The position numbers and the translations under genes were made by a program. Shown one piece after another: positions 1 to 64,000 of a DNA stretch of 64,000 nucleotides. Where the stretch lies: assembly GCF_015160855.1 (NCBI RefSeq), contig NZ_CP063373.1:6138001-6202000 (forward strand), written 5' to 3'. The notes under the pieces were generated by a model, which was not told the origin of the DNA, ran no database searches, and worked only from the letters and a program-made list of their open reading frames with translations. Every line of letters begins with the position of its first letter. Positions within the stretch are counted from its first letter, which is position 1. This DNA comes from Streptomyces ferrugineus (lineage in GTDB: Bacteria; Actinomycetota; Actinomycetes; Streptomycetales; Streptomycetaceae).

Positions 1-276
1 CATGACCGCTCCGTTCCTCCGGCGCTGCACCGAGCCCAGGGCGATGCCCATGATCGGCGTCGACAGCGGCGCGATGATCATCGCGCCGATCACGGTGGCC
101 GTGGAGTCCGTCAGAACCCCGCCGGCCGCGATCACCGACGACAGCGTCAGCATGGTCCAGAAGGCCGAGCGCTTGGACCTGGTGTCCCCGGACCCCAGAT
201 CCAGATCCTCCGCCAGCTCGTCGAGCGAGCGGCGCTGGGAGGCCGGCAGGACAAGGGCGCGCACTCCGCGAGGCAT
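1..276 (-). CDS. DUF389 family membrane protein, N-terminal 92 codons (cut by the window edge)
   Basis: The visible part has a soluble N-terminus rich in charged residues, then two hydrophobic stretches. The first begins after SKRSAFWTM and the second includes TVIGAMIIAPLSTPIMGIAL. That Ile/Ala/Pro-rich segment is the hallmark of the DUF389 (TIGR00341) family of bacterial membrane proteins of unknown function. The start ATG lies in the expected place for the family, about 40 residues before the first membrane segment. The rest of the gene runs off the left edge. It is transcribed on the same strand as the tRNA-Pro behind it. The family assignment is firm; the function is unknown. Confidence 0.8.
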   Translation of the reverse strand, partial: MPRGVRALVLPASQRRSLDELAEDLDLGSGDTRSKRSAFWTMLTLSSVIAAGGVLTDSTATVIGAMIIAPLSTPIMGIALGSVQRRRNGAVM

Positions 277-376
277 GTCCTTACGTAAACATGAGCGGCA
301 CGGCTTCGACGGCCGGGACACGGCGCGTACGAGCGGTCCGGCCCGATCACCTCGAGGCCGGGGTGACACACACGAA

Positions 377-412
377 AAGGGCCCTCGCGGACTCTCGCCC
401 ACGAAGACCCTT
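377..412 (-). terminator. Hairpin terminator behind tRNA-Pro, copy 1
   Basis: On the minus strand a roughly 14-bp imperfect stem with an 8-base loop is followed by TTTT, directly downstream of the tRNA. The loop is identical to that of the terminator at 42139-42174, so the two are copies of one another. This copy has diverged more: it has several stem mismatches, while the other stem is perfect. Confidence 0.7.
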
Positions 413-419
413 CACACCG

Positions 420-493
<74 letters not shown>

Positions 494-572
494 GTGCATA
501 CCGCGCGGTGAAGCGCGTGATCATGCAGGTCAACCCTACCTCATACGGGCACCGTCCCGGCCGGTCCAACCC

Positions 573-601
573 TTGACTCATAATTGTCGTCACCTACAAT
601 T
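573..601 (+). promoter_or_regulatory. Sigma-70-type promoter with overlapping inverted repeat
   Basis: TTGACT (573-578) and TACAAT (595-600) are separated by 16 bp, a good housekeeping promoter for the hydrolase gene that starts at 664. The spacer and -10 box also hold a perfect 6-bp inverted repeat, AATTGT (582-587) and ACAATT (596-601) with an 8-bp gap. A repressor bound there would block the -10 element. No regulator gene lies beside it, so the binding protein is unknown. Confidence 0.55.
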
Positions 602-663
602 GTCCAACTCAACAGAATTCCCCGAGTGGGCGGGCCCCAAGGGCCGCGACCGAACGGAGCCAC

Positions 664-1611
664 ATGTCCTTCCTGGCCCGACCCGCGGTGGCCACCTTCG
701 TCGCCAAGGTGATGCAACGCGCGACCGTCATGGCGGACCGTCGCTCCGGCGGCCGGAATTCCGCCGCGGCCTCGCACGCCCGCTTCCCCGAATACCCGCG
801 CAAGATACGCCGGTTGACGATCCCCACCTCGATCGCGCCCGCCCGGGCGACGGTGTATCTCCCCCAGCACACCGACAGCGACACCGCGCCGCCGGTCCAC
901 GTCAACTTCCACGGCGGCGGCTATGTCATGACGCTGACCGAGTTGGACGACCCGCTGTGCCGGTTCCTCGCCGCGGAGGCGGGGGTGGTCGTGATCAACG
1001 TGGACTATGTCGTCGCGCCGCAATTCCCCTTCCCCGCGCCGCCCCGACAGGCGTACGAGATCGTCCGGTGGGTCGCGGAGCACGGTGCCGACGAGGGGTG
1101 GGACGGCGAGCGGCTCACCGTGGGTGGGCAGAGTGCCGGCGGCGGGCTCGCGGCGGCCGTCGCGCGGCAGGCGCTCGAAGCGGGCGGACCCTCGATCGCG
1201 CTCCAGGTACTGCACTATCCCCCGCTGGACCTGGCGACGAACGCCCGGGACAAGCGGGCGGCCATCGCCCGTCCGGTGCTGCGGCCCTGGATGGCCGACG
1301 TCTTCGACACGTCGTACGTCCCCGATGTACGGCGGCGCGGTGACCCGCTCGTGTCACCCGCGCACTCCTCGGACACCGCCGATCTGAAGGGCATCGCGCC
1401 GGCGCTGGTGATCGTCGCCGAGCACGACCTGCTGCGGGCCGAGGGCGAGCGGTACGCCGAGCGGCTGCGGGCGGCGGGGGCGCTGGTCGGGCGCCATGAC
1501 GTGGCCGGCGCGGATCACGGGTACGACGGGAGCGATGACGAGAAGGCTCGGGAGAGCTATGCGGTCATCGCCCGGTGCTTGCGGGAGGCCACCGGGACCA
1601 GTCTCACCTGA
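664..1611 (+). CDS. Alpha/beta hydrolase of the hormone-sensitive-lipase type
   Basis: The 315-residue protein has the HSL-family oxyanion-hole motif HGGG at 83-86 and the nucleophile elbow GGQSAGG at 154-160, with Ser157. Asp255 in AEHD and His285 in GADHG complete the triad. Such enzymes hydrolyse short-chain esters, lactones or related carboxyl esters in the cytoplasm; no signal peptide is seen. The start is supported by GGAG six bases upstream and by the promoter at 573-600. The gene stands alone, with no partner in the same direction. The natural substrate cannot be told from sequence. Confidence 0.85.
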   Translation: MSFLARPAVATFVAKVMQRATVMADRRSGGRNSAAASHARFPEYPRKIRRLTIPTSIAPARATVYLPQHTDSDTAPPVHVNFHGGGYVMTLTELDDPLCRFLAAEAGVVVINVDYVVAPQFPFPAPPRQAYEIVRWVAEHGADEGWDGERLTVGGQSAGGGLAAAVARQALEAGGPSIALQVLHYPPLDLATNARDKRAAIARPVLRPWMADVFDTSYVPDVRRRGDPLVSPAHSSDTADLKGIAPALVIVAEHDLLRAEGERYAERLRAAGALVGRHDVAGADHGYDGSDDEKARESYAVIARCLREATGTSLT

Positions 1612-1621
1612 GTGCCCCGCC

Positions 1622-1906
1622 TCACCTGAGTGCGCGGTCCGCCGCGCCGGTCGGCGCCTGCGCGTCCCAGTCGTCCGGGCCCACCGCACCTGAGTGCACC
1701 GAGGCGGGCGGTACGGCCGGACGGTGGTCGGTCGAAGGCTCCGTCGGGCCGAAGGCGATGGTGCTTCTGGTGCCTCGGGCCGGGCCGCCGGACACCCCCG
1801 CGGCGAACCCCGCCGTCAGCAGGGCCACCGCCGCGACCACCCACCACGGCAGACCTGCCTTGGCCATGTACCCGACGACGGCCACCACCGCAAGAAATGC
1901 CACCAC
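1622..1906 (-). CDS. Small membrane protein of unknown function
   Basis: I chose the GTG start because a GAAGGGGGAA Shine-Dalgarno-like run lies just upstream; an ATG 20 codons earlier is possible. The 94-residue product begins with two hydrophobic segments (roughly residues 2-14 and 20-37), followed by a polar, Pro/Ala-rich tail. It resembles the many small two-helix membrane proteins of Streptomyces and has no motif that points to a role. It converges with the hydrolase gene, with only 10 bp between them. Confidence 0.5.
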   Translation of the reverse strand: MVAFLAVVAVVGYMAKAGLPWWVVAAVALLTAGFAAGVSGGPARGTRSTIAFGPTEPSTDHRPAVPPASVHSGAVGPDDWDAQAPTGAADRALR

Positions 1907-2028
1907 GTCCCCCGTTCCCCCTTCATCGTCCAACTCACTTGCCCCCGGCATCCCGAAAGCCGCCACGCGTCACAGCGGGCATATGACGCAACAATACGCG
2001 AGAGCGTCGAATATCCCAGTTCGGCTCA

Positions 2029-2250
2029 TCAGTACATATGACGGGCCATTAGATATGACATTGCATCGCTCCTGGTTCGCAGCGGGAGCACACCGAACCA
2101 GAACGCGGCGCGCCAGCCGAGGGGTTCGACGACCCACAGGGCGACGTAGGCGGAGTGGATCCCGCCCTTGTAGTGGGCGGCCATCAGCATGCCGACGGTG
2201 AGCACAGTCCAGTGGTGTCTGAAAGTGGTGTCCGGAAGGAGGGGCGCGCG
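2029..2250 (-). pseudogene. Remnant of an MFS transporter
   Basis: Directly after the stop of the dioxygenase gene, and in the same frame, the minus strand stays open for about 70 codons. It reads as transporter-like sequence, including VVEPLGWRAAFWFGVLP, which resembles the GWR-x-x-F-x-GVLP segment common in metabolite MFS carriers. The reading then ends in unrelated residues and a stop. There is no usable start codon and far too little sequence for a 12-helix carrier. It is best explained as the decayed relic of an uptake gene once at the end of the aromatic-acid operon. The MFS assignment rests on a short stretch. Confidence 0.45.
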
Positions 2251-3201
2251 TCAGGCGACCGGCGGAGTCCCGTGCGTGTGGAAGGACTCGATCGTCTTCA
2301 GGCCCCACGCCTGCCCCTTGGCCCGCTCGGCCTCGGTCCAGGTGATCAGCGGCCAGTCCGGGGCCAGCACCAGACGGGTGAGCGGGTTGCACAGCTCGAT
2401 GCGGTTGCCGCCGGGCTCGTAGACGTACAGGAAGAACGTCTGCTGGATGGCGTGCTTGTGCGGACCCGTCTCGATGAACACGCCGGAGTCGATGGCGAGG
2501 TCGGCGGCGCGCAGGATCTCCTCGCGGGTGTCGGTCGCGAAGGCGATGTGGTGCAGCCGGCCGGTGGAGCCGGTCCAGTCCGAGGTATAGACGACGTCGT
2601 ACGACTTGTCCGTGAAGGTCAGCCAACGGGCCGCGATCTTCCCGGAGTCGAGCTGGATCTGCTCGGTGGGCCGGGCCCCCAGCACCTGTTCCTGGAACTC
2701 GGCGTTGGCGAGCACGTCCGCCGCGAGGAAGTTGACGTGGTCCAGGCGGCGTACGCCCACGCCCCGGTCGGGCTTGGCCTGCGGCTGGTTCTTCAGCGCC
2801 GGTCGCAGCGCCTGGGGCGCCTGGTAGTGCTCGCTCTCCCAGTACAGGGCGTGTTCATGCCCGTCGGGGTCGGTGGTGAGGTACAGCCTGCCGAGTCCGG
2901 GCTCGTCCTCGACCCACTTGCCAGTGCCGCCCGCCGACTCGACGGCCTCGATACGGCGGTGCAGCGCCTCCTCGCTGGAGGTGCGCAGGGCGAGTCGGCC
3001 GAGGCCGGGCTGGTCGCGGGCGGTGAGCACCAGGCTGTGGTGCTCGTAGTCGTCGTAGGTCCGCAGATAGACGGTGTCGCCCTGCCGGCCGTTGACGGTG
3101 AGGCCCAGGTAGTCGGTGAAGAAGGCGACGCTGGCGTCCAGGTCGGGGGTGAAGAGCTGGGCGTGGCCTATGTGGGCGATGTCGCCGAGCGGCGGGGTCA
3201 T
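2251..3201 (-). CDS. VOC-family extradiol ring-cleavage dioxygenase
   Basis: This 316-residue protein has the two-domain (four-module) VOC architecture of type I extradiol dioxygenases such as catechol 2,3-dioxygenase. The probable Fe(II) ligands lie in the C-terminal domain: His156 in LDHVNF, His219 in LHHIAF and Glu270 in NRIEL. The start codon overlaps the stop of the galD-like gene by 4 bp, so it is the last gene of the galB-galC-galD operon. Those partners process 4-oxalomesaconate, which points to gallate or a similar carboxylated catechol as substrate. The known gallate dioxygenase (GalA) belongs to the unrelated LigB family, so this would be a non-homologous replacement. Family is certain; substrate is inferred. 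Confidence 0.85.
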   Translation of the reverse strand: MTPPLGDIAHIGHAQLFTPDLDASVAFFTDYLGLTVNGRQGDTVYLRTYDDYEHHSLVLTARDQPGLGRLALRTSSEEALHRRIEAVESAGGTGKWVEDEPGLGRLYLTTDPDGHEHALYWESEHYQAPQALRPALKNQPQAKPDRGVGVRRLDHVNFLAADVLANAEFQEQVLGARPTEQIQLDSGKIAARWLTFTDKSYDVVYTSDWTGSTGRLHHIAFATDTREEILRAADLAIDSGVFIETGPHKHAIQQTFFLYVYEPGGNRIELCNPLTRLVLAPDWPLITWTEAERAKGQAWGLKTIESFHTHGTPPVA

Positions 3202-4313
3202 CGGGGGCCTCCGGGGGTGAGTACGGGGAGTGGAGCCGTTTCGGCAGGGCTGGGGAAGACGGCGCCGTCGAAGATCTTGCGTGCGGTACGGACGACGGCC
3301 GTACGGCGGGCGACCGGGAGGCCCGCGGCGTCGGTGCCGAGGCTGCTCTCGATGTCCAGGAATCCCGTGGGGTGTTCAATGCGGATGCGGTCGCCGGTGT
3401 CGGGACGCTGTGCGATGTCCGCGCCGACACCACCTGCGATGCGCAGACCGGCGGCGACGCTCGCCGCGCCGAGCACTCCGATCGACGTGTGGCAGCGGAC
3501 CGGGATGAAGGTGCGGGTGGTGATCGCGCCGCCGCGGCGGGGTGGGGCGAGGAGGGTGAGCTTGGGGACGGTGGTGTCGGACACGTCACCGAGGCCCATC
3601 AACTCGCCGGCCGCCAGGCGCAGTTCGTGGAGCCGGTCAGCGAGCGCGAGGTCCGCTTCCAGGTCCTTGGGTGTCTCGAAGCCGGTGATCTTGAGGTCGG
3701 TGGCCTGGACGAGGACGGTGGGCATGCCGTTGTCCACGCATGTCACGGGGATCCCGTCGATCATGTCGCGGACGTCGCCGGTGGGCAGCAACTTCCCTTC
3801 ACCGGGCGGGAATTCGATCACGACGGGGGCGGCGGTACCGGGCACCCCGGAGATCTCGGCGTCACCCGTGTACCGCACCCGGCCGCCCGGGGTCGGGAAG
3901 GTCGCCGTGGCGAGGTCGCCGGAGTTGACCATACGGATCCGTACGGCGGTCTCCTCCTCCCCGGCCGCGACCAGCCCGCGCTCCACGGCGAACGGGCCGA
4001 TGCCGGCGAGGATGTTCCCACAGTTCTGTCGGGCGCTCACTTCGGGTCGGTCGACGGCGACTTGGAGGAAGAGGTAGTCGACGTCGGCCCGCGGGTCGGT
4101 CGACGGCGACACCACGGCCACTTTGCTGGTCAGGGGGTGCGCTCCGCCCAGACCGTCGATCTGTCGCTCATCGGGGCTGCCCATGACGCGCAGCAGCAAC
4201 TCGTCGCGGGCGGCGGGGGCGGTGGGCAGGTCCCTGGCGAGGAAGTAGGCGCCCTTGGAGGTGCCGCCGCGCATCAGCATGCAGCGGACCTCCGCTGGCC
4301 GCCGCCCGGTCAC
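3198..4313 (-). CDS. galD: PrpF/GalD-type 4-oxalomesaconate tautomerase
   Basis: The 371-residue protein opens with the family signature MLMRGGTSKGAYF and has the two-fold diaminopimelate-epimerase-like fold expected of PrpF proteins, including NCGNI near residue 100. Members isomerise double bonds in small tricarboxylates. GalD of Pseudomonas putida converts the keto to the enol form of 4-oxalomesaconate. Placement between galB/galC-like genes and a ring-cleavage dioxygenase favours GalD over the methylcitrate-pathway enzyme PrpF, since no prpC or acnD is nearby. It overlaps both neighbours by 4 bp. The gene symbol rests on this context. Confidence 0.8.
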   Translation of the reverse strand: MTGRRPAEVRCMLMRGGTSKGAYFLARDLPTAPAARDELLLRVMGSPDERQIDGLGGAHPLTSKVAVVSPSTDPRADVDYLFLQVAVDRPEVSARQNCGNILAGIGPFAVERGLVAAGEEETAVRIRMVNSGDLATATFPTPGGRVRYTGDAEISGVPGTAAPVVIEFPPGEGKLLPTGDVRDMIDGIPVTCVDNGMPTVLVQATDLKITGFETPKDLEADLALADRLHELRLAAGELMGLGDVSDTTVPKLTLLAPPRRGGAITTRTFIPVRCHTSIGVLGAASVAAGLRIAGGVGADIAQRPDTGDRIRIEHPTGFLDIESSLGTDAAGLPVARRTAVVRTARKIFDGAVFPSPAETAPLPVLTPGGPR

Positions 4314-5269
4314 GAGGGGTCTCCGTCGCGCGGGCGGTCGTCACGGGCATGGTCGCCGGACACGTGGTCGTCTCGCACATAGGTGCTCCCCACATGGCCG
4401 TCCGCCACATGGCCATCCGCCACGTGGTCATCCACCACATGGGCATCCACCACATGGGCATCCGCCACATGGGCATCACGCACACAGGCGCCACCCACAC
4501 GGCCGTCCCGCACATGGGCGCCGCCCACACGGTTGTCACCCACATGTCCACCGGCGGCACCACCGACACCACCGACACCCACATAGTCGTCGTACGACGT
4601 GTAGACGACCCCCAACCGCACCAGCTTCTCCCGCAACCCGTACCGGTCCAGTCCGAGCTGGCCGTCGAGGAAGGCCGCTCGCGTCGCCGCCTCCTTGGCC
4701 TCGCGGGCCTCGGCCTTGTCGACCGTCTCCCGGGCGCGCTCGCGCGGGACGACCACCACTCCGTCGTCGTCGGCGAGGATCACGTCGCCCGGGCGGATCA
4801 TCTGGCCGTCGATGGCGATCGGCACGTTCACCGAGCCGCCGGTGGCCTTGACGGTGCCCTGTGCGGAGACGGCGCGGGACCAGGCCGCGAATCCCATGGC
4901 ACGCAGTTCCCGGGTGTCGCGGATGCCGGCGTTGATGACGAGGCCGCGCACCCCACGCCGGTGCAGGGCGGTCGCGAACAGTTCGCCGAACAGGCCGTCC
5001 GTGGACGGGGACGTGGTGGTGACGACGAGGAGGTCGCCCTCGCCGCACTGCTCCACCGCGGCGTGGATCATGAGGTTGTCGCCGGGCCAGCAGAGCACGG
5101 TGACGGCGGTACCGGCGACTCGTACGCCCTGCTGGACGGGGCGGATCCCCGGGCCCAGCAGGCCCGTGCGGCCCATGGCCTCGCTCACGGTCGCCACGCC
5201 GAAGCGAGCCAGCGCGTCGACGTCCTTCAGGTTCGCCTTCGGCGGGTCGGTGACGATCACGCCGCTCAT
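4310..5269 (-). CDS. galC: 4-carboxy-4-hydroxy-2-oxoadipate aldolase (RraA-like) with a repetitive C-terminal tail
   Basis: Residues 1-230 are a normal RraA-like aldolase. GIRDTREL (116-122) and GDVILADDDGVVVVP (161-175) are the conserved metal- and pyruvate-binding stretches. The reaction splits 4-carboxy-4-hydroxy-2-oxoadipate into pyruvate and oxaloacetate. I chose the ATG that overlaps the galB-like stop by 4 bp. Family members usually end near residue 230. Here the frame runs on for about 89 residues of degenerate five-residue repeats of the type H-V-x-D-x, built from a 15-bp DNA repeat. The tail is rich in His, Asp, Val and Gly, has no family counterpart that I know, and continues to the coupled galD start. 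Confidence 0.85.
   Translation of the reverse strand: MSGVIVTDPPKANLKDVDALARFGVATVSEAMGRTGLLGPGIRPVQQGVRVAGTAVTVLCWPGDNLMIHAAVEQCGEGDLLVVTTTSPSTDGLFGELFATALHRRGVRGLVINAGIRDTRELRAMGFAAWSRAVSAQGTVKATGGSVNVPIAIDGQMIRPGDVILADDDGVVVVPRERARETVDKAEAREAKEAATRAAFLDGQLGLDRYGLREKLVRLGVVYTSYDDYVGVGGVGGAAGGHVGDNRVGGAHVRDGRVGGACVRDAHVADAHVVDAHVVDDHVADGHVADGHVGSTYVRDDHVSGDHARDDRPRDGDPS
4340..4560. repeat. 15-bp tandem repeat forming the galC tail
   Basis: About a dozen variants of CACATGGGCATCCRC, read on the plus strand, follow one another with point changes. Because the unit is a multiple of three, the array stays in frame on the minus strand and encodes the His-Val-x-Asp tail of the aldolase. The outer copies are the most diverged. 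Confidence 0.8.
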
Positions 5270-6021
5270 GCCAGCTCCTTCGCGATCTGCGGGTAAGGGC
5301 GCATGTACGCCTCGGCCATGGTCCTGTGGGCCAGGCCGAGGTTGGGTCCGGCGTTGCGCCTGAGCTGGACGCCGCGGCGGACGGCGAGGTCGGTGTAGTA
5401 GTCCCACAGGTGCTGCTGGGCGCCGAGGCACTCCATGGCCTTGCGCTTGGTCTCCCACACCTCGGTGATGTCGAGCAGGACCTCGGGCTTGAAGCCGCTC
5501 ATCTCGGGCTGGTGCGGCTCGAAGTAGAAGACGGGCGGGGCGCCGATGATGTCGCCGTCGCCCGGGTAGCCGATGGCCTGCGCGAGGATCCGGGCCTGCA
5601 GGGCCATGCGGTTGGCGGCCGGGTGGTCGCCGTTGTACGGGTCCTCGACCGGGTGGGTGAGCACGACGTCGGGCTGGGTCTCGCGGTAGACGGCGACGAG
5701 CTGGTCGGTCAGCTCGGGGGTGGCGAGCAGCGGGTAGTCGCCGGCGTCGAAGAAGCGGACCTCGGCACCGAGGGTGGCGGCGGCGCGCTCGGCCTCGTCG
5801 CGGCGTATCGCCTTGATCTCCGCCAGCCGCCTGCCCTCACGCCAGGCCTTGGCGGACTCGCCGCGCTCGCCGAAGGTGAGGCAGGCGATGGTGGCCTTCT
5901 CGCCCCGGGAGGCGGCCAGGGCGATGGCTCCGCCCGCGCGCCACACGAAGTCGCCTGCGTGCGCGGTGATGACGAGGGTCGAGCGGGGTGGGGTGGTGGC
6001 GGGCGCGTCGGGATGCGTCAT
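5266..6021 (-). CDS. galB: PIG-L-type 4-oxalomesaconate hydratase
   Basis: The 251-residue protein belongs to the PIG-L/LmbE zinc hydrolase fold. The usual metal motif (A)HPDD is changed to AHAGDF (His21, Asp24), close to the variant I recall for GalB of Pseudomonas putida, the PIG-L-like enzyme that hydrates 4-oxalomesaconate. A second ligand region, HPVEDPYNGDHPA, lies near residues 118-130. It is the first enzyme gene of the operon, 48 bp behind the GntR regulator, and its stop overlaps the galC start. Alone it could be read as a deacetylase; the galC/galD neighbours decide the call. Confidence 0.8.
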   Translation of the reverse strand: MTHPDAPATTPPRSTLVITAHAGDFVWRAGGAIALAASRGEKATIACLTFGERGESAKAWREGRRLAEIKAIRRDEAERAAATLGAEVRFFDAGDYPLLATPELTDQLVAVYRETQPDVVLTHPVEDPYNGDHPAANRMALQARILAQAIGYPGDGDIIGAPPVFYFEPHQPEMSGFKPEVLLDITEVWETKRKAMECLGAQQHLWDYYTDLAVRRGVQLRRNAGPNLGLAHRTMAEAYMRPYPQIAKELA

Positions 6022-6069
6022 TGCGGGGTCTCCTCGAGTGACAGGGTGCGCCCGCCTCGTCCGGCTCGC

Positions 6070-6720
6070 TCAGTCGCGCAGCGCCTCGATCACGCTTCCG
6101 AGGTGGGCGCGGACGGCCGCCTCGGCCGCCTGCGGGTCTCTGGCCCGGATCGCCTCGATCATGGCCAGGTGCTCGTTCAGGGAGTGCTGCGGACGACCGG
6201 GCCGCAGCGCCAGCTGGAAGCGGTGGCGCACCAGTTGTGCGTTGAGCCGCTCCAGCAGCTCCCTGGCCGTGCGCTGGCCGGAGAACTCCTGGATGCTGGC
6301 GTGCAGTTCCTGGTTGAGGTCGGAGTACGTCATCGGTTCGCCGTCGGTCACGGCCTTGGTCATGGCCGCGCCGAGGTCGGCGAGCCGGGTCAGCTGCTCG
6401 TCGCTGGCGGCGACGGCGGCCTTGGCCGCGCAGAGCCCTTCCAGCACCATGCGGCACTCGGTGATGGCGACCGCTTCCTCCACGGTCACCACCCGCACCC
6501 GCGAACCGCGGTTGCGGATGCGTTCGACCAGGCCCTGGGCCTCCAGGTCGATGAGTGCCGCGCGGATGCTGGCCCGTGTCACACCGAACTGCTCGGCGAG
6601 CTCGTTCTCCACCAGCCGCTGCGCCGGTGCCATCTCGCCGTGCAGGATCGCCTGCCGCAACTGCGTGAGCGCATGCTGTTTGGCCTGCTCTCCGGTGCTC
6701 GGCTGGGCTTCGTCCGGCAT
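6070..6720 (-). CDS. GntR/FadR-subfamily regulator of the gal-like operon
   Basis: The 216-residue protein has an N-terminal winged helix (about residues 14-75, with LAEQFGVTRASIRAALIDLEAQGLVE). A C-terminal all-helical FCD ligand domain follows, with the acidic and His residues typical of metal/carboxylate binding. FCD regulators usually sense small organic acids. It is transcribed ahead of galB, galC, galD and the dioxygenase. A palindrome upstream (6770-6781) fits an autoregulated repressor that responds to an aromatic acid or a ring-cleavage product. Confidence 0.85.
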   Translation of the reverse strand: MPDEAQPSTGEQAKQHALTQLRQAILHGEMAPAQRLVENELAEQFGVTRASIRAALIDLEAQGLVERIRNRGSRVRVVTVEEAVAITECRMVLEGLCAAKAAVAASDEQLTRLADLGAAMTKAVTDGEPMTYSDLNQELHASIQEFSGQRTARELLERLNAQLVRHRFQLALRPGRPQHSLNEHLAMIEAIRARDPQAAEAAVRAHLGSVIEALRD

Positions 6721-6769
6721 GTGCCCTCCCTGCGTGAGTGCCTGTCGAACGTAAATCTAGCCAAACAAG

Positions 6770-6781
6770 ATTGTCAACAAT
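6770..6781. promoter_or_regulatory. ATTGT-CA-ACAAT operator, probable FCD-regulator site
   Basis: A perfect palindrome with 5-bp arms and a 2-bp centre lies about 50 bp before the GntR start codon. It contains TTGTCAACAA, the TTGT-N2-ACAA spacing common for FadR-type regulators. On the minus strand it covers a TTGACA -35 box, so binding would shut off the operon. The locally AT-rich surroundings stand out from the GC-rich genes. Confidence 0.55.
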
Positions 6782-6826
6782 TTTGTCCGCCGTATTGGCG
6801 CGGAAGCGCTGACGACCAGGCCAGGG

Positions 6827-7834
6827 CTAGGGCGTCAGACGAGGGGGTGCCGTCGAGCCACGGATCTCCAAGGCGGGCGTGGCGAGATGGACTTCGCCCG
6901 CTCCCCCGCCGCCCTCGAACCGGTCGAGCAGACAGCGGGCCGCGCGGCGGCCGACCTCGTGGCTGGCGTTGTCGACGGTGGTGAGCCAGACGTGGCGCAG
7001 ACGGGCGATGCTCGTGTTGTCGTAGCCGACGACGGACAGGTCGCCCGGAACCCGCAGCCCCGACTCCTCGGCCGCCGACAGCGCGCCGATCGCGGCGATG
7101 TCGTTCACGGCGAAGACGGCCGTCGGCCGCTGCGCGCGACTCAGCAGCCGTACCGTCGTGCGGTAGCCGCCCTCCTCGGTCATGTCGCTCGGTTCCACGA
7201 CCGCCTCGTCCGCGAGGCCGTGCTCCCGCATCGTCGCCTCGAAGCTGCGTCGGCGCAGCTCGCCGACGGCGCCGTAGCCGGCGATGTGCGCGATGTGCCG
7301 GTGGCCGAGCCCGATGAGGTGCTCGGTGACCAGGCGGGCGCCCCGCTCGTCGTCGTTGGCGACGACGTCCACACCGGGCAGGGTCGGTTCGCGCGCGCCC
7401 GCGACCACCACCGGGAGCCGTTCGGCCACCGTCCCGAGCGCGGCCGGGTCGGGCAGCGTGCCCACCACGACCAGGCCGTCGACCCGCAGGTCCAGGAAGG
7501 GGCCGGTGGGGTCCTGGCCGGTTCGCCGGTTGAGGCGGGAGTCGGCCAGCAGCATGTGCAGGCCGTTGTCGTGCAGGAGTGAGTTCAGGCCCTCCAGCAT
7601 GTCGACGAACCAGGGGTTGCGCAGGTCGTTGAGGAGGACGCCGACCGTGCGGGTGCGCTGCTCGCTGAGGCTGCGCGCGGCGGCGTTCGGGCGGTAGCCG
7701 AGTTCGCGTACGGCCCGCAGGACGGCTTCCCGCTTCTCCGGGCGCACCTGCTCCGAGCCGCGCAGTACGAGCGAGACCAGCGATTTGGAGACGCCTGCCC
7801 GGTCGGCGACATCGCGGATGGTCGGCGGTCTCAT
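6827..7834 (-). CDS. LacI-family transcriptional repressor
   Basis: An N-terminal LacI helix-turn-helix (TIRDVADRAGVSKSLVSLVL, about residues 4-24) is followed by a periplasmic-binding-like sugar domain to the end, 335 residues in all. Three in-frame ATGs lie at the 5' end. I chose the third because the earlier two fall inside the operator-like palindrome at 7838-7853, and GGAACGG is suitably placed for the third. It is divergent from three Gfo/Idh dehydrogenase genes that also have a palindrome at their promoter. The effector is probably a sugar or cyclitol. Confidence 0.85.
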   Translation of the reverse strand: MRPPTIRDVADRAGVSKSLVSLVLRGSEQVRPEKREAVLRAVRELGYRPNAAARSLSEQRTRTVGVLLNDLRNPWFVDMLEGLNSLLHDNGLHMLLADSRLNRRTGQDPTGPFLDLRVDGLVVVGTLPDPAALGTVAERLPVVVAGAREPTLPGVDVVANDDERGARLVTEHLIGLGHRHIAHIAGYGAVGELRRRSFEATMREHGLADEAVVEPSDMTEEGGYRTTVRLLSRAQRPTAVFAVNDIAAIGALSAAEESGLRVPGDLSVVGYDNTSIARLRHVWLTTVDNASHEVGRRAARCLLDRFEGGGGAGEVHLATPALEIRGSTAPPRLTP

Positions 7835-7837
7835 GAA

Positions 7838-7853
7838 CATGGACCGTTCCATG
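7838..7853. promoter_or_regulatory. LacI-type operator at the repressor's own start
   Basis: CATGGACCGTTCCATG is palindromic except for its centre and shares TGGACCG-T-TCCA with the perfect site at 7966-7977. It lies at the -10 position relative to a TTGACA box on the minus strand, so it suits autoregulation. Confidence 0.55.
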
Positions 7854-7965
7854 TGGCGCCCGGCTTGTCAAAGGGAGACAGAGAGGAGGCAGAGAGAAAG
7901 CGGAGAGGAGACGGGCAGGGTTGACAGCGGCACCAAGCCGCACCCAAGGTGAGCTGGACAGAAAA

Positions 7966-7977
7966 TGGACCGGTCCA
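7966..7977. promoter_or_regulatory. LacI-type operator before the Gfo/Idh operon
   Basis: TGGACCGGTCCA is a perfect 12-bp palindrome of LacI type, ending 13 bp before the ATG of the first dehydrogenase. With the related site at 7838-7853 it defines the regulon of the adjacent LacI gene. Confidence 0.6.
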
Positions 7978-7990
7978 AAGAGGGGCTGCA

Positions 7991-9151
7991 ATGGTGGACA
8001 CGCTCGGCGTCGCCGTCGTCGGATTCGGCTGGATGGGGCGGGTGCACACCCAGGCGTACGCCCGTATTCCGCACCACTACCCGCAACTGCCCCTGCGCCC
8101 GCGGCTGGTGACCGTCGCCGAGGAGGTGCCCGGCCGGGCCGAGGAGGCCGCCGCGCAGTTCGGGTTCGCCTCGACGACCCGCGACTGGCGCGAGGTGGCC
8201 GCCGACCCGCGGGTGCGGGCCGTCAGCATCACGGCCCCGAACTTCCTGCACCGCGAGATCGGTGTCGCGATGGCGGAGGCCGGCAAGCACATCTGGATCG
8301 AGAAGCCGGTGGGCCTGACCACCGAGGACGCCCGCGCGGTCGCGGACGCGGCGGCCAAGGCCGGTGTGCAGAGCGCGGTCGGCTTCAACTACCGCAACGC
8401 GCCCGCCGTGGAGACCGCCCGCGAGCTGATCGCGTCCGGCGAGATCGGCACCGTCACACATGTCCGCGTCCGGCTCTTCAGCGACTACGCGGCGCACCCT
8501 CAGTCCGCTCTGACCTGGCGCTACGAGCGGGAGCGCGGGGGCAGCGGAGTGCTCGGCGACCTCGCTTCGCACGGCGCCGACCTGGCCCGCTTCCTGCTGG
8601 GCGACATCGCCTCGCTGACCGCCGACACCGCGATCTTCGTCCCCGAGCGGGCCCGCCCGACCGGCGCCACCGCCGGGCACACCCTCGCCACCGGGGAACT
8701 GGGCCCGGTCGAGAACGAGGACTACGTCAACTGCCTGCTGCGCTTCGCCTCCGGCGCCCGCGGTGTGCTGGAGGCCTGCCGGGTCTCGGTCGGCGAGCAG
8801 AACAACTACGGCTTCGAGGTGCACGGCACCAAGGGCGCGGTGTTCTGGGACTTCCGCCGCATGGGCGAGCTCGGCGTCAGCCAGGGCACCAGCTACCAGG
8901 ACCAGCCGGTCAGCACGCTGTACGTCGGCCCGGCGCACGGCGAGTACGGCGCGTTCCAGCCGGGCGCCGCGACGAGCATGGGCTACGACGACCTGAAGGT
9001 GATCGAGGCGCAGCGCTTCCTGCGCTCGGTCGCCGAGGGCACCCCGCACGGGGCCACCCTCGCGGACGCCGTGCACAGCGCCACCGTCCTGGACGCCATG
9101 TCCCGGTCCGCCGAGAGCGGCTCCTGGGTGGACGTGGAGGTGCCGGCATGA
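7991..9151 (+). CDS. Gfo/Idh/MocA-family dehydrogenase
   Basis: The 386-residue protein has an N-terminal Rossmann fold (VVGFGWMGRVH near residue 10), the diagnostic EKP motif in WIEKPVGL near residue 100, and DLASHGADLARFLLG, carrying the Asp/His pair used for hydride transfer. It is NAD(P)-dependent and oxidises or reduces a hydroxyl of a sugar or cyclitol. The start follows GAGGGG. Its stop overlaps the next dehydrogenase by 4 bp. The LacI-type palindrome just upstream implies control by the divergent repressor. The precise substrate is not visible. Confidence 0.85.
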   Translation: MVDTLGVAVVGFGWMGRVHTQAYARIPHHYPQLPLRPRLVTVAEEVPGRAEEAAAQFGFASTTRDWREVAADPRVRAVSITAPNFLHREIGVAMAEAGKHIWIEKPVGLTTEDARAVADAAAKAGVQSAVGFNYRNAPAVETARELIASGEIGTVTHVRVRLFSDYAAHPQSALTWRYERERGGSGVLGDLASHGADLARFLLGDIASLTADTAIFVPERARPTGATAGHTLATGELGPVENEDYVNCLLRFASGARGVLEACRVSVGEQNNYGFEVHGTKGAVFWDFRRMGELGVSQGTSYQDQPVSTLYVGPAHGEYGAFQPGAATSMGYDDLKVIEAQRFLRSVAEGTPHGATLADAVHSATVLDAMSRSAESGSWVDVEVPA

Positions 9152-10140
9152 CGGTCCGGGTGGGCGTGATCGGTGCGGGGGTGATGGGCGCCGACCATGT
9201 GCGGCTGCTGCACGGCTGTGTCCCGGACGCCGAGGTCGTCGCGGTGGCGGACGTCGACGGGGCGCGGGCCAGGGCCCTCGCGGACACCGTGCCGGGCGCG
9301 CGGTCCGGCACCGACGCGCGGGCGCTGATCGCCGATCCCGGCGTGGACGCGGTGGTCATCGCCTCGCACGACTCCACCCACGCCGAGCTGACCGTCGCCG
9401 CCGTGCGCGCCGGGAAGCCGGTGCTGTGCGAGAAGCCGCTGGCGCCGACCGTCGCGGAGTGCGTCGAGGTGGTGCGGGAGGACGACAAGGCGGGCGGCGG
9501 GCTGGTCTCGGTCGGGTTCATGCGCCGGTTCGACCCGGCGTACGTCGCGCTGAAGGCGGTGCTCGGCGAGGGCGGGAGCGGCAGGCCCCGGGTGGTGCAC
9601 TGCGTGAGCCGGGGTGTGACCTCGGCGTCGGGCGCGGTCAGCGAGTTCAGCGTCACCGGGTCGGCGATCCACGAGTTCGACACCGTGCCGTGGCTGCTGG
9701 ACTCGCCGGTCACGGCGGTCTCCTGGCACGCTCCCGAGGGTGAGTCGGCGCCCGGCCTGCGCGACCCGCAGATCATGCTGCTGCACACGGCGGACGGCAC
9801 GCTCACCACCGTCGAGACCTTCCTCAACGCCGGCTACGGCTACGACATCCGCTGCGAGGTCGTCTGCGAGCGCGGCGCGCTGCAACTGGCCGACCCCGCC
9901 CTGGTCGTGAGCCACCTGGACCGGGCCCGCTCCACCGGCTACCCGGCGGACTGGCGGCCCCGTTTCGCCGACGCCTACCGGCTGGAGCTCAAGGCGTGGA
10001 TCGACGCCCTCGTCGCCGGACGGCCCTCCCCGCTGGCCTCCGCCCGCGCGGGCCTGACCGCCTCCGGGGTCGCCGATGCCGTGATCGCCTCCATGCGCGA
10101 CGGCGGCCGGACCGTGCCCGTCTCCGTCCCCGCCCTGTGA
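9148..10140 (+). CDS. Gfo/Idh/MocA dehydrogenase, inositol 2-dehydrogenase-like
   Basis: This 330-residue enzyme has VIGAGVMGADH at the N-terminus, CEKPLAP near residue 91 and GSAIHEFDTVPWLL near residue 170. That is the His-x-x-Asp arrangement of the IolG branch. The overall sequence is close in pattern to the dehydrogenase at 16728-17753. ATGA coupling to the gene before it suggests that the two act on related compounds, perhaps successive oxidation and epimerisation of an inositol isomer. It should oxidise a ring hydroxyl to an inosose with NAD. Confidence 0.8.
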   Translation: MTVRVGVIGAGVMGADHVRLLHGCVPDAEVVAVADVDGARARALADTVPGARSGTDARALIADPGVDAVVIASHDSTHAELTVAAVRAGKPVLCEKPLAPTVAECVEVVREDDKAGGGLVSVGFMRRFDPAYVALKAVLGEGGSGRPRVVHCVSRGVTSASGAVSEFSVTGSAIHEFDTVPWLLDSPVTAVSWHAPEGESAPGLRDPQIMLLHTADGTLTTVETFLNAGYGYDIRCEVVCERGALQLADPALVVSHLDRARSTGYPADWRPRFADAYRLELKAWIDALVAGRPSPLASARAGLTASGVADAVIASMRDGGRTVPVSVPAL

Positions 10141-10157
10141 CCCCCGGGAGCCACGTC

Positions 10158-11201
10158 GTGTCCGCACTCCCCTCTCCGCGCACCCCCGACCCGATGTCCG
10201 CACCGGCCCTCGACTGGGGTGTGCTCGGCACCGGTTGGATCGCCGAGCGGTTCATCGGCTCGGTCCGACGCCACACCCGTCAGCGCTTCACCGCCGTCGC
10301 CTCGCGCGACGCGGCCCGCGCCGAAGAGTTCGCCGTACGGCACGGCGTCACGCGCGCGTACGGCTCGTACGCTGAACTGGTGGCCGACGACGAGGTCGAC
10401 GTCGTGTACGTCGCCACCGAGCACACCGCCCATCTCGCCGGTGCGCGACTGGCGTTGGAGGCCGGCAAGCACGTCCTGGTCGAGAAGCCGCTCGGCCTGA
10501 ACGCGGGGCAGGCCGCCGAGATCGCCGAACTCGCCGCCGAGCGCGGGCTGTTCTGCGCGGAAGCGCTGTGGACGTTCTTCCTGCCGCGCTTCGACGTCGT
10601 ACGTCAGGTGCTCGGCTCCGGGCTGCTCGGCGAGGTCCGCTCCGTGCTGGCCGACCTGGGCGAGTACTTCGACCCGGCCGGCGGTCACCGCATCCTGCGC
10701 GCCGACCTCGCGGGCGGTCCGCTGCTCGACCTCGGCACGTATCCGGTGTCCCTGGCGACGTGGGTGCTGGGCACGCCGGACACCGTCCAGGCGTCCGGCG
10801 TGGCGCATCCGGCCGGGGTGAACGGGCAGGTCGGGGCGGTGCTGAGCACCGCTCGCGGTGACCAGGCGGTCGTCCACACCACCCTCTTCAGCGACACGCC
10901 GACCACCGCCGTCATCGCGGGCACGAAGGGCACGCTCACCCTGCCGGGGCCCTTCTACCAGCCGGGCGACGTGGTGTTCACCCCGGCCGGGGGCGGCACC
11001 CCACTGACGTACACCGAACCTCATATCGGGCACGACGGGCTGCACTTCGAGGCCGCCGAGGTCGCCCGGCGCGTCGGGGACGGCCATCTCGAGACGCCGC
11101 TGCGCCCGCTCGCCGACTCGGTCGCCACGCTGCGGGTGCTGGACGGGATCCGGCGGCGATGCGGCATCGTGTTTCCCGGCGAGCCGGCACCCGCCGCCTG
11201 A
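10158..11201 (+). CDS. Gfo/Idh/MocA dehydrogenase, Tyr-type (xylose/dihydrodiol dehydrogenase-like)
   Basis: A GTG start with GGGAG seven bases upstream gives 347 residues. The fold is the same as its neighbours, with VLGTGWIAERF at the front and VEKPLGLN near residue 108. The catalytic segment is LLDLGTYPVSLATWVLG, the DxGxY pattern of the D-xylose / glucose-fructose-oxidoreductase / dimeric dihydrodiol dehydrogenase branch rather than the His-x-x-Asp of IolG. It lies 17 bp behind the second dehydrogenase and ends this LacI-controlled set. The substrate is unknown. Confidence 0.8.
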   Translation: MSALPSPRTPDPMSAPALDWGVLGTGWIAERFIGSVRRHTRQRFTAVASRDAARAEEFAVRHGVTRAYGSYAELVADDEVDVVYVATEHTAHLAGARLALEAGKHVLVEKPLGLNAGQAAEIAELAAERGLFCAEALWTFFLPRFDVVRQVLGSGLLGEVRSVLADLGEYFDPAGGHRILRADLAGGPLLDLGTYPVSLATWVLGTPDTVQASGVAHPAGVNGQVGAVLSTARGDQAVVHTTLFSDTPTTAVIAGTKGTLTLPGPFYQPGDVVFTPAGGGTPLTYTEPHIGHDGLHFEAAEVARRVGDGHLETPLRPLADSVATLRVLDGIRRRCGIVFPGEPAPAA

Positions 11202-11437
11202 GCGCTCCGCTGGGGGTGCCGGGACATGCCGTCGACCGGCTGCGGCGCCATCGTGGCTGGTCGCGCCCGCACGGCGAAGCCGCACAACGCCACAACCCCG
11301 CGCCCCCTCAGCGCTTCACCGCACCACACCGGATCCACCCAACCCACCCAGCGCCCCGCCGACAGCACCACCCCAGTGCCGCAGATCGCTACAGCCCCGC
11401 GCCCTTTCGGGTGCTCGTCCCCTGGGGCGGTTCGGTC
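11202..11437. other. Intergenic region with a degenerate Streptomyces-type repeat
   Basis: This stretch between convergent genes has no credible gene. It contains CGTGGCTGGTCGCGC and two CGCGCCC-plus-short-tail stretches resembling the dispersed GGCTGGTCGCGCAGTTCC-CGCGCCCC element that I recall from many Streptomyces intergenic regions, here with drift. It may serve as a terminator between the dehydrogenase and the LacI gene. Confidence 0.3.
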
Positions 11438-12472
11438 TCAGCCGAGCGTCGGCTGGGACGGCATGTTGTAGGGCGTCACCACCTGGATCGGCGACGGCGT
11501 CGTCGGCCCGGCGGGCGGCAGTGCGCCGTGGGCCCGCATCACGGTGTGGCAGGCCTCGCGCATGTCCTGGCGCAGATCGTGGTGGAGCACGGCGGACAGG
11601 CGGTGCTCGCGCAGCAGGCGGGTGTTGTCGTGGTCGAGGTCGTGTGCGATGAGCACGGCGCATTCGCGGCCCGCGTCCTCGAAGGCCCGCAGCGTGGCGA
11701 TGTTGCCGCCGCCGATCGAGTAGACGGCGCGGATGTCCGGGTCGCGTTCCAGCGCGGCCCGGACGAGGTCGTACTGGGTGGCGTCCAGGCCCTGTCCCTC
11801 GGCGATCTCGACGAGTGTGCGGTCGGGGTGGCGGGTCCGCATGACGCTGCGGAAGCCCATCTCGCGCTCCTCCTCGTTGCGGAAGAAGCCGCTGCTGAGG
11901 CTGGTCAGCACATGGGCGGGGCGGTCGCCGAGCCACTGGCCCATGAGGTAGGCCGCGGTCGCGCCCGCCGCCCGGTTGTCTATGCCGACGTAGGCGAGGC
12001 GCGCCGTGGCGGGCAGGTCCGTCACCAGGGTCACCACCGGGATGCCGGCCTCCGCGAGCCGGGCGACGGCGGCGGTGACCTCGGGGACGTCCGGGGCCTT
12101 GAGGATCACGCCCTGCGAGCCGCGCCGGGCGATGCGGTCCAGCGTCCCGGTCAGCTCCCGCACCGGCCCGGTCTCCCGGAAGTGGAAGCGTGAGCGCACG
12201 ACCGCCGGGTGCAGGGACGGCAGCTCGGCCTCCAGGGCGGCGCGTACGGCGGTGGTGAACCGCTCGGGCGCCTGCACCACCATGTCGATCATGAAGGTAC
12301 GGCCCTGCAGCCGGACCTGGGTGCGCTGCCGGTCCAGGTCGGCTATCGCCTGCTGGACCTCCCGCGCGGTGCTCTCGCGCACTCCTCCCCGGCCGTTCAG
12401 GACACGGTCGACGGTGGCCTCGCTCAGGCCCGCCTGACGTGCGATCTCCCGGATCGGGAAGGGGTGGCCCAT
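11438..12472 (-). CDS. LacI-family repressor of the dioxygenase-dehydrogenase operon
   Basis: The ATG with AGGAG seven bases upstream gives 344 residues. The first 25 hold the LacI helix-turn-helix (IREIARQAGLSEATVDRVLN), and the rest is a sugar-binding-protein-like domain containing NRAAGATAAYLMGQWL. It is divergent from the PhyH-type dioxygenase gene. A perfect palindrome at 12525-12536 lies between them. The ligand is probably a cyclitol or sugar, given the dehydrogenases it would control. Confidence 0.85.
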   Translation of the reverse strand: MGHPFPIREIARQAGLSEATVDRVLNGRGGVRESTAREVQQAIADLDRQRTQVRLQGRTFMIDMVVQAPERFTTAVRAALEAELPSLHPAVVRSRFHFRETGPVRELTGTLDRIARRGSQGVILKAPDVPEVTAAVARLAEAGIPVVTLVTDLPATARLAYVGIDNRAAGATAAYLMGQWLGDRPAHVLTSLSSGFFRNEEEREMGFRSVMRTRHPDRTLVEIAEGQGLDATQYDLVRAALERDPDIRAVYSIGGGNIATLRAFEDAGRECAVLIAHDLDHDNTRLLREHRLSAVLHHDLRQDMREACHTVMRAHGALPPAGPTTPSPIQVVTPYNMPSQPTLG

Positions 12473-12524
12473 GCGTCGGCTCCTGAGGGGTTTTTGATGG
12501 GCGGCTGCTGGTTGTTCGACGGGA

Positions 12525-12536
12525 TTGTCATGACAA
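12525..12536. promoter_or_regulatory. TTGTCATGACAA operator between LacI gene and PhyH gene
   Basis: A perfect 12-bp palindrome is centred about 50 bp before both divergent start codons. It is unlike the TGGACCGGTCCA site of the first LacI set, so the two repressors probably do not cross-regulate. Confidence 0.6.
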
Positions 12537-12578
12537 GAATGGCACCGCTGAGTCGCCCCTGTCACCGAGAGGACGCCG

Positions 12579-13745
12579 ATGTCCTTCACCTCCGTACACC
12601 GCCGGGCCTGGCTGTCCGAGCGCGACTGCGACCTCGCGGAATTCCGTGCGCTCGTGGAGCGGACGACCGGCCTCGCCGACTACCCGTACGCCTCCGCCGT
12701 GGAGCGGGGCGTCCTGGTCTACGACAGCGACCGGCTCCGCAGGGCGGACGACCACCGTGGGGTACAGGCGGAACTGGTCCGTGCCCTCACCGACGGACCG
12801 GGCATCGTGGTCTTCCAGGGCGCCTTCCCGGACCCGGAGGTCGTCGACCGGCTCAGTGCCGTGTTCGACGCCCTGATCGCCGAACAGCGGGCCTCGGGAG
12901 CGGCCGCCGGGGACCACTTCGCCAAGCCGGGCGCCAACGACCGGGTCTGGAACGCGTTGGAGAAGGCGGCCCGCCACGACCCGGATGCCTTCGCCGACTA
13001 CTACGCCAACGACGTCCTGGCCCTGGTCTCGACCGCCTGGCTCGGCCCCGGCTACCAGGTGACCTCGCAGGTCAACGTGGTCAACCCGGGCGGCGCGGCG
13101 CAGTCCGCGCACCGCGACTACCATCTGGGCATCCTCTCCAACGAGGCCGCGGCCGCCTACCCGGCCCATGTGCACGCCCTCTCCCCCGTGCTCACCCTCC
13201 AGGGCGCCGTCGCGCACTGCGACATGCCGGTGGAGTCGGGGCCCACGCTGTACCTGCCGTACTCGCAGACCTACGAGCCCGGCTACCTCGCGTGGCGGCT
13301 GCCCGGGTTCCGTGAGTACTTCGAGGCGCACCACGTCCAGTTGCCGCTCGCCAAGGGTGACGCGGCCTTCTTCAACCCGGCACTGTTCCACGCGGCCGGC
13401 ACCAACCGGTCGGCGGCCATCCGGCGCATGGCCAACCTCCTGCAGGTGTCCTCCGCGTTCGGGCGCGCCATGGAGACGGTGGACCGCAAGGCCGTCGCGA
13501 ACGCCGTCTACCCCGTGCTCCTGAAGCGCCTGCGCGAGGGCGCGGACGAGACGTGGGCGGCGAACGTGATCGCCGCGAGCGCCGAGGGCTACCCCTTCCC
13601 CACCAACCTCGACAGCGATCCGCCGGTCGACGGGATGGCCCCGCCCTCGCAGGCGGACGTCGTACGGCGGGCGCTTCGCGAGACATGGACGCCCGAGTCG
13701 CTGCGCGACGAACTGCGGGCCGGCGCCGAGCGGCGCCAGAGCTGA
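12579..13745 (+). CDS. Phytanoyl-CoA dioxygenase (PhyH)-family Fe/2-oxoglutarate oxygenase
   Basis: The 388-residue protein has the facial triad His178-x-Asp180 (SAHRDYH) and His271 (ALFHAAG). Arg277 or Arg282 could bind 2-oxoglutarate. PhyH enzymes hydroxylate or oxidatively demethylate small molecules. Here it heads an operon with an SDR and two Gfo/Idh dehydrogenases, next to the inositol genes. One attractive role is removal of an O-methyl group from a methylated inositol such as pinitol. GAGAGGA precedes the ATG, and a LacI-type palindrome lies upstream. The family is clear; the substrate is speculation. Confidence 0.8.
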   Translation: MSFTSVHRRAWLSERDCDLAEFRALVERTTGLADYPYASAVERGVLVYDSDRLRRADDHRGVQAELVRALTDGPGIVVFQGAFPDPEVVDRLSAVFDALIAEQRASGAAAGDHFAKPGANDRVWNALEKAARHDPDAFADYYANDVLALVSTAWLGPGYQVTSQVNVVNPGGAAQSAHRDYHLGILSNEAAAAYPAHVHALSPVLTLQGAVAHCDMPVESGPTLYLPYSQTYEPGYLAWRLPGFREYFEAHHVQLPLAKGDAAFFNPALFHAAGTNRSAAIRRMANLLQVSSAFGRAMETVDRKAVANAVYPVLLKRLREGADETWAANVIAASAEGYPFPTNLDSDPPVDGMAPPSQADVVRRALRETWTPESLRDELRAGAERRQS

Positions 13746-13771
13746 TCAGAGCTGAAAGGACCCGGAAACAC

Positions 13772-14548
13772 ATGGGACTTCTCGACGACAAGGTCGTCCT
13801 CGTCAACGGCGGCAGCCAGGGCGTGGGTGCCGCCATCGCGCGGGCCGCCGTCCGCGAGGGGGCGGTCGTGGCCGTCACCGGGCGGCGTCCGGAACCCGGT
13901 GAGGCGCTGGTGGCCGAGCTGGCCGCCGACGGGGGCAAAGCCATGTTCGTGCAGGCCGACCTGTCGGACGCCGAGCGGGCGAAGGCCTCCGTCGCGGAGG
14001 TCGTGGACGCGTACGGGCGGATCAACTGCCTGGTCAACTCGGCGGGGCTGACGTCCCGGGGCACGCTGCTCGACACCACGCCCGAGCTGTTCGACCAGCA
14101 CATCGCGATCAACCTCAAGGCACCGTTCTTCGCGATGCAGGCCGCCGTCTCGGACATGGTCGCCCGCAAGGCACCCGGCACGATCGTCAACATCATCACG
14201 TCCTCGGCGCACGGCGGGCAGCCCTTCCTCGCGCCGTACGTCTCCGCCAAGGCCGGCCTCATCGGCCTGACCCGCAACGCCGCGCACGCCCACCGCTTCG
14301 ACCGGGTCCGCATCAACGGCCTGAACATCGGCTGGACGGCGACCGAGGGCGAGGACGCCACGCAGAAGGCCTTCCACGGCGCCGGCGACGACTGGCTCCA
14401 GGAGGCGGCCGCGAAGCTGCCGATGGGCAAGCTGGGCCAGCCGGACGAGATCGCCGACTTCGTGGTCTTCCTGCTGTCGGACCGGTCCGGGGTGGTCACC
14501 GGGTCGGTGATCGACTGGGACCAGAACGTCCTCGGCGGACTCGACTGA
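13772..14548 (+). CDS. Short-chain dehydrogenase/reductase
   Basis: The 258-residue classical SDR has a nucleotide-binding stretch GGSQGVG near residues 13-19, NSAG near residue 90, a catalytic Ser in ITSSAHGG, and YVSAK supplying Tyr and Lys. The C-terminus ends in a GSVIDWDQNVLGG cap typical of sugar and polyol dehydrogenases. It follows the dioxygenase gene by 26 bp and precedes an IolG-like gene, so it probably oxidises the product of one of them. Confidence 0.85.
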   Translation: MGLLDDKVVLVNGGSQGVGAAIARAAVREGAVVAVTGRRPEPGEALVAELAADGGKAMFVQADLSDAERAKASVAEVVDAYGRINCLVNSAGLTSRGTLLDTTPELFDQHIAINLKAPFFAMQAAVSDMVARKAPGTIVNIITSSAHGGQPFLAPYVSAKAGLIGLTRNAAHAHRFDRVRINGLNIGWTATEGEDATQKAFHGAGDDWLQEAAAKLPMGKLGQPDEIADFVVFLLSDRSGVVTGSVIDWDQNVLGGLD

Positions 14549-14594
14549 GAACTCCCCGCAAGAAACCCGCACCGTCCCTAGGAGCAACATCCCC

Positions 14595-15599
14595 ATGCGT
14601 ATCGGAATCCTCGGCCTCGGCCGCATCGGCGCCTTCCACGCCGAGACCCTGTCCGCGCTCGACGCGGTCGACTCCCTCGTCGTCACCGACCCGTTCGCGG
14701 ACGCCGCCAAGGCCGCCGCGGAGCGGTTCGGCGCCGAGGTCGTGGACTCGCCGGAGGACCTGCTCGCGGCCGGTGTGGACGGCATCGTCGTCGCCGCCGC
14801 GACCGACGCCCATCCGGCGCTGATCCTGGCCGGTGTCGAGGCCGGCATCCCCGTCTTCTGCGAGAAGCCCGTCGCCAGGACCATGAGCGAGGGCGTCGAG
14901 GTGCTGAAGGCCGTCCAGGGCAAGGACGTGCCGATCCAGATCGGCTACAACCGCCGCTTCGACACCGGTTTCGTCAACGCCCGCGCCGCGGTGCACAGCG
15001 GTGAGCTCGGCAAACTGCACACGGTCCGCTCGACCACCCTGGACCCGGCGCCGCCGCCCGCCGCGTACATCGCCGCCTCCGGTGGCATCTTCCGGGACTG
15101 CTCGGTGCACGACTTCGACATCATCCGCTGGGTGACCGGCCGCGAGGTGCGCGAGGTGTACGCCGTCGGCGGCAACAAGGGCGCCGACTACATCAAGGAG
15201 GCGGGCGACGCCGACACCACCGGGGCGATCCTCACCCTGGACGACGGCACCATCGCGGTGGTCTCCAACTCCCGCCACAACGCCCGGGGTTACGACGTCC
15301 GCATGGAGATCCACGGCTTCCAGGACTCCATCGCGGTCGGCCTGGAGGACAAGCTGCCGCTGCGCTCGGTCGAGCCCGGCGTGACCTTCCCGGCGGGCAC
15401 CCCGCACGACTTCTTCATGGACCGCTTCACCGCGGCCTACCGCGCCGAACTCACCGCGTTCACCGAGGTCGTGGCCGGCTCCCGGCCCTCCCCGTGCACG
15501 ATCGAGGACGCCCTGGAGGCCGGCTGGATCGCGGACGCGTGCACACTGTCGCTTCAGGAGCACCGTCCGGTGACGATCGAGGAGGTACGGCAGGCATGA
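14595..15599 (+). CDS. iolG: Inositol 2-dehydrogenase-like Gfo/Idh/MocA enzyme
   Basis: This is a 334-residue IolG-type enzyme: GLGRIGAFH near residue 7, CEKPVAR near residue 95, GYNRRFD near residue 118 and VHDFDIIRWVTG near residue 173. These match the lysine and His-x-x-Asp catalytic groups of myo-inositol 2-dehydrogenase. It converts an inositol to the 2-keto form with NAD. The stop overlaps the next gene by 4 bp. Since another IolG-like gene lies with the iol import genes at 16728, this one may serve a different stereoisomer such as scyllo- or D-chiro-inositol. Confidence 0.8.
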   Translation: MRIGILGLGRIGAFHAETLSALDAVDSLVVTDPFADAAKAAAERFGAEVVDSPEDLLAAGVDGIVVAAATDAHPALILAGVEAGIPVFCEKPVARTMSEGVEVLKAVQGKDVPIQIGYNRRFDTGFVNARAAVHSGELGKLHTVRSTTLDPAPPPAAYIAASGGIFRDCSVHDFDIIRWVTGREVREVYAVGGNKGADYIKEAGDADTTGAILTLDDGTIAVVSNSRHNARGYDVRMEIHGFQDSIAVGLEDKLPLRSVEPGVTFPAGTPHDFFMDRFTAAYRAELTAFTEVVAGSRPSPCTIEDALEAGWIADACTLSLQEHRPVTIEEVRQA

Positions 15600-16618
15600 A
15601 CGACTCGGGCCCGCAGCCGCTGCGCATCGGAGTGCTGGGCGCGGCACGCATCACCGAGCTCTCCCTCGTCGGCCCGGCCCGCACGACCGGCCACCGCCTC
15701 GTGGCGGTGGCCGCGCGCGACCGGTCCCGCGCCGCGGCGTTCGCCGACGAGCACGACGTGGAGCGGGTGGTGGACTCCTACGCCGATCTGCTCGCCGACC
15801 CCGAGGTCGAGGTCGTCTACAACCCGCTCGCCAACGGTCTGCACGGGCCGTGGAACCTCGCCGCGCTCGCGGCCGGCAAGCACGTCCTGACGGAGAAGCC
15901 GTCGGCGAGCAACGCCGACGAGGCGGCCGAGGTGCTGCGGGCGAGCGCGAAGGCCGGGACGGTCTTCATGGAGGCGTTCCACTACCTCTTCCACCCGGTC
16001 ACCCGGCGCCTGCACGAGATCCTGGCCAGCGGTGAACTGGGCGATCTCCAGCGGGTGGAGACACTCGTGGCCATCCCGGCACCCGGCGACTCCGACCCCC
16101 GCTGGTCGCTGCCGCTGGCGGGCGGCGCCGTGATGGACCTCGGCTGCTACGGCCTGCACGCGGTGCGGATGCTCGCGCCCTGGGCGGGCGGTGCGCCGCG
16201 CCTCGTCTCCGCGCGTGGCGGGGAGCGGGCGGGCGCACCGGGCGTCGACGAGTGGCTGGACGCCGAGCTGGCGTATCCCGGCGGGGCGACCGCCTCCGCG
16301 CGCTGCCACATGGCGTACGGCGAGCTGGAGATGAGCTGCCGGATCGTCGGCACCCGGGGCGAGGCGTTCGCGCCGAACTTCGTGCTGCCGCACCGGGACG
16401 ACCGGGTCGTGGTGCGCACGGCGGACGGTGAGCGCACGGAGCGGCTCGGCACGCGCTCGTCGTACACCTACCAGCTGGAGGCGCTCGCCGCGCACATACG
16501 GCGGGACGCGCCGCTGCCGTTGGACGCGCAGGACGCGCTGGCGACGATGACGCTGATCGACGAGTCCTACCGCGCGGCGGGCTTCGAGCCGCGGCCGCGT
16601 ATGTCGCTCGCGGGCTGA
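15596..16618 (+). CDS. Gfo/Idh/MocA dehydrogenase, Tyr-type
   Basis: The 340-residue protein has VLGAARITEL at the front, TEKPSASN near residue 99 and VMDLGCYGLHAVRM near residue 181. It therefore belongs to the DxGxY branch, like the gene at 10158. It overlaps the IolG-like gene by 4 bp and ends the operon, in front of a strong terminator. Pairing of a His-type and a Tyr-type dehydrogenase occurs in both LacI-controlled sets, which suggests a repeated two-step redox scheme. Confidence 0.8.
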   Translation: MNDSGPQPLRIGVLGAARITELSLVGPARTTGHRLVAVAARDRSRAAAFADEHDVERVVDSYADLLADPEVEVVYNPLANGLHGPWNLAALAAGKHVLTEKPSASNADEAAEVLRASAKAGTVFMEAFHYLFHPVTRRLHEILASGELGDLQRVETLVAIPAPGDSDPRWSLPLAGGAVMDLGCYGLHAVRMLAPWAGGAPRLVSARGGERAGAPGVDEWLDAELAYPGGATASARCHMAYGELEMSCRIVGTRGEAFAPNFVLPHRDDRVVVRTADGERTERLGTRSSYTYQLEALAAHIRRDAPLPLDAQDALATMTLIDESYRAAGFEPRPRMSLAG

Positions 16619-16628
16619 GGGAGCGTAC

Positions 16629-16684
16629 GGCGGACACGGCTGAGGGCCGGGGACAGTGTTCCCCGGCCCTCAGCCGTGTCCGCC
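16629..16684. terminator. Bidirectional hairpin terminator with a 25-bp perfect stem
   Basis: A perfect 25-bp inverted repeat with a 6-base loop (CAGTGT) sits between two convergent operons, 10 bp after one stop and about 40 bp from the other. There is no T-run, as is common for Streptomyces terminators. It would end transcription from both sides. Confidence 0.8.
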
Positions 16685-16727
16685 CCGCCGGCCCTCGGCC
16701 AGGTCGGGCCGGCGGGCCGGCGTGCCG

Positions 16728-17753
16728 TCAAGCCGCGTACAGCGCCGGCCGGTCGACCAGGTCCACCGGGACCCGGCCGCCCTCCTGAAGCGCCCGTACG
16801 CTCGCCTCGCACACCGCGGCCACGGCGTAGCCGTCCCAGGCGCTCGGGCCGATGACCTCGCCGCGCCGGGTGGCGTCCACCCAGGCCTGGACCTCGCGGT
16901 CGTAGGCGTCGGCGAACCGCTCGATGTAGTCCTGGGCGACGATGCCGCCCCAGCGGCCGGCGGCGTGGGTGATCATGGCGTGGCCGTCTCCGACGCGGGC
17001 GGTGCCGCGTTCGCAGACGACCTCGGCCTGGACCTGGTAGCCGAAGCCGCAGTTGACGTAGATCTCGACGTCGACGACGGCCCCGCCGTCGGTCTCGAAC
17101 ACGACGAACTGCGGGTCGCGGATGCCGTCCGGCGCGTTCCCCGACGGCGTGGGGGCGAGCACGGTGACGGCCGTGATCTCCTGGCCGAGCAGCCAGCGGG
17201 TCACGTCCATCTCGTGCGTCACCGAGTCGTTGATGAGCATCTCGGAGGTCCAGCCGGGCGGGCTGGCGACATTGCGGTGCCGGTTGTGCACCATCAGGGG
17301 ACGGCCCAACTGGCCCGTCTCCAGCAGGGACTTGAGCTTCATGTACTCGGCGTCGTAGCGCCGCATGAAGCCCACCTGGACCCGGCGGTGCCCGAGCCCC
17401 TGCTCGGCCTCCAGCACGCGCAGCGCGGCGGCCGCGTCCGGGGTGAGCGGCTTCTCGCACAGCACCGGCAGGTCGTGCTCGAAGGCCGCGAGGAGCGCCG
17501 CCTCGTGGGCGGGGCCCGGCGAGGCGACGATCACCGCGTCGACGTCGGCCGCCGCCATCGCTGCGGCCGGGTCGGTGTGGACCGTGCAGCCGTCGACGCG
17601 GGCGGCGACGGCCTTCGCGCGATCCGCGTCGACGTCCACCACGGCGGTGACCCGCGCCCCGCTGATGACGTCCTCGATGCGGCGGACATGGTCCGCGCCC
17701 ATCTTTCCGGTACCGATGACTGCGACTCCGAGCGTGTGCGGACGCTGGGTCAT
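16728..17753 (-). CDS. iolG: Inositol 2-dehydrogenase of the iol locus
   Basis: The 341-residue Gfo/Idh/MocA protein has [11 protein letters not shown] near residue 13, Glu100-Lys-Pro in [14 protein letters not shown] near residue 129 and [14 protein letters not shown] near residue 180. These features define the IolG branch, which oxidises myo-inositol to 2-keto-myo-inositol (scyllo-inosose), step 1 of the pathway. It is the last gene of the minus-strand operon that also encodes an IolE-like enzyme and an ABC importer. It is the most likely genuine myo-inositol dehydrogenase among the six paralogues here. Confidence 0.85.
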
Positions 17754-17778
17754 GGTGATCGGCCGTCCTTTCGGGTCG

Positions 17779-18681
17779 TCAGGCGCCGCAGGACCTCAGG
17801 AACTTGCGGGTACGGACCGCGATGGGCATGGGCTTGTCCGGCTCGCAGGGGTACATGTCCTGCTCGACGATGGCGAACAGGTCCACGTTCAGCTTCTGCG
17901 CCGCCTGCAGGACCGGCCCCAGTTCCGGTACGCCGGCCGGGGGTTCGCACATCACGCCGCGCTGGACCGCGGGCCCGAACGGGATCTCGTCGCGCACCAC
18001 GTCCGCGAGGATCTCCGGGTCCACCTGCTTGAGGTGCAGATAGCCGATGCGCTCGCCGTAGGTCTCGATCAGCTTGACGCTGTCGCCGCCGCAGTAGGCG
18101 TAGTGACCGGTGTCCAGGCAGAGGTTGACCAGGTCGGAGTCGGTCGAGTCGAGGAAGCGCTCGACGTGGGCCTCGGTGTCGATGTGGGTGTCGGCGTGCG
18201 GGTGCACCACGATGTCGAGGCCGAACCGCTCGCGCACCTCGTGCCCGAGCCGCTCCATGCCCTTGGTCAGGTGCGCCCACTGCTCGCCGGTGAGCTCCGG
18301 CGGCTCCAGGATCTCGGCGGTCTTGTCGTCCCGCCAGAAGGAGGGGATGACGACGAGGTGCTTCGCGCCCATGGCCTGGGTGAGCGCGGCGACCTCGCTG
18401 ACGTGCTGCCAGGTGGACTCCCAGACGGCGGGGCCACGGTGCAGGCCGGTGAAGATCGTGCCCGCCGACACCTTGAGGTCGCGCTTGTCGATCTCGTCGG
18501 TCAGCCGCGCCGGGTCGGTTGGAAGGTAGCCGTACGGTCCCAGCTCGATCCAGTCGTAGCCGGCCTCGGCGACCTCGTCGAGGAAGCGTTCCCAGGGCAC
18601 CTGCACGGGGTCGTCGGGGAACCAGACACCCCAGGAGTCGGGGGCCGAGCCGACCCGGATGCGGTCCAGTACAGGGGCCAT
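17779..18681 (-). CDS. iolE: Sugar phosphate isomerase/epimerase family, probable inosose dehydratase or isomerase
   Basis: The 300-residue AP-endonuclease-type TIM barrel has metal-binding stretches [11 protein letters not shown] (near 160), [13 protein letters not shown] (near 185) and GYLHLKQ (near 213). Its opening, APDSWGVWF, is typical of actinobacterial IolE/IolI/IolH-like proteins. In the pathway it would dehydrate scyllo-inosose to the diketone used by IolD. No other candidate for this step exists in the locus, so IolE is the favoured call, although the IolI/IolH isomerases share the fold. The ABC ATPase gene ends 1 bp upstream of its start. Confidence 0.75.
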
Positions 18682-18682
18682 G

Positions 18683-19591
18683 TCAGGACTTCCCTTCCGC
18701 GCTCGCCACGGGTGCGGTGAGGTCGGCCTCTTCGGGCAGTTCCTCGACGTCGACGCCGCGGACGGTGCTCAGTTCGTGCTTGAGTGCGGCGAGTTCGGCG
18801 CCGCCGGCCATGTGGTTGGTCAGCTCTTCCAGGCTGACCTCGGCACGGGAGGCGTTGAGCTCCATGGTGCCCAGGCGCAGGACGCTGAAGTGGTCGCCGA
18901 CCATGTAGGCGTGGTGGGGGTTGTGGGTGATGAAGATGACGCCGAGGCCGCGGTCGCGGGCGGCGGCGATGTACTTCAGGACCACGCCGGACTGCTTGAC
19001 GCCGAGGGCGGCGGTGGGCTCGTCCAGGATGAGGACGCGGGCGCCGAAGTAGACGGCGCGGGCGATGGCCACGCACTGGCGCTGGCCGCCGGAGAGGGTG
19101 CCGATGGGCTGTTCGAGGTCGTCGAGGACGATGCCCATCTCGCGCAGCTCGTGGTCGGCGGTCTTCTTCATCTGCTCGATGTCGAGGCGGCGCAGGGGCC
19201 AGGGGCCCTTGGTCATCTCGGAGCCGAGGAAGAAGTTGCGCCAGACCGGCATCAGCGGGACCACGGCGAGGTCCTGGTAGACCGTCGCGATGCCCTTGTC
19301 GAGGGCCTCGCGCGGGGTGGAGAAGCGCACCGGCCGGCCGTCGACGAGGAACTCGCCCTCGGTGTGCTGGTGCAGGCCGGAGATGATCTTGATGAGGGTG
19401 GACTTGCCCGCGCCGTTGTCGCCGAGGACGCAGGTGACCTGGTTGGGGAAGACCTTGAGGTCGACGCCGTGCAGGGCGCGGATGTTGCCGTAGGCCTTGC
19501 CCGCGGCCTTCAGCTCGACGACCGGGGCGTCCTTCTCCGGGGCCTTGTCCTCGAGGACGGCGCCGTGGGTGCCGGTTTCTTTGCTGGTCAT
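18683..19591 (-). CDS. ABC sugar importer ATP-binding protein (single-domain)
   Basis: The ATG follows CGGAGGTGA and lies 5 bp after the permease stop, giving 302 residues. Walker A is GDNGAGKST, the signature is LSGGQRQ and Walker B is [11 protein letters not shown]. It has one nucleotide-binding domain of about 240 residues, as in FrcA-like ribose-family importers, rather than the double domain of RbsA. A C-terminal acidic tail of about 60 residues is unusual. It powers uptake of inositol through the permease and binding protein encoded upstream. Confidence 0.85.
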
Positions 19592-19596
19592 TCGGG

Positions 19597-20679
19597 TCAC
19601 CTCCGGGTCGCCGTGCGCTGGACCCACAGATTGATGATGACGGCGCCGAGGAGCATGACGCCGAGGAATGCCTTGAACCAGTCGGGGTTCCAGCCGGCGT
19701 AGACGATGCCCTGCTGGACCATGCCGAACATGAAGGCACCGAAGACCGGGCCGATCGCGGAGCCGGCACCGCCGGTGAGCAGACAGCCGCCGATCACGGC
19801 CGCGGCGATGTAGATCAGCTCCTGGCCCACGCCCTCACCGGACTGGACGGTGTTGAAGGAGAACAGGTTGTGCATGCCGACGAACCAGGCACCGAACCCG
19901 ACCAGCATGAACAGCGAGATCTTGGTGAACGTCACCGGGACACCGACCGCGCGGGCGCTGCCCTTGTTGCCGCCGACCGCGAAGATCCAGTTGCCGTACT
20001 TGGTGCGCAGCAGCACCCAGGTGGCCAGGGCGGCGAAGACCAGCCACCACACGACCGTGATCTTGACGTTGACGCCGCCGATCTCGAACGAGGAGGCGAA
20101 GAGCGCCTTGGCCTGGTCGAAGCCGTCCATGTCGCTGATGTTGTCGGTGGCGACGTTGCCGGTGACCAGCTTGGTCACCGCCAGGTTCACGCCCTGGAGG
20201 ATCAGGAACGTGCCGAGAGTGACCAGGAAGCTCGGCAGTCCGGTCTTGACCAGCAGCCAGCCGTTGAACATTCCGATCGCGAGCGACACGACCAGCGCGG
20301 CGATCACACCGACCCAGACGTTCATCGTGAGCTGGTAGCTGAGCATGCTCGCGGTCAGGGCCGAGGTGATCACCGCGACACCGGCCGACAGGTCGAACTC
20401 GCCGCCGATCATCAGCAGCGCGACCGGGAGGGCCATGATCCCGATGGTCGACGACTGGTAGAGGATGTTGGCCATCGAGCTGCCGTCACGCACGGGTGGT
20501 GCCGTGATGAGGAAGAAGACCAGCACCGCGACGGCGCCGAGGAAGACTCCCACCTCGGGACGGGCGAGCAGACGCAGCGCGAGAGGCCGCTGCTGTGTTC
20601 GCCCGTCGGTTTCCTTGCTGGGGCCGGGGGCCGGCGGTGTGGTCACCGCCGGCTCAGCCTGTTGGGTCATGTTCGTCAC
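19597..20679 (-). CDS. ABC sugar importer permease (ribose/inositol type)
   Basis: The protein has about nine hydrophobic segments and the family motifs [26 protein letters not shown] and [13 protein letters not shown], all typical of RbsC-like permeases. I chose the GTG start that overlaps the binding-protein stop as GTGA, giving 360 residues; an ATG three codons later is possible. It should form the membrane channel for myo-inositol as a homodimer. It sits between the binding-protein and ATPase genes. Confidence 0.85.
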
Positions 20680-21692
20680 CGAGTGCCCTTCGCGGCGAAC
20701 TTGTCGATCGTCTCGACATTCGTCTTGTCGACGAAGGCAGGTCCGGTCAGCACCGGTGCCTCGCCGCCGCCCATGTAGTTGCCGTTGTTCTTGTAAAGCC
20801 ACAGGGAGTCGATCGCCAGGTAGCCCTGGAGGTAGGGCTGCTGGTCGACGGCGAACTCGATGTCGCCCTTGTCGATCGCTCCGGTCAGCTCCTTGTTCAG
20901 GTCGAAGGTCGCGACCTTCGCCTTGCTGCCCGCCTCGCCCACCGACTGCACGGCCGTCAGCGCGAACGGGGCGCCGAGGGCGACGACGTAGTCGATGTCG
21001 CTGTCCGTCTTGAGCTTGGCGGTGATCGTGGACTTCACGGACGGCATGTCCGTGCCGTTGACGTTCAGGTTCTCTATGGAGCCCTCGAACGTCTTCTTCA
21101 CTCCGTCACAGCGCTGGGTGAGACCGATGTTGCCCTGCTCCTGGACGACACAGACGGCCTTCTTGGCGCCGGCCTCGTTCAGCCGCTTGCCGAGCGCCTC
21201 GCCGGCCACCGTCTCGTCCTGGCCGAAGAACTCCATCAGGCCGAGCTTCTGCCATTCGCTGACGCCGGAGTTGAGGCCGACGACAGGGATGTTCGCCGCC
21301 TTCGCCTTGCTGATGACGTCCTTGAGGGCGTCGGGCTTGGCGAGGGTGACCGCGATGCCGTCGACCTTCTTGTCGATCGCGCTCTGCACCAGAGTGGCCT
21401 GGTTGCCCGCGTTCGGGTCGGAGGAGTAGTCCAGTTTGATGTTGTCCTTCGCGGCGGCCGCTTCGGCGCCCTTGCGGACGATGTCCCAGAAGGTGTCACC
21501 GGGCGACTGGTGCGTCACCAGGGCGACCGTCATCCGGGGGGTGTTCGCCTTGCCCGCGGAGGCGCCTTCCGCGCTCTCCTCGGCCTCCTTGCCGCCGGAG
21601 CTGCTGGAGCAGCCGGCGAGGATCAACGTGGCAGCGGCGGCCACGGCGACCACGGAAGCCATTCGGCGGGAGCGGGGGTAATAGCGGTCCAT
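20676..21692 (-). CDS. Sugar-binding lipoprotein of the inositol importer
   Basis: The 338-residue protein has a signal peptide ending in the lipobox LAGC, with Cys28 as the lipid attachment site. A Ser/Gly/Glu linker and a periplasmic-binding domain of the ribose/inositol class (Peripla_BP_4) follow. It is the first gene of the operon permease-ATPase-IolE-IolG, which explains both expression and specificity. The start is preceded by a Shine-Dalgarno-like GGTGCTGGAAAG. The promoter probably lies in the shared intergenic region facing iolC. Confidence 0.85.
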   Translation of the reverse strand: MDRYYPRSRRMASVVAVAAAATLILAGCSSSSGGKEAEESAEGASAGKANTPRMTVALVTHQSPGDTFWDIVRKGAEAAAAKDNIKLDYSSDPNAGNQATLVQSAIDKKVDGIAVTLAKPDALKDVISKAKAANIPVVGLNSGVSEWQKLGLMEFFGQDETVAGEALGKRLNEAGAKKAVCVVQEQGNIGLTQRCDGVKKTFEGSIENLNVNGTDMPSVKSTITAKLKTDSDIDYVVALGAPFALTAVQSVGEAGSKAKVATFDLNKELTGAIDKGDIEFAVDQQPYLQGYLAIDSLWLYKNNGNYMGGGEAPVLTGPAFVDKTNVETIDKFAAKGTR

Positions 21693-21844
21693 CTTTCCAG
21701 CACCTCACTGTGCGACGGGGTGTGCGACGGGGGAAAGGGCGTGATCACTGGGATCAGTGGCCCGGACCAGTGGAAGATGTCCGGGTCGTGTGCCGTGGAA
21801 CACGGCGGTTGCGCTGGGACGGGATCCAATCGCTGGATGCGCCC

Positions 21845-21928
21845 GCTGTCAATACTTTGTTAAGACATCATTTCACGCTCAGGTCCGAATGTAAGTACAA
21901 ACTATTGACAGCATCGGCCTCCACGTCC
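21845..21928. promoter_or_regulatory. Mirrored divergent iol promoter region with IolR-like site
   Basis: The 301-bp gap between the binding-protein gene and iolC holds a 10-bp perfect inverted repeat, GCTGTCAATA (21845-21854) and TATTGACAGC (21903-21912). Similarity extends to about 16 bp with one mismatch. Each arm contains an outward-facing TTGACA -35 box, and on the plus strand TACACC follows 18 bp later. Between them, TGTTAAGACA (21858-21867) is the reverse complement of a sequence that fits the consensus I recall for Corynebacterium IolR (KGWCHTRACA). The layout lets one regulator control both directions. The rest of the gap shows nothing else. Confidence 0.6.
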
Positions 21929-21993
21929 TACACCTGGGAGGCGGCAGGCTCCTTGGGAGCCGCACCCCCTGTCCAGCTCTAGGAGCGTCACGC

Positions 21994-22953
21994 ATGGCCG
22001 AGTCAGCCGAGTCCTTCGACTTGATCACGATGGGAAGAATAGGAGTCGACCTCTACCCCTTGCAGTCCGGCCTCCCTCTGACGCAGGTGGAGACGTTCGG
22101 CAAATTCCTCGGAGGCTCCGCCGCGAACGTCGCGGTCGCCGCCGCCCGGCTCGGCCGCACCACCGCCGTGATCACGCGAACCGGCGACGACCCCTTCGGC
22201 GCCTACCTGCACGAGGCCCTCAAGGGCTTCGGTGTCGACGACCGCTGGGTGACGCCCGTCGCCGCGTATCCGACGCCGGTGACGTTCTGCGAGATCTTCC
22301 CGCCGGACGACTTCCCGCTGTACTTCTACCGGCAGCCTAAGGCCCCTGACCTGGAGATTCACTCCGACGAACTGGACTACTGGGCGGTCCGCGCGGCCCG
22401 TGTCTTCTGGATCACCGGCACCGGCCTGAGCGAGGAGCCCAGCCGCTCCGCCACGCTCGCCGCCCTCAAGGCGCGCGCCAAGGCGGGCACCACGGTCTTC
22501 GACCTCGACTGGCGCCCCATGTTCTGGCGGGACCCGGAGGAGGCCCGCCCGTACTACGCCGAGGCCCTGCGGCACGCGACGGTGGCCGTCGGCAACCTCG
22601 ACGAGTGCGAGGTCGCCACCGGGGTCCGCGAACCGCGCGCCTGCGCCGAGGCGCTGCTGGCGATGGGCGTGGAGCTGGCCGTCGTCAAGCAGGGACCCAA
22701 GGGCGTCCTGGCGGTGCACCGCGACGGCACCGAGGCCGAGGTGGAGCCGGTGCCGGTCGAGGTCGCCAACGGCCTCGGCGCGGGCGACGCCTTCGGCGGC
22801 TCGCTGGTCCACGGGCTGCTGTCCGGCTGGGAGCTGGAGAAGGTCATGCGGTACGCCAACGCAGCCGGCGCGCTCGTCGCCTCCCGTCTCGCCTGCTCCT
22901 CCGCGATGCCCACCGAGTCCGAGGTCGAGGGCCTCCTCGCCCAGGCGTCGTGA
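21994..22953 (+). CDS. iolC: 5-dehydro-2-deoxygluconokinase
   Basis: The 319-residue PfkB-family kinase has LGGSAANVAVAAARLG near residue 40 and the ATP/anion-hole motif NGLGAGDAFGG near residue 255, with Asp as catalytic base. IolC phosphorylates 2-deoxy-5-keto-D-gluconate, step 5 of inositol catabolism. It is the first gene of the rightward iol operon, behind the mirrored promoter. The length and the opening ITMGRIGVDLYP match IolC proteins. Confidence 0.9.
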   Translation: MAESAESFDLITMGRIGVDLYPLQSGLPLTQVETFGKFLGGSAANVAVAAARLGRTTAVITRTGDDPFGAYLHEALKGFGVDDRWVTPVAAYPTPVTFCEIFPPDDFPLYFYRQPKAPDLEIHSDELDYWAVRAARVFWITGTGLSEEPSRSATLAALKARAKAGTTVFDLDWRPMFWRDPEEARPYYAEALRHATVAVGNLDECEVATGVREPRACAEALLAMGVELAVVKQGPKGVLAVHRDGTEAEVEPVPVEVANGLGAGDAFGGSLVHGLLSGWELEKVMRYANAAGALVASRLACSSAMPTESEVEGLLAQAS

Positions 22954-22987
22954 CGGCCCACCGAGCCCTCCCCGAACGGAGCTTTCC

Positions 22988-23866
22988 TTGAGCATCAGCA
23001 TCCCCGACCTCACCACGGTCAGAGCCCGCAACCCCGAGGCGATCGCGGAGGCCGCCGACCGCAGAGTGCGCCGCCCGCTGATCGACGACAGCGGCCGCCT
23101 GATGATCGTGGCCGCCGACCACCCCGCCCGCGGGGCCCTCGGCGTCGGCGACCGGCGCCTGGCCATGGCCAACCGGGCCGATCTGCTGGAACGACTCTGC
23201 ATAGCGCTGTCCCGGCCCGGCGTCGACGGGGTGCTGGCCACCGCCGACATCCTGGAGGACCTGCTGCTGCTCGGCGTCCTCGACGACAAGGTTGTCATGG
23301 GCTCCATGAACCGCGGGGGCCTGGCGGGCGCGTCCTTCGAGATGGACGACCGCTTCACCGGCCACCGCGCCGAGGACATGGCCCGGCTGCGTTTCGACGC
23401 GGGCAAGCTGCTGGTCCGCGTCGACTACGACGACCCCGGCTCGCTGACCACCCTGGAGTCCACCGCCCGCGCCATCGACGCCATGGCGGCGCTGCGACTC
23501 CCGCTGTTCGTCGAGCCGTTCATCTCCCGGCGGATCGACGGCAAGGTGCGCAACGACCTGTCCGCCGAGGCCGTCACCAAGTCGATCGCCATCGCGTCGG
23601 GCCTCGGCGGCACCTCGGCGTACACCTGGCTGAAACTGCCCGTCACCGACGACCCCGACGACATGGCCGAGGTGCTGGAGACATCCACGCTCCCCGTCGT
23701 CCTGCTGGGCGGCGAGGTCGGGGGCGACCAGGAGGGGGCGTACGAGCGCTGGCGCAAGGCGCTGCGGCTGCCCACCGTCCAGGGCATGGTCGTCGGCCGC
23801 TCGCTGCTCTACCCGGCCGAGGGCAGTGTGGAGACGGCGGTGGACACGGCCGTCGGTCTGTTGTGA
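22988..23866 (+). CDS. Cgl0159-type aldolase-fold protein, probable deoxyketogluconate-6-phosphate aldolase
   Basis: The TTG start with CGGAGC upstream gives 292 residues. The sequence is a (beta/alpha)8 protein of the Cgl0159 type, with AADHPARGALGVG near residue 42 and the KLLVRVDYDD and LFVEPF strands. In actinobacterial iol operons this protein takes the place of Bacillus IolJ. It would split 2-deoxy-5-keto-gluconate-6-phosphate into dihydroxyacetone phosphate and malonate semialdehyde. The place directly between iolC and iolB supports this. Biochemical proof for the family is not known to me. Confidence 0.75.
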   Translation: MSISIPDLTTVRARNPEAIAEAADRRVRRPLIDDSGRLMIVAADHPARGALGVGDRRLAMANRADLLERLCIALSRPGVDGVLATADILEDLLLLGVLDDKVVMGSMNRGGLAGASFEMDDRFTGHRAEDMARLRFDAGKLLVRVDYDDPGSLTTLESTARAIDAMAALRLPLFVEPFISRRIDGKVRNDLSAEAVTKSIAIASGLGGTSAYTWLKLPVTDDPDDMAEVLETSTLPVVLLGGEVGGDQEGAYERWRKALRLPTVQGMVVGRSLLYPAEGSVETAVDTAVGLL

Positions 23867-23892
23867 CACGGATTGCGAGGCGGAGGAACACG

Positions 23893-24780
23893 ATGACGTA
23901 TCACCTTCCCGCGGGAAAGGCGCTCGGCGGCCCGTACGTCGTGGACGTCACGCCCGAGAAGGCCGGCTGGGGCTACTCCAGCCTGAAGGTCCTGGAGCTG
24001 CCGCCCGGCGGCTCGCACACCTTCGAGACCGGCGACAGCGAGTGGATCGTGCTGTCGCTGAACGGCGGCTGCACGGTCGAGGCGACGGACGATTTCGGCC
24101 ATGACACCTTCCGGATCACCGGCCGGGACAGCGTGTTCAGCGGCGTCAGCGACTTCGCCTATGTGCCGCGCGACGCCCGTGCGACCGTATCCTCCGCCGA
24201 CGGCGGACGGTTCGCGCTGACCGGCGCGCGCTGCTCGCGGCGCCTGCCGGCCCGCTACGGCCCCGCGTCGTCGGTGCCGGTGGAGCTGCGCGGCACCGGC
24301 AACAGCAGCCGCCAGGTGAACAACTTCGGCGCGGCCGGGGTCTTCGAGTGCGACAAGCTCATCGCGGTCGAGGTCATCACGCCGGGCGGCAACTGGTCGT
24401 CCTTCCCGCCGCACAAGCACGACGAGCACCGCCCCGGCGAGGAGTCGGTCCTCGAGGAGATCTACTACTTCGAGTTCGCCGACCACGAGGGCACCCCCGG
24501 CCTCGGCTACCAGCGCGTCTCCCCCTCCGGACACGGCCGGAACACCGACGTCCTGGCCGAGGTGCGCGGCGGCGACGTCGTGCTGATCCCCGACGGCTGG
24601 CACGGCCCCTCGATGGCGGTGCCCGGCCACCACATGTACTACCTCAACGTCATGGCCGGTCCCGAGGCCGAGCGCGCCTGGCTGATCTGCGACCACCCCG
24701 ACCACGCCTGGATCCGCGGCACCTGGCCGGACCAGCCCGTCGACCCCCGTCTGCCCCTCTACACCGCTCCGTCCCAGTGA
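23893..24780 (+). CDS. iolB: 5-deoxy-glucuronate isomerase
   Basis: The 295-residue bicupin has the IolB metal-binding region FPPHKHDEHRPGEESVLEEIYYFEF near residues 172-196 and a late His in GWHGPSMAVPGHHMYYLN. IolB converts 5-deoxyglucuronate to 2-deoxy-5-keto-gluconate. The start follows CGGAGGAA. Spacing to the neighbouring iol genes is 26 bp upstream and 8 bp downstream, as expected in one operon. Confidence 0.92.
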   Translation: MTYHLPAGKALGGPYVVDVTPEKAGWGYSSLKVLELPPGGSHTFETGDSEWIVLSLNGGCTVEATDDFGHDTFRITGRDSVFSGVSDFAYVPRDARATVSSADGGRFALTGARCSRRLPARYGPASSVPVELRGTGNSSRQVNNFGAAGVFECDKLIAVEVITPGGNWSSFPPHKHDEHRPGEESVLEEIYYFEFADHEGTPGLGYQRVSPSGHGRNTDVLAEVRGGDVVLIPDGWHGPSMAVPGHHMYYLNVMAGPEAERAWLICDHPDHAWIRGTWPDQPVDPRLPLYTAPSQ

Positions 24781-24788
24781 GGTCCCCG

Positions 24789-26666
24789 ATGAGCCGATCC
24801 ACCGTCCGTCTGACCGTCGCCCAGGCGCTGGTGCGGTTCCTGTCCGCCCAGTACACCGAGCGCGACGGCGTACGGCACCGGCTGGTCGCCGGAACCTGGG
24901 GCATCTTCGGCCACGGCAACGTCGCCGGCCTCGGACAGGCCCTGCTCCAGGCGGGCGAGGACGTCATGCCCTACCACCAGGGCCGCAACGAGCAGTCGAT
25001 GGTGCACGCGGCCGTCGGCTACGCCCGTCAGCTCAACCGGCTGTCCGCGCAGGCCGTGACGACGTCCATCGGCCCGGGTGCGACGAACCTCGTCACCGGC
25101 GCGGCCCTGGCGACCATCAACCGCCTCCCGGTCCTGCTGCTCCCCGGCGACTACTTCGCCTCGCACGCTCCCGACCCGCTGCTCCAGCAGCTCGAGCACC
25201 CGACCGAGGCGGACGTGTCGGTCAACGACACCCTGCGCCCGGTCTCCCGCTACTTCGACCGGATCACCCGCCCCGAGGCCCTGATCCCGTCCGCGCTGAA
25301 CGCCATGCGGGTGCTCGCCGACCCGGCCGAGACCGGCGCGGTGACCCTGGCCCTCCCCCAGGACGTGCAGGCGGAGGCGTACGACTGGCCGGAGGAGTTC
25401 TTCGCCGAGCGCGTCTGGTACGTACGGCGCCCCGCGCCCGACCCGGTCGAGCTGGCCGCGGCCGTCGGGGCGATCCGGGCCGCCGAGCGCCCGCTGATCG
25501 TCGCGGGCGGCGGCGTCCACCACAGCGAAGCCGAGGCCGCGCTGAAGGCCCTCGTCGAGGCCACCGGCATCCCGGTCTCCTCCACCCAGGCCGGCAAGGG
25601 CTCGCTGCGCCACGACCACCCCGCCGACCTCGGCGGCATCGGCCACACCGGCACCTCGGTCAGCGACGACATCGCGCGCGCCGCGGACCTGGTGATCGGC
25701 GTCGGCACCCGGTACACGGACTTCACCACCGCCTCCGGCACCCTCTTCCAGAACCCGGACGTGCGCTTCGCCAACCTCAACATCACCGGGTTCGACGCGC
25801 ACAAGCTCGCCGCGCAAACGCTGGTCTGCGACGCGCGGACCGGACTCGAGAAGCTGCTGGAGGACCTGGCCGGGCACCGCGTGAGCGAGGCGTACGAGGC
25901 CGAGTACCGCGCCGGCAAGGAGCGCTGGGACGCGGTCGTCGAGGCCGCCTACCGCGCCGACGACGAGAGCGCCGTGCCGACGCAGACACAGGTGCTGGGC
26001 GCGCTGGACGCGGTCGTCGGCGACGACGACGTGGTGATCAACGCGGCCGGTTCGCTCCCCGGCGACCTGCACAAGCTGTGGCGGTCCCGCTCGCCGCGCC
26101 AGTACCACCTGGAGTACGGCTACTCCTGCATGGGCTACGAGATCCCGGCCGGGATCGGCATCCAGCAGGCCGCCCCGGACACGGCCGTGTGGTCGCTGGT
26201 CGGCGACGGCACCTATCTGATGATGCCGACGGAGATCGTCACCGCGGTCCAGGAGGGCCTGCCGGTCAACATCGTGCTGATCCAGAACCACGGCTACGCC
26301 TCGATCGGCGGGCTGTCGGCGGAGACCGGCGCCGAACGCTTCGGCACCGACTACCGCTACCGGGCCGCCGACGGCACCTTCAGCGGCGCCCCGCTCCCCG
26401 TCGACCTCGCCGCCAACGCGGCCAGCCTCGGCATGGACGTGCTGCGCGCCAAGACGGTGGGCGAGCTGCGCGAGGCGCTGGCCACGGCCCGCGCCTCCGC
26501 CCGGCCCACCTGTGTGTACGTCGAGACGGACATCATGAACCCGACCTCGCCGGGCCCCGAGGCCTGGTGGGACGTGCCCGTGGCCGAGGTCGCCTCCCGC
26601 GAGCCCGCCGTCGAAGCCCGCGAACGGTACGACCAGCATGTCGCCGGACGCCGTCGTCACCTCTGA
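24789..26666 (+). CDS. iolD: 3D-(3,5/4)-trihydroxycyclohexane-1,2-dione hydrolase
   Basis: The 625-residue ThDP enzyme has the activating glutamate in HQGRNEQSM near residue 72 and the diphosphate motif GDGTYLMMPTEI...NHGY near residue 475. IolD opens the cyclohexanedione ring to 5-deoxyglucuronate. Length and motif order agree with IolD from Bacillus and Streptomyces. It lies between iolB and iolA. Confidence 0.92.
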   Translation: MSRSTVRLTVAQALVRFLSAQYTERDGVRHRLVAGTWGIFGHGNVAGLGQALLQAGEDVMPYHQGRNEQSMVHAAVGYARQLNRLSAQAVTTSIGPGATNLVTGAALATINRLPVLLLPGDYFASHAPDPLLQQLEHPTEADVSVNDTLRPVSRYFDRITRPEALIPSALNAMRVLADPAETGAVTLALPQDVQAEAYDWPEEFFAERVWYVRRPAPDPVELAAAVGAIRAAERPLIVAGGGVHHSEAEAALKALVEATGIPVSSTQAGKGSLRHDHPADLGGIGHTGTSVSDDIARAADLVIGVGTRYTDFTTASGTLFQNPDVRFANLNITGFDAHKLAAQTLVCDARTGLEKLLEDLAGHRVSEAYEAEYRAGKERWDAVVEAAYRADDESAVPTQTQVLGALDAVVGDDDVVINAAGSLPGDLHKLWRSRSPRQYHLEYGYSCMGYEIPAGIGIQQAAPDTAVWSLVGDGTYLMMPTEIVTAVQEGLPVNIVLIQNHGYASIGGLSAETGAERFGTDYRYRAADGTFSGAPLPVDLAANAASLGMDVLRAKTVGELREALATARASARPTCVYVETDIMNPTSPGPEAWWDVPVAEVASREPAVEARERYDQHVAGRRRHL

Positions 26667-26696
26667 ACCCACCCTCGAGAAAGGCCCTTTCGCACC

Positions 26697-28190
<1,494 letters not shown>

Positions 28191-28213
28191 CACCCTGAGA
28201 GGGAGGTCGTCCC

Positions 28214-28999
28214 ATGGCGAAGACCCGCGGCTCCGCACGTGCCGTGTCCGCGCCCGCGCTGGACTCGCTGGACTTCGCCCTGGACCGGGGCAGTCCCGTG
28301 CCGCTGTACTACCAGCTCGCCCAGCAGCTGGAGTCGGCGATCGAGCACGGGGTCCTCGCCCCGGGCAACCTCCTGGGCAACGAGGTCGACCTGTCGGTGC
28401 GGCTGGGCCTGTCCCGGCCCACCGTCCGGCAGGCGATCCAGTCGCTCGTCGACAAGGGGCTGCTGGTGCGGCGGCGCGGGGTGGGCACCCAGGTGGTGCA
28501 CAGCCAGGTGAAGCGCCCGCTGGAGCTCAGCAGCCTCTACGACGACCTGGAGGCGGCCGGGCAGGGCCCGACCACCGAGGTCGTCCGCAACGAGCGGGTG
28601 CCGGCGACCGCCGACGTCGCCGCCGCGCTCGGCATCGCGGAGGGCGCGGAGGTCACGCTCCTCGAGCGGCTGCGCTGCACACACGGCCAGCCGGTGGCCA
28701 TCCTCTGCAACTACCTGCCGGCGAGCCTGCTCGACCTCGACACCGGCCGACTGGAGGCGACGGGCCTGTACCGAATGATGCGCGCGGTCGGCATCACCCT
28801 GCACAGCGCCCGCCAGACCATCGGCGCCCGCTGCGCCACCGCCGAGGAGGCCGAGCGGCTCGACGAACGGGAGGGCTCGGCGCTGCTGACGATGCAGCGC
28901 ACGGCGTACGACGACACGGGTCGGCCGGTGGAGTACGGGACGCACATCTACCGGGCGTCCCGGTACGCGTTCGACTTCCAGCTGCTGGTCAGGCCTTGA
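28214..28999 (+). CDS. iolR: GntR/HutC-type regulator, probable inositol repressor
   Basis: The 261-residue protein has a GntR winged helix at about residues 28-95 (LSVRLGLSRPTVRQAIQSLVDKGLLVRR) and a UTRA ligand domain after residue 110. GGGAGG precedes the ATG. Co-transcription with iolC-B-D-A and the IolR-like site in the iol promoter at 21858-21867 make it the likely inositol-responsive repressor. It overlaps the DUF427 gene tail to tail by 11 bp. Confidence 0.8.
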   Translation: MAKTRGSARAVSAPALDSLDFALDRGSPVPLYYQLAQQLESAIEHGVLAPGNLLGNEVDLSVRLGLSRPTVRQAIQSLVDKGLLVRRRGVGTQVVHSQVKRPLELSSLYDDLEAAGQGPTTEVVRNERVPATADVAAALGIAEGAEVTLLERLRCTHGQPVAILCNYLPASLLDLDTGRLEATGLYRMMRAVGITLHSARQTIGARCATAEEAERLDEREGSALLTMQRTAYDDTGRPVEYGTHIYRASRYAFDFQLLVRP

Positions 29000-29792
29000 G
29001 GCTCGCGGTGAACGGCGTCACCGGGCGCTGCAGCCGTTCACCGTCCACGACGATGTCCACCGCCTCGTTGTAGAAGGCCAGCAGCCCCTTGACGGGGGCC
29101 GCCGCGGGCAGCGGCTCGGCGTAGCTCCAGACGACGTTGCGCGGGACGTCGCCCTCGCCGCGCCAGGTCCAGTACCGGGCGGTGCCCTTGTACGGGCAGC
29201 CGGTGTGGTGGTCGGTGGGCTCGAACAGGGCGAGGCGGACGTCCTCGCGGGGCACGTAGTACCTGGTCGGCAGGCCGGTCTCGAACAGCAGCACCGGGCG
29301 GTGGGTGTCCGCGACGACGGTGCCGCCGATCTCGACCTGGACATGGCGGCTGCTGGGCATGGCGTCCACCCGTTTGTGCGGGTCGCGCGGGTGGACGAAG
29401 ATCTCTTCCTCCTCCTCGTACCAGTGGTCGAGGCCACTCCCCCAGCGCCGGAACCACTCGAAGGCGATGTGTCCGGCGAGGTCGGCGGCGGGGAAGGTCC
29501 ACGCCGCGTTCTCCACCAGCTCTCCGTCGACTTCGAGGTCGTAGAAGATCTGCGATCCCGTGTGCCTGCCCGGCGAGGGACTCCTGGCCGGGCGCAGGAG
29601 GTCCGTGCGGACCTCCTCGCGCGGGAACGCGTAGCACGGGACGGGCAGATCGGGTTCCCAGACCAGGACGGGATGCCGGCTGTCGACGACGGTGACGTCA
29701 CCCTTGCGGCCACGCACCCAGCGCTCGCTGGGCTCCCACAGGAGGCCTTCGGGCGTCGTTCGGACGTTCCGCTCGTTGGGGAACAGGGGCAT
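28989..29792 (-). CDS. Tandem DUF427 protein
   Basis: The 267-residue protein contains two copies of the DUF427 beta-tunnel domain, at about residues 20-120 and 155-250. Both carry the family pattern of a shared DSRHPVLVWE / DTHRPVLLFE strand, then Y(Y/A)FPRE or YYVPRED, and later AWTFPA or VWSYAEP. The ATG was chosen because AAGGAGA lies six bases before it; a GTG two codons earlier overlaps that site. The function of DUF427 is unknown. It stands alone, convergent with iolR. Confidence 0.85.
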   Translation of the reverse strand: MPLFPNERNVRTTPEGLLWEPSERWVRGRKGDVTVVDSRHPVLVWEPDLPVPCYAFPREEVRTDLLRPARSPSPGRHTGSQIFYDLEVDGELVENAAWTFPAADLAGHIAFEWFRRWGSGLDHWYEEEEEIFVHPRDPHKRVDAMPSSRHVQVEIGGTVVADTHRPVLLFETGLPTRYYVPREDVRLALFEPTDHHTGCPYKGTARYWTWRGEGDVPRNVVWSYAEPLPAAAPVKGLLAFYNEAVDIVVDGERLQRPVTPFTASLKA

Positions 29793-29837
29793 GGCCACTC
29801 TCCTTCGGCTCCTCTTCGGAGCGTACTCCCGGGGTGG

Positions 29838-30824
29838 TCAGTGAGCCGCGTCGAGCCGGGCCCGCTGCTCCGCCGACAGTTCCAGGTCCACGGCGGCCAG
29901 GCTCTCCTCGAGCTGGGCCACGGACGAGGCTCCGACCAGGGGGATGATCGGCACTTCGGCGCCGATCTGCCAGGCGAGGACGACCTGGTTGAGGGTGGCC
30001 CCGGTCTCCCGCGCCACCTCGCGAAGGACCTTCAGGCGGGCCGGGGTGCCCGGGTGGTCGAAGTCGGCGGGCAGCTCGATGTCCGGGCGGGTGTACGCGC
30101 CCTTGAGCAGCGGCGAGTAGGCGACCAGGGTCAGACCGGGCTCGGCGCGCAGATAGCTCAGCAGGTCGGGGCCGGCGTGGCCGAGGCTGCCGTCGGGGAA
30201 CAGTCCGTCGGGGACGTCGAGGCGGGGCTTGAGATGGCTGTGGGCGTACTGCAGCACCTCGTAGCCGGGCAGTCCGGCCGCGGTGGCGAGGGCGCGGGCC
30301 CGCTCGACGCGCCAGACGGCGTGGTTGCTGACGCCGAGGAGACCGACGGTGCCCTCGGCGACCAGTTCGGCGAACCCCTCGACCGTCTCCCGCAGGGGCA
30401 CGGTCCGGTCCTCGATGTGGGCGTAGAGCAGGTCCAGCCTGGCCACGCCGAGCCGGTCGCGGCTGCGCTCGGCGGACTCGCGGATCACCTTCGCCGACAG
30501 GCCCTCGGGGTTGTCCACGAAGCCCGTGCCGGGGGCCAGCGGGCGGGCGCCGAGCTTGGTGGCGATGACGATCTCGTCGCCGACGCCACGGCTGCGGCGC
30601 CAGCGGCCGAGCAGTTCCTCGCTCTGGCCGCCCTGGCCCCCGTCGACCCAGAAGGCGTAGTTGTCGGACGTGTCGATGAAGGTCCCGCCGGCCTCGACAT
30701 AGCGGTCGAGCACGGCGAAGGAGGTCTCCTCGTCGGTGCGTGAGCCGAACAGCATGGCGCCGAGCGCGAGGGCGCTGACCTCGCGGCGGGTGTCGGGGCC
30801 GGTGCCGATGGTGCGGTACTTCAT
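29838..30824 (-). CDS. Aldo/keto reductase
   Basis: The 328-residue protein shows AKR features: ALGAMLFG near residue 22, DTSDNYAFW with Asp and Tyr near residues 51-56, and a C-terminal NADPH site around PIIPLVGASSVAQLEESL. It reduces or oxidises carbonyls on sugars, ketones or xenobiotics. GGGAGG precedes the ATG. A MerR-type palindromic spacer promoter at 30882-30899 lies just upstream, so the gene is probably induced by a small molecule or stress signal through an unlinked MerR protein. Confidence 0.85.
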   Translation of the reverse strand: MKYRTIGTGPDTRREVSALALGAMLFGSRTDEETSFAVLDRYVEAGGTFIDTSDNYAFWVDGGQGGQSEELLGRWRRSRGVGDEIVIATKLGARPLAPGTGFVDNPEGLSAKVIRESAERSRDRLGVARLDLLYAHIEDRTVPLRETVEGFAELVAEGTVGLLGVSNHAVWRVERARALATAAGLPGYEVLQYAHSHLKPRLDVPDGLFPDGSLGHAGPDLLSYLRAEPGLTLVAYSPLLKGAYTRPDIELPADFDHPGTPARLKVLREVARETGATLNQVVLAWQIGAEVPIIPLVGASSVAQLEESLAAVDLELSAEQRARLDAAH

Positions 30825-30881
30825 GGGTGAGTCCCTCCCGTTCGCGCGCCCGTCTCTCGGGGCACGAACGGGAGTCTTCAT

Positions 30882-30899
30882 CTTGAAGCGCACTTCAAG
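30882..30899 (-). promoter_or_regulatory. MerR-type operator CTTGAAG-N4-CTTCAAG
   Basis: The 7-bp arms are perfect and the palindrome is preceded on the minus strand by TTGACT, overlapping by two bases. This is the layout of MerR-activated promoters, where the regulator binds an over-long -35/-10 spacer. It is placed to drive the aldo/keto reductase. No MerR gene is present in the window. Confidence 0.65.
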
Positions 30900-30915
30900 T
30901 CAAGTGCCTGCGGGG

Positions 30916-31578
30916 TCACTTGGCGAACGGGCCCTCCAGCGCCGCCCATTGCAGCAGCATGATGGTCTTGGCGTCGTTGATCTCCCCGGTGCGGATCATC
31001 TCCAGGGCCCGGCGGAAGGGCAGTTCGAGGATCTCGATGTCCTCGCCCTCCTCGTCCAGCCCGCCGCCCTCGTGGGTGCGGGTCGAGGGGCCGTATGCGG
31101 CGGCGTAGAAGCTGACGCGTTCGGTGACCGAGCCCGGGCTCATATAGACGTCGAAGACGTGCTGGACGTCGCCGATGGTGTGCCCGGTCTCCTCCACCAC
31201 CTCGCGGCGCACGGCGATCTCCGGGTGCTCGTCATCGTCGTCGAGCAGCCCGCCCGGCGTCTCGATCAGCATGCCGTCGGGGTGGCCGTTGACGTACACG
31301 GGGAAGCGGAACTGGCGGGTGAGCAGGACGGTTTCGCGTTCGGTGTCGTACAGCAGCATGGTCGCGCCGTTGCCGCGGTCGTGCGTCTCGCGCTGCTGGG
31401 TGCTCCAGGTGCCGTCGGCGCGGAGGAAGTCGAAGGTGGTGGCGCGCTCGACGTACCAGTGGCTGGACAGGAGTCTCACGTCCCGCACCCTGACGCGGGG
31501 GTTGCCGGTCAGGTCCCGGCCGGCCTGGTCGAGTCCGGTGCGGCCGCGACGGTCGGGGGTGTCGATACCGGCGGTCAT
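30916..31578 (-). CDS. Nudix hydrolase (NudK/ADP-sugar pyrophosphatase type)
   Basis: The Nudix box runs through GGLLDDDDEHPEIAVRREVVEETGH (GxnREVxEExG), near residues 108-132. VNGHPDGMLIETPGG before it and GSVTERVSFYAA after it are typical of the NudK/YffH GDP-mannose and ADP-ribose pyrophosphatases. These enzymes cleave nucleoside-diphosphate sugars. The start is uncertain: I use an ATG giving 220 residues, while one 17 codons earlier would almost touch the lipoprotein gene upstream. Confidence 0.8.
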   Translation of the reverse strand: MTAGIDTPDRRGRTGLDQAGRDLTGNPRVRVRDVRLLSSHWYVERATTFDFLRADGTWSTQQRETHDRGNGATMLLYDTERETVLLTRQFRFPVYVNGHPDGMLIETPGGLLDDDDEHPEIAVRREVVEETGHTIGDVQHVFDVYMSPGSVTERVSFYAAAYGPSTRTHEGGGLDEEGEDIEILELPFRRALEMIRTGEINDAKTIMLLQWAALEGPFAK

Positions 31579-31632
31579 CGGGCACCGGCCGGTCGGATGA
31601 GCGAGTTGGTCATGGCCCGCTTCTACCATCCT

Positions 31633-32316
31633 TCAGTCCTCGACGTCGGCCTTGTCCACCACCGGTTCCGCCGCGGGCGGGCGAATGTCCAGGGGCTCGT
31701 CGAAGGCGCCGAACGACGTGGTGGTGACGTTTCCGCCGCCCTGGTGGACGGCCTTGAGCAGATGCGGCGTGCCCTCGGTGGCCACGTGGAAGGTGTACGT
31801 CCCTTCCTTGTCCGCCTCGTCCGTGACGTGCAGCGCGATCGCGTCCCGGCCGCCGACGCGGGTGGCCTCGCCCTTCTTCGCGGTGCCGAACGACTCGAAC
31901 GTCCAGGTGCACGCGGCCAGCCCGTCGCCCGGCTGTGCCTCGTCGGCGGGGACCTTCGCCCACTGCTTGGGCCGGATGTCGGCGACCGGCCTGCCGCTCC
32001 AGTTCTCGAGGTAGGTCTCGTCCGGGCGGACGTAGTCGGTCCCACCGATCCTGATCTGTTCGAGGCTGCCCTTGTCGGCCCAGGTGGTCCTGGCCGTGCA
32101 CCGGTCCTTCAGGTCCGTCCGCAGGCGCGTCGTCACCGTGCCGCTGTCCCTGGCGCTGCTCACATCGATGGTCACGGAACGCAGCGCGCGCATCGTGTCG
32201 TTGGCCTCGTCGAGCAGCTCGGCCGCGGACTTCTCCGCGCCGTCGTCGCCGGCCGCGCACCCGGTGAGCGCGGCTCCGACGAGCAGGCACGCCACCGTCA
32301 TGGGAACCGTTCGCAT
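31633..32316 (-). CDS. Secreted lipoprotein, LppX/LprG-like fold likely
   Basis: The 227-residue protein has a signal peptide with lipobox LTGC near residue 20. SAAELLDEANDTMRALRSVTIDV follows, then a run of amphipathic beta strands ending in YTFHVATEGTPHLLKAVHQGG. This pattern resembles actinobacterial lipoproteins of the LppX_LprAFG/LolA-like fold, which carry lipids or other hydrophobic ligands outside the membrane. AGGGAGC lies upstream of the ATG. The fold is inferred from pattern only; the role is unknown. Confidence 0.65.
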   Translation of the reverse strand: MRTVPMTVACLLVGAALTGCAAGDDGAEKSAAELLDEANDTMRALRSVTIDVSSARDSGTVTTRLRTDLKDRCTARTTWADKGSLEQIRIGGTDYVRPDETYLENWSGRPVADIRPKQWAKVPADEAQPGDGLAACTWTFESFGTAKKGEATRVGGRDAIALHVTDEADKEGTYTFHVATEGTPHLLKAVHQGGGNVTTTSFGAFDEPLDIRPPAAEPVVDKADVED

Positions 32317-32444
32317 CGAGCCCCCCAGCTCCCTCTCACCGTTCACCGTATGACCATGTCCATGATCGGCAGGGGGAGCCTACCAGCCCCGTCTCTCCGA
32401 GGGCGCGTGAGAAGCGGCCCGGCCGTCCACCGCGTCCGGACTCC

Positions 32445-32745
32445 TCGCGGGTCGCCCGGCGACACCACTCCCACGCTGCGCCCCTCGCCGTCCAGCTTGT
32501 CCGTGGTCCACCGTGTGGCGCCGGTCTCTCGGTTGAGGGCGAGCGGGCGGCGGCCGTAGCGGTTGGCGATGTAGGGGGAGTCGTACCTCGTCGACAGGAC
32601 CGGTGCCGACAGGTTCTCGATCCCGCCGACGAGGGTGGGCATGCCGCGCGGGGTGCCCGTCAGGGGGATGCGGGTGACGGCGCGGAAGCCGGCCGAGCCC
32701 TTGAAGGGGTCGTCCGCGTTGGTGCACAGGCCGTAGGAGGCGCGT
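32445..32745 (-). pseudogene. Remnant of a PQQ-like beta-propeller protein
   Basis: On the minus strand about 100 codons read as a real protein fragment. It includes GTPRGMPTLVGGIENLSAPV and ALNRETGATRWTTDKL; the latter has the A-L-x-x-x-T-G-x-x-x-W pattern of a PQQ/WD-like blade. Upstream the frame runs into sequence antisense to the DUF899 gene, and downstream into unrelated residues, with no credible start. It is therefore a decayed piece of a propeller protein. The region 32317-32987 holds no intact gene. Confidence 0.45.
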
Positions 32746-32987
32746 GCGGCGGCCGCGGGACGTCCTCCGGCCTCCCGGAACGGTCGGCGGACCCGCCATG
32801 GCGACCGGGGTCGCAGCGGTGGGCGATGACCGGGGTCCAACGGCACAGGCCGCTTCCTCGGGAGCCGGACTTCGGCTCGACTTTCGGTGGACCGTGGAGC
32901 CGCCATAGACTCGGAGGACCGGTTCGGGGATGGGGAGTTCGTGCGCCGGACCGGGAGCCCGGGGGGCGGCCACCCCAGGAGGACGCG

Positions 32988-33671
32988 ATGTTGCGGCACA
33001 CCAGACTGGCCGGCGAATCGGCGGCCTACCTCGACGCCCGCGAGGAGCTGCGCCTGGCCGAGGTCGAGCTCATGCGCCACCGCGAGAAGGTCGCGGCCCA
33101 GCGACGGGCGCTCCCGCAAGGGCCACCCGTGGACGACTACGTGTTCGTCGAGGGCCCCGCCGACCTCGACGCCGGCGACACTCCGGTCCGTGAGGTCACT
33201 CTGAGTGAGCTGTTCACCGCCGCGGACCGCCCGCTGATCGTCTACCACTTCATGTACGGCAAGCTGCAGACCGAACCCTGCCCGATGTGCACCCTGTGGA
33301 TCGACGGCTTCAACGGCATCGCCCACCACGTCACCCGCAACGCCGACTTCGCCATCGCCGCGGCCGCCGACCTGCCCGCCCTCCGCCACCACGCCCGCAA
33401 CCGCGGCTGGCACCGGCTACGGCTGCTGAGCTGCGGCGACAGCACCTTCAAGTACGACCTGGGCAGCGAGGACAAGGACGGCGAACAGGACTCCACCGTC
33501 TCCGTGTTCACCCGCGACGGCGACGGCACGGTCCGCCACTTCTACTCCACCCACCCCCGCATGGCCGACGACATCGACGAGCGCGGCATCGACCTCCTGG
33601 CCCCCGTCTGGCACCTGCTCGACCTGACCCCGCAGGGCCGCGACGACTGGTACCCGAACCTCGGCTACTGA
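32988..33671 (+). CDS. DUF899 family thioredoxin-like protein
   Basis: The 227-residue protein has the DUF899 features: an early LAGESAAYLDAREELRLAE helix, then YHFMYG and CPMCTLWIDGFNG near residues 98-110, a thioredoxin-like CxxC with an unusual Pro-Met pair. VSVFTRDGDGTVRHFYSTH follows. It resembles thiol-dependent peroxidase-fold proteins of unknown substrate. AGGAGGA precedes the ATG at good distance. It is a single gene between a decayed region and the lysine cluster. Confidence 0.85.
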   Translation: MLRHTRLAGESAAYLDAREELRLAEVELMRHREKVAAQRRALPQGPPVDDYVFVEGPADLDAGDTPVREVTLSELFTAADRPLIVYHFMYGKLQTEPCPMCTLWIDGFNGIAHHVTRNADFAIAAAADLPALRHHARNRGWHRLRLLSCGDSTFKYDLGSEDKDGEQDSTVSVFTRDGDGTVRHFYSTHPRMADDIDERGIDLLAPVWHLLDLTPQGRDDWYPNLGY

Positions 33672-33741
33672 CCACCGGGCGTGGGCGGCGGTAGTGCGGG
33701 GCCTGCCGACCGGTTCGACGAAGCAGGCCGGACACTGTCCG

Positions 33742-35934
33742 TCACCGGTGACCGTGCGGGCCCGCCGAGAGCAGGTCGCCGGCGGCGCGCTCGACGTCGG
33801 ACTGGGACACGAGTACCAACTGCGCTGCCTGCCCCAGCGGGATGAAGCTGTCCTGGCCGGCGACCCGTCGGACGGAGCCGGTGAATCCGGCATCGACCAG
33901 GGCGGTGACGACTCCCTCCGACACGCCCCCTGTGCGGCGGGTCTCGTCGACCACGAGGACGCGGCCCGTCGCACGGGCTTCCCGCAGCAGGTCGTCGACC
34001 GGCAGGGGTGCCAGCCAGCGCAGGTCGACGACCCGGCACGCGATGCCCTGCCGCTCCAGCCGGTGTGCGGCTCGAAGCGAGAGGGGCACGCCGTTGCCGA
34101 AGGTCACGAGGGTGAGGTCGGAGCCCGCGCCGTAGGTGCGTGCCCGGCCGATCGGTACGTGCTGCGCGGGTGAGGGGTATGCGGCGAGCCAGCCGTTGTC
34201 CCCCTCCGTGTGGAGATCCCGCGTGTGGTAGAGCGCGATCGGCTCTAGGAAGGCGCTGACCGTCCCGTCGACCTTCCCGGCCGCCACACATGTGCGCAGC
34301 ATCGGGGCGGCGTCGTCGGGGCGGGACGGGGAGGCGATGACCAGACCGGGGATGTCCCGCAGGACGCCCAGCGCGTTGTCGTTGTGGAAGTGACCGCCGA
34401 ACCCGCGCTGGTAGCCGTAGCCGGCGATGCGGACCACCAGGGGGTTGCGGTACTGGCCCTGGGAGAAGAACTGCAGCGTGGCGGCCTCGCCGCGCAGTTG
34501 GTCCTCGGCGTTGTGCAGGTACGCGAGGTACTGGATCTCGGCCACCGGCAGCAGCCCGGACAGCCCCGCCCCCAGCGCGAGGCCGAGGATGGCCTGTTCG
34601 TCGAGCAGGGTGTCGAAGACGCGAGCGGTGCCGAATCGCCGCTGCAGTCCCCGGGTGACCCCGTAGACCCCGCCCTTGCGGCCGACGTCCTCGCCGAAGA
34701 CGACCATCTCCGGGTGGCTGCCGAGCAGGTCGGCGAGTGTGTGGGTGATGGCCTGGGCGACGGTGACGGGCTCGCCCACGGGCGGCACCGCGGGTGGTTC
34801 GCCGGTGCGGCGTGCCTCGGCCGCCACGAGGTCGGGGCGGCGCGGTGCGATGGGGGCGGCGATCTGCGTGGCGGTGGTCAGGGGCTCACTCTCCAGGGCC
34901 TCCTTGGCGACGGCGAAGACCCGTCCGCCCACCTCGTCGTACCGGTCGAGAACCTGCTGGGCGGAGAGGACGCCTGCCGCGGTGAGCAGCCGGGCCGTGG
35001 CCGCCAGCGGGTCGCGTTCCAGGTCCGCGGCGACCTCCGAGGGCACCCGGTAGGCGGCTTCGGCGTCCGAGCCCGCATGGCCGAGGAAGCGCACCATCGA
35101 CAGGTGCAGGAACGCCGGTTGCCGGTTCTTGCGGACATGGGTCACTGCCTCGCACGCGACGTCGTAGGCAGCCGACGGATCACAGCCGTCCGCGGCGAAG
35201 TAGGCGAGACCAGGACGGTTGCCGTAGGCGCGCCGCACCCAGTCGTGCGGTGTCGGCACACTGATGCCCAGGCCGTTGTCCTCGCAGACGAACAGCACCG
35301 GCATCGGCAGGCCCTGGTAGGCCGCGTGGCAGGCGCTGTTGATGGCGCCCGCCGCCGTGGAGTGGTTGGCCGAGGCGTCCCCGAAGGAACAGCAGACGAC
35401 GGCATCGCCGGGCCAGGCGCACTCGGTCCCGAGCCGCTTGGCGCGGGCGATGCTCCACGCCACCCCGACCGCCCGGGGCAGGTGGGAGGCGATGGTCGAC
35501 GTCTGCGGGATGACGGCCAGTTCGCGACGCCCGTACACCTTGTGCCGTCCACCGGCGATCGGCTCGTCGGCCCCGGCGGCCACCCCCAGCAGCATGTCCC
35601 TGACCGCGTCGACGCCGCCGGCCTGCCGGGCGCGGGCGCAGTAGAAGGCGCCGGAGCGATAGTGCAGCAACGCCGGGTCGGTGGGGCGCAGGGCGAGGGC
35701 GACTGCGGCGTTGCCTTCGTGCCCGCTCGATCCGATGGTGTAGTAGCCACGGCCCTGCTGCTGCATCCAGCGGGCGGCGGCGTCGGCGTGCCGGCTCTCC
35801 AGTTGGGCGTCGAACAGGTCCAGCGCGGTGCGGGCGTCCAGCCCGCCGCGCTGCGGCCGGATCGCCTCGTCCGTGGACCGGAGTCCGGCCACCGCCTCGC
35901 GGAAGTGCCGGTCCAGGTCCTCGACGCCGCTCAC
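33742..35934 (-). CDS. Fused alpha-beta E1 component of a 2-oxoacid dehydrogenase, probably for 2-oxoadipate
   Basis: The GTG overlaps the upstream aldehyde dehydrogenase stop as GTGA and gives 730 residues. Residues 1 to about 390 are E1 alpha, with the ThDP motif GDASANHSTAAGAIN...EDNG. Residues from about 400 on are E1 beta, with FGEDVGRKGGVYGVT, the LDEQAILGLALGAG helix and the C-terminal DETRRTGG strand. Separate subunits are usual; the fusion is a known but rarer form. Being third in an operon after lysine 6-aminotransferase and a semialdehyde dehydrogenase, it probably decarboxylates 2-oxoadipate toward glutaryl-CoA. No E2 or E3 gene is in the window. A branched-chain oxoacid role is the alternative. 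Confidence 0.8.
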   Translation of the reverse strand: MSGVEDLDRHFREAVAGLRSTDEAIRPQRGGLDARTALDLFDAQLESRHADAAARWMQQQGRGYYTIGSSGHEGNAAVALALRPTDPALLHYRSGAFYCARARQAGGVDAVRDMLLGVAAGADEPIAGGRHKVYGRRELAVIPQTSTIASHLPRAVGVAWSIARAKRLGTECAWPGDAVVCCSFGDASANHSTAAGAINSACHAAYQGLPMPVLFVCEDNGLGISVPTPHDWVRRAYGNRPGLAYFAADGCDPSAAYDVACEAVTHVRKNRQPAFLHLSMVRFLGHAGSDAEAAYRVPSEVAADLERDPLAATARLLTAAGVLSAQQVLDRYDEVGGRVFAVAKEALESEPLTTATQIAAPIAPRRPDLVAAEARRTGEPPAVPPVGEPVTVAQAITHTLADLLGSHPEMVVFGEDVGRKGGVYGVTRGLQRRFGTARVFDTLLDEQAILGLALGAGLSGLLPVAEIQYLAYLHNAEDQLRGEAATLQFFSQGQYRNPLVVRIAGYGYQRGFGGHFHNDNALGVLRDIPGLVIASPSRPDDAAPMLRTCVAAGKVDGTVSAFLEPIALYHTRDLHTEGDNGWLAAYPSPAQHVPIGRARTYGAGSDLTLVTFGNGVPLSLRAAHRLERQGIACRVVDLRWLAPLPVDDLLREARATGRVLVVDETRRTGGVSEGVVTALVDAGFTGSVRRVAGQDSFIPLGQAAQLVLVSQSDVERAAGDLLSAGPHGHR

Positions 35935-37484
35935 AGGCGGAAGGACATGTCGGGCTCCAGCATGGCCACGTCCATCTGCGCTTTCTGCAGACGGCCGGAG
36001 TGGTCCCAGTTCATCGACTGCCAGCGCGTGAACTGGTCGAGCACCCACTGGCCCGACTGGCGACTGCCGTTGCCCGACTTGCCGTTGCCGCCGAACGGCA
36101 GGTGTGCCTCGGCTCCGGAGGTGGTGTTGTTGACGCTGACCATGCCCGCGGAGATGCCGCGCCGGAACGTCCACACCTCGTGCGGGTCGGTGGTGTAGAT
36201 CGCGGCGGACAGCCCGTAGCCGTGGGCGTTGGCCAGGTCGAGGGCCTCGTCGAAGTCCCGGTAGGTGGTCACCGAGACGATGGGGCCGAAGGTCTCGGTG
36301 CGGAACAGGTCGTCGTCGCGACGCACTCCGTCGACGATCACCGGGTGGTAGAACATGCCCGCTTCGGGGTCCCCGACGAAGCCCTTGCGGGGGTTGTGGG
36401 CCGTGATCCGTCCGACGCCGTCGGAGCCGTACGTCCGGTGGTGGTCCCTGATCCAGCCGAGGAAGGTCTCGTAGCGCCGCGCGAAGCGCTCGTCGAGCAT
36501 CGGGCCGTAGAGGACGTCCTCGAACGCGTCGCCGATCCGGGCCGCGCGGCTCGCGGCGTCGAAGCGGGCGAGGAAGTCCTCGTGCACCGACTCGTGCACG
36601 ACGAGCGTCCCGAGGGAGGTGCAGCGCTGCCCCGCGGTGCCGAACCCCGAGAACAGCGCCCCCTCGACCGCCAGGTCGAGTTGTGCGCTCGGGGTGACCA
36701 CCTGGGGGTTCTTGCCGCCCAGCTCCAGGCACGGGGTCTGCAGGTGGCTTCCGCACAGGGCGCCGATCTTCCGGCCGACGGCCGTGGACCCCGTGAAGCC
36801 GACCTTGTCGACCAGCCCGGCCTCGAGGGAGGCCTCCAGACCGGCGTACGTCTGCTCCCCGTCGGCGAGTACGAGGTTGAGTACGCCGTCCGGCAGGCCG
36901 CCTCCGTGCACGAACAGCTCGAAAAGGGCCTTGGCGCTCGCGGCGGCGTACTCGGCGGGCTTCCACACCACGGTGTTGCCGGTCACGAGCGCCGGCACGA
37001 GGTACCAGGACGGCACGGCCACCGGGAAGTTGCCCGCGGTGATCACCGCGACCGCGCCCATGGGGTTGCGGAAGGTGAACAGCTGTTTGTCGGGCATCTC
37101 CGACGGCACCGTCTGCCCGTACAGCCGACGGCCCTCGCCCAGGAAGAAGTCGCAGGTGTCGATGATCTCCTGGACTTCGCCGAGTGCCTCGGCGAGCGGC
37201 TTGCCGATCTCCTCGGTCACGATGCGGGCGAGCCGGTCCTTGTTGGCCTCGACGAGCCGGCCGATCTTTCCGATCGCTGATCCGCGCACCGGCGCCGGGG
37301 TGTCCGCCCAGGACCGCTGAGCCGCCTTCGCGGCCTTGGCGGCCTCGACGAACGTCGAGACATCCCCGAGCGAGACCTCGGTGACCAGCTCGGCGGTACG
37401 GCCGGGATTGGGGCGCTGAAGAGTCCCGCCGGGAGCGCCGGCGACCGGGTGGCCGGCAACGATCGAGGCGACGGAACGGGCCAT
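35931..37484 (-). CDS. pcd: Aminoadipate-semialdehyde / piperideine-6-carboxylate dehydrogenase
   Basis: The 517-residue NAD(P) aldehyde dehydrogenase has the catalytic Glu in CLELGGKNPQVV near residue 252 and Cys in GTAGQRCTSLG near residue 287, in the ALDH7-like arrangement. It follows the lysine 6-aminotransferase gene by 28 bp and is coupled to the E1 gene. This context indicates oxidation of allysine/piperideine-6-carboxylate to 2-aminoadipate, as by Pcd of cephamycin producers. No beta-lactam genes are present, so a catabolic role is more likely here. Confidence 0.82.
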   Translation of the reverse strand: MARSVASIVAGHPVAGAPGGTLQRPNPGRTAELVTEVSLGDVSTFVEAAKAAKAAQRSWADTPAPVRGSAIGKIGRLVEANKDRLARIVTEEIGKPLAEALGEVQEIIDTCDFFLGEGRRLYGQTVPSEMPDKQLFTFRNPMGAVAVITAGNFPVAVPSWYLVPALVTGNTVVWKPAEYAAASAKALFELFVHGGGLPDGVLNLVLADGEQTYAGLEASLEAGLVDKVGFTGSTAVGRKIGALCGSHLQTPCLELGGKNPQVVTPSAQLDLAVEGALFSGFGTAGQRCTSLGTLVVHESVHEDFLARFDAASRAARIGDAFEDVLYGPMLDERFARRYETFLGWIRDHHRTYGSDGVGRITAHNPRKGFVGDPEAGMFYHPVIVDGVRRDDDLFRTETFGPIVSVTTYRDFDEALDLANAHGYGLSAAIYTTDPHEVWTFRRGISAGMVSVNNTTSGAEAHLPFGGNGKSGNGSRQSGQWVLDQFTRWQSMNWDHSGRLQKAQMDVAMLEPDMSFRL

Positions 37485-37512
37485 GGCTTAGCTCCTTGTC
37501 GGCTGGTACGGG

Positions 37513-38853
37513 TCAGTGCAGACCGGCGAGGACCCGGTCGAGGGCCCGCAGGGCGACCGCGAGCTCGTCCTGGGTGATGGACAGGGCGGGGCGGAAGCGC
37601 ACCGAACGCTCACCGCACGGCAATGCGATCACCTGCTCCTCGGTTCGCAGTCGGCGTACCACCTCGTCGCGCACACCGCTGTCGGGCAGATCGATGGCGC
37701 TCATCAGTCCGCGCCCCCGCGAGTTGGACGCCACCGGTGCGTGCCGGACTTCCAGATCACGCAGTCCGTCCAGGAACCACGATCCCACGGCAGCGGCATG
37801 GCCCACCAGGTCGTCCCTCTCGATGATCTCCAGGATGCGGCGTGCCCGGACCATGTCGACCAACCCGCCGCCCCAGGTGGAGTTGATCCGCCCGGAGACC
37901 CGGAAGACGTTGTCGGGTACCTGGTCGACCCGGCGGCCGGCCATGACTCCGCCGAGCTGGACCTTCTTGGCGAAGGCGACGATGTCCGGCTCGAGTCCGA
38001 GTTGCCGGTAAGCCCAGGTGGTGCCGGTGATCCCCACCCCGGTCTGCACCTCGTCGAGCACGAACAGCGCGTCGTACTCGTGACACAGCGCCTGCATCGC
38101 CCGCAGGAACTCCGGGCGCATGTGGTTGTCGCCCCCCTCGCCCTGGATCGGCTCGGCGATGAAGCAGGCGATGTCGTGGGGGTTGTCCTCGAACGCGCGC
38201 CGCGCCTGCTCGAGGGACCTTCGCTCGGCCTCCTCGACCTCGGCGAGATGGTGCTCGAGGGGGAACCGGATGGCGGGTACGTCGATGCGCGGCCAGTCGA
38301 ACTTCGGGAAGCGGGCCGTCTTGTTGGGCTCGGTGTTGGTGAGCGAGAGGGTGTAACCGCTGCGGCCGTGGAAGGCGTGCCGCAGGTGGAGCACCTTGGT
38401 GCCGAGCTCGGGTGAGCGGCCCGCGGCCTCGTTGCGGCGGCTCTTCCAGTCGAACGCCGCCTTGAGCGCGTTCTCGACGGCCAGCGCCCCACCTTCGACG
38501 AAGAACAGTCTCGGCAGGTCCGGATCGCCCAGCACGCGGGCGAAGGTCTCGACGAACTCGGCGTAGTGCGTGGTGTAGACGTCCGGGTTGGCGGGCTTGT
38601 TCGCCGCCACCTGCGCAAGCAGGGTCATGAACTCCGGATCGTCCACGATGCCCCGCGGGTTGAGCCCCAGCGGGGCGGACGCGAAGAACGAGTAGAGGTC
38701 GAGGAACTTCTCACCGGTGCGCGCGTCGACGATCCACGAGCCCCGGCTGGCGAGCGGGTCGAGCACAAGTTTGAAACCATCGGTCAGTACGAAGCGGCCG
38801 AGCCTGTCGTGCACCTCGTCCGGGCGGACCGTCGACGCAGCAGCAACCGTCAT
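37513..38853 (-). CDS. lat: L-lysine 6-aminotransferase
   Basis: The 446-residue class-III PLP enzyme has LFFVEGGALAVENALKAAFDWK near residue 118, which is characteristic of LAT proteins, with FVLDEVQTGVG and the Schiff-base lysine in AFAKKVQLGG near residue 300. It moves the epsilon-amino group of lysine to 2-oxoglutarate, giving allysine, which cyclises to piperideine-6-carboxylate. It is the first gene of the operon. AGGGTAGGTG precedes the ATG, and an AT-rich leader with repeated GCGAAA lies upstream. Confidence 0.88.
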   Translation of the reverse strand: MTVAAASTVRPDEVHDRLGRFVLTDGFKLVLDPLASRGSWIVDARTGEKFLDLYSFFASAPLGLNPRGIVDDPEFMTLLAQVAANKPANPDVYTTHYAEFVETFARVLGDPDLPRLFFVEGGALAVENALKAAFDWKSRRNEAAGRSPELGTKVLHLRHAFHGRSGYTLSLTNTEPNKTARFPKFDWPRIDVPAIRFPLEHHLAEVEEAERRSLEQARRAFEDNPHDIACFIAEPIQGEGGDNHMRPEFLRAMQALCHEYDALFVLDEVQTGVGITGTTWAYRQLGLEPDIVAFAKKVQLGGVMAGRRVDQVPDNVFRVSGRINSTWGGGLVDMVRARRILEIIERDDLVGHAAAVGSWFLDGLRDLEVRHAPVASNSRGRGLMSAIDLPDSGVRDEVVRRLRTEEQVIALPCGERSVRFRPALSITQDELAVALRALDRVLAGLH

Positions 38854-38889
38854 GGAGCACCTACCCTCGATAGCCGTTCACGGAAGATC

Positions 38890-38938
38890 TTTCGCCTAAT
38901 ACGAGAAGCAGCGAAATTATTTTAGATATAGCGCGAAA
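38890..38938. promoter_or_regulatory. AT-rich leader of the lysine operon with repeated GCGAAA
   Basis: In the 149-bp gap between lat and the phosphatase gene, TTTCGC (38890-38895) is inverted relative to GCGAAA at 38911-38916, and GCGAAA occurs again at 38933-38938. The two direct copies are 22 bp apart, two helical turns, as expected for a multimeric regulator such as an Lrp/AsnC protein. The strong local AT-richness fits a promoter. The regulator is not in the window. Confidence 0.35.
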
Positions 38939-39002
38939 ATGACCGCAAGGTTTCGTGACCTGTACAGGGTGACACCGGCTGGCGACGGACGGCGGCCGCG
39001 GT

Positions 39003-40049
39003 TCACCGATAGCGGAGCAGGAGCATGGCCGCGTCGTCCTGCAAGGGGCCGCCGACATGCTGGATCAGGTCCTGCCGCAGAGTCTCCAGCGCGGACTCGG
39101 GGTCGGAGTCCTTGAGGAGATGGGCGCGTTCGGGGAGCGGGTAGAACCGGCCGTCGTCGTCCCGGGCCTCAGTGATCCCGTCGGTGTACAGCAGCAGTTG
39201 ATCACCCGGCAGGAAGTCGGTCCGGAAGGGCTCCGGCGCGGACGCACCGTGGGCTCCCAGGCCGAGGGGCAGCGCGTACGCGGCCGGTTCGGGCAGTGCC
39301 GCCGAACCGTCGGCACGCAGCAACAGGGGCGCCGGATGGCCGTAGTTGAGGAAGGTGACCTCACGGTCCCGCACCTCGGCGAGGATCGCGGTGACGAACT
39401 TCTCCCCCTCCAACTGCCGGTCTGCCGAGCGCGCCAGCCTGCGTCCCACGCCGAGCAGATCCCGCTCGTCCAGTGCCGCTTCCCGAAAGGCGCCCAGGAC
39501 CAGTGCCGCGGTCTCCACCGCGTCCAGCCCCTTGCCCTGCACATCACCCACGATCACCCGCACACCCTGCGGCGCGGCGACCACCTCGTACAGATCGCCG
39601 CCGATGCGCGCCTCGGCCACCGCGGACATGTAGCGGACGGCGGCCCGGAGCTGACCCGCCAGTTTCGGGACCGGTTTGAGCAACACCTGCTGGGCCGCCT
39701 CGGCGATGGACCGTACGCTGGCCAGTTCGGCCTCCCGCTGCCTGCGCATGGACACGGCGACGAGTCCGGCGCCGGTCACCCCCACGACCGAGGCGATGCT
39801 CACATAGCCGCGCACGCCGTCGATGAGGTCGTCGTACACGCCCAGCCCCGCAGTGAGCACCAGCGCGATCACACCGATCCACACGGTGCGTCGCGGGCCG
39901 CCGACGAGCGGGGCGAAGGCCGGCCCCAACGACAGCAACGGCAGCAGCCCCACCGCCGGTCCGGTGGCGACGTCGGCCACCGTCACCGCCGCCATCATGA
40001 CGAACGGCAGCGCGGACAGCACGGCGAACCGGCCGTTCTGCTCGGACAC
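39003..40049 (-). CDS. Membrane-anchored PP2C/SpoIIE-type serine phosphatase
   Basis: I chose the GTG five bases after GGAGG, giving 348 residues. The N-terminal third has about four membrane helices (to about residue 105). A short coiled stretch (MRRQREAELASVRSIAEAAQ) and a SpoIIE phosphatase domain follow, with metal-binding IGGDLYE, VGDVQGKGLDA, LLLYTDGITEARD and QDDAAMLLLRY. Such Streptomyces proteins dephosphorylate anti-sigma-factor antagonists and switch stress or developmental sigma factors. No sensor domain other than the membrane part is visible, and no partner gene is next to it. Confidence 0.85.
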   Translation of the reverse strand: MSEQNGRFAVLSALPFVMMAAVTVADVATGPAVGLLPLLSLGPAFAPLVGGPRRTVWIGVIALVLTAGLGVYDDLIDGVRGYVSIASVVGVTGAGLVAVSMRRQREAELASVRSIAEAAQQVLLKPVPKLAGQLRAAVRYMSAVAEARIGGDLYEVVAAPQGVRVIVGDVQGKGLDAVETAALVLGAFREAALDERDLLGVGRRLARSADRQLEGEKFVTAILAEVRDREVTFLNYGHPAPLLLRADGSAALPEPAAYALPLGLGAHGASAPEPFRTDFLPGDQLLLYTDGITEARDDDGRFYPLPERAHLLKDSDPESALETLRQDLIQHVGGPLQDDAAMLLLRYR

Positions 40050-40326
40050 ATCCCCCTCCAACACCCGGTGGCCACTCCCCGCGACTCAAGGGACAAGGGA
40101 CAGCCTCCGGGCCCCAGGCCCCTCGCTCACTCCCCGTGGGAGCAACGTACATCGTGGCAGACAGCCGCCCAATATCCCTGGTTCCGGGCGGAATCACGCA
40201 ATCACCCACCGTCCGTTCTCCGCCGGCGCAACGTCGATCCCTGCCCGAGTCGGCTATCGTGCGGTGGAGCGGGGCCCGTTCGGATGTGGTGAAGCGGTCG
40301 TTACGGAACGCGACAACTGGCGAGAT

Positions 40327-40749
40327 ATGACTCGGTTCTGGAGCGTGGGCACGCAGGGCACCTGGGCGCTGCGGCTGCGCCACGTCCATCCGGTCCGCCC
40401 CGGCGGCCCGGCCGAGATCGTGCTGCTCGAACCCGGGCGGAGAGAAGTCGGGCGGCTGCGCTATCGGGTCTGTACCGCCTGCCGCACGGGACGGGTCCTC
40501 GACATCGGCATCGACGAGTCCTGGCAGGGGCAGGGGCTGGGCCGCGAGGCTCTGCACATACTGCTCACCCTCCATCCCCACCACCGGTGGACCACGACCA
40601 CGCAGTCCAGACAGGGGCGGTACTTCTTCCGCGCGATGGCCCGGGAGGTGTCGACCGGCTTCCCCTCCGGCCCGCCGTTGTGCTCCCACCTGCGGGGCCC
40701 GCTGAGGCGGCACACGCACCGGCTGTGCGGCAGATGGCTGGGACCGTGA
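40327..40749 (+). CDS. Small GNAT-like acetyltransferase
   Basis: The 140-residue frame contains DIGIDESWQGQGLGREALHILL, with the Q-x-x-G-x-G/A-like acetyl-CoA loop of GNAT proteins near residue 60. A strand rich in basic residues, VGRLRYRVCTACRTGRV, precedes it. The C-terminus is short and Arg-rich. The start is uncertain: no strong ribosome site precedes the ATG, and in-frame GTGs lie upstream. The motif supports a real gene, but the target is unknown. Confidence 0.55.
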   Translation: MTRFWSVGTQGTWALRLRHVHPVRPGGPAEIVLLEPGRREVGRLRYRVCTACRTGRVLDIGIDESWQGQGLGREALHILLTLHPHHRWTTTTQSRQGRYFFRAMAREVSTGFPSGPPLCSHLRGPLRRHTHRLCGRWLGP

Positions 40750-40942
40750 GCGACAGGGGCCTCACCCGCCCGCACGGCGGCACCGGACAGGCCCCCGATC
40801 CGTGCACGTCACCGTTCCGCCGTGGCTTGCCTCACAGGATTCTCATCTCCTGCCCATGGCGGAACCAAGGGCCGACCGCAGTATGGTCAAGCATTCAACG
40901 GGAGGGTCAGGTTTCGCGCGGGTGGGCAGGGAGGCACCAGCG

Positions 40943-41758
40943 ATGGTCAAAGGCAGTCCGACGATGCGCCAGGTCGCCCGTGGGGTGAGACGGCGGATGC
41001 GAAGACTCGCCGAGCCTCCGGTGCCGCCCTCGGCCCGACGGCTCGTGCCCGACCCGGTGTTCGTACTGTCCTCCGTACGCTCCGGCTCCACCCTCCTGCG
41101 GGTCCTGCTCAACAGCCACCCCGAGATCCGTGCCCCGCACGAGATGCACCTGCGCACCCTCTCGGTGAGCCTCACCAAGCCGTACACCGCCAAGGCCATG
41201 ACCGAGCTCGGCCTCGACCAGCGCGAGCTGGAGTACCTGCTGTGGGACCGCGTCATGCACCGCGAACTCGTGCGCAGCGGCAAGCGGATCATCGTGGACA
41301 AGACGCCCGGCAACGCCGGCGCGTGGGAGCGCCTGCACGAGGGCTGGCCCAAGGCCCGGTACCTCTTCCTGCTCCGGCACCCGGCATCGATGGTGAGTTC
41401 GCTGATCAACGGCCGCCCGGACCGCGACCTGGACGCGACGGTGCGTGAGGTGCGCACCTACGTCGACGCGGTGGAGGCGGCCCGCGACAACCTGGACGGC
41501 CTCACGGTCCGCTACGAAGAGCTGACCGAGAACCCCGAGCGGGTCACGCGGGAGATCTGCGCGCATCTCGGAGTCGAGTGGACGGCGAAGATGCTGGACT
41601 ACCGCAAAGGCGATCACGGTCCGTTCGTGCCGTTCATCGGCGACTGGAGCGACAACATCAAGTCCGGGAAGATCCAGAAGGCCCGGCCCCTGCCGGAACC
41701 CGAGGACGTGCCGCCGGCGCTGCGCGACATCACGCGCGCATGGGGGTACGGGTGTTGA
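40943..41758 (+). CDS. PAPS-dependent sulfotransferase
   Basis: The ATG preceded by GGGAGG gives 271 residues. The 5'-phosphosulfate-binding loop is SSVRSGSTLL (43-52). RYLFLLRHPASMVSS near residue 145 provides the Arg/Ser 3'-phosphate site. Sulfotransferase_3-type proteins move sulfate from PAPS to a hydroxyl or amine on a metabolite, lipid or sugar. Its stop overlaps the next gene, an APS-kinase-like protein, which suggests a shared function in sulfation. Acceptor unknown. Confidence 0.82.
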   Translation: MVKGSPTMRQVARGVRRRMRRLAEPPVPPSARRLVPDPVFVLSSVRSGSTLLRVLLNSHPEIRAPHEMHLRTLSVSLTKPYTAKAMTELGLDQRELEYLLWDRVMHRELVRSGKRIIVDKTPGNAGAWERLHEGWPKARYLFLLRHPASMVSSLINGRPDRDLDATVREVRTYVDAVEAARDNLDGLTVRYEELTENPERVTREICAHLGVEWTAKMLDYRKGDHGPFVPFIGDWSDNIKSGKIQKARPLPEPEDVPPALRDITRAWGYGC

Positions 41759-42123
41759 ACGACGCACACTGTCGATGCACCTGCCAGGGCGCGACGGTCT
41801 GGGTGACCGGCCCCTCGACCGCCGACCGACTGGCAGCCGCCTACACACTGGCCGAACGGCTGACCGCCGAGCGGCACCGGGTCGAGGTGCTCGACCGGTT
41901 CCACGACCTGGGCGCCGACACCTGGCGCACCGGCCTGCTGGCCGAGGTGCTGGCGCGCAACGGGGTCGTGGTGATCGTCCCCTGCGCCGCACAGAGCGTC
42001 ACCGCCGTGCGGGACCGCCATGCGGCGAGCGGCACCCGCTACATGGAGGTGACCGTGGCCGAACGGGACAGTCCGCACAGCGCGGCGGCCGCGATGCACT
42101 GCCTTCTCACCGGGCACGGCTGA
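41752..42123 (+). CDS. APS-kinase-like protein without a P-loop
   Basis: A GTG with GGGGG five bases upstream gives 123 residues. The sequence follows adenylylsulfate kinase: QGATVWVTG, then AAAYTLAERLTAERHRVEVLD, then VVVIVPCAAQSVTAVRDRHAAS and MEVTVAERDSP. However, the nucleotide-binding loop that should read GLSGAGKS is GPSTADRL, so the essential Gly-Lys-Ser is gone. The D-G-D-x-x-R site is also absent. It is shorter than CysC (about 180-200 residues). It is coupled to the sulfotransferase gene by overlap. It may be a regulatory or PAPS-handling pseudo-kinase. Confidence 0.65.
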   Translation: MLNDAHCRCTCQGATVWVTGPSTADRLAAAYTLAERLTAERHRVEVLDRFHDLGADTWRTGLLAEVLARNGVVVIVPCAAQSVTAVRDRHAASGTRYMEVTVAERDSPHSAAAAMHCLLTGHG

Positions 42124-42138
42124 TCAGGCAAACAGAAA

Positions 42139-42174
42139 AAGGGCCTTCGCAGACTCTCGCCTGCGAAGGCCCTT
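42139..42174 (-). terminator. Hairpin terminator behind tRNA-Pro, copy 2
   Basis: A perfect 14-bp stem (AAGGGCCTTCGCAG and its complement) with the 8-base loop GCGAGAGT is followed by TTTTT on the minus strand, 7 bp after the tRNA. It also faces the end of the APS-kinase-like gene and may serve both. It is the better-preserved partner of the hairpin at 377-412. Confidence 0.85.
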
Positions 42175-42181
42175 CGCACCG

Positions 42182-42255
<74 letters not shown>

Positions 42256-42371
42256 GTGCGTGTCCCGCGGAGAACCGCGTGATCGCGCGAACAGCACTTT
42301 ACCTCACGTGAGCGACCGCGCCGAAGCGGGCGCCGTCCGGCGCGGGCCGGAGCCGGTGGACAATCGGGGGT

Positions 42372-42896
42372 ATGGGCAGCACATCGTCGGAAGAGCAGGC
42401 GGCCGCACGGGACCGGGACAGCGAAGGGCGGGCGCGCAACGCACGGCCCCGGGACGGCCTCGGGCGTCCCCTGCCGTACGGGGCGGACGGTGTCGAACGC
42501 CAGCCCGAGGGCGTCGTACGCACACCGCAGGAGACCGTCGCCGAGGCGCAGGCGCTGCTGGACGCGGGGAAGCCGTTCCACGCGCACGAGGTCTTCGAGG
42601 ACGCCTGGAAGTCGGGGCCGGAGCAGGAGCGGGCCCTGTGGCGGGGGCTGGCGCAGCTCGCGGTGGGGCTCACGCATGCGGCGCGGGGGAATGCGACGGG
42701 CGGGGCGAGGCTGCTGCGGCGGGGTGCCGGGGCCGTGGAGGAGTGGGCGGCCGGCGGTGGCGGGGAGCGGCCGTACGGGATCGATCTTGCGGGGCTCGTG
42801 GTGTGGGCGCGGGAGCTGGCGGAGGTCGGGGAGGACAGTGGCGGGGCGGCCGTGGACGCGCGGGAGCGGGCGCCGAGGCTGCGGGGGCGGGCGTAG
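42372..42896 (+). CDS. DUF309 protein
   Basis: The 174-residue protein has the DUF309 signature near residues 62-82: ALLDAGKPFHAHEVFEDAWK, with paired His and Glu. RALWRGLAQLAVGLTHAARGN follows, forming a helical bundle. The N-terminal 45 residues are polar and likely disordered. Function is unknown, although the His/Glu pattern suggests metal binding. It lies just before cobF, a neighbourhood I recall from other Streptomyces. Confidence 0.82.
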   Translation: MGSTSSEEQAAARDRDSEGRARNARPRDGLGRPLPYGADGVERQPEGVVRTPQETVAEAQALLDAGKPFHAHEVFEDAWKSGPEQERALWRGLAQLAVGLTHAARGNATGGARLLRRGAGAVEEWAAGGGGERPYGIDLAGLVVWARELAEVGEDSGGAAVDARERAPRLRGRA

Positions 42897-42966
42897 CGGG
42901 CCGCTGGGCCGGGGCCTGCGGGGATGCGGTGGCCGCGTTGTCAGTGGCGTGCGGCAGACTCGGGGC

Positions 42967-43740
42967 GTGCGAAAGATTCATGTCATCGGGATCGGGGCGG
43001 GCGACCCCGAGCAGCTCACGCTTCAGGCGGTCAGGGCGCTGCGCGGTACGGACGTGTTCTTCATCCTCGACAAGGGCGAGGTGAAGGCGGACCTCACGGG
43101 GCTGCGCCGGGACATGCTGGACGCGCACATACCGGAGGGGACGTATCGGGTCGTCCAGGCCCGGGATCCCGAGCGGGACCGGTCGGCCGGGGGTACCGCC
43201 TACTCCCCCGCCGTCGGGGACTGGCGCAGTGCCCGTGCCGGGATCTACGAGCGGCTGATCGCCGAGGAACTGGGCGAGGACGAGACCGGCGCGTTTCTGG
43301 TGTGGGGTGATCCCGCGCTGTACGACAGCACGCTCGGGATCCTGGAGGAGGTGCTGGACAGGGGCGCGGTGGACTTCGAGTACGACGTCGTGCCCGGCAT
43401 CAGCAGCGTCTCCGCGCTCGTCGCCCGGCATCGGACGGGGCTGAACCGGGTCGCGCGTCCGGTGCAGATCACCACGGGGCGGCGGCTGGCCGAGGGCTTC
43501 CCGGAGGGCGTGGACGACGTGGTCGTGATGCTGGACGCGCACCAGAGCTTCCGGCGGTACGCCGACGAGGACATCGACATCTACTGGGGCGCCTACATCG
43601 GCACCCCGGACGAGATCCTCGCCTCGGGTCCGATCGCCGAGGCCGGGCCCCGCATCGAGCGGCTGCGCGCCGAGGCGCGGGAGCGCAAGGGCTGGATCAT
43701 GGACACGTATCTGCTGCGCCGGAACCCGAAGGAGCGGTAG
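42967..43740 (+). CDS. cobF: Precorrin-6A synthase (deacetylating)
   Basis: A GTG start gives 257 residues. The tetrapyrrole methylase fold is clear: HVIGIGAGDPEQLTLQAVRAL at the N-terminus binds SAM, and FLVWGDPALYDST and VVPGISSVSALVARH are conserved strands. CobF methylates C-1 of precorrin-5 and releases acetate in aerobic cobalamin synthesis. YIGTPDEILASGPIAEAGPRI in the C-terminal part is typical of CobF. cobK, encoding the next enzyme, lies about 350 bp downstream on the other strand. Confidence 0.9.
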   Translation: MRKIHVIGIGAGDPEQLTLQAVRALRGTDVFFILDKGEVKADLTGLRRDMLDAHIPEGTYRVVQARDPERDRSAGGTAYSPAVGDWRSARAGIYERLIAEELGEDETGAFLVWGDPALYDSTLGILEEVLDRGAVDFEYDVVPGISSVSALVARHRTGLNRVARPVQITTGRRLAEGFPEGVDDVVVMLDAHQSFRRYADEDIDIYWGAYIGTPDEILASGPIAEAGPRIERLRAEARERKGWIMDTYLLRRNPKER

Positions 43741-43766
43741 GCACACCGCGTCGGTCCGGCCGCCGC

Positions 43767-44231
43767 ATGTCCGCCGCGCCCGTGCGATTCCGTGACCCCC
43801 TGACCAAGCTGTACGAGTTCACCGACTCGGTCCTGGTGCGCTGCCCGCGCTGCGAGGGACTCGCGTACTACGAGCGTCGCCCCGCCGTCGCCGAGGACGG
43901 GCCCGGCGTACGGCGTCTGATCTGTCGGTCCTGTGGGCTGGCGCGGAACTCGTCGTGCGGCGGTGGACGGTGCGTTCACCCGGCGCTGTGGCTGCAGACC
44001 GGGACCAGGCATGGCGTCGTGTGGGCGTACAACCTCGAGCACCTGGACCTGCTCAGGCGGTTCGTGGCCGCGCCGCTGCGGGCCATCGACCGCATCAGCG
44101 TCTCCGTCCCGCTCCCCCGAGGCCGAGTCGCTCCAGCACCCCCGCCACGTCCGGCACCGGGTCCGCTCCCTCCGGGAGTGGTGGGCGGCGTACGAGCACG
44201 ACGGGGAGGGCGAGTCGGCGGGCGGCCGTGA
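43767..44231 (+). CDS. Zinc-ribbon protein, probably truncated at its 3' end
   Basis: Residues 26-29 (CPRC) and 53-56 (CRSC) form a zinc ribbon. ALWLQTGTRHGVVWAYNLEHLDLLRRFVAAPLR follows, a segment I recognise from Streptomyces zinc-ribbon proteins that normally go on to a conserved LPAWLK-type C-terminal helix. After about residue 108 the frame instead reads Pro/Arg/Gly-rich residues antisense to the end of cobK. The last 40 residues are therefore probably not native. It overlaps cobK tail to tail by 137 bp, which supports loss of the true end. Confidence 0.55.
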   Translation: MSAAPVRFRDPLTKLYEFTDSVLVRCPRCEGLAYYERRPAVAEDGPGVRRLICRSCGLARNSSCGGGRCVHPALWLQTGTRHGVVWAYNLEHLDLLRRFVAAPLRAIDRISVSVPLPRGRVAPAPPPRPAPGPLPPGVVGGVRARRGGRVGGRP

Positions 44232-44856
44232 GTTTGGCGGAGATCGCGGTCGCGCCGCTGTCCTTGGTCACCAGGACGTCGATGTGGTGCGCGCGGAGCA
44301 GGGACAGCTCGTCGTCGGGCGTGAACGGGCCACGGGCCAGGAGCACTTCGGTGTGCGGGGGCATGGGCGGCTCGGGTGGGTCGACGGAGCGTACGACGAA
44401 GCGCAGGTCGGTCAGGTGGGCGAAGGCCGCCAGACCCAGGCGGCCGGTGGTCAGCAGGACACGGTGGCCGAGGGTGGGCAGCAGGGCCGCGGCCTCGGCG
44501 AGGGAAGCCACCTCGTGCCAGCGGTCGCCGGTGGCCGGGCGCCAGCCGGGGCGGCGCAGGATCACCGCCGGGACACCGGTCGACCTCGCGGCGCGCACCG
44601 CGTTCGCCGTGATCGACTCGGCGAAGGGGTGTGTGGCGTCGACGAGGAAGTCCACGTGCTCGGCGCGCAGCCAGTCCGCCAGGCCCTCCGCGCCGCCGAA
44701 GCCCCCGATGCGCAGTTCCCCCTCGACCGCGCCCGGCCGTGCCACCCGTCCCGCGAGCGAGGTGGTGACGCGGACGCCGGGGTGCGCCGTGAGCGCGGCG
44801 GCGAGTTCGCGGGCCTCGGTGGTGCCGCCGAGGATCAGGATGTGGCGGGGGGACAT
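44095..44856 (-). CDS. cobK: Precorrin-6A reductase
   Basis: The 253-residue protein starts with ILILGGTTEARELAAAL, the CobK/CbiJ NADPH motif. DATHPFAESITANAVRAA follows near residue 72, and VLVTKDSGA near residue 200. CobK reduces precorrin-6A to precorrin-6B, directly after CobF in the pathway. A C-terminal run of Gly and Arg finishes the protein within the overlapping zinc-ribbon frame. Confidence 0.9.
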   Translation of the reverse strand: MSPRHILILGGTTEARELAAALTAHPGVRVTTSLAGRVARPGAVEGELRIGGFGGAEGLADWLRAEHVDFLVDATHPFAESITANAVRAARSTGVPAVILRRPGWRPATGDRWHEVASLAEAAALLPTLGHRVLLTTGRLGLAAFAHLTDLRFVVRSVDPPEPPMPPHTEVLLARGPFTPDDELSLLRAHHIDVLVTKDSGATAISAKLTAARRLALPVVLVRRPPLPEGADPVPDVAGVLERLGLGGAGRRR

Positions 44857-45108
44857 GGGGCGAGCGTACGAGGTGGGGCGCGGGGAGCGGGACGCCGGGT
44901 GCGCATGCCGGTGGCTTGCCCGAACGGCACGCCGTGGTGCCCGAATCACGCTCGCCGGTGCCCGAAGTCCGCCACCTGCTGCCCGTCCCGGCCCTGCCGC
45001 GGCGAACAGTATGAACACAACGATCAGACCGTGGTCCCTCGCCCCGCCGCTCCCTAGCATCGCCGCGCACGGCTCGACGACGCGCCGACGAGGACGAGGA
45101 GCAGCGTC

Positions 45109-46575
45109 ATGGACTGGACGAGAACCCACGCGGTGATCCGCAGGACTGTGCCGTCGCCGGCCCAGCGGCGTACGACGCTGGCCGCCCTGCTGGCCGGTGC
45201 CCTCGCCGTGGGCATCCTCGTCGGCGCCTCCAACGCCCGCGGGGAGACGGCAGGTCCGGTCCTCGGCGACTGTCCCGCCGATCTGGTCGGCGAGGCCGAC
45301 TGCTACACCGGCCGTGACGCCAACGGCGCCTACTACTCCATCGCCGTACCCGACGACTGGAACGGCTCCCTCGTCGTGCACGCCCACGGCGGCCCCGGCC
45401 TCGGCGCGGAGTCCGACCCCGACCGCAGCGTCGGCGATCTGGACCGCTGGTCGGTGATGGTGAAGGAGGGCTACGCCTGGGCGGGTTCGTCCTACCGCCG
45501 GGGCGGCTACGGGACACGGATGGCCGCCGCCGACACGGAGAGCGTGCGCCGGCTGTTCGTCGACGAGTTCGGCAAGCCGCGGCGGACGTATGTGCACGGC
45601 CAGTCGTGGGGCGGGAACGTCGCCGCGAAGGTCGTGGAGACCTACGGCGAGCAGCGCGGGGCGTACGACGGGGCGCTGCTCACCAACGGCGTCCTGGGCG
45701 GTGGCTCGCGCGGCTACGACTACCGCGTCGATCTGCGCGTCGTCTACCAGTACTACTGCGGCAACCACCCCCGCCCGACCGAGCCGCAGTACCCGCTGTG
45801 GCAGGGCCTGCGCGCCGGCTCGACCATGACGTCCGCCGGGCTGCGCGCCCGTCTCCAGGAGTGCACCGGCTACGCCTCCCCGCCGCAGGAGCGGTCCGCG
45901 CCGCAGCAGCGCAATCTCGACGACATCCTCGCGGTCACGCGGATCCCGGAGCGCACCCTGGAGTCGCATCTGCGGTTCGCGACCTTCACGTTCCGGGACA
46001 TCGTGCACGAGCGCCTCGGGGGCCGGAACCCCTTCGGCAACGAGGGCGTCCGCTACTCCGGGTCGCACGACGACGAGGCCCTCAACGCCGGCGTCGAGCG
46101 GTTCGCCCCCGACCCCACGGCCGTACGGGATCTGTCCTACGACAGCGATCTCACCGGCAAGGTCTCGATCCCGGTGCTGACGCTGCACGCCATCGACGAC
46201 CCGACGGCGTTCGTCGAGCACGAGGCGGCCTACCGGGCCACGCTTCAGGGGGCCGGGCGCGACGGGCACCTGGTGCAGACGTTCACGCGGGAGCACGAGC
46301 ACAGCGAGCTGAGCGACGCCGAGTACGCCACGTCCATCGCGGCCCTGGACACGTGGGTGCGCAAGGACAGGAAGCCGACGCCCTGGTCGGTCGCGGCGTC
46401 GTGCGGGGCGTTCGACGAGACGTACGGCACGGGCTGCTTCTACGACCCCGGGTTCCGTCCGGACCCGTACGCCTCCCGTGTCGAGCCGCGGCCGGGCGGG
46501 CTGCGGTGGCCGGCCATGACGGCCGGTCAGGAGCGGGAGTGGAGCAGGATCGAGGGTGTCGGGATCGCTCCCTGA
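45109..46575 (+). CDS. Secreted alpha/beta hydrolase
   Basis: The 488-residue protein has an N-terminal twin-Arg-like signal (RRTTLAALLAGALAVGILVG, about residues 20-40). The fold begins with VVHAHGGPGLG near residue 88. The nucleophile elbow is VHGQSWGGNVAAK near residue 165, so Ser in GQSWG. Asp lies in HAIDDPTAFVEH near residue 364 and His in HEHSELSD near residue 400. Several Cys pairs suit an extracytoplasmic enzyme. It may be an esterase, tannase-like enzyme or peptidase; the substrate is unknown. GAGGAGC precedes the ATG. Confidence 0.82.
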   Translation: MDWTRTHAVIRRTVPSPAQRRTTLAALLAGALAVGILVGASNARGETAGPVLGDCPADLVGEADCYTGRDANGAYYSIAVPDDWNGSLVVHAHGGPGLGAESDPDRSVGDLDRWSVMVKEGYAWAGSSYRRGGYGTRMAAADTESVRRLFVDEFGKPRRTYVHGQSWGGNVAAKVVETYGEQRGAYDGALLTNGVLGGGSRGYDYRVDLRVVYQYYCGNHPRPTEPQYPLWQGLRAGSTMTSAGLRARLQECTGYASPPQERSAPQQRNLDDILAVTRIPERTLESHLRFATFTFRDIVHERLGGRNPFGNEGVRYSGSHDDEALNAGVERFAPDPTAVRDLSYDSDLTGKVSIPVLTLHAIDDPTAFVEHEAAYRATLQGAGRDGHLVQTFTREHEHSELSDAEYATSIAALDTWVRKDRKPTPWSVAASCGAFDETYGTGCFYDPGFRPDPYASRVEPRPGGLRWPAMTAGQEREWSRIEGVGIAP

Positions 46576-46648
46576 GGACCGTTCGTTCCCGTGGGCGGAG
46601 GACCGTTCCCGTGGGCAAGACGGCCGGGTCGGTGGTTATCGTCCTGGT

Positions 46649-47458
46649 ATGGGATCCGTAAGGGCCGTCCTCATCGACATCGACGGAGTCCTCACCGTGT
46701 CGTGGCAGCCGCTGCCCGGCACGGTCGAGGCGTTGCGGGAGATCCGCGAGACCGGGCTCGGTGTCGCGCTGGTCACCAACACCACCTCCCGGACCCGGGC
46801 GTCGATCGCCCGCACACTGGCGGACGCGGGGTTCCCCGTGTCCGCCGAGGACATCCTGACCGCGCCCGCCGTCACGGCCGCGTATCTCGCCGAGCACTGC
46901 CCGGGTGCGCGGTGTGCGCTGCTGAACAGCGGGGACATCGCGCAGGACCTGGCAGGGATCGCCCTGGTCGGTGAGGGCGACGGCGATCTCGCGCCGGATG
47001 TCGTGATCGTGGGAGGTGCCGGGCCCGAGTTCGGTTACGAGGCACTCAACCGGGCCTTCGGACACCTCCAGCGCGGGGCGCGGCTGGTGGCCATGCACCG
47101 GAATCTGTACTGGCGTACGGACGCCGGGCTGCAGCTCGACACCGGTGCCTTCCTGGCCGGCGTTGAGCAGGCCGCGCGGGTCACGGCGGAGATCACCGGG
47201 AAGCCGTCGGCCGCGTTCTTCGAGGCGGCGCTGGCGCATGTGGGGGTCGGGGCGGAGGACGCGGTGATGGTCGGGGACGACATCGAGTCCGATGTGCTGG
47301 CGGCTCAGCGGGCCGGTGTCCCGGGCGTGCTGGTCAGGACCGGGAAGTATCTGCCGCAGACCCACCGGGACGCGAGCGGCACGCCCGACCATGTGATCGA
47401 CTCCTTCGCCGATCTGCCCGCCCTGCTGGCGGAGCTGCGGGAGTCAGCGCAGCAGTAG
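46649..47458 (+). CDS. HAD-IIA family phosphatase (HDHD2/NagD-like)
   Basis: The 269-residue protein has HAD motif I DIDGVLT near residue 9, motif II VTNTTSRTR near residue 42, the Lys of motif III in TGKPSAAFFEAAL near residue 188, and motif IV VMVGDDIESDV near residue 206. The cap is of type C2a. Such enzymes dephosphorylate sugar phosphates or nucleotides. No ribosome site of note precedes the ATG. The gene converges with the TSUP gene and overlaps it by 15 bp. Confidence 0.88.
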   Translation: MGSVRAVLIDIDGVLTVSWQPLPGTVEALREIRETGLGVALVTNTTSRTRASIARTLADAGFPVSAEDILTAPAVTAAYLAEHCPGARCALLNSGDIAQDLAGIALVGEGDGDLAPDVVIVGGAGPEFGYEALNRAFGHLQRGARLVAMHRNLYWRTDAGLQLDTGAFLAGVEQAARVTAEITGKPSAAFFEAALAHVGVGAEDAVMVGDDIESDVLAAQRAGVPGVLVRTGKYLPQTHRDASGTPDHVIDSFADLPALLAELRESAQQ

Positions 47459-48217
47459 CTGCAGGCCGCCCACGACCGTCGCCGCGATCACGAGTTGCTC
47501 GAACAGCCGCTGGTTGATGCGGTCCACGGCCCATTTGCCGAGGAGCGCGCCGGGCGCGACGAAGATCACGAGTGCCGCGTCGAGGAGGAGCGAGCGGCCG
47601 TCGATCAGGCCGAGCCCGGCGCTGAAGGGCACCTTGGAGACGTTGACGATCAGGAAGAAGAAGGCGGAGGTGCCAAGGAAACCGAGCTTTCGGAAGCCGG
47701 CCGACAGCAGGTACATCGACATCACCGGTCCGCCCGCGTTGGCGACCATCGTGGTGAAGCCGCCGAGGACGCCGTAGGAGCGGGCCTTGAGGCGGCCGGT
47801 CCGGGTGGTGACCGCGTCCGGCTCGTCCTCCTTGTCGGCCATGCGGCGGCGCCAGACCGTCACGGCGGACATCATCAGCAGGATCGCGCCGATCGAGGTA
47901 CGGACGATCTCGTCGTCGGCCCACACCAGGAACAGTGTGCCGAGGACGACACCGCCCGCGACCGCGGGGAACAGCCGCCACAGGGTGGGCCAGTGGGCGT
48001 GCCGCCGGTAGGTGAGGACGGCGAGTACATCGCCGGCGATCAGGACCGGCAGCAGGACGCCGGTCGAGGCGCGGGCGGGCAGTACCGCGGCGAAGACCGC
48101 CAGGCTCACCGTGTTGGCCCCACTCACGGCCGTTTTCGAGAAGCCGACGACCAGGGCCGCGAAGGCGAGCGCGGCGAACTCCCAGCCTGTGATGTGCCAA
48201 AGCGTCATCGTGTCCAT
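47444..48217 (-). CDS. TSUP/TauE-SafE family permease
   Basis: The 257-residue protein is almost wholly hydrophobic, with eight or so helices in two halves. Each half carries a glycine-containing repeat: VVGFSKTAVSGANTV near residue 28 and VLGGFTTMVANAGGPV near residue 142, the latter the TSUP family signature. Members export or import sulfite, sulfonates or related organic anions. Three Met codons crowd the start; I chose the first of the pair just before the first helix. It is monocistronic. Confidence 0.85.
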   Translation of the reverse strand: MDTMTLWHITGWEFAALAFAALVVGFSKTAVSGANTVSLAVFAAVLPARASTGVLLPVLIAGDVLAVLTYRRHAHWPTLWRLFPAVAGGVVLGTLFLVWADDEIVRTSIGAILLMMSAVTVWRRRMADKEDEPDAVTTRTGRLKARSYGVLGGFTTMVANAGGPVMSMYLLSAGFRKLGFLGTSAFFFLIVNVSKVPFSAGLGLIDGRSLLLDAALVIFVAPGALLGKWAVDRINQRLFEQLVIAATVVGGLQLLLR

Positions 48218-48283
48218 GCGGAGACCGATGCTATGTGCAGACAACAGGTCCTGGTAAGGAGCGTCTCGCCAGTTGGGAGATTG

Positions 48284-49471
<1,188 letters not shown>

Positions 49472-49513
49472 GACAGGACTCCTGACCGGGCCGTTTGAAT
49501 CGGCACCCTCTTA

Positions 49514-49528
49514 ATTAGCACCGCTAGT
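49514..49528. promoter_or_regulatory. Imperfect palindrome in the thiolase/lipase divergent promoter
   Basis: ATTAGC-ACC-GCTAGT has 6-bp arms with one mismatch and lies in an unusually AT-rich gap with TATAGA- and TATAGT-like -10 boxes for the two directions. It looks like a repressor site shared by the thiolase and the lipase-like gene, both of which handle acyl groups. Confidence 0.4.
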
Positions 49529-49612
49529 TTTGGACTATAGACCGACCTGCCGCACCCTGGGAAGATCCCCGGAGACGTTCACCCACCGCAGCCGACCGGA
49601 GCCGGAGGAGCC

Positions 49613-50422
49613 ATGACCGAGTCGCGTGAGCACGTCCTCGACGGAAGCCGGGGGTCGATCGCCGTGCGCGAATGGCCCCATCCGCGGCCCCGCTGCCTCG
49701 TGCTCGTCGTGCACGGCTACGGCGAGCACGCCGGCCGCTACGCCGAGGTGGCGGATGTGCTGGTCGGGCAGGGTGCGGCCGTGTTCGGACCGGATCACCT
49801 CGGGCATGGGAGGTCGGCGGGCGAGCGGGTGCTGATCGAGGACCTCCAGGACGTGGTCGCCGATGTGCACGCCGTCGCCGGCCTGGCCCGGGCCGCGCAT
49901 CCGGACGTGCCGATGGCGCTGGTCGGGCACTCGATGGGCGGGCTCGTCGCGGCACGGTACGCACAGCTGCACGGCGCCGAACTCGCCGCCCTGGTGCTGT
50001 CCGGGCCCGTGATCGGCGACTGGGAGCTGCCCCGGCGGCTGCTCGCCCTCGACGAGATCCCCGACACCCCCGTCAGTCCGGCCGCCCTCTCCCGCGACCC
50101 CGAGGTGCGCGCGGCGTACGCCGAGGACCCGCTGGTCTGGCACGGGCCGATGAAGCGGCCGACCGTGGAGGCCTTTGCCCGGATGCTGGACACCGTGGCC
50201 AAGGGCGGTGACATCGGGCGCCTGCCGCTGCTGTGGCTGCACGGCGACGACGACCGGCTCGTCCCGCTCGCCGGCAGCCGTGTCGGCATCGAGGAGCTGC
50301 GCGGAGCCGACTCGACCGAGCGCGTCTACCCCGGGGCGCGGCACGAGGTGTTCCACGAGACGAACAAGGCGGACGTCTTCGCGGACCTGATCCACTTCCT
50401 GGACGACGTGCTCACTCACTGA
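49613..50422 (+). CDS. Monoacylglycerol-lipase/lysophospholipase-like alpha/beta hydrolase
   Basis: The 269-residue protein shows VHGYGEHAGRY near residue 34, the HGxxEHxxRY motif typical of bacterial and eukaryotic monoacylglycerol lipases. GPDHLGHGRS lies near residue 60. GHSMGGLV has Ser near residue 116, and late HGDDDRLVP and ARHEVFHE supply Asp and His. It should release fatty acids from monoacylglycerols or lysophospholipids. The divergent thiolase would use the acyl-CoA products, in keeping with a shared promoter region. Confidence 0.87.
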   Translation: MTESREHVLDGSRGSIAVREWPHPRPRCLVLVVHGYGEHAGRYAEVADVLVGQGAAVFGPDHLGHGRSAGERVLIEDLQDVVADVHAVAGLARAAHPDVPMALVGHSMGGLVAARYAQLHGAELAALVLSGPVIGDWELPRRLLALDEIPDTPVSPAALSRDPEVRAAYAEDPLVWHGPMKRPTVEAFARMLDTVAKGGDIGRLPLLWLHGDDDRLVPLAGSRVGIEELRGADSTERVYPGARHEVFHETNKADVFADLIHFLDDVLTH

Positions 50423-50533
50423 GACATGCCGCGTTTGCACCGGTTCGCCCTGGGCACCCGCGCCCGCATGGAGCGGTTGCCCTGCCGCGCCGCTCCCCAC
50501 CGGCCATGACCAAGGCAGAAGGAGGAGCTCGCC

Positions 50534-51016
50534 ATGACCGTGGTCAAGAGCACGCTCCCGGAACCGGCTCGCCGGGTCGCCGGGGACGCCCTGCAGAGCA
50601 CGCTCGTCGATCTTCTCGGCATCTCGCTGATCGGGAAGCAGGCGCACTGGAACATCGTGGGCCCGCGGTTCCGGTCGATCCATCTCCAGCTCGACGAGGT
50701 CGTCTCGGTGGCCCGCTCGTACGCCGACACGGTCGCCGAACGCTCCGCGGCCCTCGGCGTGCCGCCCGACGGCCGGCCGGAGACCATCGCCGCGGCCTAC
50801 ACCCTGCCCGGCTCCAAGGAGGGCTGGGTGCGCGACGGCGAGGTCGTCCAGCTCATCGCGGACACACTGGAGACGGCCATCGGACGGCTGCGCGAACGGG
50901 TCGACGCCACCGCCGAGCCGGACCCGATGACCCAGGACCTGCTGATCGGCATCACGCGCGAGCTGGAGAAGCAGCGCTGGATGTTCGACGCCGAGAACTG
51001 GCCGCGCGGCGAGTGA
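50534..51016 (+). CDS. dps: Dps-family ferritin-like protein
   Basis: The 160-residue four-helix protein has the ferroxidase stretch KQAHWNIVGPRFRSIHLQLDEV (residues 35-56) with the His, Asp and Glu used at the dimer interface, and a Trp-rich end. Dps cages store iron and protect DNA from peroxide. AAGGAGGAG precedes the ATG. The next genes (DUF3140 and a HhH DNA-repair-like protein) follow within about 90 bp and may share its transcript, a plausible stress-protection set. Confidence 0.9.
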   Translation: MTVVKSTLPEPARRVAGDALQSTLVDLLGISLIGKQAHWNIVGPRFRSIHLQLDEVVSVARSYADTVAERSAALGVPPDGRPETIAAAYTLPGSKEGWVRDGEVVQLIADTLETAIGRLRERVDATAEPDPMTQDLLIGITRELEKQRWMFDAENWPRGE

Positions 51017-51108
51017 CTCGGCCGTACACGCAGAGCCATACGGACACGGCCGCATGCGCAGAGCCGTACGCCGAAGGCGCAGCCGCACCCGCCAAGAAGG
51101 GGCACACC

Positions 51109-51441
51109 GTGACCGACGCCCTCGAACTCGACGCGCTGTGGGAGGACTTCCACCGCGTGGTGAACATGACCTCGCAGGAGCTGGCCACCTGGCTGCGGGT
51201 CAGCGACGCGGACGAGGAGACCGAGCCGCTGCCGGACCAGGCCGGATCGCCGACCGGGCAGCACGTCCTCGCGATCCTGCAGAAGCGGCGCACGGACCTC
51301 ACGGACGACGACATCCAGGTGATGTACGACGTCGTGGACACCGTCACCGCCGAGGCGGACCTCGAGAACGAGCCCGAGCCCGAGCAGACCCGCCGTCGCC
51401 ATCAGCTGATGACGATCGGCCACGACCCGCTCAAGCCATGA
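51109..51441 (+). CDS. DUF3140 protein
   Basis: The GTG start with AAGAAGGGG upstream gives 110 residues. LWEDFHRVVNMTSQELATWL and GQHVLAILQKRRTDLTDDDIQVMYDVVDTV are the DUF3140 pattern, a small helical protein with an acidic middle. It resembles proposed DNA- or stress-related partners of Dps-like genes, but has no known activity. Its stop overlaps the next start as ATGA. Confidence 0.8.
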   Translation: MTDALELDALWEDFHRVVNMTSQELATWLRVSDADEETEPLPDQAGSPTGQHVLAILQKRRTDLTDDDIQVMYDVVDTVTAEADLENEPEPEQTRRRHQLMTIGHDPLKP

Positions 51442-52085
51442 GCGACGACAGGCGCGTCGTACGGGAACTCGTGCGGGCGCACGGTCGGACGTTCGCCGAG
51501 GAGGCGGACATCCCGCTGAAGGACACCCCGCAGCCGCTGTACCGGCTGCTGGTCCTGGCGCATCTGCTCAGCGCCCGGATCCGCGGCTCGGTCGCCATCG
51601 ACACCGCCCGCGCCCTGTACGAGGCGGGCCTGCGCGATCCGCGCCGGATGGCCGACGCCGACTGGCAGGAGCGGGTGGACGCGCTGGGCCGGGGCGGCTA
51701 CCGGCGCTATGACGAGCGCACCGCCACCCAGCTCGGCGACGCCGCCGAGCTGCTGAACGACCGGTGGGGCGGCGACCTGCGCCGGCTGCGCAAGGAGGCG
51801 GACGGCGACGTCGGTGAACTGCGCCGGCTGCTGCAGGAGTTCCCCGGCATGGGGCCGTCCGGCGCCGACATCTTCCTGCGCGAGGCCCAGCGGGTCTGGC
51901 CCGAAGTGGCGCCCCGCCTCGACGACAAGGCGCTCTCCGGCGCCCAGCGGCTGGGCCTGCCCAAGGACCCGGACCGGCTGACGGACCTGGCCGGGGACAC
52001 CGAACCGGCCGTGCTCGCCGCCGCGTTGGTGCGGGCCTCGCTCGACAAGGAGGTGGCCGAAGACAGTCTCCGCCGGGCCTCATGA
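51438..52085 (+). CDS. Helix-hairpin-helix endonuclease-like protein
   Basis: The 215-residue protein is helical. A hairpin, LLQEFPGMGPSGADIFLREAQ, near residue 133 is comparable to the HhH-GPD DNA-binding element, followed by DDKALSGAQRLGLP. The EndoIII-like lysine/aspartate pair and FeS cysteines are not evident, so it may bind DNA without glycosylase activity. It is translationally coupled to DUF3140, and with Dps forms a likely DNA-protection operon. Confidence 0.65.
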   Translation: MSDDRRVVRELVRAHGRTFAEEADIPLKDTPQPLYRLLVLAHLLSARIRGSVAIDTARALYEAGLRDPRRMADADWQERVDALGRGGYRRYDERTATQLGDAAELLNDRWGGDLRRLRKEADGDVGELRRLLQEFPGMGPSGADIFLREAQRVWPEVAPRLDDKALSGAQRLGLPKDPDRLTDLAGDTEPAVLAAALVRASLDKEVAEDSLRRAS

Positions 52086-52136
52086 TCGTGACAGACTGCT
52101 CGGGCAAGCGCGCGTCGTCGAGCACGGGAGGCCTGT

Positions 52137-52937
52137 GTGACCGGGACCGAGTCGGCCGTACCGCGCATCGACACGAGCCGGCCGCATCCGGCCAGGGTGT
52201 ACGACTGGTTCCTGGGCGGCAAGGACAACTACCCCGTCGACGAGGAACTCGGACGGCGGATCACCGCGATGCAGGGCGACGCGCCACGGCACGCGCGTGC
52301 CAACCGCCGGTTCATGGAGCGGGCCACGCGGGCGGTCGTGCGGGAGGCGGGAATCCGCCAGTTCCTCGACGTCGGCTCCGGCATCCCGACCGAGCCGAAC
52401 CTGCACCAGATCGCCCAGTCCGCCGTACCGGACGCGCGGGTGGTGTACGTCGACAACGACCCGATCGTGCTCGCTCACGCGGCGGCCCTGCTCCACGGAA
52501 CCCCGGAGGGGGTGACCGAGTATGTGCAGGCCGATGCGCGTGAGCCGCGACGGATCCTCGAACGGGCCGCGTCCGTCCTCGACTTCGACCGGCCCGTCGC
52601 CCTGTCGCTGATCGCGCTCCTGCACTTCATCGCGGACGACGACGGCGCCCATGAGCTGGTGGACACGCTGGTCGGCGCGCTGGCGCCGGGCAGCTGTCTG
52701 GTGCTGTCGGCGATGACGGCGGACTTCGACCCGGAGAACGTCCGTCGGGGCATCGCGGCCTACACGGCGAGCGGGGTGACGCTCGTGGCGCGCTCGCACA
52801 CCGAAATGGGCCGTTTCTTCAAGGGACTCGACCTGCTGGAACCCGGCCTGGTCTCGCTGTCGGACTGGCGGCCCGCGGCGGACGGGGAGCGGGAAGGGCT
52901 CGTGTCGCTGTACGGCGCGGTCGGCCTCAAGCGCTGA
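52137..52937 (+). CDS. DUF574-family SAM-dependent methyltransferase
   Basis: The 266-residue protein begins at GTG after GGGAGG. PHPARVYDWFLGGKDNYPVDEE near residue 16 is the hallmark of the large Streptomyces DUF574 family. FLDVGSGIPTEPNLHQIAQ near residue 78 is the SAM-binding loop, and VVYVDNDPIVLAHA supplies the acidic residue that holds the ribose. Substrates are unknown. It converges with the SDR that ends the minus-strand operon, with 12 bp between them. Confidence 0.88.
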   Translation: MTGTESAVPRIDTSRPHPARVYDWFLGGKDNYPVDEELGRRITAMQGDAPRHARANRRFMERATRAVVREAGIRQFLDVGSGIPTEPNLHQIAQSAVPDARVVYVDNDPIVLAHAAALLHGTPEGVTEYVQADAREPRRILERAASVLDFDRPVALSLIALLHFIADDDGAHELVDTLVGALAPGSCLVLSAMTADFDPENVRRGIAAYTASGVTLVARSHTEMGRFFKGLDLLEPGLVSLSDWRPAADGEREGLVSLYGAVGLKR

Positions 52938-52949
52938 TCCGCACCCCGC

Positions 52950-53642
52950 TCAGCCCAGCATCCACCCGCCGTCCACGGTGAGTTCGACGGCGTTGACGGA
53001 CCGGTTGCGCAGCAGGAAGTCCACCGCGTCCACGACATCGGCCATCGTGGCGAGCCGCCCGCTGGGCGTCCTGGCGCGCAGCCCGGCCAGCACCTCCTCG
53101 GGCTTGCCCGCCCAGTACGGGCTGTCCCCCACGACCCCGGGATGCACGGCGTTGACCCGCACGGGCGCCAGCTCGACGGCGAGCGTGTTCACCAGACCCC
53201 GCACCCCCGCGTTGACCGTCGCCACCGTCGTCGCCCCGGGGTAGGGGCGCTCCTTGGCCTGGCCGCCGAACAGCACGATCGCGCTGTCCTCGTGCAGCCG
53301 TGGGCCAAGCGCGTGCACGACCTCGGTGTAGCCGACGAGCTTGAGCGTGACCAGACGCAGGGCGGCGTCGATGTCGTACTCGGCGACCCGGTTCTCGTCC
53401 CGTGAGACGCCCGCGATCACCAGATGGTCCACGCGCCCGACGCCGGCCAGCGCGGCGGCGATCCCGCGCGGCCGGGCGAGGTCGAGGGCGAGGCCCTGGC
53501 GGGCGCCGATCTCCTTGGCGACCGTGTCGGCGCGATGGGCGTCCCGGCCGGTGAGGACCACCTCGTCACCCCGCTGAGCACGCAAGCGCGCGAACTCGCG
53601 GCCGATCCCGGACGTGCCGCCCACCACAAGGACACTGCTCAT
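52950..53642 (-). CDS. SDR-fold protein lacking the catalytic Tyr-Lys
   Basis: The 230-residue protein has the Rossmann motif VVGGTSGIGREFA at residues 6-18 and ends in NAVELTVDGGWMLG, as classical SDRs do. At the active site, however, the usual YxxxK is replaced by TTVATVNAG, and the Ser strand reads IVLFGGQAK. It may be a reductase with another acid/base, or a non-catalytic binding protein. It is the last gene of the seven-gene operon and overlaps the bicupin gene by 4 bp. Confidence 0.75.
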   Translation of the reverse strand: MSSVLVVGGTSGIGREFARLRAQRGDEVVLTGRDAHRADTVAKEIGARQGLALDLARPRGIAAALAGVGRVDHLVIAGVSRDENRVAEYDIDAALRLVTLKLVGYTEVVHALGPRLHEDSAIVLFGGQAKERPYPGATTVATVNAGVRGLVNTLAVELAPVRVNAVHPGVVGDSPYWAGKPEEVLAGLRARTPSGRLATMADVVDAVDFLLRNRSVNAVELTVDGGWMLG

Positions 53643-54514
53643 GAGCCCAGGGCCTCCCTCAGATAGTCCCAGTCCCGTGTGAACCGGTACGAGTGCCGCG
53701 GCGGCGGCTGCGGCGCCTGTGTCTCCAGCCAGCGCACGGGCCCCTCCCCCGCGTTGGAGAACCCGTGGACGCACCCCGCGCCGGCCCAGGCGACGTCGCC
53801 GGGCCCGAGCCGGTACCGCTCGCCGTCGAAGGTGGCGTCGACCAGGCCTTCGAGGATCAGATACGTCTCCTCGAAGGGGTGGTCGTGGCTGCCCGCGACG
53901 CCGTCCGGGGCGTACTGCACCATGAACATGGTCGAGGCGACCGCGCCGAGGTCGCTGTCGACCATCATCTTCACGGTGATCCCGCTGTACACCAGCAGCG
54001 CGGTCCGCATGCTCGCCGACACCGCGAGCAGGTCCTGCGACTGCTTGCCGGGGTCCATCTGCGCGGGCTCGAAGTGGCCGAAGGACCGGGTGCGCGGATC
54101 GCGGACGTCGATGCGCACGGGCTCCCCGGACGGCAGTTCGGGCACCGCCTGGGTGTCGTGCCCGTAGCGGGCCCGCGGCACCGGGGCGAGCATGTCGGCC
54201 CAGCGTCCGCCCGTGTCGCCGGCGCCCCGCCAGGAGTGCGGGACGCCGGTCGGCAGGAGGCCGTAGTCACCCTCTTCGAGGCGGTACGACCCCTCGGGCA
54301 CATCGAGGATCACGGCCCCGTCGAGCACATGGAAGCTCTCCTCGTACGAGTGCACATGCGCGCCGACCCGGCCGTCGGGCCGTATCTCGCACAGCCCGAA
54401 GCCGGTGTGCGTACTGCCGTCGTCCTCGCCGACCAACTCCTGACGCCGGTGACCGAGTTCGTCGTACGGCGGCTCCGGGACGTCGGCTGCGAGGCGCACC
54501 AGGTGTCGGGTCAT
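53639..54514 (-). CDS. Bicupin, possible ring-opening or aminohydrolase-type metalloenzyme
   Basis: The 291-residue protein has two cupin domains. The first holds HVHSYEESFHVLDG near residues 53-66 and the second GSHDHPFEETYLILEG near residues 208-223, both with the His/His/Glu pattern of a metal site. The layout resembles (S)-ureidoglycine aminohydrolase and oxalate or phenylpyruvate-type bicupins. It is coupled to the amidohydrolase upstream and the SDR downstream. Its partners suggest action on the amidohydrolase product, but the reaction is unknown. Confidence 0.75.
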   Translation of the reverse strand: MTRHLVRLAADVPEPPYDELGHRRQELVGEDDGSTHTGFGLCEIRPDGRVGAHVHSYEESFHVLDGAVILDVPEGSYRLEEGDYGLLPTGVPHSWRGAGDTGGRWADMLAPVPRARYGHDTQAVPELPSGEPVRIDVRDPRTRSFGHFEPAQMDPGKQSQDLLAVSASMRTALLVYSGITVKMMVDSDLGAVASTMFMVQYAPDGVAGSHDHPFEETYLILEGLVDATFDGERYRLGPGDVAWAGAGCVHGFSNAGEGPVRWLETQAPQPPPRHSYRFTRDWDYLREALGS

Positions 54515-55863
54515 GCCGCGCGCTTCGCCTCCTTCGCGGCCAGCAGCCGGTCGCGGGACTCCTGGACCAGTCGCCGGGCCCGGTCGACGTCGGCGACGAG
54601 CCTGCCGTCGCGCTTGTGGATCACGCCGTCGACGATGACCGTCTCGACGTTGGAGACGTCGGCCGAGAGGGTCACCGCGGCGGCCGCGTCGTGCACCGGG
54701 GCGACGTTGAGCGCGGTGGCGTCGACGGCGACGACGTCGGCGCGCTTGCCGGGGGTCAGGGAGCCGGTGCGGTTCTCCAGGCCCGCTACGTGTGCGCCGT
54801 TGAGCGTCGCCATCTCCAACAACTGACGGGCCGTCAGCATGGTGTCGGGCACGGGCATGTTGGCCTTCCAGCAGTCGGCGTTGACGCGGGCGCGTTCGGC
54901 GCCGAAGGCCGCGCGGATCTGGGTGAACATGTCGCCCGGCACGGTGGTGACGACGTCGATGCTCAAAGACGGCCGCAGCCCGTGCTCGACGGCCTTCATC
55001 ACGGGCGGCCAGCCGTGCCCCATCTGCAGCTCGACCTGCGGCGCGATCGACACCGTGCCGCCGCTGTCGGCGACCATCCGCCACTCCTCCTCGCTGAAGT
55101 AGCAGCAGTGGACGTAGGTGGTGTCGGCGCCGAGGAGTCCCAGGTCGTTGAGCTGCTTGACCATCCCGAAGCGGCCCGCCAGCCGGCCCATCGCCACATG
55201 CACGGTGATCGGGACGTCCAGTTCGCGGGCGAGGGCCCACTCGGCCGTGACGACGTCGTTGACGCAGAATCCGGGTCCGCGGGTGGCCAGGGCCATGGTC
55301 AGCAGGCCGTCGTCGGAGGCGAAGTAGCCGCCGCGGATCCGCCGTACGTCGTCGCCCGGCATCGCGATCTTGCTCTCGAACCAGTAGTCGGCGAGCGAGG
55401 TGTTGGCGCTGCCGTAGGCGTACTGGGCGCGGATGCCGCTCTCCTTGAGGCCCTGGATCGCGGCGTCCGGGTGGGCGGGCGTGTTGTTGATGTGCGACCA
55501 GTCGACGAGGGTCGTGATGCCGGCGTTCAGGCACTCCAGTGATCCGGCGAGGTTGCCCGCGTACACGTCCTCGGGGGTGTACAGCGGTGCGAAGGTGTCG
55601 AGGATGTCGACGAAGTAGTCGTCCAGCGTGGCGTCCGGGGCGACGTTGCGGATCGGCGCCTCCCAGGTGTGCCGGTGGGTGTCGACGAAGCCGGGGATCA
55701 CGATCCGGCCGGTCATGTCGAGCACGTCCGCGTCGGCGCTGATCTCGGGCCGCACGGCGGCGATCCGCCCGTCCTCGATGAGGACGTCTCCCCGGGGCAG
55801 GTCCCCGATGTCGGGATCCATCGACAGTACGTGACCGCCTCGCAGGAGTATCCGATGGGGCAT
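54511..55863 (-). CDS. Amidohydrolase of the Trz/Atz-deaminase type
   Basis: GGGAGGAAGAGCG precedes the ATG, giving 450 residues. Metal ligands are His63-x-His65 in DTHRHTWEAP, a His in ITVHVAMGR near 222, a His in TYVHCCYF near 250 and Asp in LSIDVVTTVPGD near 303. The last 60 residues are the composite beta domain (GSLTPGKRADVVAVD). Such enzymes deaminate or dechlorinate heterocycles such as guanine, 8-oxoguanine, cytosine analogues or triazines. It sits between E1 beta and the bicupin in an operon of unknown pathway. Confidence 0.82.
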   Translation of the reverse strand: MPHRILLRGGHVLSMDPDIGDLPRGDVLIEDGRIAAVRPEISADADVLDMTGRIVIPGFVDTHRHTWEAPIRNVAPDATLDDYFVDILDTFAPLYTPEDVYAGNLAGSLECLNAGITTLVDWSHINNTPAHPDAAIQGLKESGIRAQYAYGSANTSLADYWFESKIAMPGDDVRRIRGGYFASDDGLLTMALATRGPGFCVNDVVTAEWALARELDVPITVHVAMGRLAGRFGMVKQLNDLGLLGADTTYVHCCYFSEEEWRMVADSGGTVSIAPQVELQMGHGWPPVMKAVEHGLRPSLSIDVVTTVPGDMFTQIRAAFGAERARVNADCWKANMPVPDTMLTARQLLEMATLNGAHVAGLENRTGSLTPGKRADVVAVDATALNVAPVHDAAAAVTLSADVSNVETVIVDGVIHKRDGRLVADVDRARRLVQESRDRLLAAKEAKRAA

Positions 55864-55885
55864 CGCTCTTCCTCCCATGGGGTGT

Positions 55886-56866
55886 TCAGTAGGCGGCGAG
55901 TCCGCGTACGGTCGCCACGACCTTCTCGACGGTGGGGATCACGCGTTCCTCCAGGGCGTCGGCGAACGGCAGTGGGACACAGTCCCCCGCCACCCGTCTG
56001 ACCGGCGCGTCCAGCAGGTCGAACCCTTCGTCGGCGACGACCGAGACGAGTGTGGCGCCCCAGCCGCCCTGGTACGGGTTCTCCTCGACGGTGACGAGCC
56101 GTGAGGTCCGCCCGAGCGAGGTGAGCACGGTGGTGACGTCCAGCGGCACCAGACAGCGCAGGTCGACGACCTCGGCCTCGATGCCCTCGCCGGACAGCAG
56201 TTCGGCGGCCTTCAGCGCGACGGGGACCATCGAGGCGAGGGCGACGAGGGTGACGTCGGCGCCCTCGCGGACGACGGCGGCCCGGCCGAGTTCGACGACG
56301 TGGTCCGGGGGCGGGGGCGTGCCTTTGGAGGCGAGGAGCCCCTTGTGCTCGAAGAAGACCACCGGGTCGTCGCTGCGGATCGCGGCCGCCATCATGCCGA
56401 TCACATCGGCGGGCGTCGCGGGTGCGGCGATCTTCAGGCCGGGCACGGTCAGCGCCCAGTTCTCGGTGGCCTGGGAGTGCTGGGCGCCGAAGCCGAGCCC
56501 GCCGCCGTTGGCGGTGCGCACCACGAGCGGGACGGTGACCTGACCGCCCGTCATGTACCGCACCTTGGGGATCTCGTTGGCGAGGTAGTCCCAGCAGCAG
56601 GCCAGGAAGTCAGAGAACATGATCTCGGCGACGGGCCGCATCCCGGTCATCGCGGCGCCCATGGCGGCCCCCACGATGGCCTGCTCGGAGATCGGCGTGT
56701 CCCAGACCCGCTGCGGCCCGAACTCCTTGAACAGCCCGACGGTCGTCTTGAACACCCCGCCCGCCTCGCCGATGTCCTCGCCCAGGCAGACGACGGACGG
56801 ATCGCGCCGCATCTCGCGGGCGATGCCCTCGGCGACCGCCTCCCGGTAGCTGATCACGTCCGCCAC
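55886..56866 (-). CDS. 2-oxoacid dehydrogenase E1 beta subunit
   Basis: A GTG start after GGAGG gives 326 residues and overlaps the alpha-subunit gene by 13 bp. CLGEDIGEAGGVFKTTVGL near residue 34, DTPISEQAIVGAAMGAA with the ThDP-activating glutamate near residue 60, and the C-terminal TVEENPYQGGWG are standard for E1 beta. With the alpha subunit it would decarboxylate a 2-oxoacid, passing the acyl group to lipoate or, as in acetoin-type enzymes, cleaving a diketone. No E2 or E3 gene is in the window. Confidence 0.88.
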   Translation of the reverse strand: MADVISYREAVAEGIAREMRRDPSVVCLGEDIGEAGGVFKTTVGLFKEFGPQRVWDTPISEQAIVGAAMGAAMTGMRPVAEIMFSDFLACCWDYLANEIPKVRYMTGGQVTVPLVVRTANGGGLGFGAQHSQATENWALTVPGLKIAAPATPADVIGMMAAAIRSDDPVVFFEHKGLLASKGTPPPPDHVVELGRAAVVREGADVTLVALASMVPVALKAAELLSGEGIEAEVVDLRCLVPLDVTTVLTSLGRTSRLVTVEENPYQGGWGATLVSVVADEGFDLLDAPVRRVAGDCVPLPFADALEERVIPTVEKVVATVRGLAAY

Positions 56867-57831
56867 GCCGCACCTCCGTCGGCCCACACGTCGGTCAGCG
56901 CCTCGTCCGGATCGGCCGGCGGTGCGGCCTTGGCGGCCTCGACGGCCTTGCGCACCACGGCCGTCGCACGCTCGTCCGCCTCACCGAGCACGGCCTCGGC
57001 CACGCCCATCTCGGCCAGTTGCCCCCGCGCCAGGTCCAACGGGTCGTGTTTCAGCCAGCGTTCGACCTCCTCGGCCGGTCGGTAGGTCGCCGGGTCGGCG
57101 CGGCTGTGCCCGAAGTGCCGATAGGTCTGCGCCTCCAGCAGCGCCGGCCCGTCTCCTGCCCGGGCCCGCGCCGCGAGCCGGGCCACCGTCTCCTGGACGG
57201 CGACGACGTCGTTGCCGTCCACCACCTCGCCGGGGATGCCGTAGGCGGGCGCCCGGTCGGCGGCGGGCCGGGCCACGGCGGTGACGTCGGCGATCGGCGT
57301 GTACTCCATGTACAGGTTGTTCTCGCAGACGAACAGCACCGGCAGCTTCCATACGGCGGCGAGGTTCAGCGCCTCGTGGAAGGCGCCGATGTTGGTGGCG
57401 CCGTCGCCGAAGAAGGCGACCGCGATCTGATCGGTGCCCCGCAGCCGGGCCGACCAGGCGGCGCCGGCGGCCATCGGGAGGTGGGCGCCGACGATGGCGT
57501 AGGAGCCGAGCATGCCGGTGGAGGCTTTGGTCAGGTGCATGGAACCGCCCTTGGCCTTGCACAACCCGGTGGCCCGGCTCATGAGTTCGGCCAGGCACTC
57601 CTCGGGGGTGGCGCCCCGCGCCATCGCGTGATGGTGGCCGCGGTAGGTGGCGAAGACGTAGTCGTCGGGGCGCAGGGCGGCGCTCGCACCGACGGCGATG
57701 GCCTCGTGTCCGGCGGCGAGGTGGGTGGTGCCCTTGACCAGGCCCTGGAGGAACAGGTCGTGGGCGGCCTTCTCCGTACGGCGGATGACGGTCATCTGCT
57801 CGTATGCTGCGAGGAGCGCGGCCGGATCCAT
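56854..57831 (-). CDS. 2-oxoacid dehydrogenase E1 alpha subunit
   Basis: The 325-residue protein has RTEKAAHDLFLQGLVKGTTHL at the N-terminus and the ThDP motif GDGATNIGAFHEALNLAAVWKLPVLFVCENN near residue 143. TYRHFGHSRADPATYR is near residue 245; the equivalent loop carries regulatory serines in eukaryotes. Its ATG overlaps the TAA of the M24 gene. The sequence resembles acetoin or pyruvate E1 alpha more than branched-chain forms. Its pairing with an amidohydrolase and a bicupin is uncommon. Confidence 0.88.
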   Translation of the reverse strand: MDPAALLAAYEQMTVIRRTEKAAHDLFLQGLVKGTTHLAAGHEAIAVGASAALRPDDYVFATYRGHHHAMARGATPEECLAELMSRATGLCKAKGGSMHLTKASTGMLGSYAIVGAHLPMAAGAAWSARLRGTDQIAVAFFGDGATNIGAFHEALNLAAVWKLPVLFVCENNLYMEYTPIADVTAVARPAADRAPAYGIPGEVVDGNDVVAVQETVARLAARARAGDGPALLEAQTYRHFGHSRADPATYRPAEEVERWLKHDPLDLARGQLAEMGVAEAVLGEADERATAVVRKAVEAAKAAPPADPDEALTDVWADGGAAWRT

Positions 57832-59156
57832 TACCGCGTCCCGGTGTTCAGGTGGGACTGCGCCTCGCGGCGGGTGTTGAGCTCGCCGCCCACGGTCCAG
57901 TACTTGCGGCCGGCGACCAGCAGTTCCTCGGCGGGGAACTTGGTGATGACCTCGCAGCCGTCGGCGGTGACGACGACCTCCTCCTCGATGCGGGCGGCGG
58001 ACCAGCCGTCGGCGGCCGGCCAGTAGGTCTCCAGGGCGAACACCATGCCCTCTTCGAGGACCTCGGGATGGTCGAGGGAGACCAGCCGGCTGAAGATCGG
58101 CTTCTCCCAGATGGACAGGCCCACGCCGTGGCCGTACTGCAGCGCGAAGGCGGCGGTCTCGTCGGCGAAGCCGAACTCCTCGGCGCGCGGCCACACTTGG
58201 ACGACGTCGGCGGTCGTGGCGCCCGGACGGACGAGGGCGATGGCCCGGTCCATGTACTCGCGGCAGCGGACGTAGGCGTCGCGCTGGGCGCTGGAGGCGC
58301 TGCCGACGGCGAAGGTGCGGTAGTAGCAGGTGCGGTAGCCGAGGTGGCTGTGCAGGATGTCGAAGAAGGCCGGGTCGCCGGGGCGGATCAGGCGGTCGCT
58401 GTAGACGTGCGGGTGGGGTGAGCAGCGCTCGCCGGAGATGGCGTTGACGCCCTCGACGTACTCGCTGCCGAGGTCGTACAGGACCTTGCTGACGACTCCG
58501 ACGCACTCGTTCTCCCGTACGCCGGGCCGCAGATAGCCGTACAGCTCCTCGTACGCGGCGTCCACCATCGCGCAGGCCTGGGTGAGCAGGGAGATCTCGT
58601 CCGGGGTCTTGATGCGGCGCGCCTCCAGGAAGACCTGCTGGCCGTCGACGACGTCGATGCCCTCGGCGCGCAGGGCGGTGAGGATCGGCATCTCGGCGAC
58701 GTCGATGCCGAGCGGCTCGCCGGCCAGGCCGTGCTCGCGCAGTTCCGTGGCGATCTTCGCGGCGACGTCCTGGGCGATGCCGGCGTCCGGGTGGAAGGCA
58801 CCGCGGAGTGTGGAGATTCCGGCGCGGGCGCCGGTGGGCGGGCCCTCCTTGCCGTCGCTGTAGTCGAGCCACGGGTTGTACAGCTGGTGGTGACGGGCGG
58901 CGGAGCCGAAGTCCCAGACGATGGGTTCGCCGCCGCGCACCAGCAGGGCGAAGCGGATCAGCTTGTCCATCGCCCAGGTGCCGATGTGTGTGGCGGTCAT
59001 GTAGCGGATGTTGGCGAAGTCGAAGCTGAGCACGGCGCCCAGCTCGGAGCGGTTCAGCGTCTCGTGGAGGCGGGCCAGCCGCTGCCTGCGCAGCCGGTCC
59101 AGGTCCACTCGCTCTTCCCAGTCGACGGCATTGGGTCCGAATGTGCGGATCGCCAT
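57831..59156 (-). CDS. M24-family 'pita-bread' protein, creatinase/ectoine-hydrolase-like
   Basis: The 441-residue protein has a creatinase-like N-domain, with FANIRYMTATHIG near residue 45, and the pita-bread domain. The usual metal pair D-x-G...(S)-D is changed. FFDILHSHLGYRTCYYRTF keeps the first Asp, but the second ligand position is Cys/Tyr. The His in GHGVGLS and glutamates in FALETYW and IEEEVVVT remain. Creatinase and the ectoine hydrolase DoeA also lack this Asp, so a C-N bond hydrolase for a cyclic amidine or guanidino compound is more likely than a Pro-dipeptidase. DddP-type DMSP lyases are another M24 branch to consider. Confidence 0.75.
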   Translation of the reverse strand: MAIRTFGPNAVDWEERVDLDRLRRQRLARLHETLNRSELGAVLSFDFANIRYMTATHIGTWAMDKLIRFALLVRGGEPIVWDFGSAARHHQLYNPWLDYSDGKEGPPTGARAGISTLRGAFHPDAGIAQDVAAKIATELREHGLAGEPLGIDVAEMPILTALRAEGIDVVDGQQVFLEARRIKTPDEISLLTQACAMVDAAYEELYGYLRPGVRENECVGVVSKVLYDLGSEYVEGVNAISGERCSPHPHVYSDRLIRPGDPAFFDILHSHLGYRTCYYRTFAVGSASSAQRDAYVRCREYMDRAIALVRPGATTADVVQVWPRAEEFGFADETAAFALQYGHGVGLSIWEKPIFSRLVSLDHPEVLEEGMVFALETYWPAADGWSAARIEEEVVVTADGCEVITKFPAEELLVAGRKYWTVGGELNTRREAQSHLNTGTR

Positions 59157-59208
59157 GGCGACCACCCCCACTGCGGAGTCAACGACTGTCCAGGGCGAGT
59201 GTCAAGTG

Positions 59209-59922
59209 TCACTGAACATCTTCGCTGAACATCTCGGTGAACACGAACCAGGTACCGATGGCCGGTACGTCTCCATCGTTGCGGTAGCGGTGCGGGGTCG
59301 TCGACTCGAAGCAGACCGCGTCGCCCGGGCGCAACGTGTACTCGTCGAATCCGAGAGTGAGGATCAGCTCGCCCGAGGTCAGGCAGCCGTACTCGGTGCC
59401 GGTGTGGCGCATGAGGCCGCCGGAGCTGGAGGAGGAGCCGCCGGGCCGGTAGGTCACCTGCAGAAAGTCGACGGGGGTGCCCGGAACATGGCCGAGACGC
59501 TCCCACACCACACCCGAGTCCAGCTCCAGCACCTCGCGCTCGTCCGGTGTGACCAGCGGGCCGATGCGGCGGCCGGGGTCGGCGGCGAAGGCGGCCAGGG
59601 CGTGCAGGACGGTGCCGGGGGCGCTGCCGGGCACTGCGCCGGGTGCCGCCACCGGGGACGCGGCCGTGGCCTCGGCCGTGGCCTCGGCCGTGGCCTCGGC
59701 CGTGGCCTCGGCCGAGTCGAAGAGTGCCTCGATGGAGATGCCGAGGGCGGTCGTGATCGCGTACAGGGTGCTGACCGAGGGCTGGCTCTTGCCGTTCTCG
59801 ATCTGGGAGATGAGGCTCGCCGACACGCCGATCTCGCGGGCGAGCCCGCGCAGGCTCGTCCCACGCCGCAGGCGTGCCTGCCGGATGCGCTCACCGACGG
59901 GTGGGACGGCGGCGGGAGACAT
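59209..59922 (-). CDS. XRE-cupin transcriptional regulator
   Basis: The 237-residue protein has an N-terminal Cro/C1 helix-turn-helix ([25 protein letters not shown], near residues 24-48) and a C-terminal cupin ([20 protein letters not shown]...[15 protein letters not shown]). XRE-cupin proteins sense a small metabolite in the cupin. Four Glu-Ala-Thr-Ala repeats (about residues 71-86) link the domains. It heads the seven-gene operon, about 50 bp before the M24 gene, and probably regulates it. GAGGAG precedes the ATG. A weak inverted repeat, TTCGC and GCGAA 14 bp apart, lies upstream. Confidence 0.85.
59666..59713. repeat. Four exact 12-bp tandem repeats in the XRE-cupin linker
   Basis: GTGGCCTCGGCC occurs four times without a mismatch, encoding Glu-Ala-Thr-Ala repeats on the minus strand between the DNA-binding and cupin domains. 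Exact copies imply recent expansion, and the number may vary between strains. Confidence 0.85.
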
Positions 59923-60002
59923 GGGGCGACTCCTCTGCGGCGGTGGGAAACGGGCAGCGTTCGCTCCCATTGAACAGTGCGAAGCGCCCGAACGGTATGG
60001 GT

Positions 60003-60344
60003 ACCGGAAACGGGGGTCGGTGTCGCCACCGGAGACGGGGGTCGGTGTCGCCACCGGAGACGGGCGTCGGCGTCGCCACCGGAGACGGGCGTCGGCGTCG
60101 CCACCGGAATCGCGCGGGCCACGCCACCAGAGACGGACGGGTCGGCCTCGCCACCCGAGACGGACGAGCATCCGGCACCCGAAACGAACAGGCCAGCCTC
60201 GCCACCCGAGACGGACGGGCATCCGGCACCCGAAACGAACAGGTCGGCCTCGCCACCCGAGACGGACGGGCATCCCCACCCGAGACGAACAGGTCGGCCT
60301 CGCCACCGGAATCGGGCGGGCCTCGCCACCCGAGACGGGCGGCG
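60003..60344. repeat. Minisatellite with a period of about 25 bp
   Basis: The 422-bp gap between the XRE-cupin gene and the histidine kinase gene holds no gene. About 340 bp of it consists of roughly 14 degenerate tandem copies of a unit such as TCGCCACCCGAGACGGACGG plus about 5 bp. The left units are exactly 25 bp apart. On the right, pairs form a higher-order unit of 50-51 bp. The array stops right at the 3' end of the kinase gene. Since the unit is not a multiple of three, it is not coding. Confidence 0.85.
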
Positions 60345-61526
60345 TCAGGCCTTCCCCGCCGGGAACACCGCCCGCACCTCCCAGCCCACCGCGCCCCGCG
60401 GCCCGGCTCGCAGTTCGCCGCCCAGTGCCGTGACCCGTTCCTTCAGGCCGACGAGTCCGAAGCCGCCCCCGTGCGCGGCGGCCGGCAGCTGGGTGCCGCC
60501 GCGGCCGTCGTCCGCGACCGACACCGCCAGGCGCCCGGCGTCGCCCCACAGGCGGACCTCGATGTGCGTGGCGTCGGCGGCGTGGCGGCGGATGTTGGTC
60601 AGCGCCTCCTGGACGACCCGGAAGGCCGCGGCCTGCACCTCGTGGGGGATGTCGTCGGACACGGCGGGGTCGCGGCGCAGGGTGACCTGCTGGACCGGGC
60701 TCGCGAAGCCGTCCGTGAGCTCGGCGATGCCCGCCAGGTCGCCGACCGGGCGGTGATCGGCCGCCTCGGAACCGGTGTCGCGCAGCACCCCGACCGTGCG
60801 GCGCATCGAGGCGAGGGCCTCGGTGGCGGCGTGTTCGATGCCGCCCAGGACCGGGTCGAGTTCCTGTGGCTGGGTCTGCGCCATCATCCGTGCCATCTGT
60901 GTCTGCACGAGGATGCCGGTGACATGGTGGGCGACGAAGTCGTGCAGGTCGGCGGCGATGGCGACGCGTTCGCCGCGCCGGGTCTCGCTCACCGCGAGCG
61001 CCCGCCGGTAGTCCATCGTGCGCAGATACACGGCAAGCCCGGCGAACAGGCCGATCAGGACCAGGCCGACCACCATGAAGCCCAGCACGGTGGAGTCCAA
61101 CGACCCCAGATACCGAACCGGCAGCAGCAACAGCGCGGCCACATCCAGGGCGCCGCACCCCCAGGCCCAGCGCGGCGGACAGTGCCGTGCCGCGACGAAC
61201 AGCAGGCACAGCAGGATCGCGACCTCGCCGGGGCCGAACGGGTTCCCCACGGCGACCAGCAGCGAGCCCGCCGTGTAGAGGATCGAGGCGACGGCGGGCG
61301 CGACGGTGCGCACCTGCGGGGCGAGCCACTCGGGCCGCCGCCCGGCCGGCCACAGCAGGGCGGCCAGGCCCACCAGCAGCACGGCCAGCGTCGGCCAGAC
61401 GGGCCCCGCCATCGGCAGCACGCTCGTCCCGTCGGCGCCCGCGTAGAGGACGTCGACGACACAGGCGGCGAGCAGCAGGCCGACGGCGAAGCCCCCTGCA
61501 CAGCCACGGGAGGAGAAGGACTTCAT
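60345..61526 (-). CDS. Two-component sensor histidine kinase (NarL-partner type)
   Basis: The 393-residue protein has about five to six membrane helices in the first 170 residues. The HisKA_3 box [14 protein letters not shown] with phospho-accepting His195 follows, then an HATPase domain with [12 protein letters not shown] and VADDGRG. The short extracellular loops suggest sensing in or near the membrane. The matching NarL-type response regulator lies at 63130-63831 on the other strand, with an ABC module between. GAGGAGAAGG precedes the ATG. Confidence 0.88.
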
Positions 61527-61676
61527 GCCGATCACGGTAGGCGAGGCGGTGCACGGCCGGATCAGCCGATCGGCCGATGGGCCGGGTGAGAAGGCCGACC
61601 TTATGGCCGAGGCGCGCGCCCCGGCCCGCGGGCGAGTGTGGTGTCGCATCCTCACCACTGACACCAGGAGCACGCG

Positions 61677-62048
61677 ATGCACCGCAGCAAGTTCGCCGTC
61701 GGCGTCATCGGCGGGGCGACCGCCGTGGTCGCGCTCGGAGGCCTCGGCACCTATCTGCTCTCCGGCACCGAGTCGACCAGCCGCCTGGACGAATACAGCA
61801 CGGCGTCGGTGGACGGTCACAAGGCGCTCGCGTCGAACATCGTCGCGGGCCGCACCGAGAGCAAGTACCACCCGCTGCCCTGGGTCGGCGACAAGGTCAC
61901 CGGCGTCACCTGCCCGGGCGGCCTGAAGGCCGTGGCCGGAGCCAGCATCACCTGCGCAGGCAAGAAGAGCGACGGCGGGGTCGTCCGCATCCCCGTCCGG
62001 GTGACCAAGGCCGATGCCAAGAGCGTCACCTGGAAGTTCGAGCGCTGA
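61677..62048 (+). CDS. DUF4333-like secreted protein
   Basis: The 123-residue protein has an N-terminal hydrophobic segment (residues 7-28) serving as signal or anchor. A small domain with Cys79 and Cys93 follows in TGVTCPGGLKAVAGASITCAG, the pattern of the actinobacterial DUF4333 domain, where the two cysteines form a disulphide. It is probably exported and cell-wall associated. It sits 18 bp before an ABC ATPase and may be co-transcribed with it. Function unknown. Confidence 0.65.
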   Translation: MHRSKFAVGVIGGATAVVALGGLGTYLLSGTESTSRLDEYSTASVDGHKALASNIVAGRTESKYHPLPWVGDKVTGVTCPGGLKAVAGASITCAGKKSDGGVVRIPVRVTKADAKSVTWKFER

Positions 62049-62066
62049 GAAAGGCCACGCCACACC

Positions 62067-62750
62067 ATGAGCACCGTCCTGGCCGGGTACGGCCTGATCA
62101 AGAAGTACGGCTCCACCACCGCTCTCGCGGGCGTGGACGTGGAGGTCGGCGAGCGCGACTCGCTGGCGATCATGGGCCCGTCGGGGTCCGGCAAGTCGAC
62201 CCTGCTGCACACCCTCGCCGGGATCATCCGGCCCGACGACGGCCAGGTGCTGTTGCGCGGCGAGCAGATTGACCGGCTCGGTGAGAACCGGCTCAGCGCG
62301 CTGCGCCGCAAGCGGTTCGGGTTCGTCTTCCAGTTCGGTCAGCTGCTGCCGGAGCTGCCCGCCGAGGAGAACGCCGCCCTGCCGCTGATGCTGGAGGGCA
62401 CACCGCGCAAGCGGGCCGTCGAACGCGCCCGCCGCTGGTTCGCACCCCTCGGCCTGGACGGTCTGGAGGGCCGCCGCCCCGGCCAGCTCTCCGGCGGCCA
62501 GGCCCAGCGCGTGGCCATCGCCCGCGCACTCGCCGTGGAACCGGACGTGGTCTTCGCCGACGAGCCGACCGGCGCCCTGGACCAGAAGACCAGCACGGAG
62601 GTCGTCCAACTGCTGACGTTCGCGACCCGGGACACCGGAGCCGCCCTGGTGATGGTCACCCACGACGCCGACGTCGCCGCCCACTGCGACCGCGTCCTCC
62701 AGGTCCGGGACGGCCGGATCAGCAACCACAGCCAGTTCACGGTCGCCTGA
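62067..62750 (+). CDS. ABC transporter ATP-binding protein (MacB/LolD type)
   Basis: The 227-residue ATPase has Walker A GPSGSGKST at 37-45, VFQFGQLLPELPAEENAALPLML after it, signature LSGGQAQRVAIARAL and Walker B VVFADEPTGALD. This is the class that works with FtsX-type permeases in antimicrobial-peptide or lipid export. The expected permease gene downstream is only a fragment here, so this ATPase may have no working partner at this site. Confidence 0.88.
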   Translation: MSTVLAGYGLIKKYGSTTALAGVDVEVGERDSLAIMGPSGSGKSTLLHTLAGIIRPDDGQVLLRGEQIDRLGENRLSALRRKRFGFVFQFGQLLPELPAEENAALPLMLEGTPRKRAVERARRWFAPLGLDGLEGRRPGQLSGGQAQRVAIARALAVEPDVVFADEPTGALDQKTSTEVVQLLTFATRDTGAALVMVTHDADVAAHCDRVLQVRDGRISNHSQFTVA

Positions 62751-62773
62751 CCCCGCCTTCCCCGGAGCCCGCC

Positions 62774-63122
62774 ATGTGTTCCCCCGTCCTTCCCCTGACC
62801 TGGCACCTGAACCAGGTCCGCCGGCCGCCGCGGCCTCCAAAGCCACCTGCCGACCGCCGGTGCCGGGGCCGGGGCCGGGGCCGGGGCCGGGGCCGTCGGA
62901 GCCTTCGTGATGCTGGTGGTCATCGCGACCACCCTCGGCGCCGGGACCCGTTACGTCCGCCAGGAGCCGGTCACCGTCGCCTCCCCGGCCCAACTGCCCG
63001 GCCACGAGGCCACCGCGGCGCCGCCCGGCCTCGGCGGCTTCCCGAAGCCCGACGAGGTGTACGTGTCCCCCCCGCCGGCCGAGCTGCTGCACCAGCTCCC
63101 GACCCGCACCCCTGAGGCATGA
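62774..63122 (+). pseudogene. Gutted FtsX-type ABC permease gene
   Basis: Directly behind the ATPase, where a permease of about 800 residues is expected, only about 350 bp remain. VLPLTWHLNQVRR resembles a permease N-terminus. After a GGGGCC repeat run and a frame change, GAFVMLVVIATTLGAGTRYV reads as its first membrane helix. PPGLGGFPKPDEVYVSPPPAELL then resembles the first part of the extracellular domain. The frame stops 8 bp before the response-regulator gene. The rest of the permease is missing, so a large deletion and frame loss are likely. Confidence 0.6.
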
Positions 63123-63129
63123 TCGAGCC

Positions 63130-63831
63130 ATGACCACCCCACCCCCGTCCGGGGCGCCCATCCGCGTCCTCATCGCCGACGACCAGGAGATGGTCCGCAC
63201 CGGCTTCCGCTTCTTCCTCAACGCCCAGCCCGACATGACCGTGGTCGCCGAGGCCGCCGACGGCGAGGAGGCGGTGGCGCTGGCGCGGCGGGAGCGGCCC
63301 GATGTGTGCCTGCTGGACATCCGGATGCCGAAACTGGACGGGCTGGAGGCGACCCGGCTGCTCGCGGGGCCCGATGTGGCCGATCCCATGCGGGTGGTCG
63401 TGGTGACGACCTTCGACCTCGACGAGTACGTGTACGGGGCGCTGCGCGGCGGTGCGTGCGGGTTCCTGCTGAAGGACTCCGGGCCCACGCTGCTCGCCGA
63501 GGCGGTGCGCGCCGCCGCGGCCGGCGACTCGCTGGTCTCGCCGTCGATCACGGTCCGGCTGCTCAAACACGTCACCGCCCCGCAGACCGCCACCGCCGCC
63601 CCGGTCAGGCCCGCGGCCACGCCCATGGAGCCCCTCACCGACCGTGAACTGGACGTGGTCCGGCTGGTCGCCCTCGGCCGCACGAACGCCGAGATCGCCG
63701 CCGAGTTGTACGTCTCGCTGTCCACGGTCAAGACGCACCTGTCCAGCGTGCAGTTGAAGCTGTCCGCCCGGAACCGCGTCGAGATCGCCGCCTGGGCCTG
63801 GCAGAACGGATACGGGCAGCCCGGCGGGTGA
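63130..63831 (+). CDS. NarL/LuxR-family response regulator
   Basis: The 233-residue protein has a receiver domain with acidic Asp17-Asp18, phospho-acceptor Asp63 in LLDIRMP, Thr in VVTTFD near residue 93 and Lys in FLLKDSG near residue 115. A LuxR-type helix-turn-helix (LTDRELDVVRLVALGRTNAEIAAEL) follows at about residues 171-225. It should be phosphorylated by the histidine kinase at 60345-61526 and regulate the ABC module between them. Confidence 0.9.
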   Translation: MTTPPPSGAPIRVLIADDQEMVRTGFRFFLNAQPDMTVVAEAADGEEAVALARRERPDVCLLDIRMPKLDGLEATRLLAGPDVADPMRVVVVTTFDLDEYVYGALRGGACGFLLKDSGPTLLAEAVRAAAAGDSLVSPSITVRLLKHVTAPQTATAAPVRPAATPMEPLTDRELDVVRLVALGRTNAEIAAELYVSLSTVKTHLSSVQLKLSARNRVEIAAWAWQNGYGQPGG

Positions 63832-63941
63832 CGGTCCTGCCCCGCGGACGGCGCTCACTCGAACGGTCCGGTGCGGCTGGTGGGCCGTCAGGTCCGGTGG
63901 TGCGCTGGGGACACGTGTCACGTCCACAGGAGGCAGCCCAG

Positions 63942-64000
63942 ATGACCCGTCGCCCGTCGCCCCGACCCGTCCGTGTTCTCTGCTCGGCCCTGGCCGCCGG
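63942..64000 (+). CDS. Start of a probable exported protein (cut by the window edge)
   Basis: AGGAGG lies nine bases before an ATG that opens MTRRPSPRPVRVLCSALAAG, a basic N-region followed by the start of a hydrophobic core, as in a signal peptide. The remainder is outside the window, so no family can be given. Confidence 0.5.
   Translation, partial: MTRRPSPRPVRVLCSALAA

Follow-up and report, generated by a model that had tools for sequence, protein, structure and literature searches.

Results

Seven genes on one strand

The window analysed in this study, a stretch of 64,000 nucleotides from Streptomyces ferrugineus, carries between positions 52950 and 59922 seven genes, all on the minus strand, which begin with an XRE-cupin regulator and end with an SDR-fold protein (Table 1). 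The regulator and M24 genes are separated by a gap of 52 bp, M24 and E1alpha overlap by 1 bp and E1alpha and E1beta by 13 bp; after a gap of 22 bp, the amidohydrolase gene overlaps the bicupin gene by 4 bp, as the latter does the SDR gene. A gene-calling script recovers the identical seven frames, with different start codons for three of them, and a Pfam search confirmed the family of every gene, in agreement with the original prediction. The layout suggests that the seven genes form one transcription unit, within which no transporter gene is found.

Table 1. Genes of the operon, listed from the first to the last
Product	Positions	Strand	Length	Remarks
XRE-type HTH + C-terminal cupin regulator	59922-59209	-	237 aa	first gene
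M24-fold (pita-bread) protein	59156-57831	-	441 aa	PF00557
E1alpha, thiamine-diphosphate 2-oxoacid dehydrogenase family	57831-56854	-	325 aa	PF00676
E1beta	56866-55886	-	326 aa, GTG start	PF02779 + PF02780
Amidohydrolase, uncharacterised subfamily NF006056 (PRK08204)	55863-54511	-	450 aa	NF006056 match
Bicupin	54514-53639	-	291 aa	C-terminal cupin with 3-His/1-Glu metal site
SDR-fold protein	53642-52950	-	230 aa	PF13561

Inheritance of the gene set as a block

Among 101 Streptomyces genomes, a single set of 13 carries close orthologues of all of the bicupin, the M24 protein, the amidohydrolase, E1beta and the SDR-fold protein, and the other 88 have no orthologue of these five tested enzymes at that identity (Fisher p ~1e-16, ignoring shared ancestry). 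At least 45 loci have the six enzymes in this colinear order, and 10 of these loci are from genera other than Streptomyces; the overlaps between the genes are conserved too (medians -1, -13, -4 and -4). Three further loci have no amidohydrolase adjoining E1beta and otherwise hold the same set, which brings the operon-type loci to 48; L060, L100, L119 and L124, which have E1 orthologues and an incomplete set on one strand, are excluded from this number. Because the scan of named sequences used the best 80 of 563 confirmed stretches, percentages of loci are no fair sample of bacteria. In a phylum sample, the M24 protein was found at E <= 1e-60 in 44 of 396 genomes, and 20 regions were taken further. 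Since inheritance is all-or-none in Streptomyces, and order and tight spacing are found again in other actinobacterial families, the association goes beyond chance. These results bear out the prediction that the genes belong together and refute their independent scattering among other genomes. As for a described pathway with this set, no characterised match was found in the open-access literature, most subscription papers lying outside the scope of the search. The set is seemingly undescribed; it is present as one block or absent in Streptomyces, and occurs also in related soil bacteria.

The XRE-cupin regulator matches the Pfam families HTH_3 (57.5 bits) and Cupin_2 (54.1 bits) and scores 70.7 on the PuuR model, against a cut-off of 211. 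It is divergent from M24 in eight of the ten non-Streptomyces operon-type loci in which it was detected nearby.

Replacement of a metal-binding aspartate in the M24 protein

The M24 domain was assigned from sequence (PF00557, 132 bits), the AlphaFold model being too poor for use at a pLDDT of 58. M24 metallopeptidases, such as prolidase and methionine aminopeptidase, have a dinuclear site with the five ligands Asp, Asp, His, Glu and Glu. The operon protein keeps D266, H343, E376 and E392, but the second metal-binding Asp is replaced by Cys277 in 100 of 100 sequences, leaving the five-ligand peptidase site incomplete. (Here and below, residues were counted over non-identical called proteins whose length is 85 to 130% of that of the window protein, which is itself among them.) In the annotations seen, these Cys-substituted proteins are named Xaa-Pro peptidase or M24 metallopeptidase.

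The best NCBIfam model for this protein is DddP (NF043017), and the match over both domains raised the DMSP lyase as a candidate, which was ruled out by its score (118.1 bits, with the cut-off at 600) and by its ligands. The metal ligands of DddP are given as Asp295, Asp297, Asp307, His371, Glu406 and Glu421 (excerpts of PMC4108388); C277 is aligned with Asp307, and Asp297 falls opposite a gap. Ectoine hydrolase DoeA was ruled out on its NCBIfam scores (60.7 against 575 and 46.1 against 613 bits). Creatinase was rejected as well: its best chain, 7yto, reaches 29.5 bits, under a prolidase (85.7) and chain 4s00 (84.9), which, like 4b28, we take to be DddP, both being listed in the database as M24 peptidases. 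With the ectoine-hydrolase scores far under cut-off and the invariant cysteine, the creatinase/ectoine-hydrolase-like C-N cleavage first proposed for this protein is not supported as stated.

An E1 pair without a neighbouring E2

E1alpha matches PF00676 (256.7 bits) and reaches 336.8 on TIGR03182, below the cut-off of 393.85; H66, N172 and H242 are kept in 67 of 67 sequences and D143 in 66 of 67. E1beta matches PF02779 (145.5 bits) and PF02780 (125.3 bits), exceeds the cut-off of the general PDH E1beta subfamily model NF006667 (338.8 against 321) and keeps E61 and H130 in 64 of 64. A catalytic Glu and His are expected in an E1 of the PDH/acetoin type, and the operon pair has both, together with the alpha and beta domains.

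E2 was detected in none of the 48 operon-type loci, searched with a few representative query sequences and including eight loci shorter than 20 kb, whereas 15 of the 32 remaining M24/E1 loci have one (Fisher 8.5e-8, uncorrected for ancestry). When an E1 anywhere in the stretch is counted, and not only a neighbouring one, 80 of 106 M24 loci have it. In the E1beta tree, the operon sequences form a clade (51 rows, support 98/98) apart from an alpha-beta-fused, E2-linked clade (10 rows), and M24 is also found together with E1s of other lineages. The operon E1 is probably lipoate-independent. The earlier suggestion that it may act without lipoate gains comparative support from the lack of E2 at the operon-type loci, but it is unproven because the window's genome has four E2 domains elsewhere. 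These four domains, the intact active-site residues that were checked, the score of E1beta on the general model and the presence of E2 and/or lpdA within distant M24 clusters would also suit a normal lipoate-dependent complex that borrows E2 and E3 from elsewhere, with an acyl-CoA at the end of the pathway. We consider this possible, though on the unlikely side, given the consistent lack of E2 beside the operon and the places of the four E2s: two have their own E1 genes alongside (165-168 kb and 181-184 kb), a third (8.35 Mb) lies in the same long open frame as an E1 domain, and the fourth is at 2.40 Mb.

Altered sites in the amidohydrolase and the SDR-fold protein

The amidohydrolase scores 641.4 bits on NF006056 (cut-off 391), an unnamed subfamily that is the only one to reach its cut-off among the 25 of 64 models listed. 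Its metal site (H63 and H65 of the HxH motif, H222 and D303) is kept in 63 of 63 sequences; H252 is also kept, and E278 is invariant. TRZ/ATZ deaminases have their catalytic Glu in an HxxE motif. This glutamate is missing in 63 of 63 sequences, where position 225 is Met (48), Val (14) or Asp (1); of four distant members, three lack it too and one has a gap there. The Trz-like deamination of the original prediction is therefore not supported as stated. NF006056 relatives on plasmids adjoin FAD monooxygenases, fumarylacetoacetate hydrolases or transporters, which give no clear functional clue.

In the bicupin, the 3-His/1-Glu metal site of the C-terminal cupin is the only invariant metal site. 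The SDR-fold protein (PF13561, 102.2 bits) keeps the glycine-rich dinucleotide (Rossmann) motif G8, G12 and G14 in 60 of 61 sequences, one row being gapped. The catalytic tetrad of classical SDRs is Asn-Ser-Tyr-Lys. On alignment to structure 4nbu, these positions are K101, G127, V140 and N144 in 61 of 61 sequences, which goes against an ordinary dehydrogenase and makes classical oxidoreductase activity improbable.

Gene neighbourhoods of relatives

Outside Streptomyces, 11 of 13 operon-type loci have directly downstream a reductase of a single sequence cluster, of which the one member scanned is GlxR/HIBDH-like (3-hydroxyisobutyrate/tartronate-semialdehyde type). This reductase adjoins the operon in only two of 35 Streptomyces operon loci (L082 and L084), and the window's genome has no reductase more than 35% identical to it. 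An aldehyde dehydrogenase was detected in only two of 45 operon loci. Acidimicrobiaceae loci have M24, bicupin and SDR genes with a distant amidohydrolase and no E1 between.

The neighbours of M24 vary among relatives. Ribose/arabinose-type ABC genes adjoin it in Acidimicrobiaceae and Rhodobacterales, zinc alcohol dehydrogenases and SDRs in other relatives; branched-chain-amino-acid/urea-type importers also occur in some, and RidA, amidase or flavin reductase genes lie near M24 in Paenarthrobacter. On the Paenarthrobacter R1 plasmid, M24 lies near sulR, from which a link to sulfonamide or 3-amino-5-methylisoxazole was considered and rejected: in excerpts of PMC10873849 (ISME J 2024) the sad genes of this plasmid are transposon-borne, and the terms Xaa-Pro, M24 and 3A5MI do not appear in them; M24 may therefore lie beside sulR by accident.

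The nitrogen heterocycle originally predicted as substrate is unsupported as stated, and several M24-cluster relatives adjoin sugar-type importers. These importers, the alcohol dehydrogenases and SDRs, and an amidohydrolase that lacks the deaminase glutamate would fit a nitrogen-free pathway of sugar- or polyol-derived compounds, with the amidohydrolase as a lactone or ring hydrolase and the bicupin as an isomerase. We find such a pathway distinctly unlikely, because the amino-acid/urea-type importers and the Paenarthrobacter genes suit nitrogen compounds.

The allantoin-to-glyoxylate route uses AllB as ring amidohydrolase, AllC as C-N hydrolase, AllE as the bicupin that releases ammonia, Gcl as the thiamine enzyme joining 2-oxoacids and GlxR as a tartronate-semialdehyde-type reductase. 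The operon could be a non-homologous counterpart of this route, with the same succession of ring amidohydrolase, C-N hydrolase, bicupin, thiamine enzyme and reductase, but we judge this improbable: the bicupin scores only 23.9 (cut-off 200) on the ureidoglycine aminohydrolase model and has its 3-His/1-Glu site, the amidohydrolase falls in a different subfamily, the models matched by the E1 pair are of PDH type, the operon of the window's genome has no such reductase beside it, and relatives have sugar-type importers. The AllE-type ureide bicupin is accordingly kept as an analogy only.

A biosynthetic or repair operon appears very unlikely. The Streptomyces operon has no transporter and its patchy distribution resembles that of specialised metabolism, but inspection of the flanking frames themselves within the window reveals no obvious specialised-metabolism genes, and relatives keep importers and aldehyde dehydrogenases. 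Catabolism is favoured because the latter two adjoin relatives.

Discussion

The operon probably breaks down a small compound by means of familiar folds with altered active sites. The reading that we favour, tentatively and at somewhat short of an even chance, is that of a patchy actinobacterial catabolic operon, kept or lost as a block, whose core is a metal-dependent Cys-M24 lyase or hydrolase with the E1 pair, fed by the amidohydrolase and the bicupin. The gene set, its conservation and block inheritance, the replaced residues and the lack of a detected E2 at these loci are observations; substrate class, direction, step order and each reaction are inferred. In the proposed scheme, the XRE-cupin protein would sense the substrate or an intermediate, and the amidohydrolase would open a ring or remove a side group by hydrolysis rather than by classical TRZ-type deamination. 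The bicupin, through its C-terminal metal, might turn this product into a 2-oxo compound by cleavage, decarboxylation or isomerisation; next, the Cys-M24 protein may split a C-N or C-X bond; and the E1 pair would decarboxylate or condense the 2-oxoacid that results, without a lipoyl E2, and release an aldehyde. This aldehyde could be taken by the 3-hydroxyisobutyrate/tartronate-semialdehyde-type reductase that lies directly downstream in the majority of non-Streptomyces operon-type loci. Whether the steps follow one another linearly is uncertain because three loci have no amidohydrolase beside E1beta and the Acidimicrobiaceae loci have no E1 between the other genes. Against this reading count the rarity of the reductase beside Streptomyces operons and of an aldehyde dehydrogenase at the operon loci, the lack of a transporter in the operon and the four E2 domains elsewhere in the genome, which could serve this E1. 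It is more doubtful whether the operon encodes a new degradative pathway in which the key step links a Cys-ligated M24 lyase with a free-standing E1alpha/beta enzyme that needs no lipoate, fed by a non-deaminating amidohydrolase of a deaminase family and accompanied by a non-redox SDR-fold protein; M24 and E1 would then have become partners repeatedly, with E1s of several lineages.

The operon is a small system in which four little-understood groups of proteins can be studied side by side, namely Cys-substituted M24 proteins, NF006056 amidohydrolases, SDRs without the tetrad and E1s without a neighbouring E2. Solving it could set many annotations right (the M24 protein has 8000 homologues scored at E <= 0.001, counted irrespective of Cys277) and could reveal a nutrient used by soil actinobacteria.

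The M24 protein resembles DddP, a non-peptidase M24 enzyme, in a match over both domains and an aligned metal site, but falls far under the cut-off, has a cysteine for one ligand and lacks a counterpart of Asp297. Like the TRZ/ATZ aminohydrolases 8-oxoguanine deaminase, TrzN and AtzA, the amidohydrolase belongs to the same family and has the metal ligands HxH, H and D; unlike them, it is without the HxxE glutamate and falls in an uncharacterised subfamily. The bicupin shares 12 to 18% identity with quercetin dioxygenase YxaG, oxalate decarboxylase, salicylate/gentisate dioxygenase and (S)-ureidoglycine aminohydrolase. Plasmid clusters of Rhodobacterales have the order SDR-M24-E1a-E1b-E2-ALDH, and those of Phaeobacter, Tritonibacter and Marinovum are similar to the operon in that an M24 gene (54 to 56% identical) is directly followed by E1alpha and E1beta; they differ in having E2 and sugar-type importers, and the annotation of the stretches covered includes neither an amidohydrolase nor a bicupin. 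Finally, the E1 pair shares the alpha and beta families and the checked active-site residues of the pyruvate/acetoin dehydrogenase E1 heterotetramer but, with E2 undetected at its loci, differs from it and forms a clade of its own among the E1s found beside M24.

Results

All seven operon genes were re-examined, and the coordinates and gene overlaps of the original prediction proved correct, while Pfam verified the families of all seven proteins. From the regulator through the SDR gene, the intergenic spacings are 52, -1, -13, +22, -4 and -4 bp. A homologue search places the close homologues of the M24 protein in Streptomyces. The repeats found in and near the regulator gene are listed with the operon below; the upstream array starts about 80 bp before the regulator start codon.

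Features of the window discussed in the text
Feature	Position	Strand	Remarks
Window	6,138,001-6,202,000		Part of a single 9.96-Mb contig
Seven-gene operon	59922-52950	minus	Order XRE-cupin, M24, E1alpha, E1beta, amidohydrolase, bicupin, SDR
Tandem array	60003-60342		GC-rich, imperfect; unit about 50 bp, 5.9 copies, 82% matches
Tandem repeat	59661-59714		Perfect 12-bp unit, 4.5 copies; inside regulator gene, coding for an Ala-Thr-Ala-Glu linker that joins the HTH and cupin domains
Second E1 alpha-beta gene	33742-38853	minus	One fused frame, behind L-lysine 6-transaminase and aldehyde dehydrogenase genes

The operon appears to be inherited as a unit in Streptomyces. We compared a single sample of 101 Streptomyces genomes for bicupin, M24, amidohydrolase, E1beta and SDR. 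A bicupin orthologue is present in 13, and exactly these 13 genomes carry the other four genes, at identities no lower than 91% for M24, 84% for the amidohydrolase, 88% for E1beta and 79% for SDR; none of these four has an orthologue at those identities in the other 88. The genes lie together on one contig in 12 of the 13 carriers and are split over two contigs in the remaining one, G484. Fisher's test of this co-occurrence gives p of about 1e-16, a value that is indicative only because of shared ancestry. The rest of the sample holds weaker relatives, among them a 56% M24 protein in genome G480, SDRs of 53% identity in G439 and G457, and amidohydrolases and E1beta proteins reaching 48% and 54%, respectively. 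These represent paralogues or members of other clusters.

Beyond this sample, we assembled 106 M24 loci from a named-genome scan (the best 80 of 563 M24 stretches), 20 regions of further genomes and six plasmid loci. The six enzyme genes stand close together on one strand in 45 of the 106 loci listed, ten of them outside Streptomyces, in Phytoactinopolyspora, Jiangella, Virgisporangium, Micromonospora, Phytohabitans, two Nocardioides, Actinomadura and two MAGs. One of the Streptomyces carriers is S. coeruleorubidus ATCC 13740 (locus L092). Three further loci (L115, L132 and L134) hold the full enzyme set except for an amidohydrolase in its usual place, giving 48 operon-type loci. The script-called gene spacings retain the overlaps, with medians of -1, -13, +46, -4 and -4. 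Other arrangements also occur: in genome G013 (locus L060) bicupin, SDR and amidohydrolase genes are divergent from the M24-E1 genes, and in Acidimicrobiaceae and one similar MAG ribose-type ABC genes and M24 are flanked by a regulator, a bicupin, an SDR and, at a distance, an amidohydrolase.

M24 also keeps company with E1, the thiamine-diphosphate 2-oxoacid dehydrogenase component, outside the operon. An E1 gene occurs somewhere in the stretch at 80 of the 106 M24 loci listed. In Rhodobacterales plasmids, E1alpha, E1beta, E2 and aldehyde dehydrogenase genes come after an M24 gene whose product is 54-56% identical, and in Microbacteriaceae and others the neighbourhood of M24 includes an alpha-beta-fused E1 and the E2 belonging to it. 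The operon E1 proteins form one clade in the E1beta tree (51 rows, support 98/98), distant from the clade of fused, E2-linked proteins (10 rows, 100/100). It is likely from these sequences that E1 was recruited more than once, the number of recruitments being unsure because long branches meet in the tree, as the tool warned.

One Streptomyces genome (G395; loci L057, L058 and L059) holds three M24 paralogues, 94, 80 and 73% identical, in three different E1 settings: one belongs to the complete operon, another lies beside a fused E1 accompanied by E2, and the last adjoins a separate E1 pair together with an aldehyde dehydrogenase. For the second E1 gene of the window, the fused frame matches E1_dh at 94 bits and no NCBIfam model at E 1e-60; the neighbouring transaminase exceeds the TIGR03251 cut-off (687.7 vs 520.8), and the aldehyde dehydrogenase is nearest to the piperideine-6-carboxylate dehydrogenase model, far under its cut-off (346.1 vs 730). 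M24 relatives of 74 to 77% identity lie near RidA genes on plasmids L007, L008 and L159, which belong to sulfonamide-degrading Paenarthrobacter strains; flavin reductase genes are near M24 in L008 and L159, and sulR in L007 (strain R1).

Discussion

The recurrent pairing of M24 with E1 across E1 lineages is our best evidence that the two may act on consecutive intermediates. Whether the operon E1 needs its lipoyl partner can be approached from its neighbours. Among the loci listed, E2 was found in none of the 48 operon-type loci, which means absence from the stretch examined since eight of these are shorter than 20 kb, whereas 15 of the 32 remaining E1-bearing M24 loci have one (p = 8.5e-8, ancestry ignored). 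Of the four E2 domains encoded in the window's genome, two adjoin their own E1 genes and a third is in one open frame with an E1 domain; the fourth stands alone. The E1alpha residues H66, N172 and H242 are kept in 67/67 sequences and D143 in 66/67, and E1beta E61 and H130 in 64/64.

A reductase of one cluster directly follows SDR in 11 of the 13 non-Streptomyces operon-type loci listed, and its scanned member is kin to 2-hydroxy-3-oxopropionate reductase and 3-hydroxyisobutyrate dehydrogenase. Locus L122 has a related gene on the opposite side, and at L105 no reductase was seen up to the contig end. Such an aldehyde-consuming partner is consistent with aldehyde release by E1. Speaking against this reading, that reductase adjoins the operon in only 2 of the 35 Streptomyces operon loci listed and an aldehyde dehydrogenase occurs in only 2 of the 45 operon loci listed, and reductases in the window's own genome reach no more than 35% identity.

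Judged from its gene content and surroundings, the operon is taken as catabolic, on the grounds of importers beside relatives (of ribose type, and of branched-chain amino-acid or urea type), of aldehyde dehydrogenases or reductases with many relatives, and of the leading local sensor-type regulator. Most likely, the amidohydrolase and bicupin would perform the upstream steps, M24 would act next, and E1 would come last, releasing an aldehyde without E2. The nitrogen heterocycle originally proposed as substrate is possible but unproven; a ring derived from a sugar or polyol is an open alternative.

The protein families of the operon are already known. Our search of an open-access library for the gene set returned no paper describing it, and this combination, together with the altered active sites, is without description there. 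Among known systems, the assimilation of allantoin to glyoxylate may serve as an instructive analogy for the operon, although the parts are not homologous.
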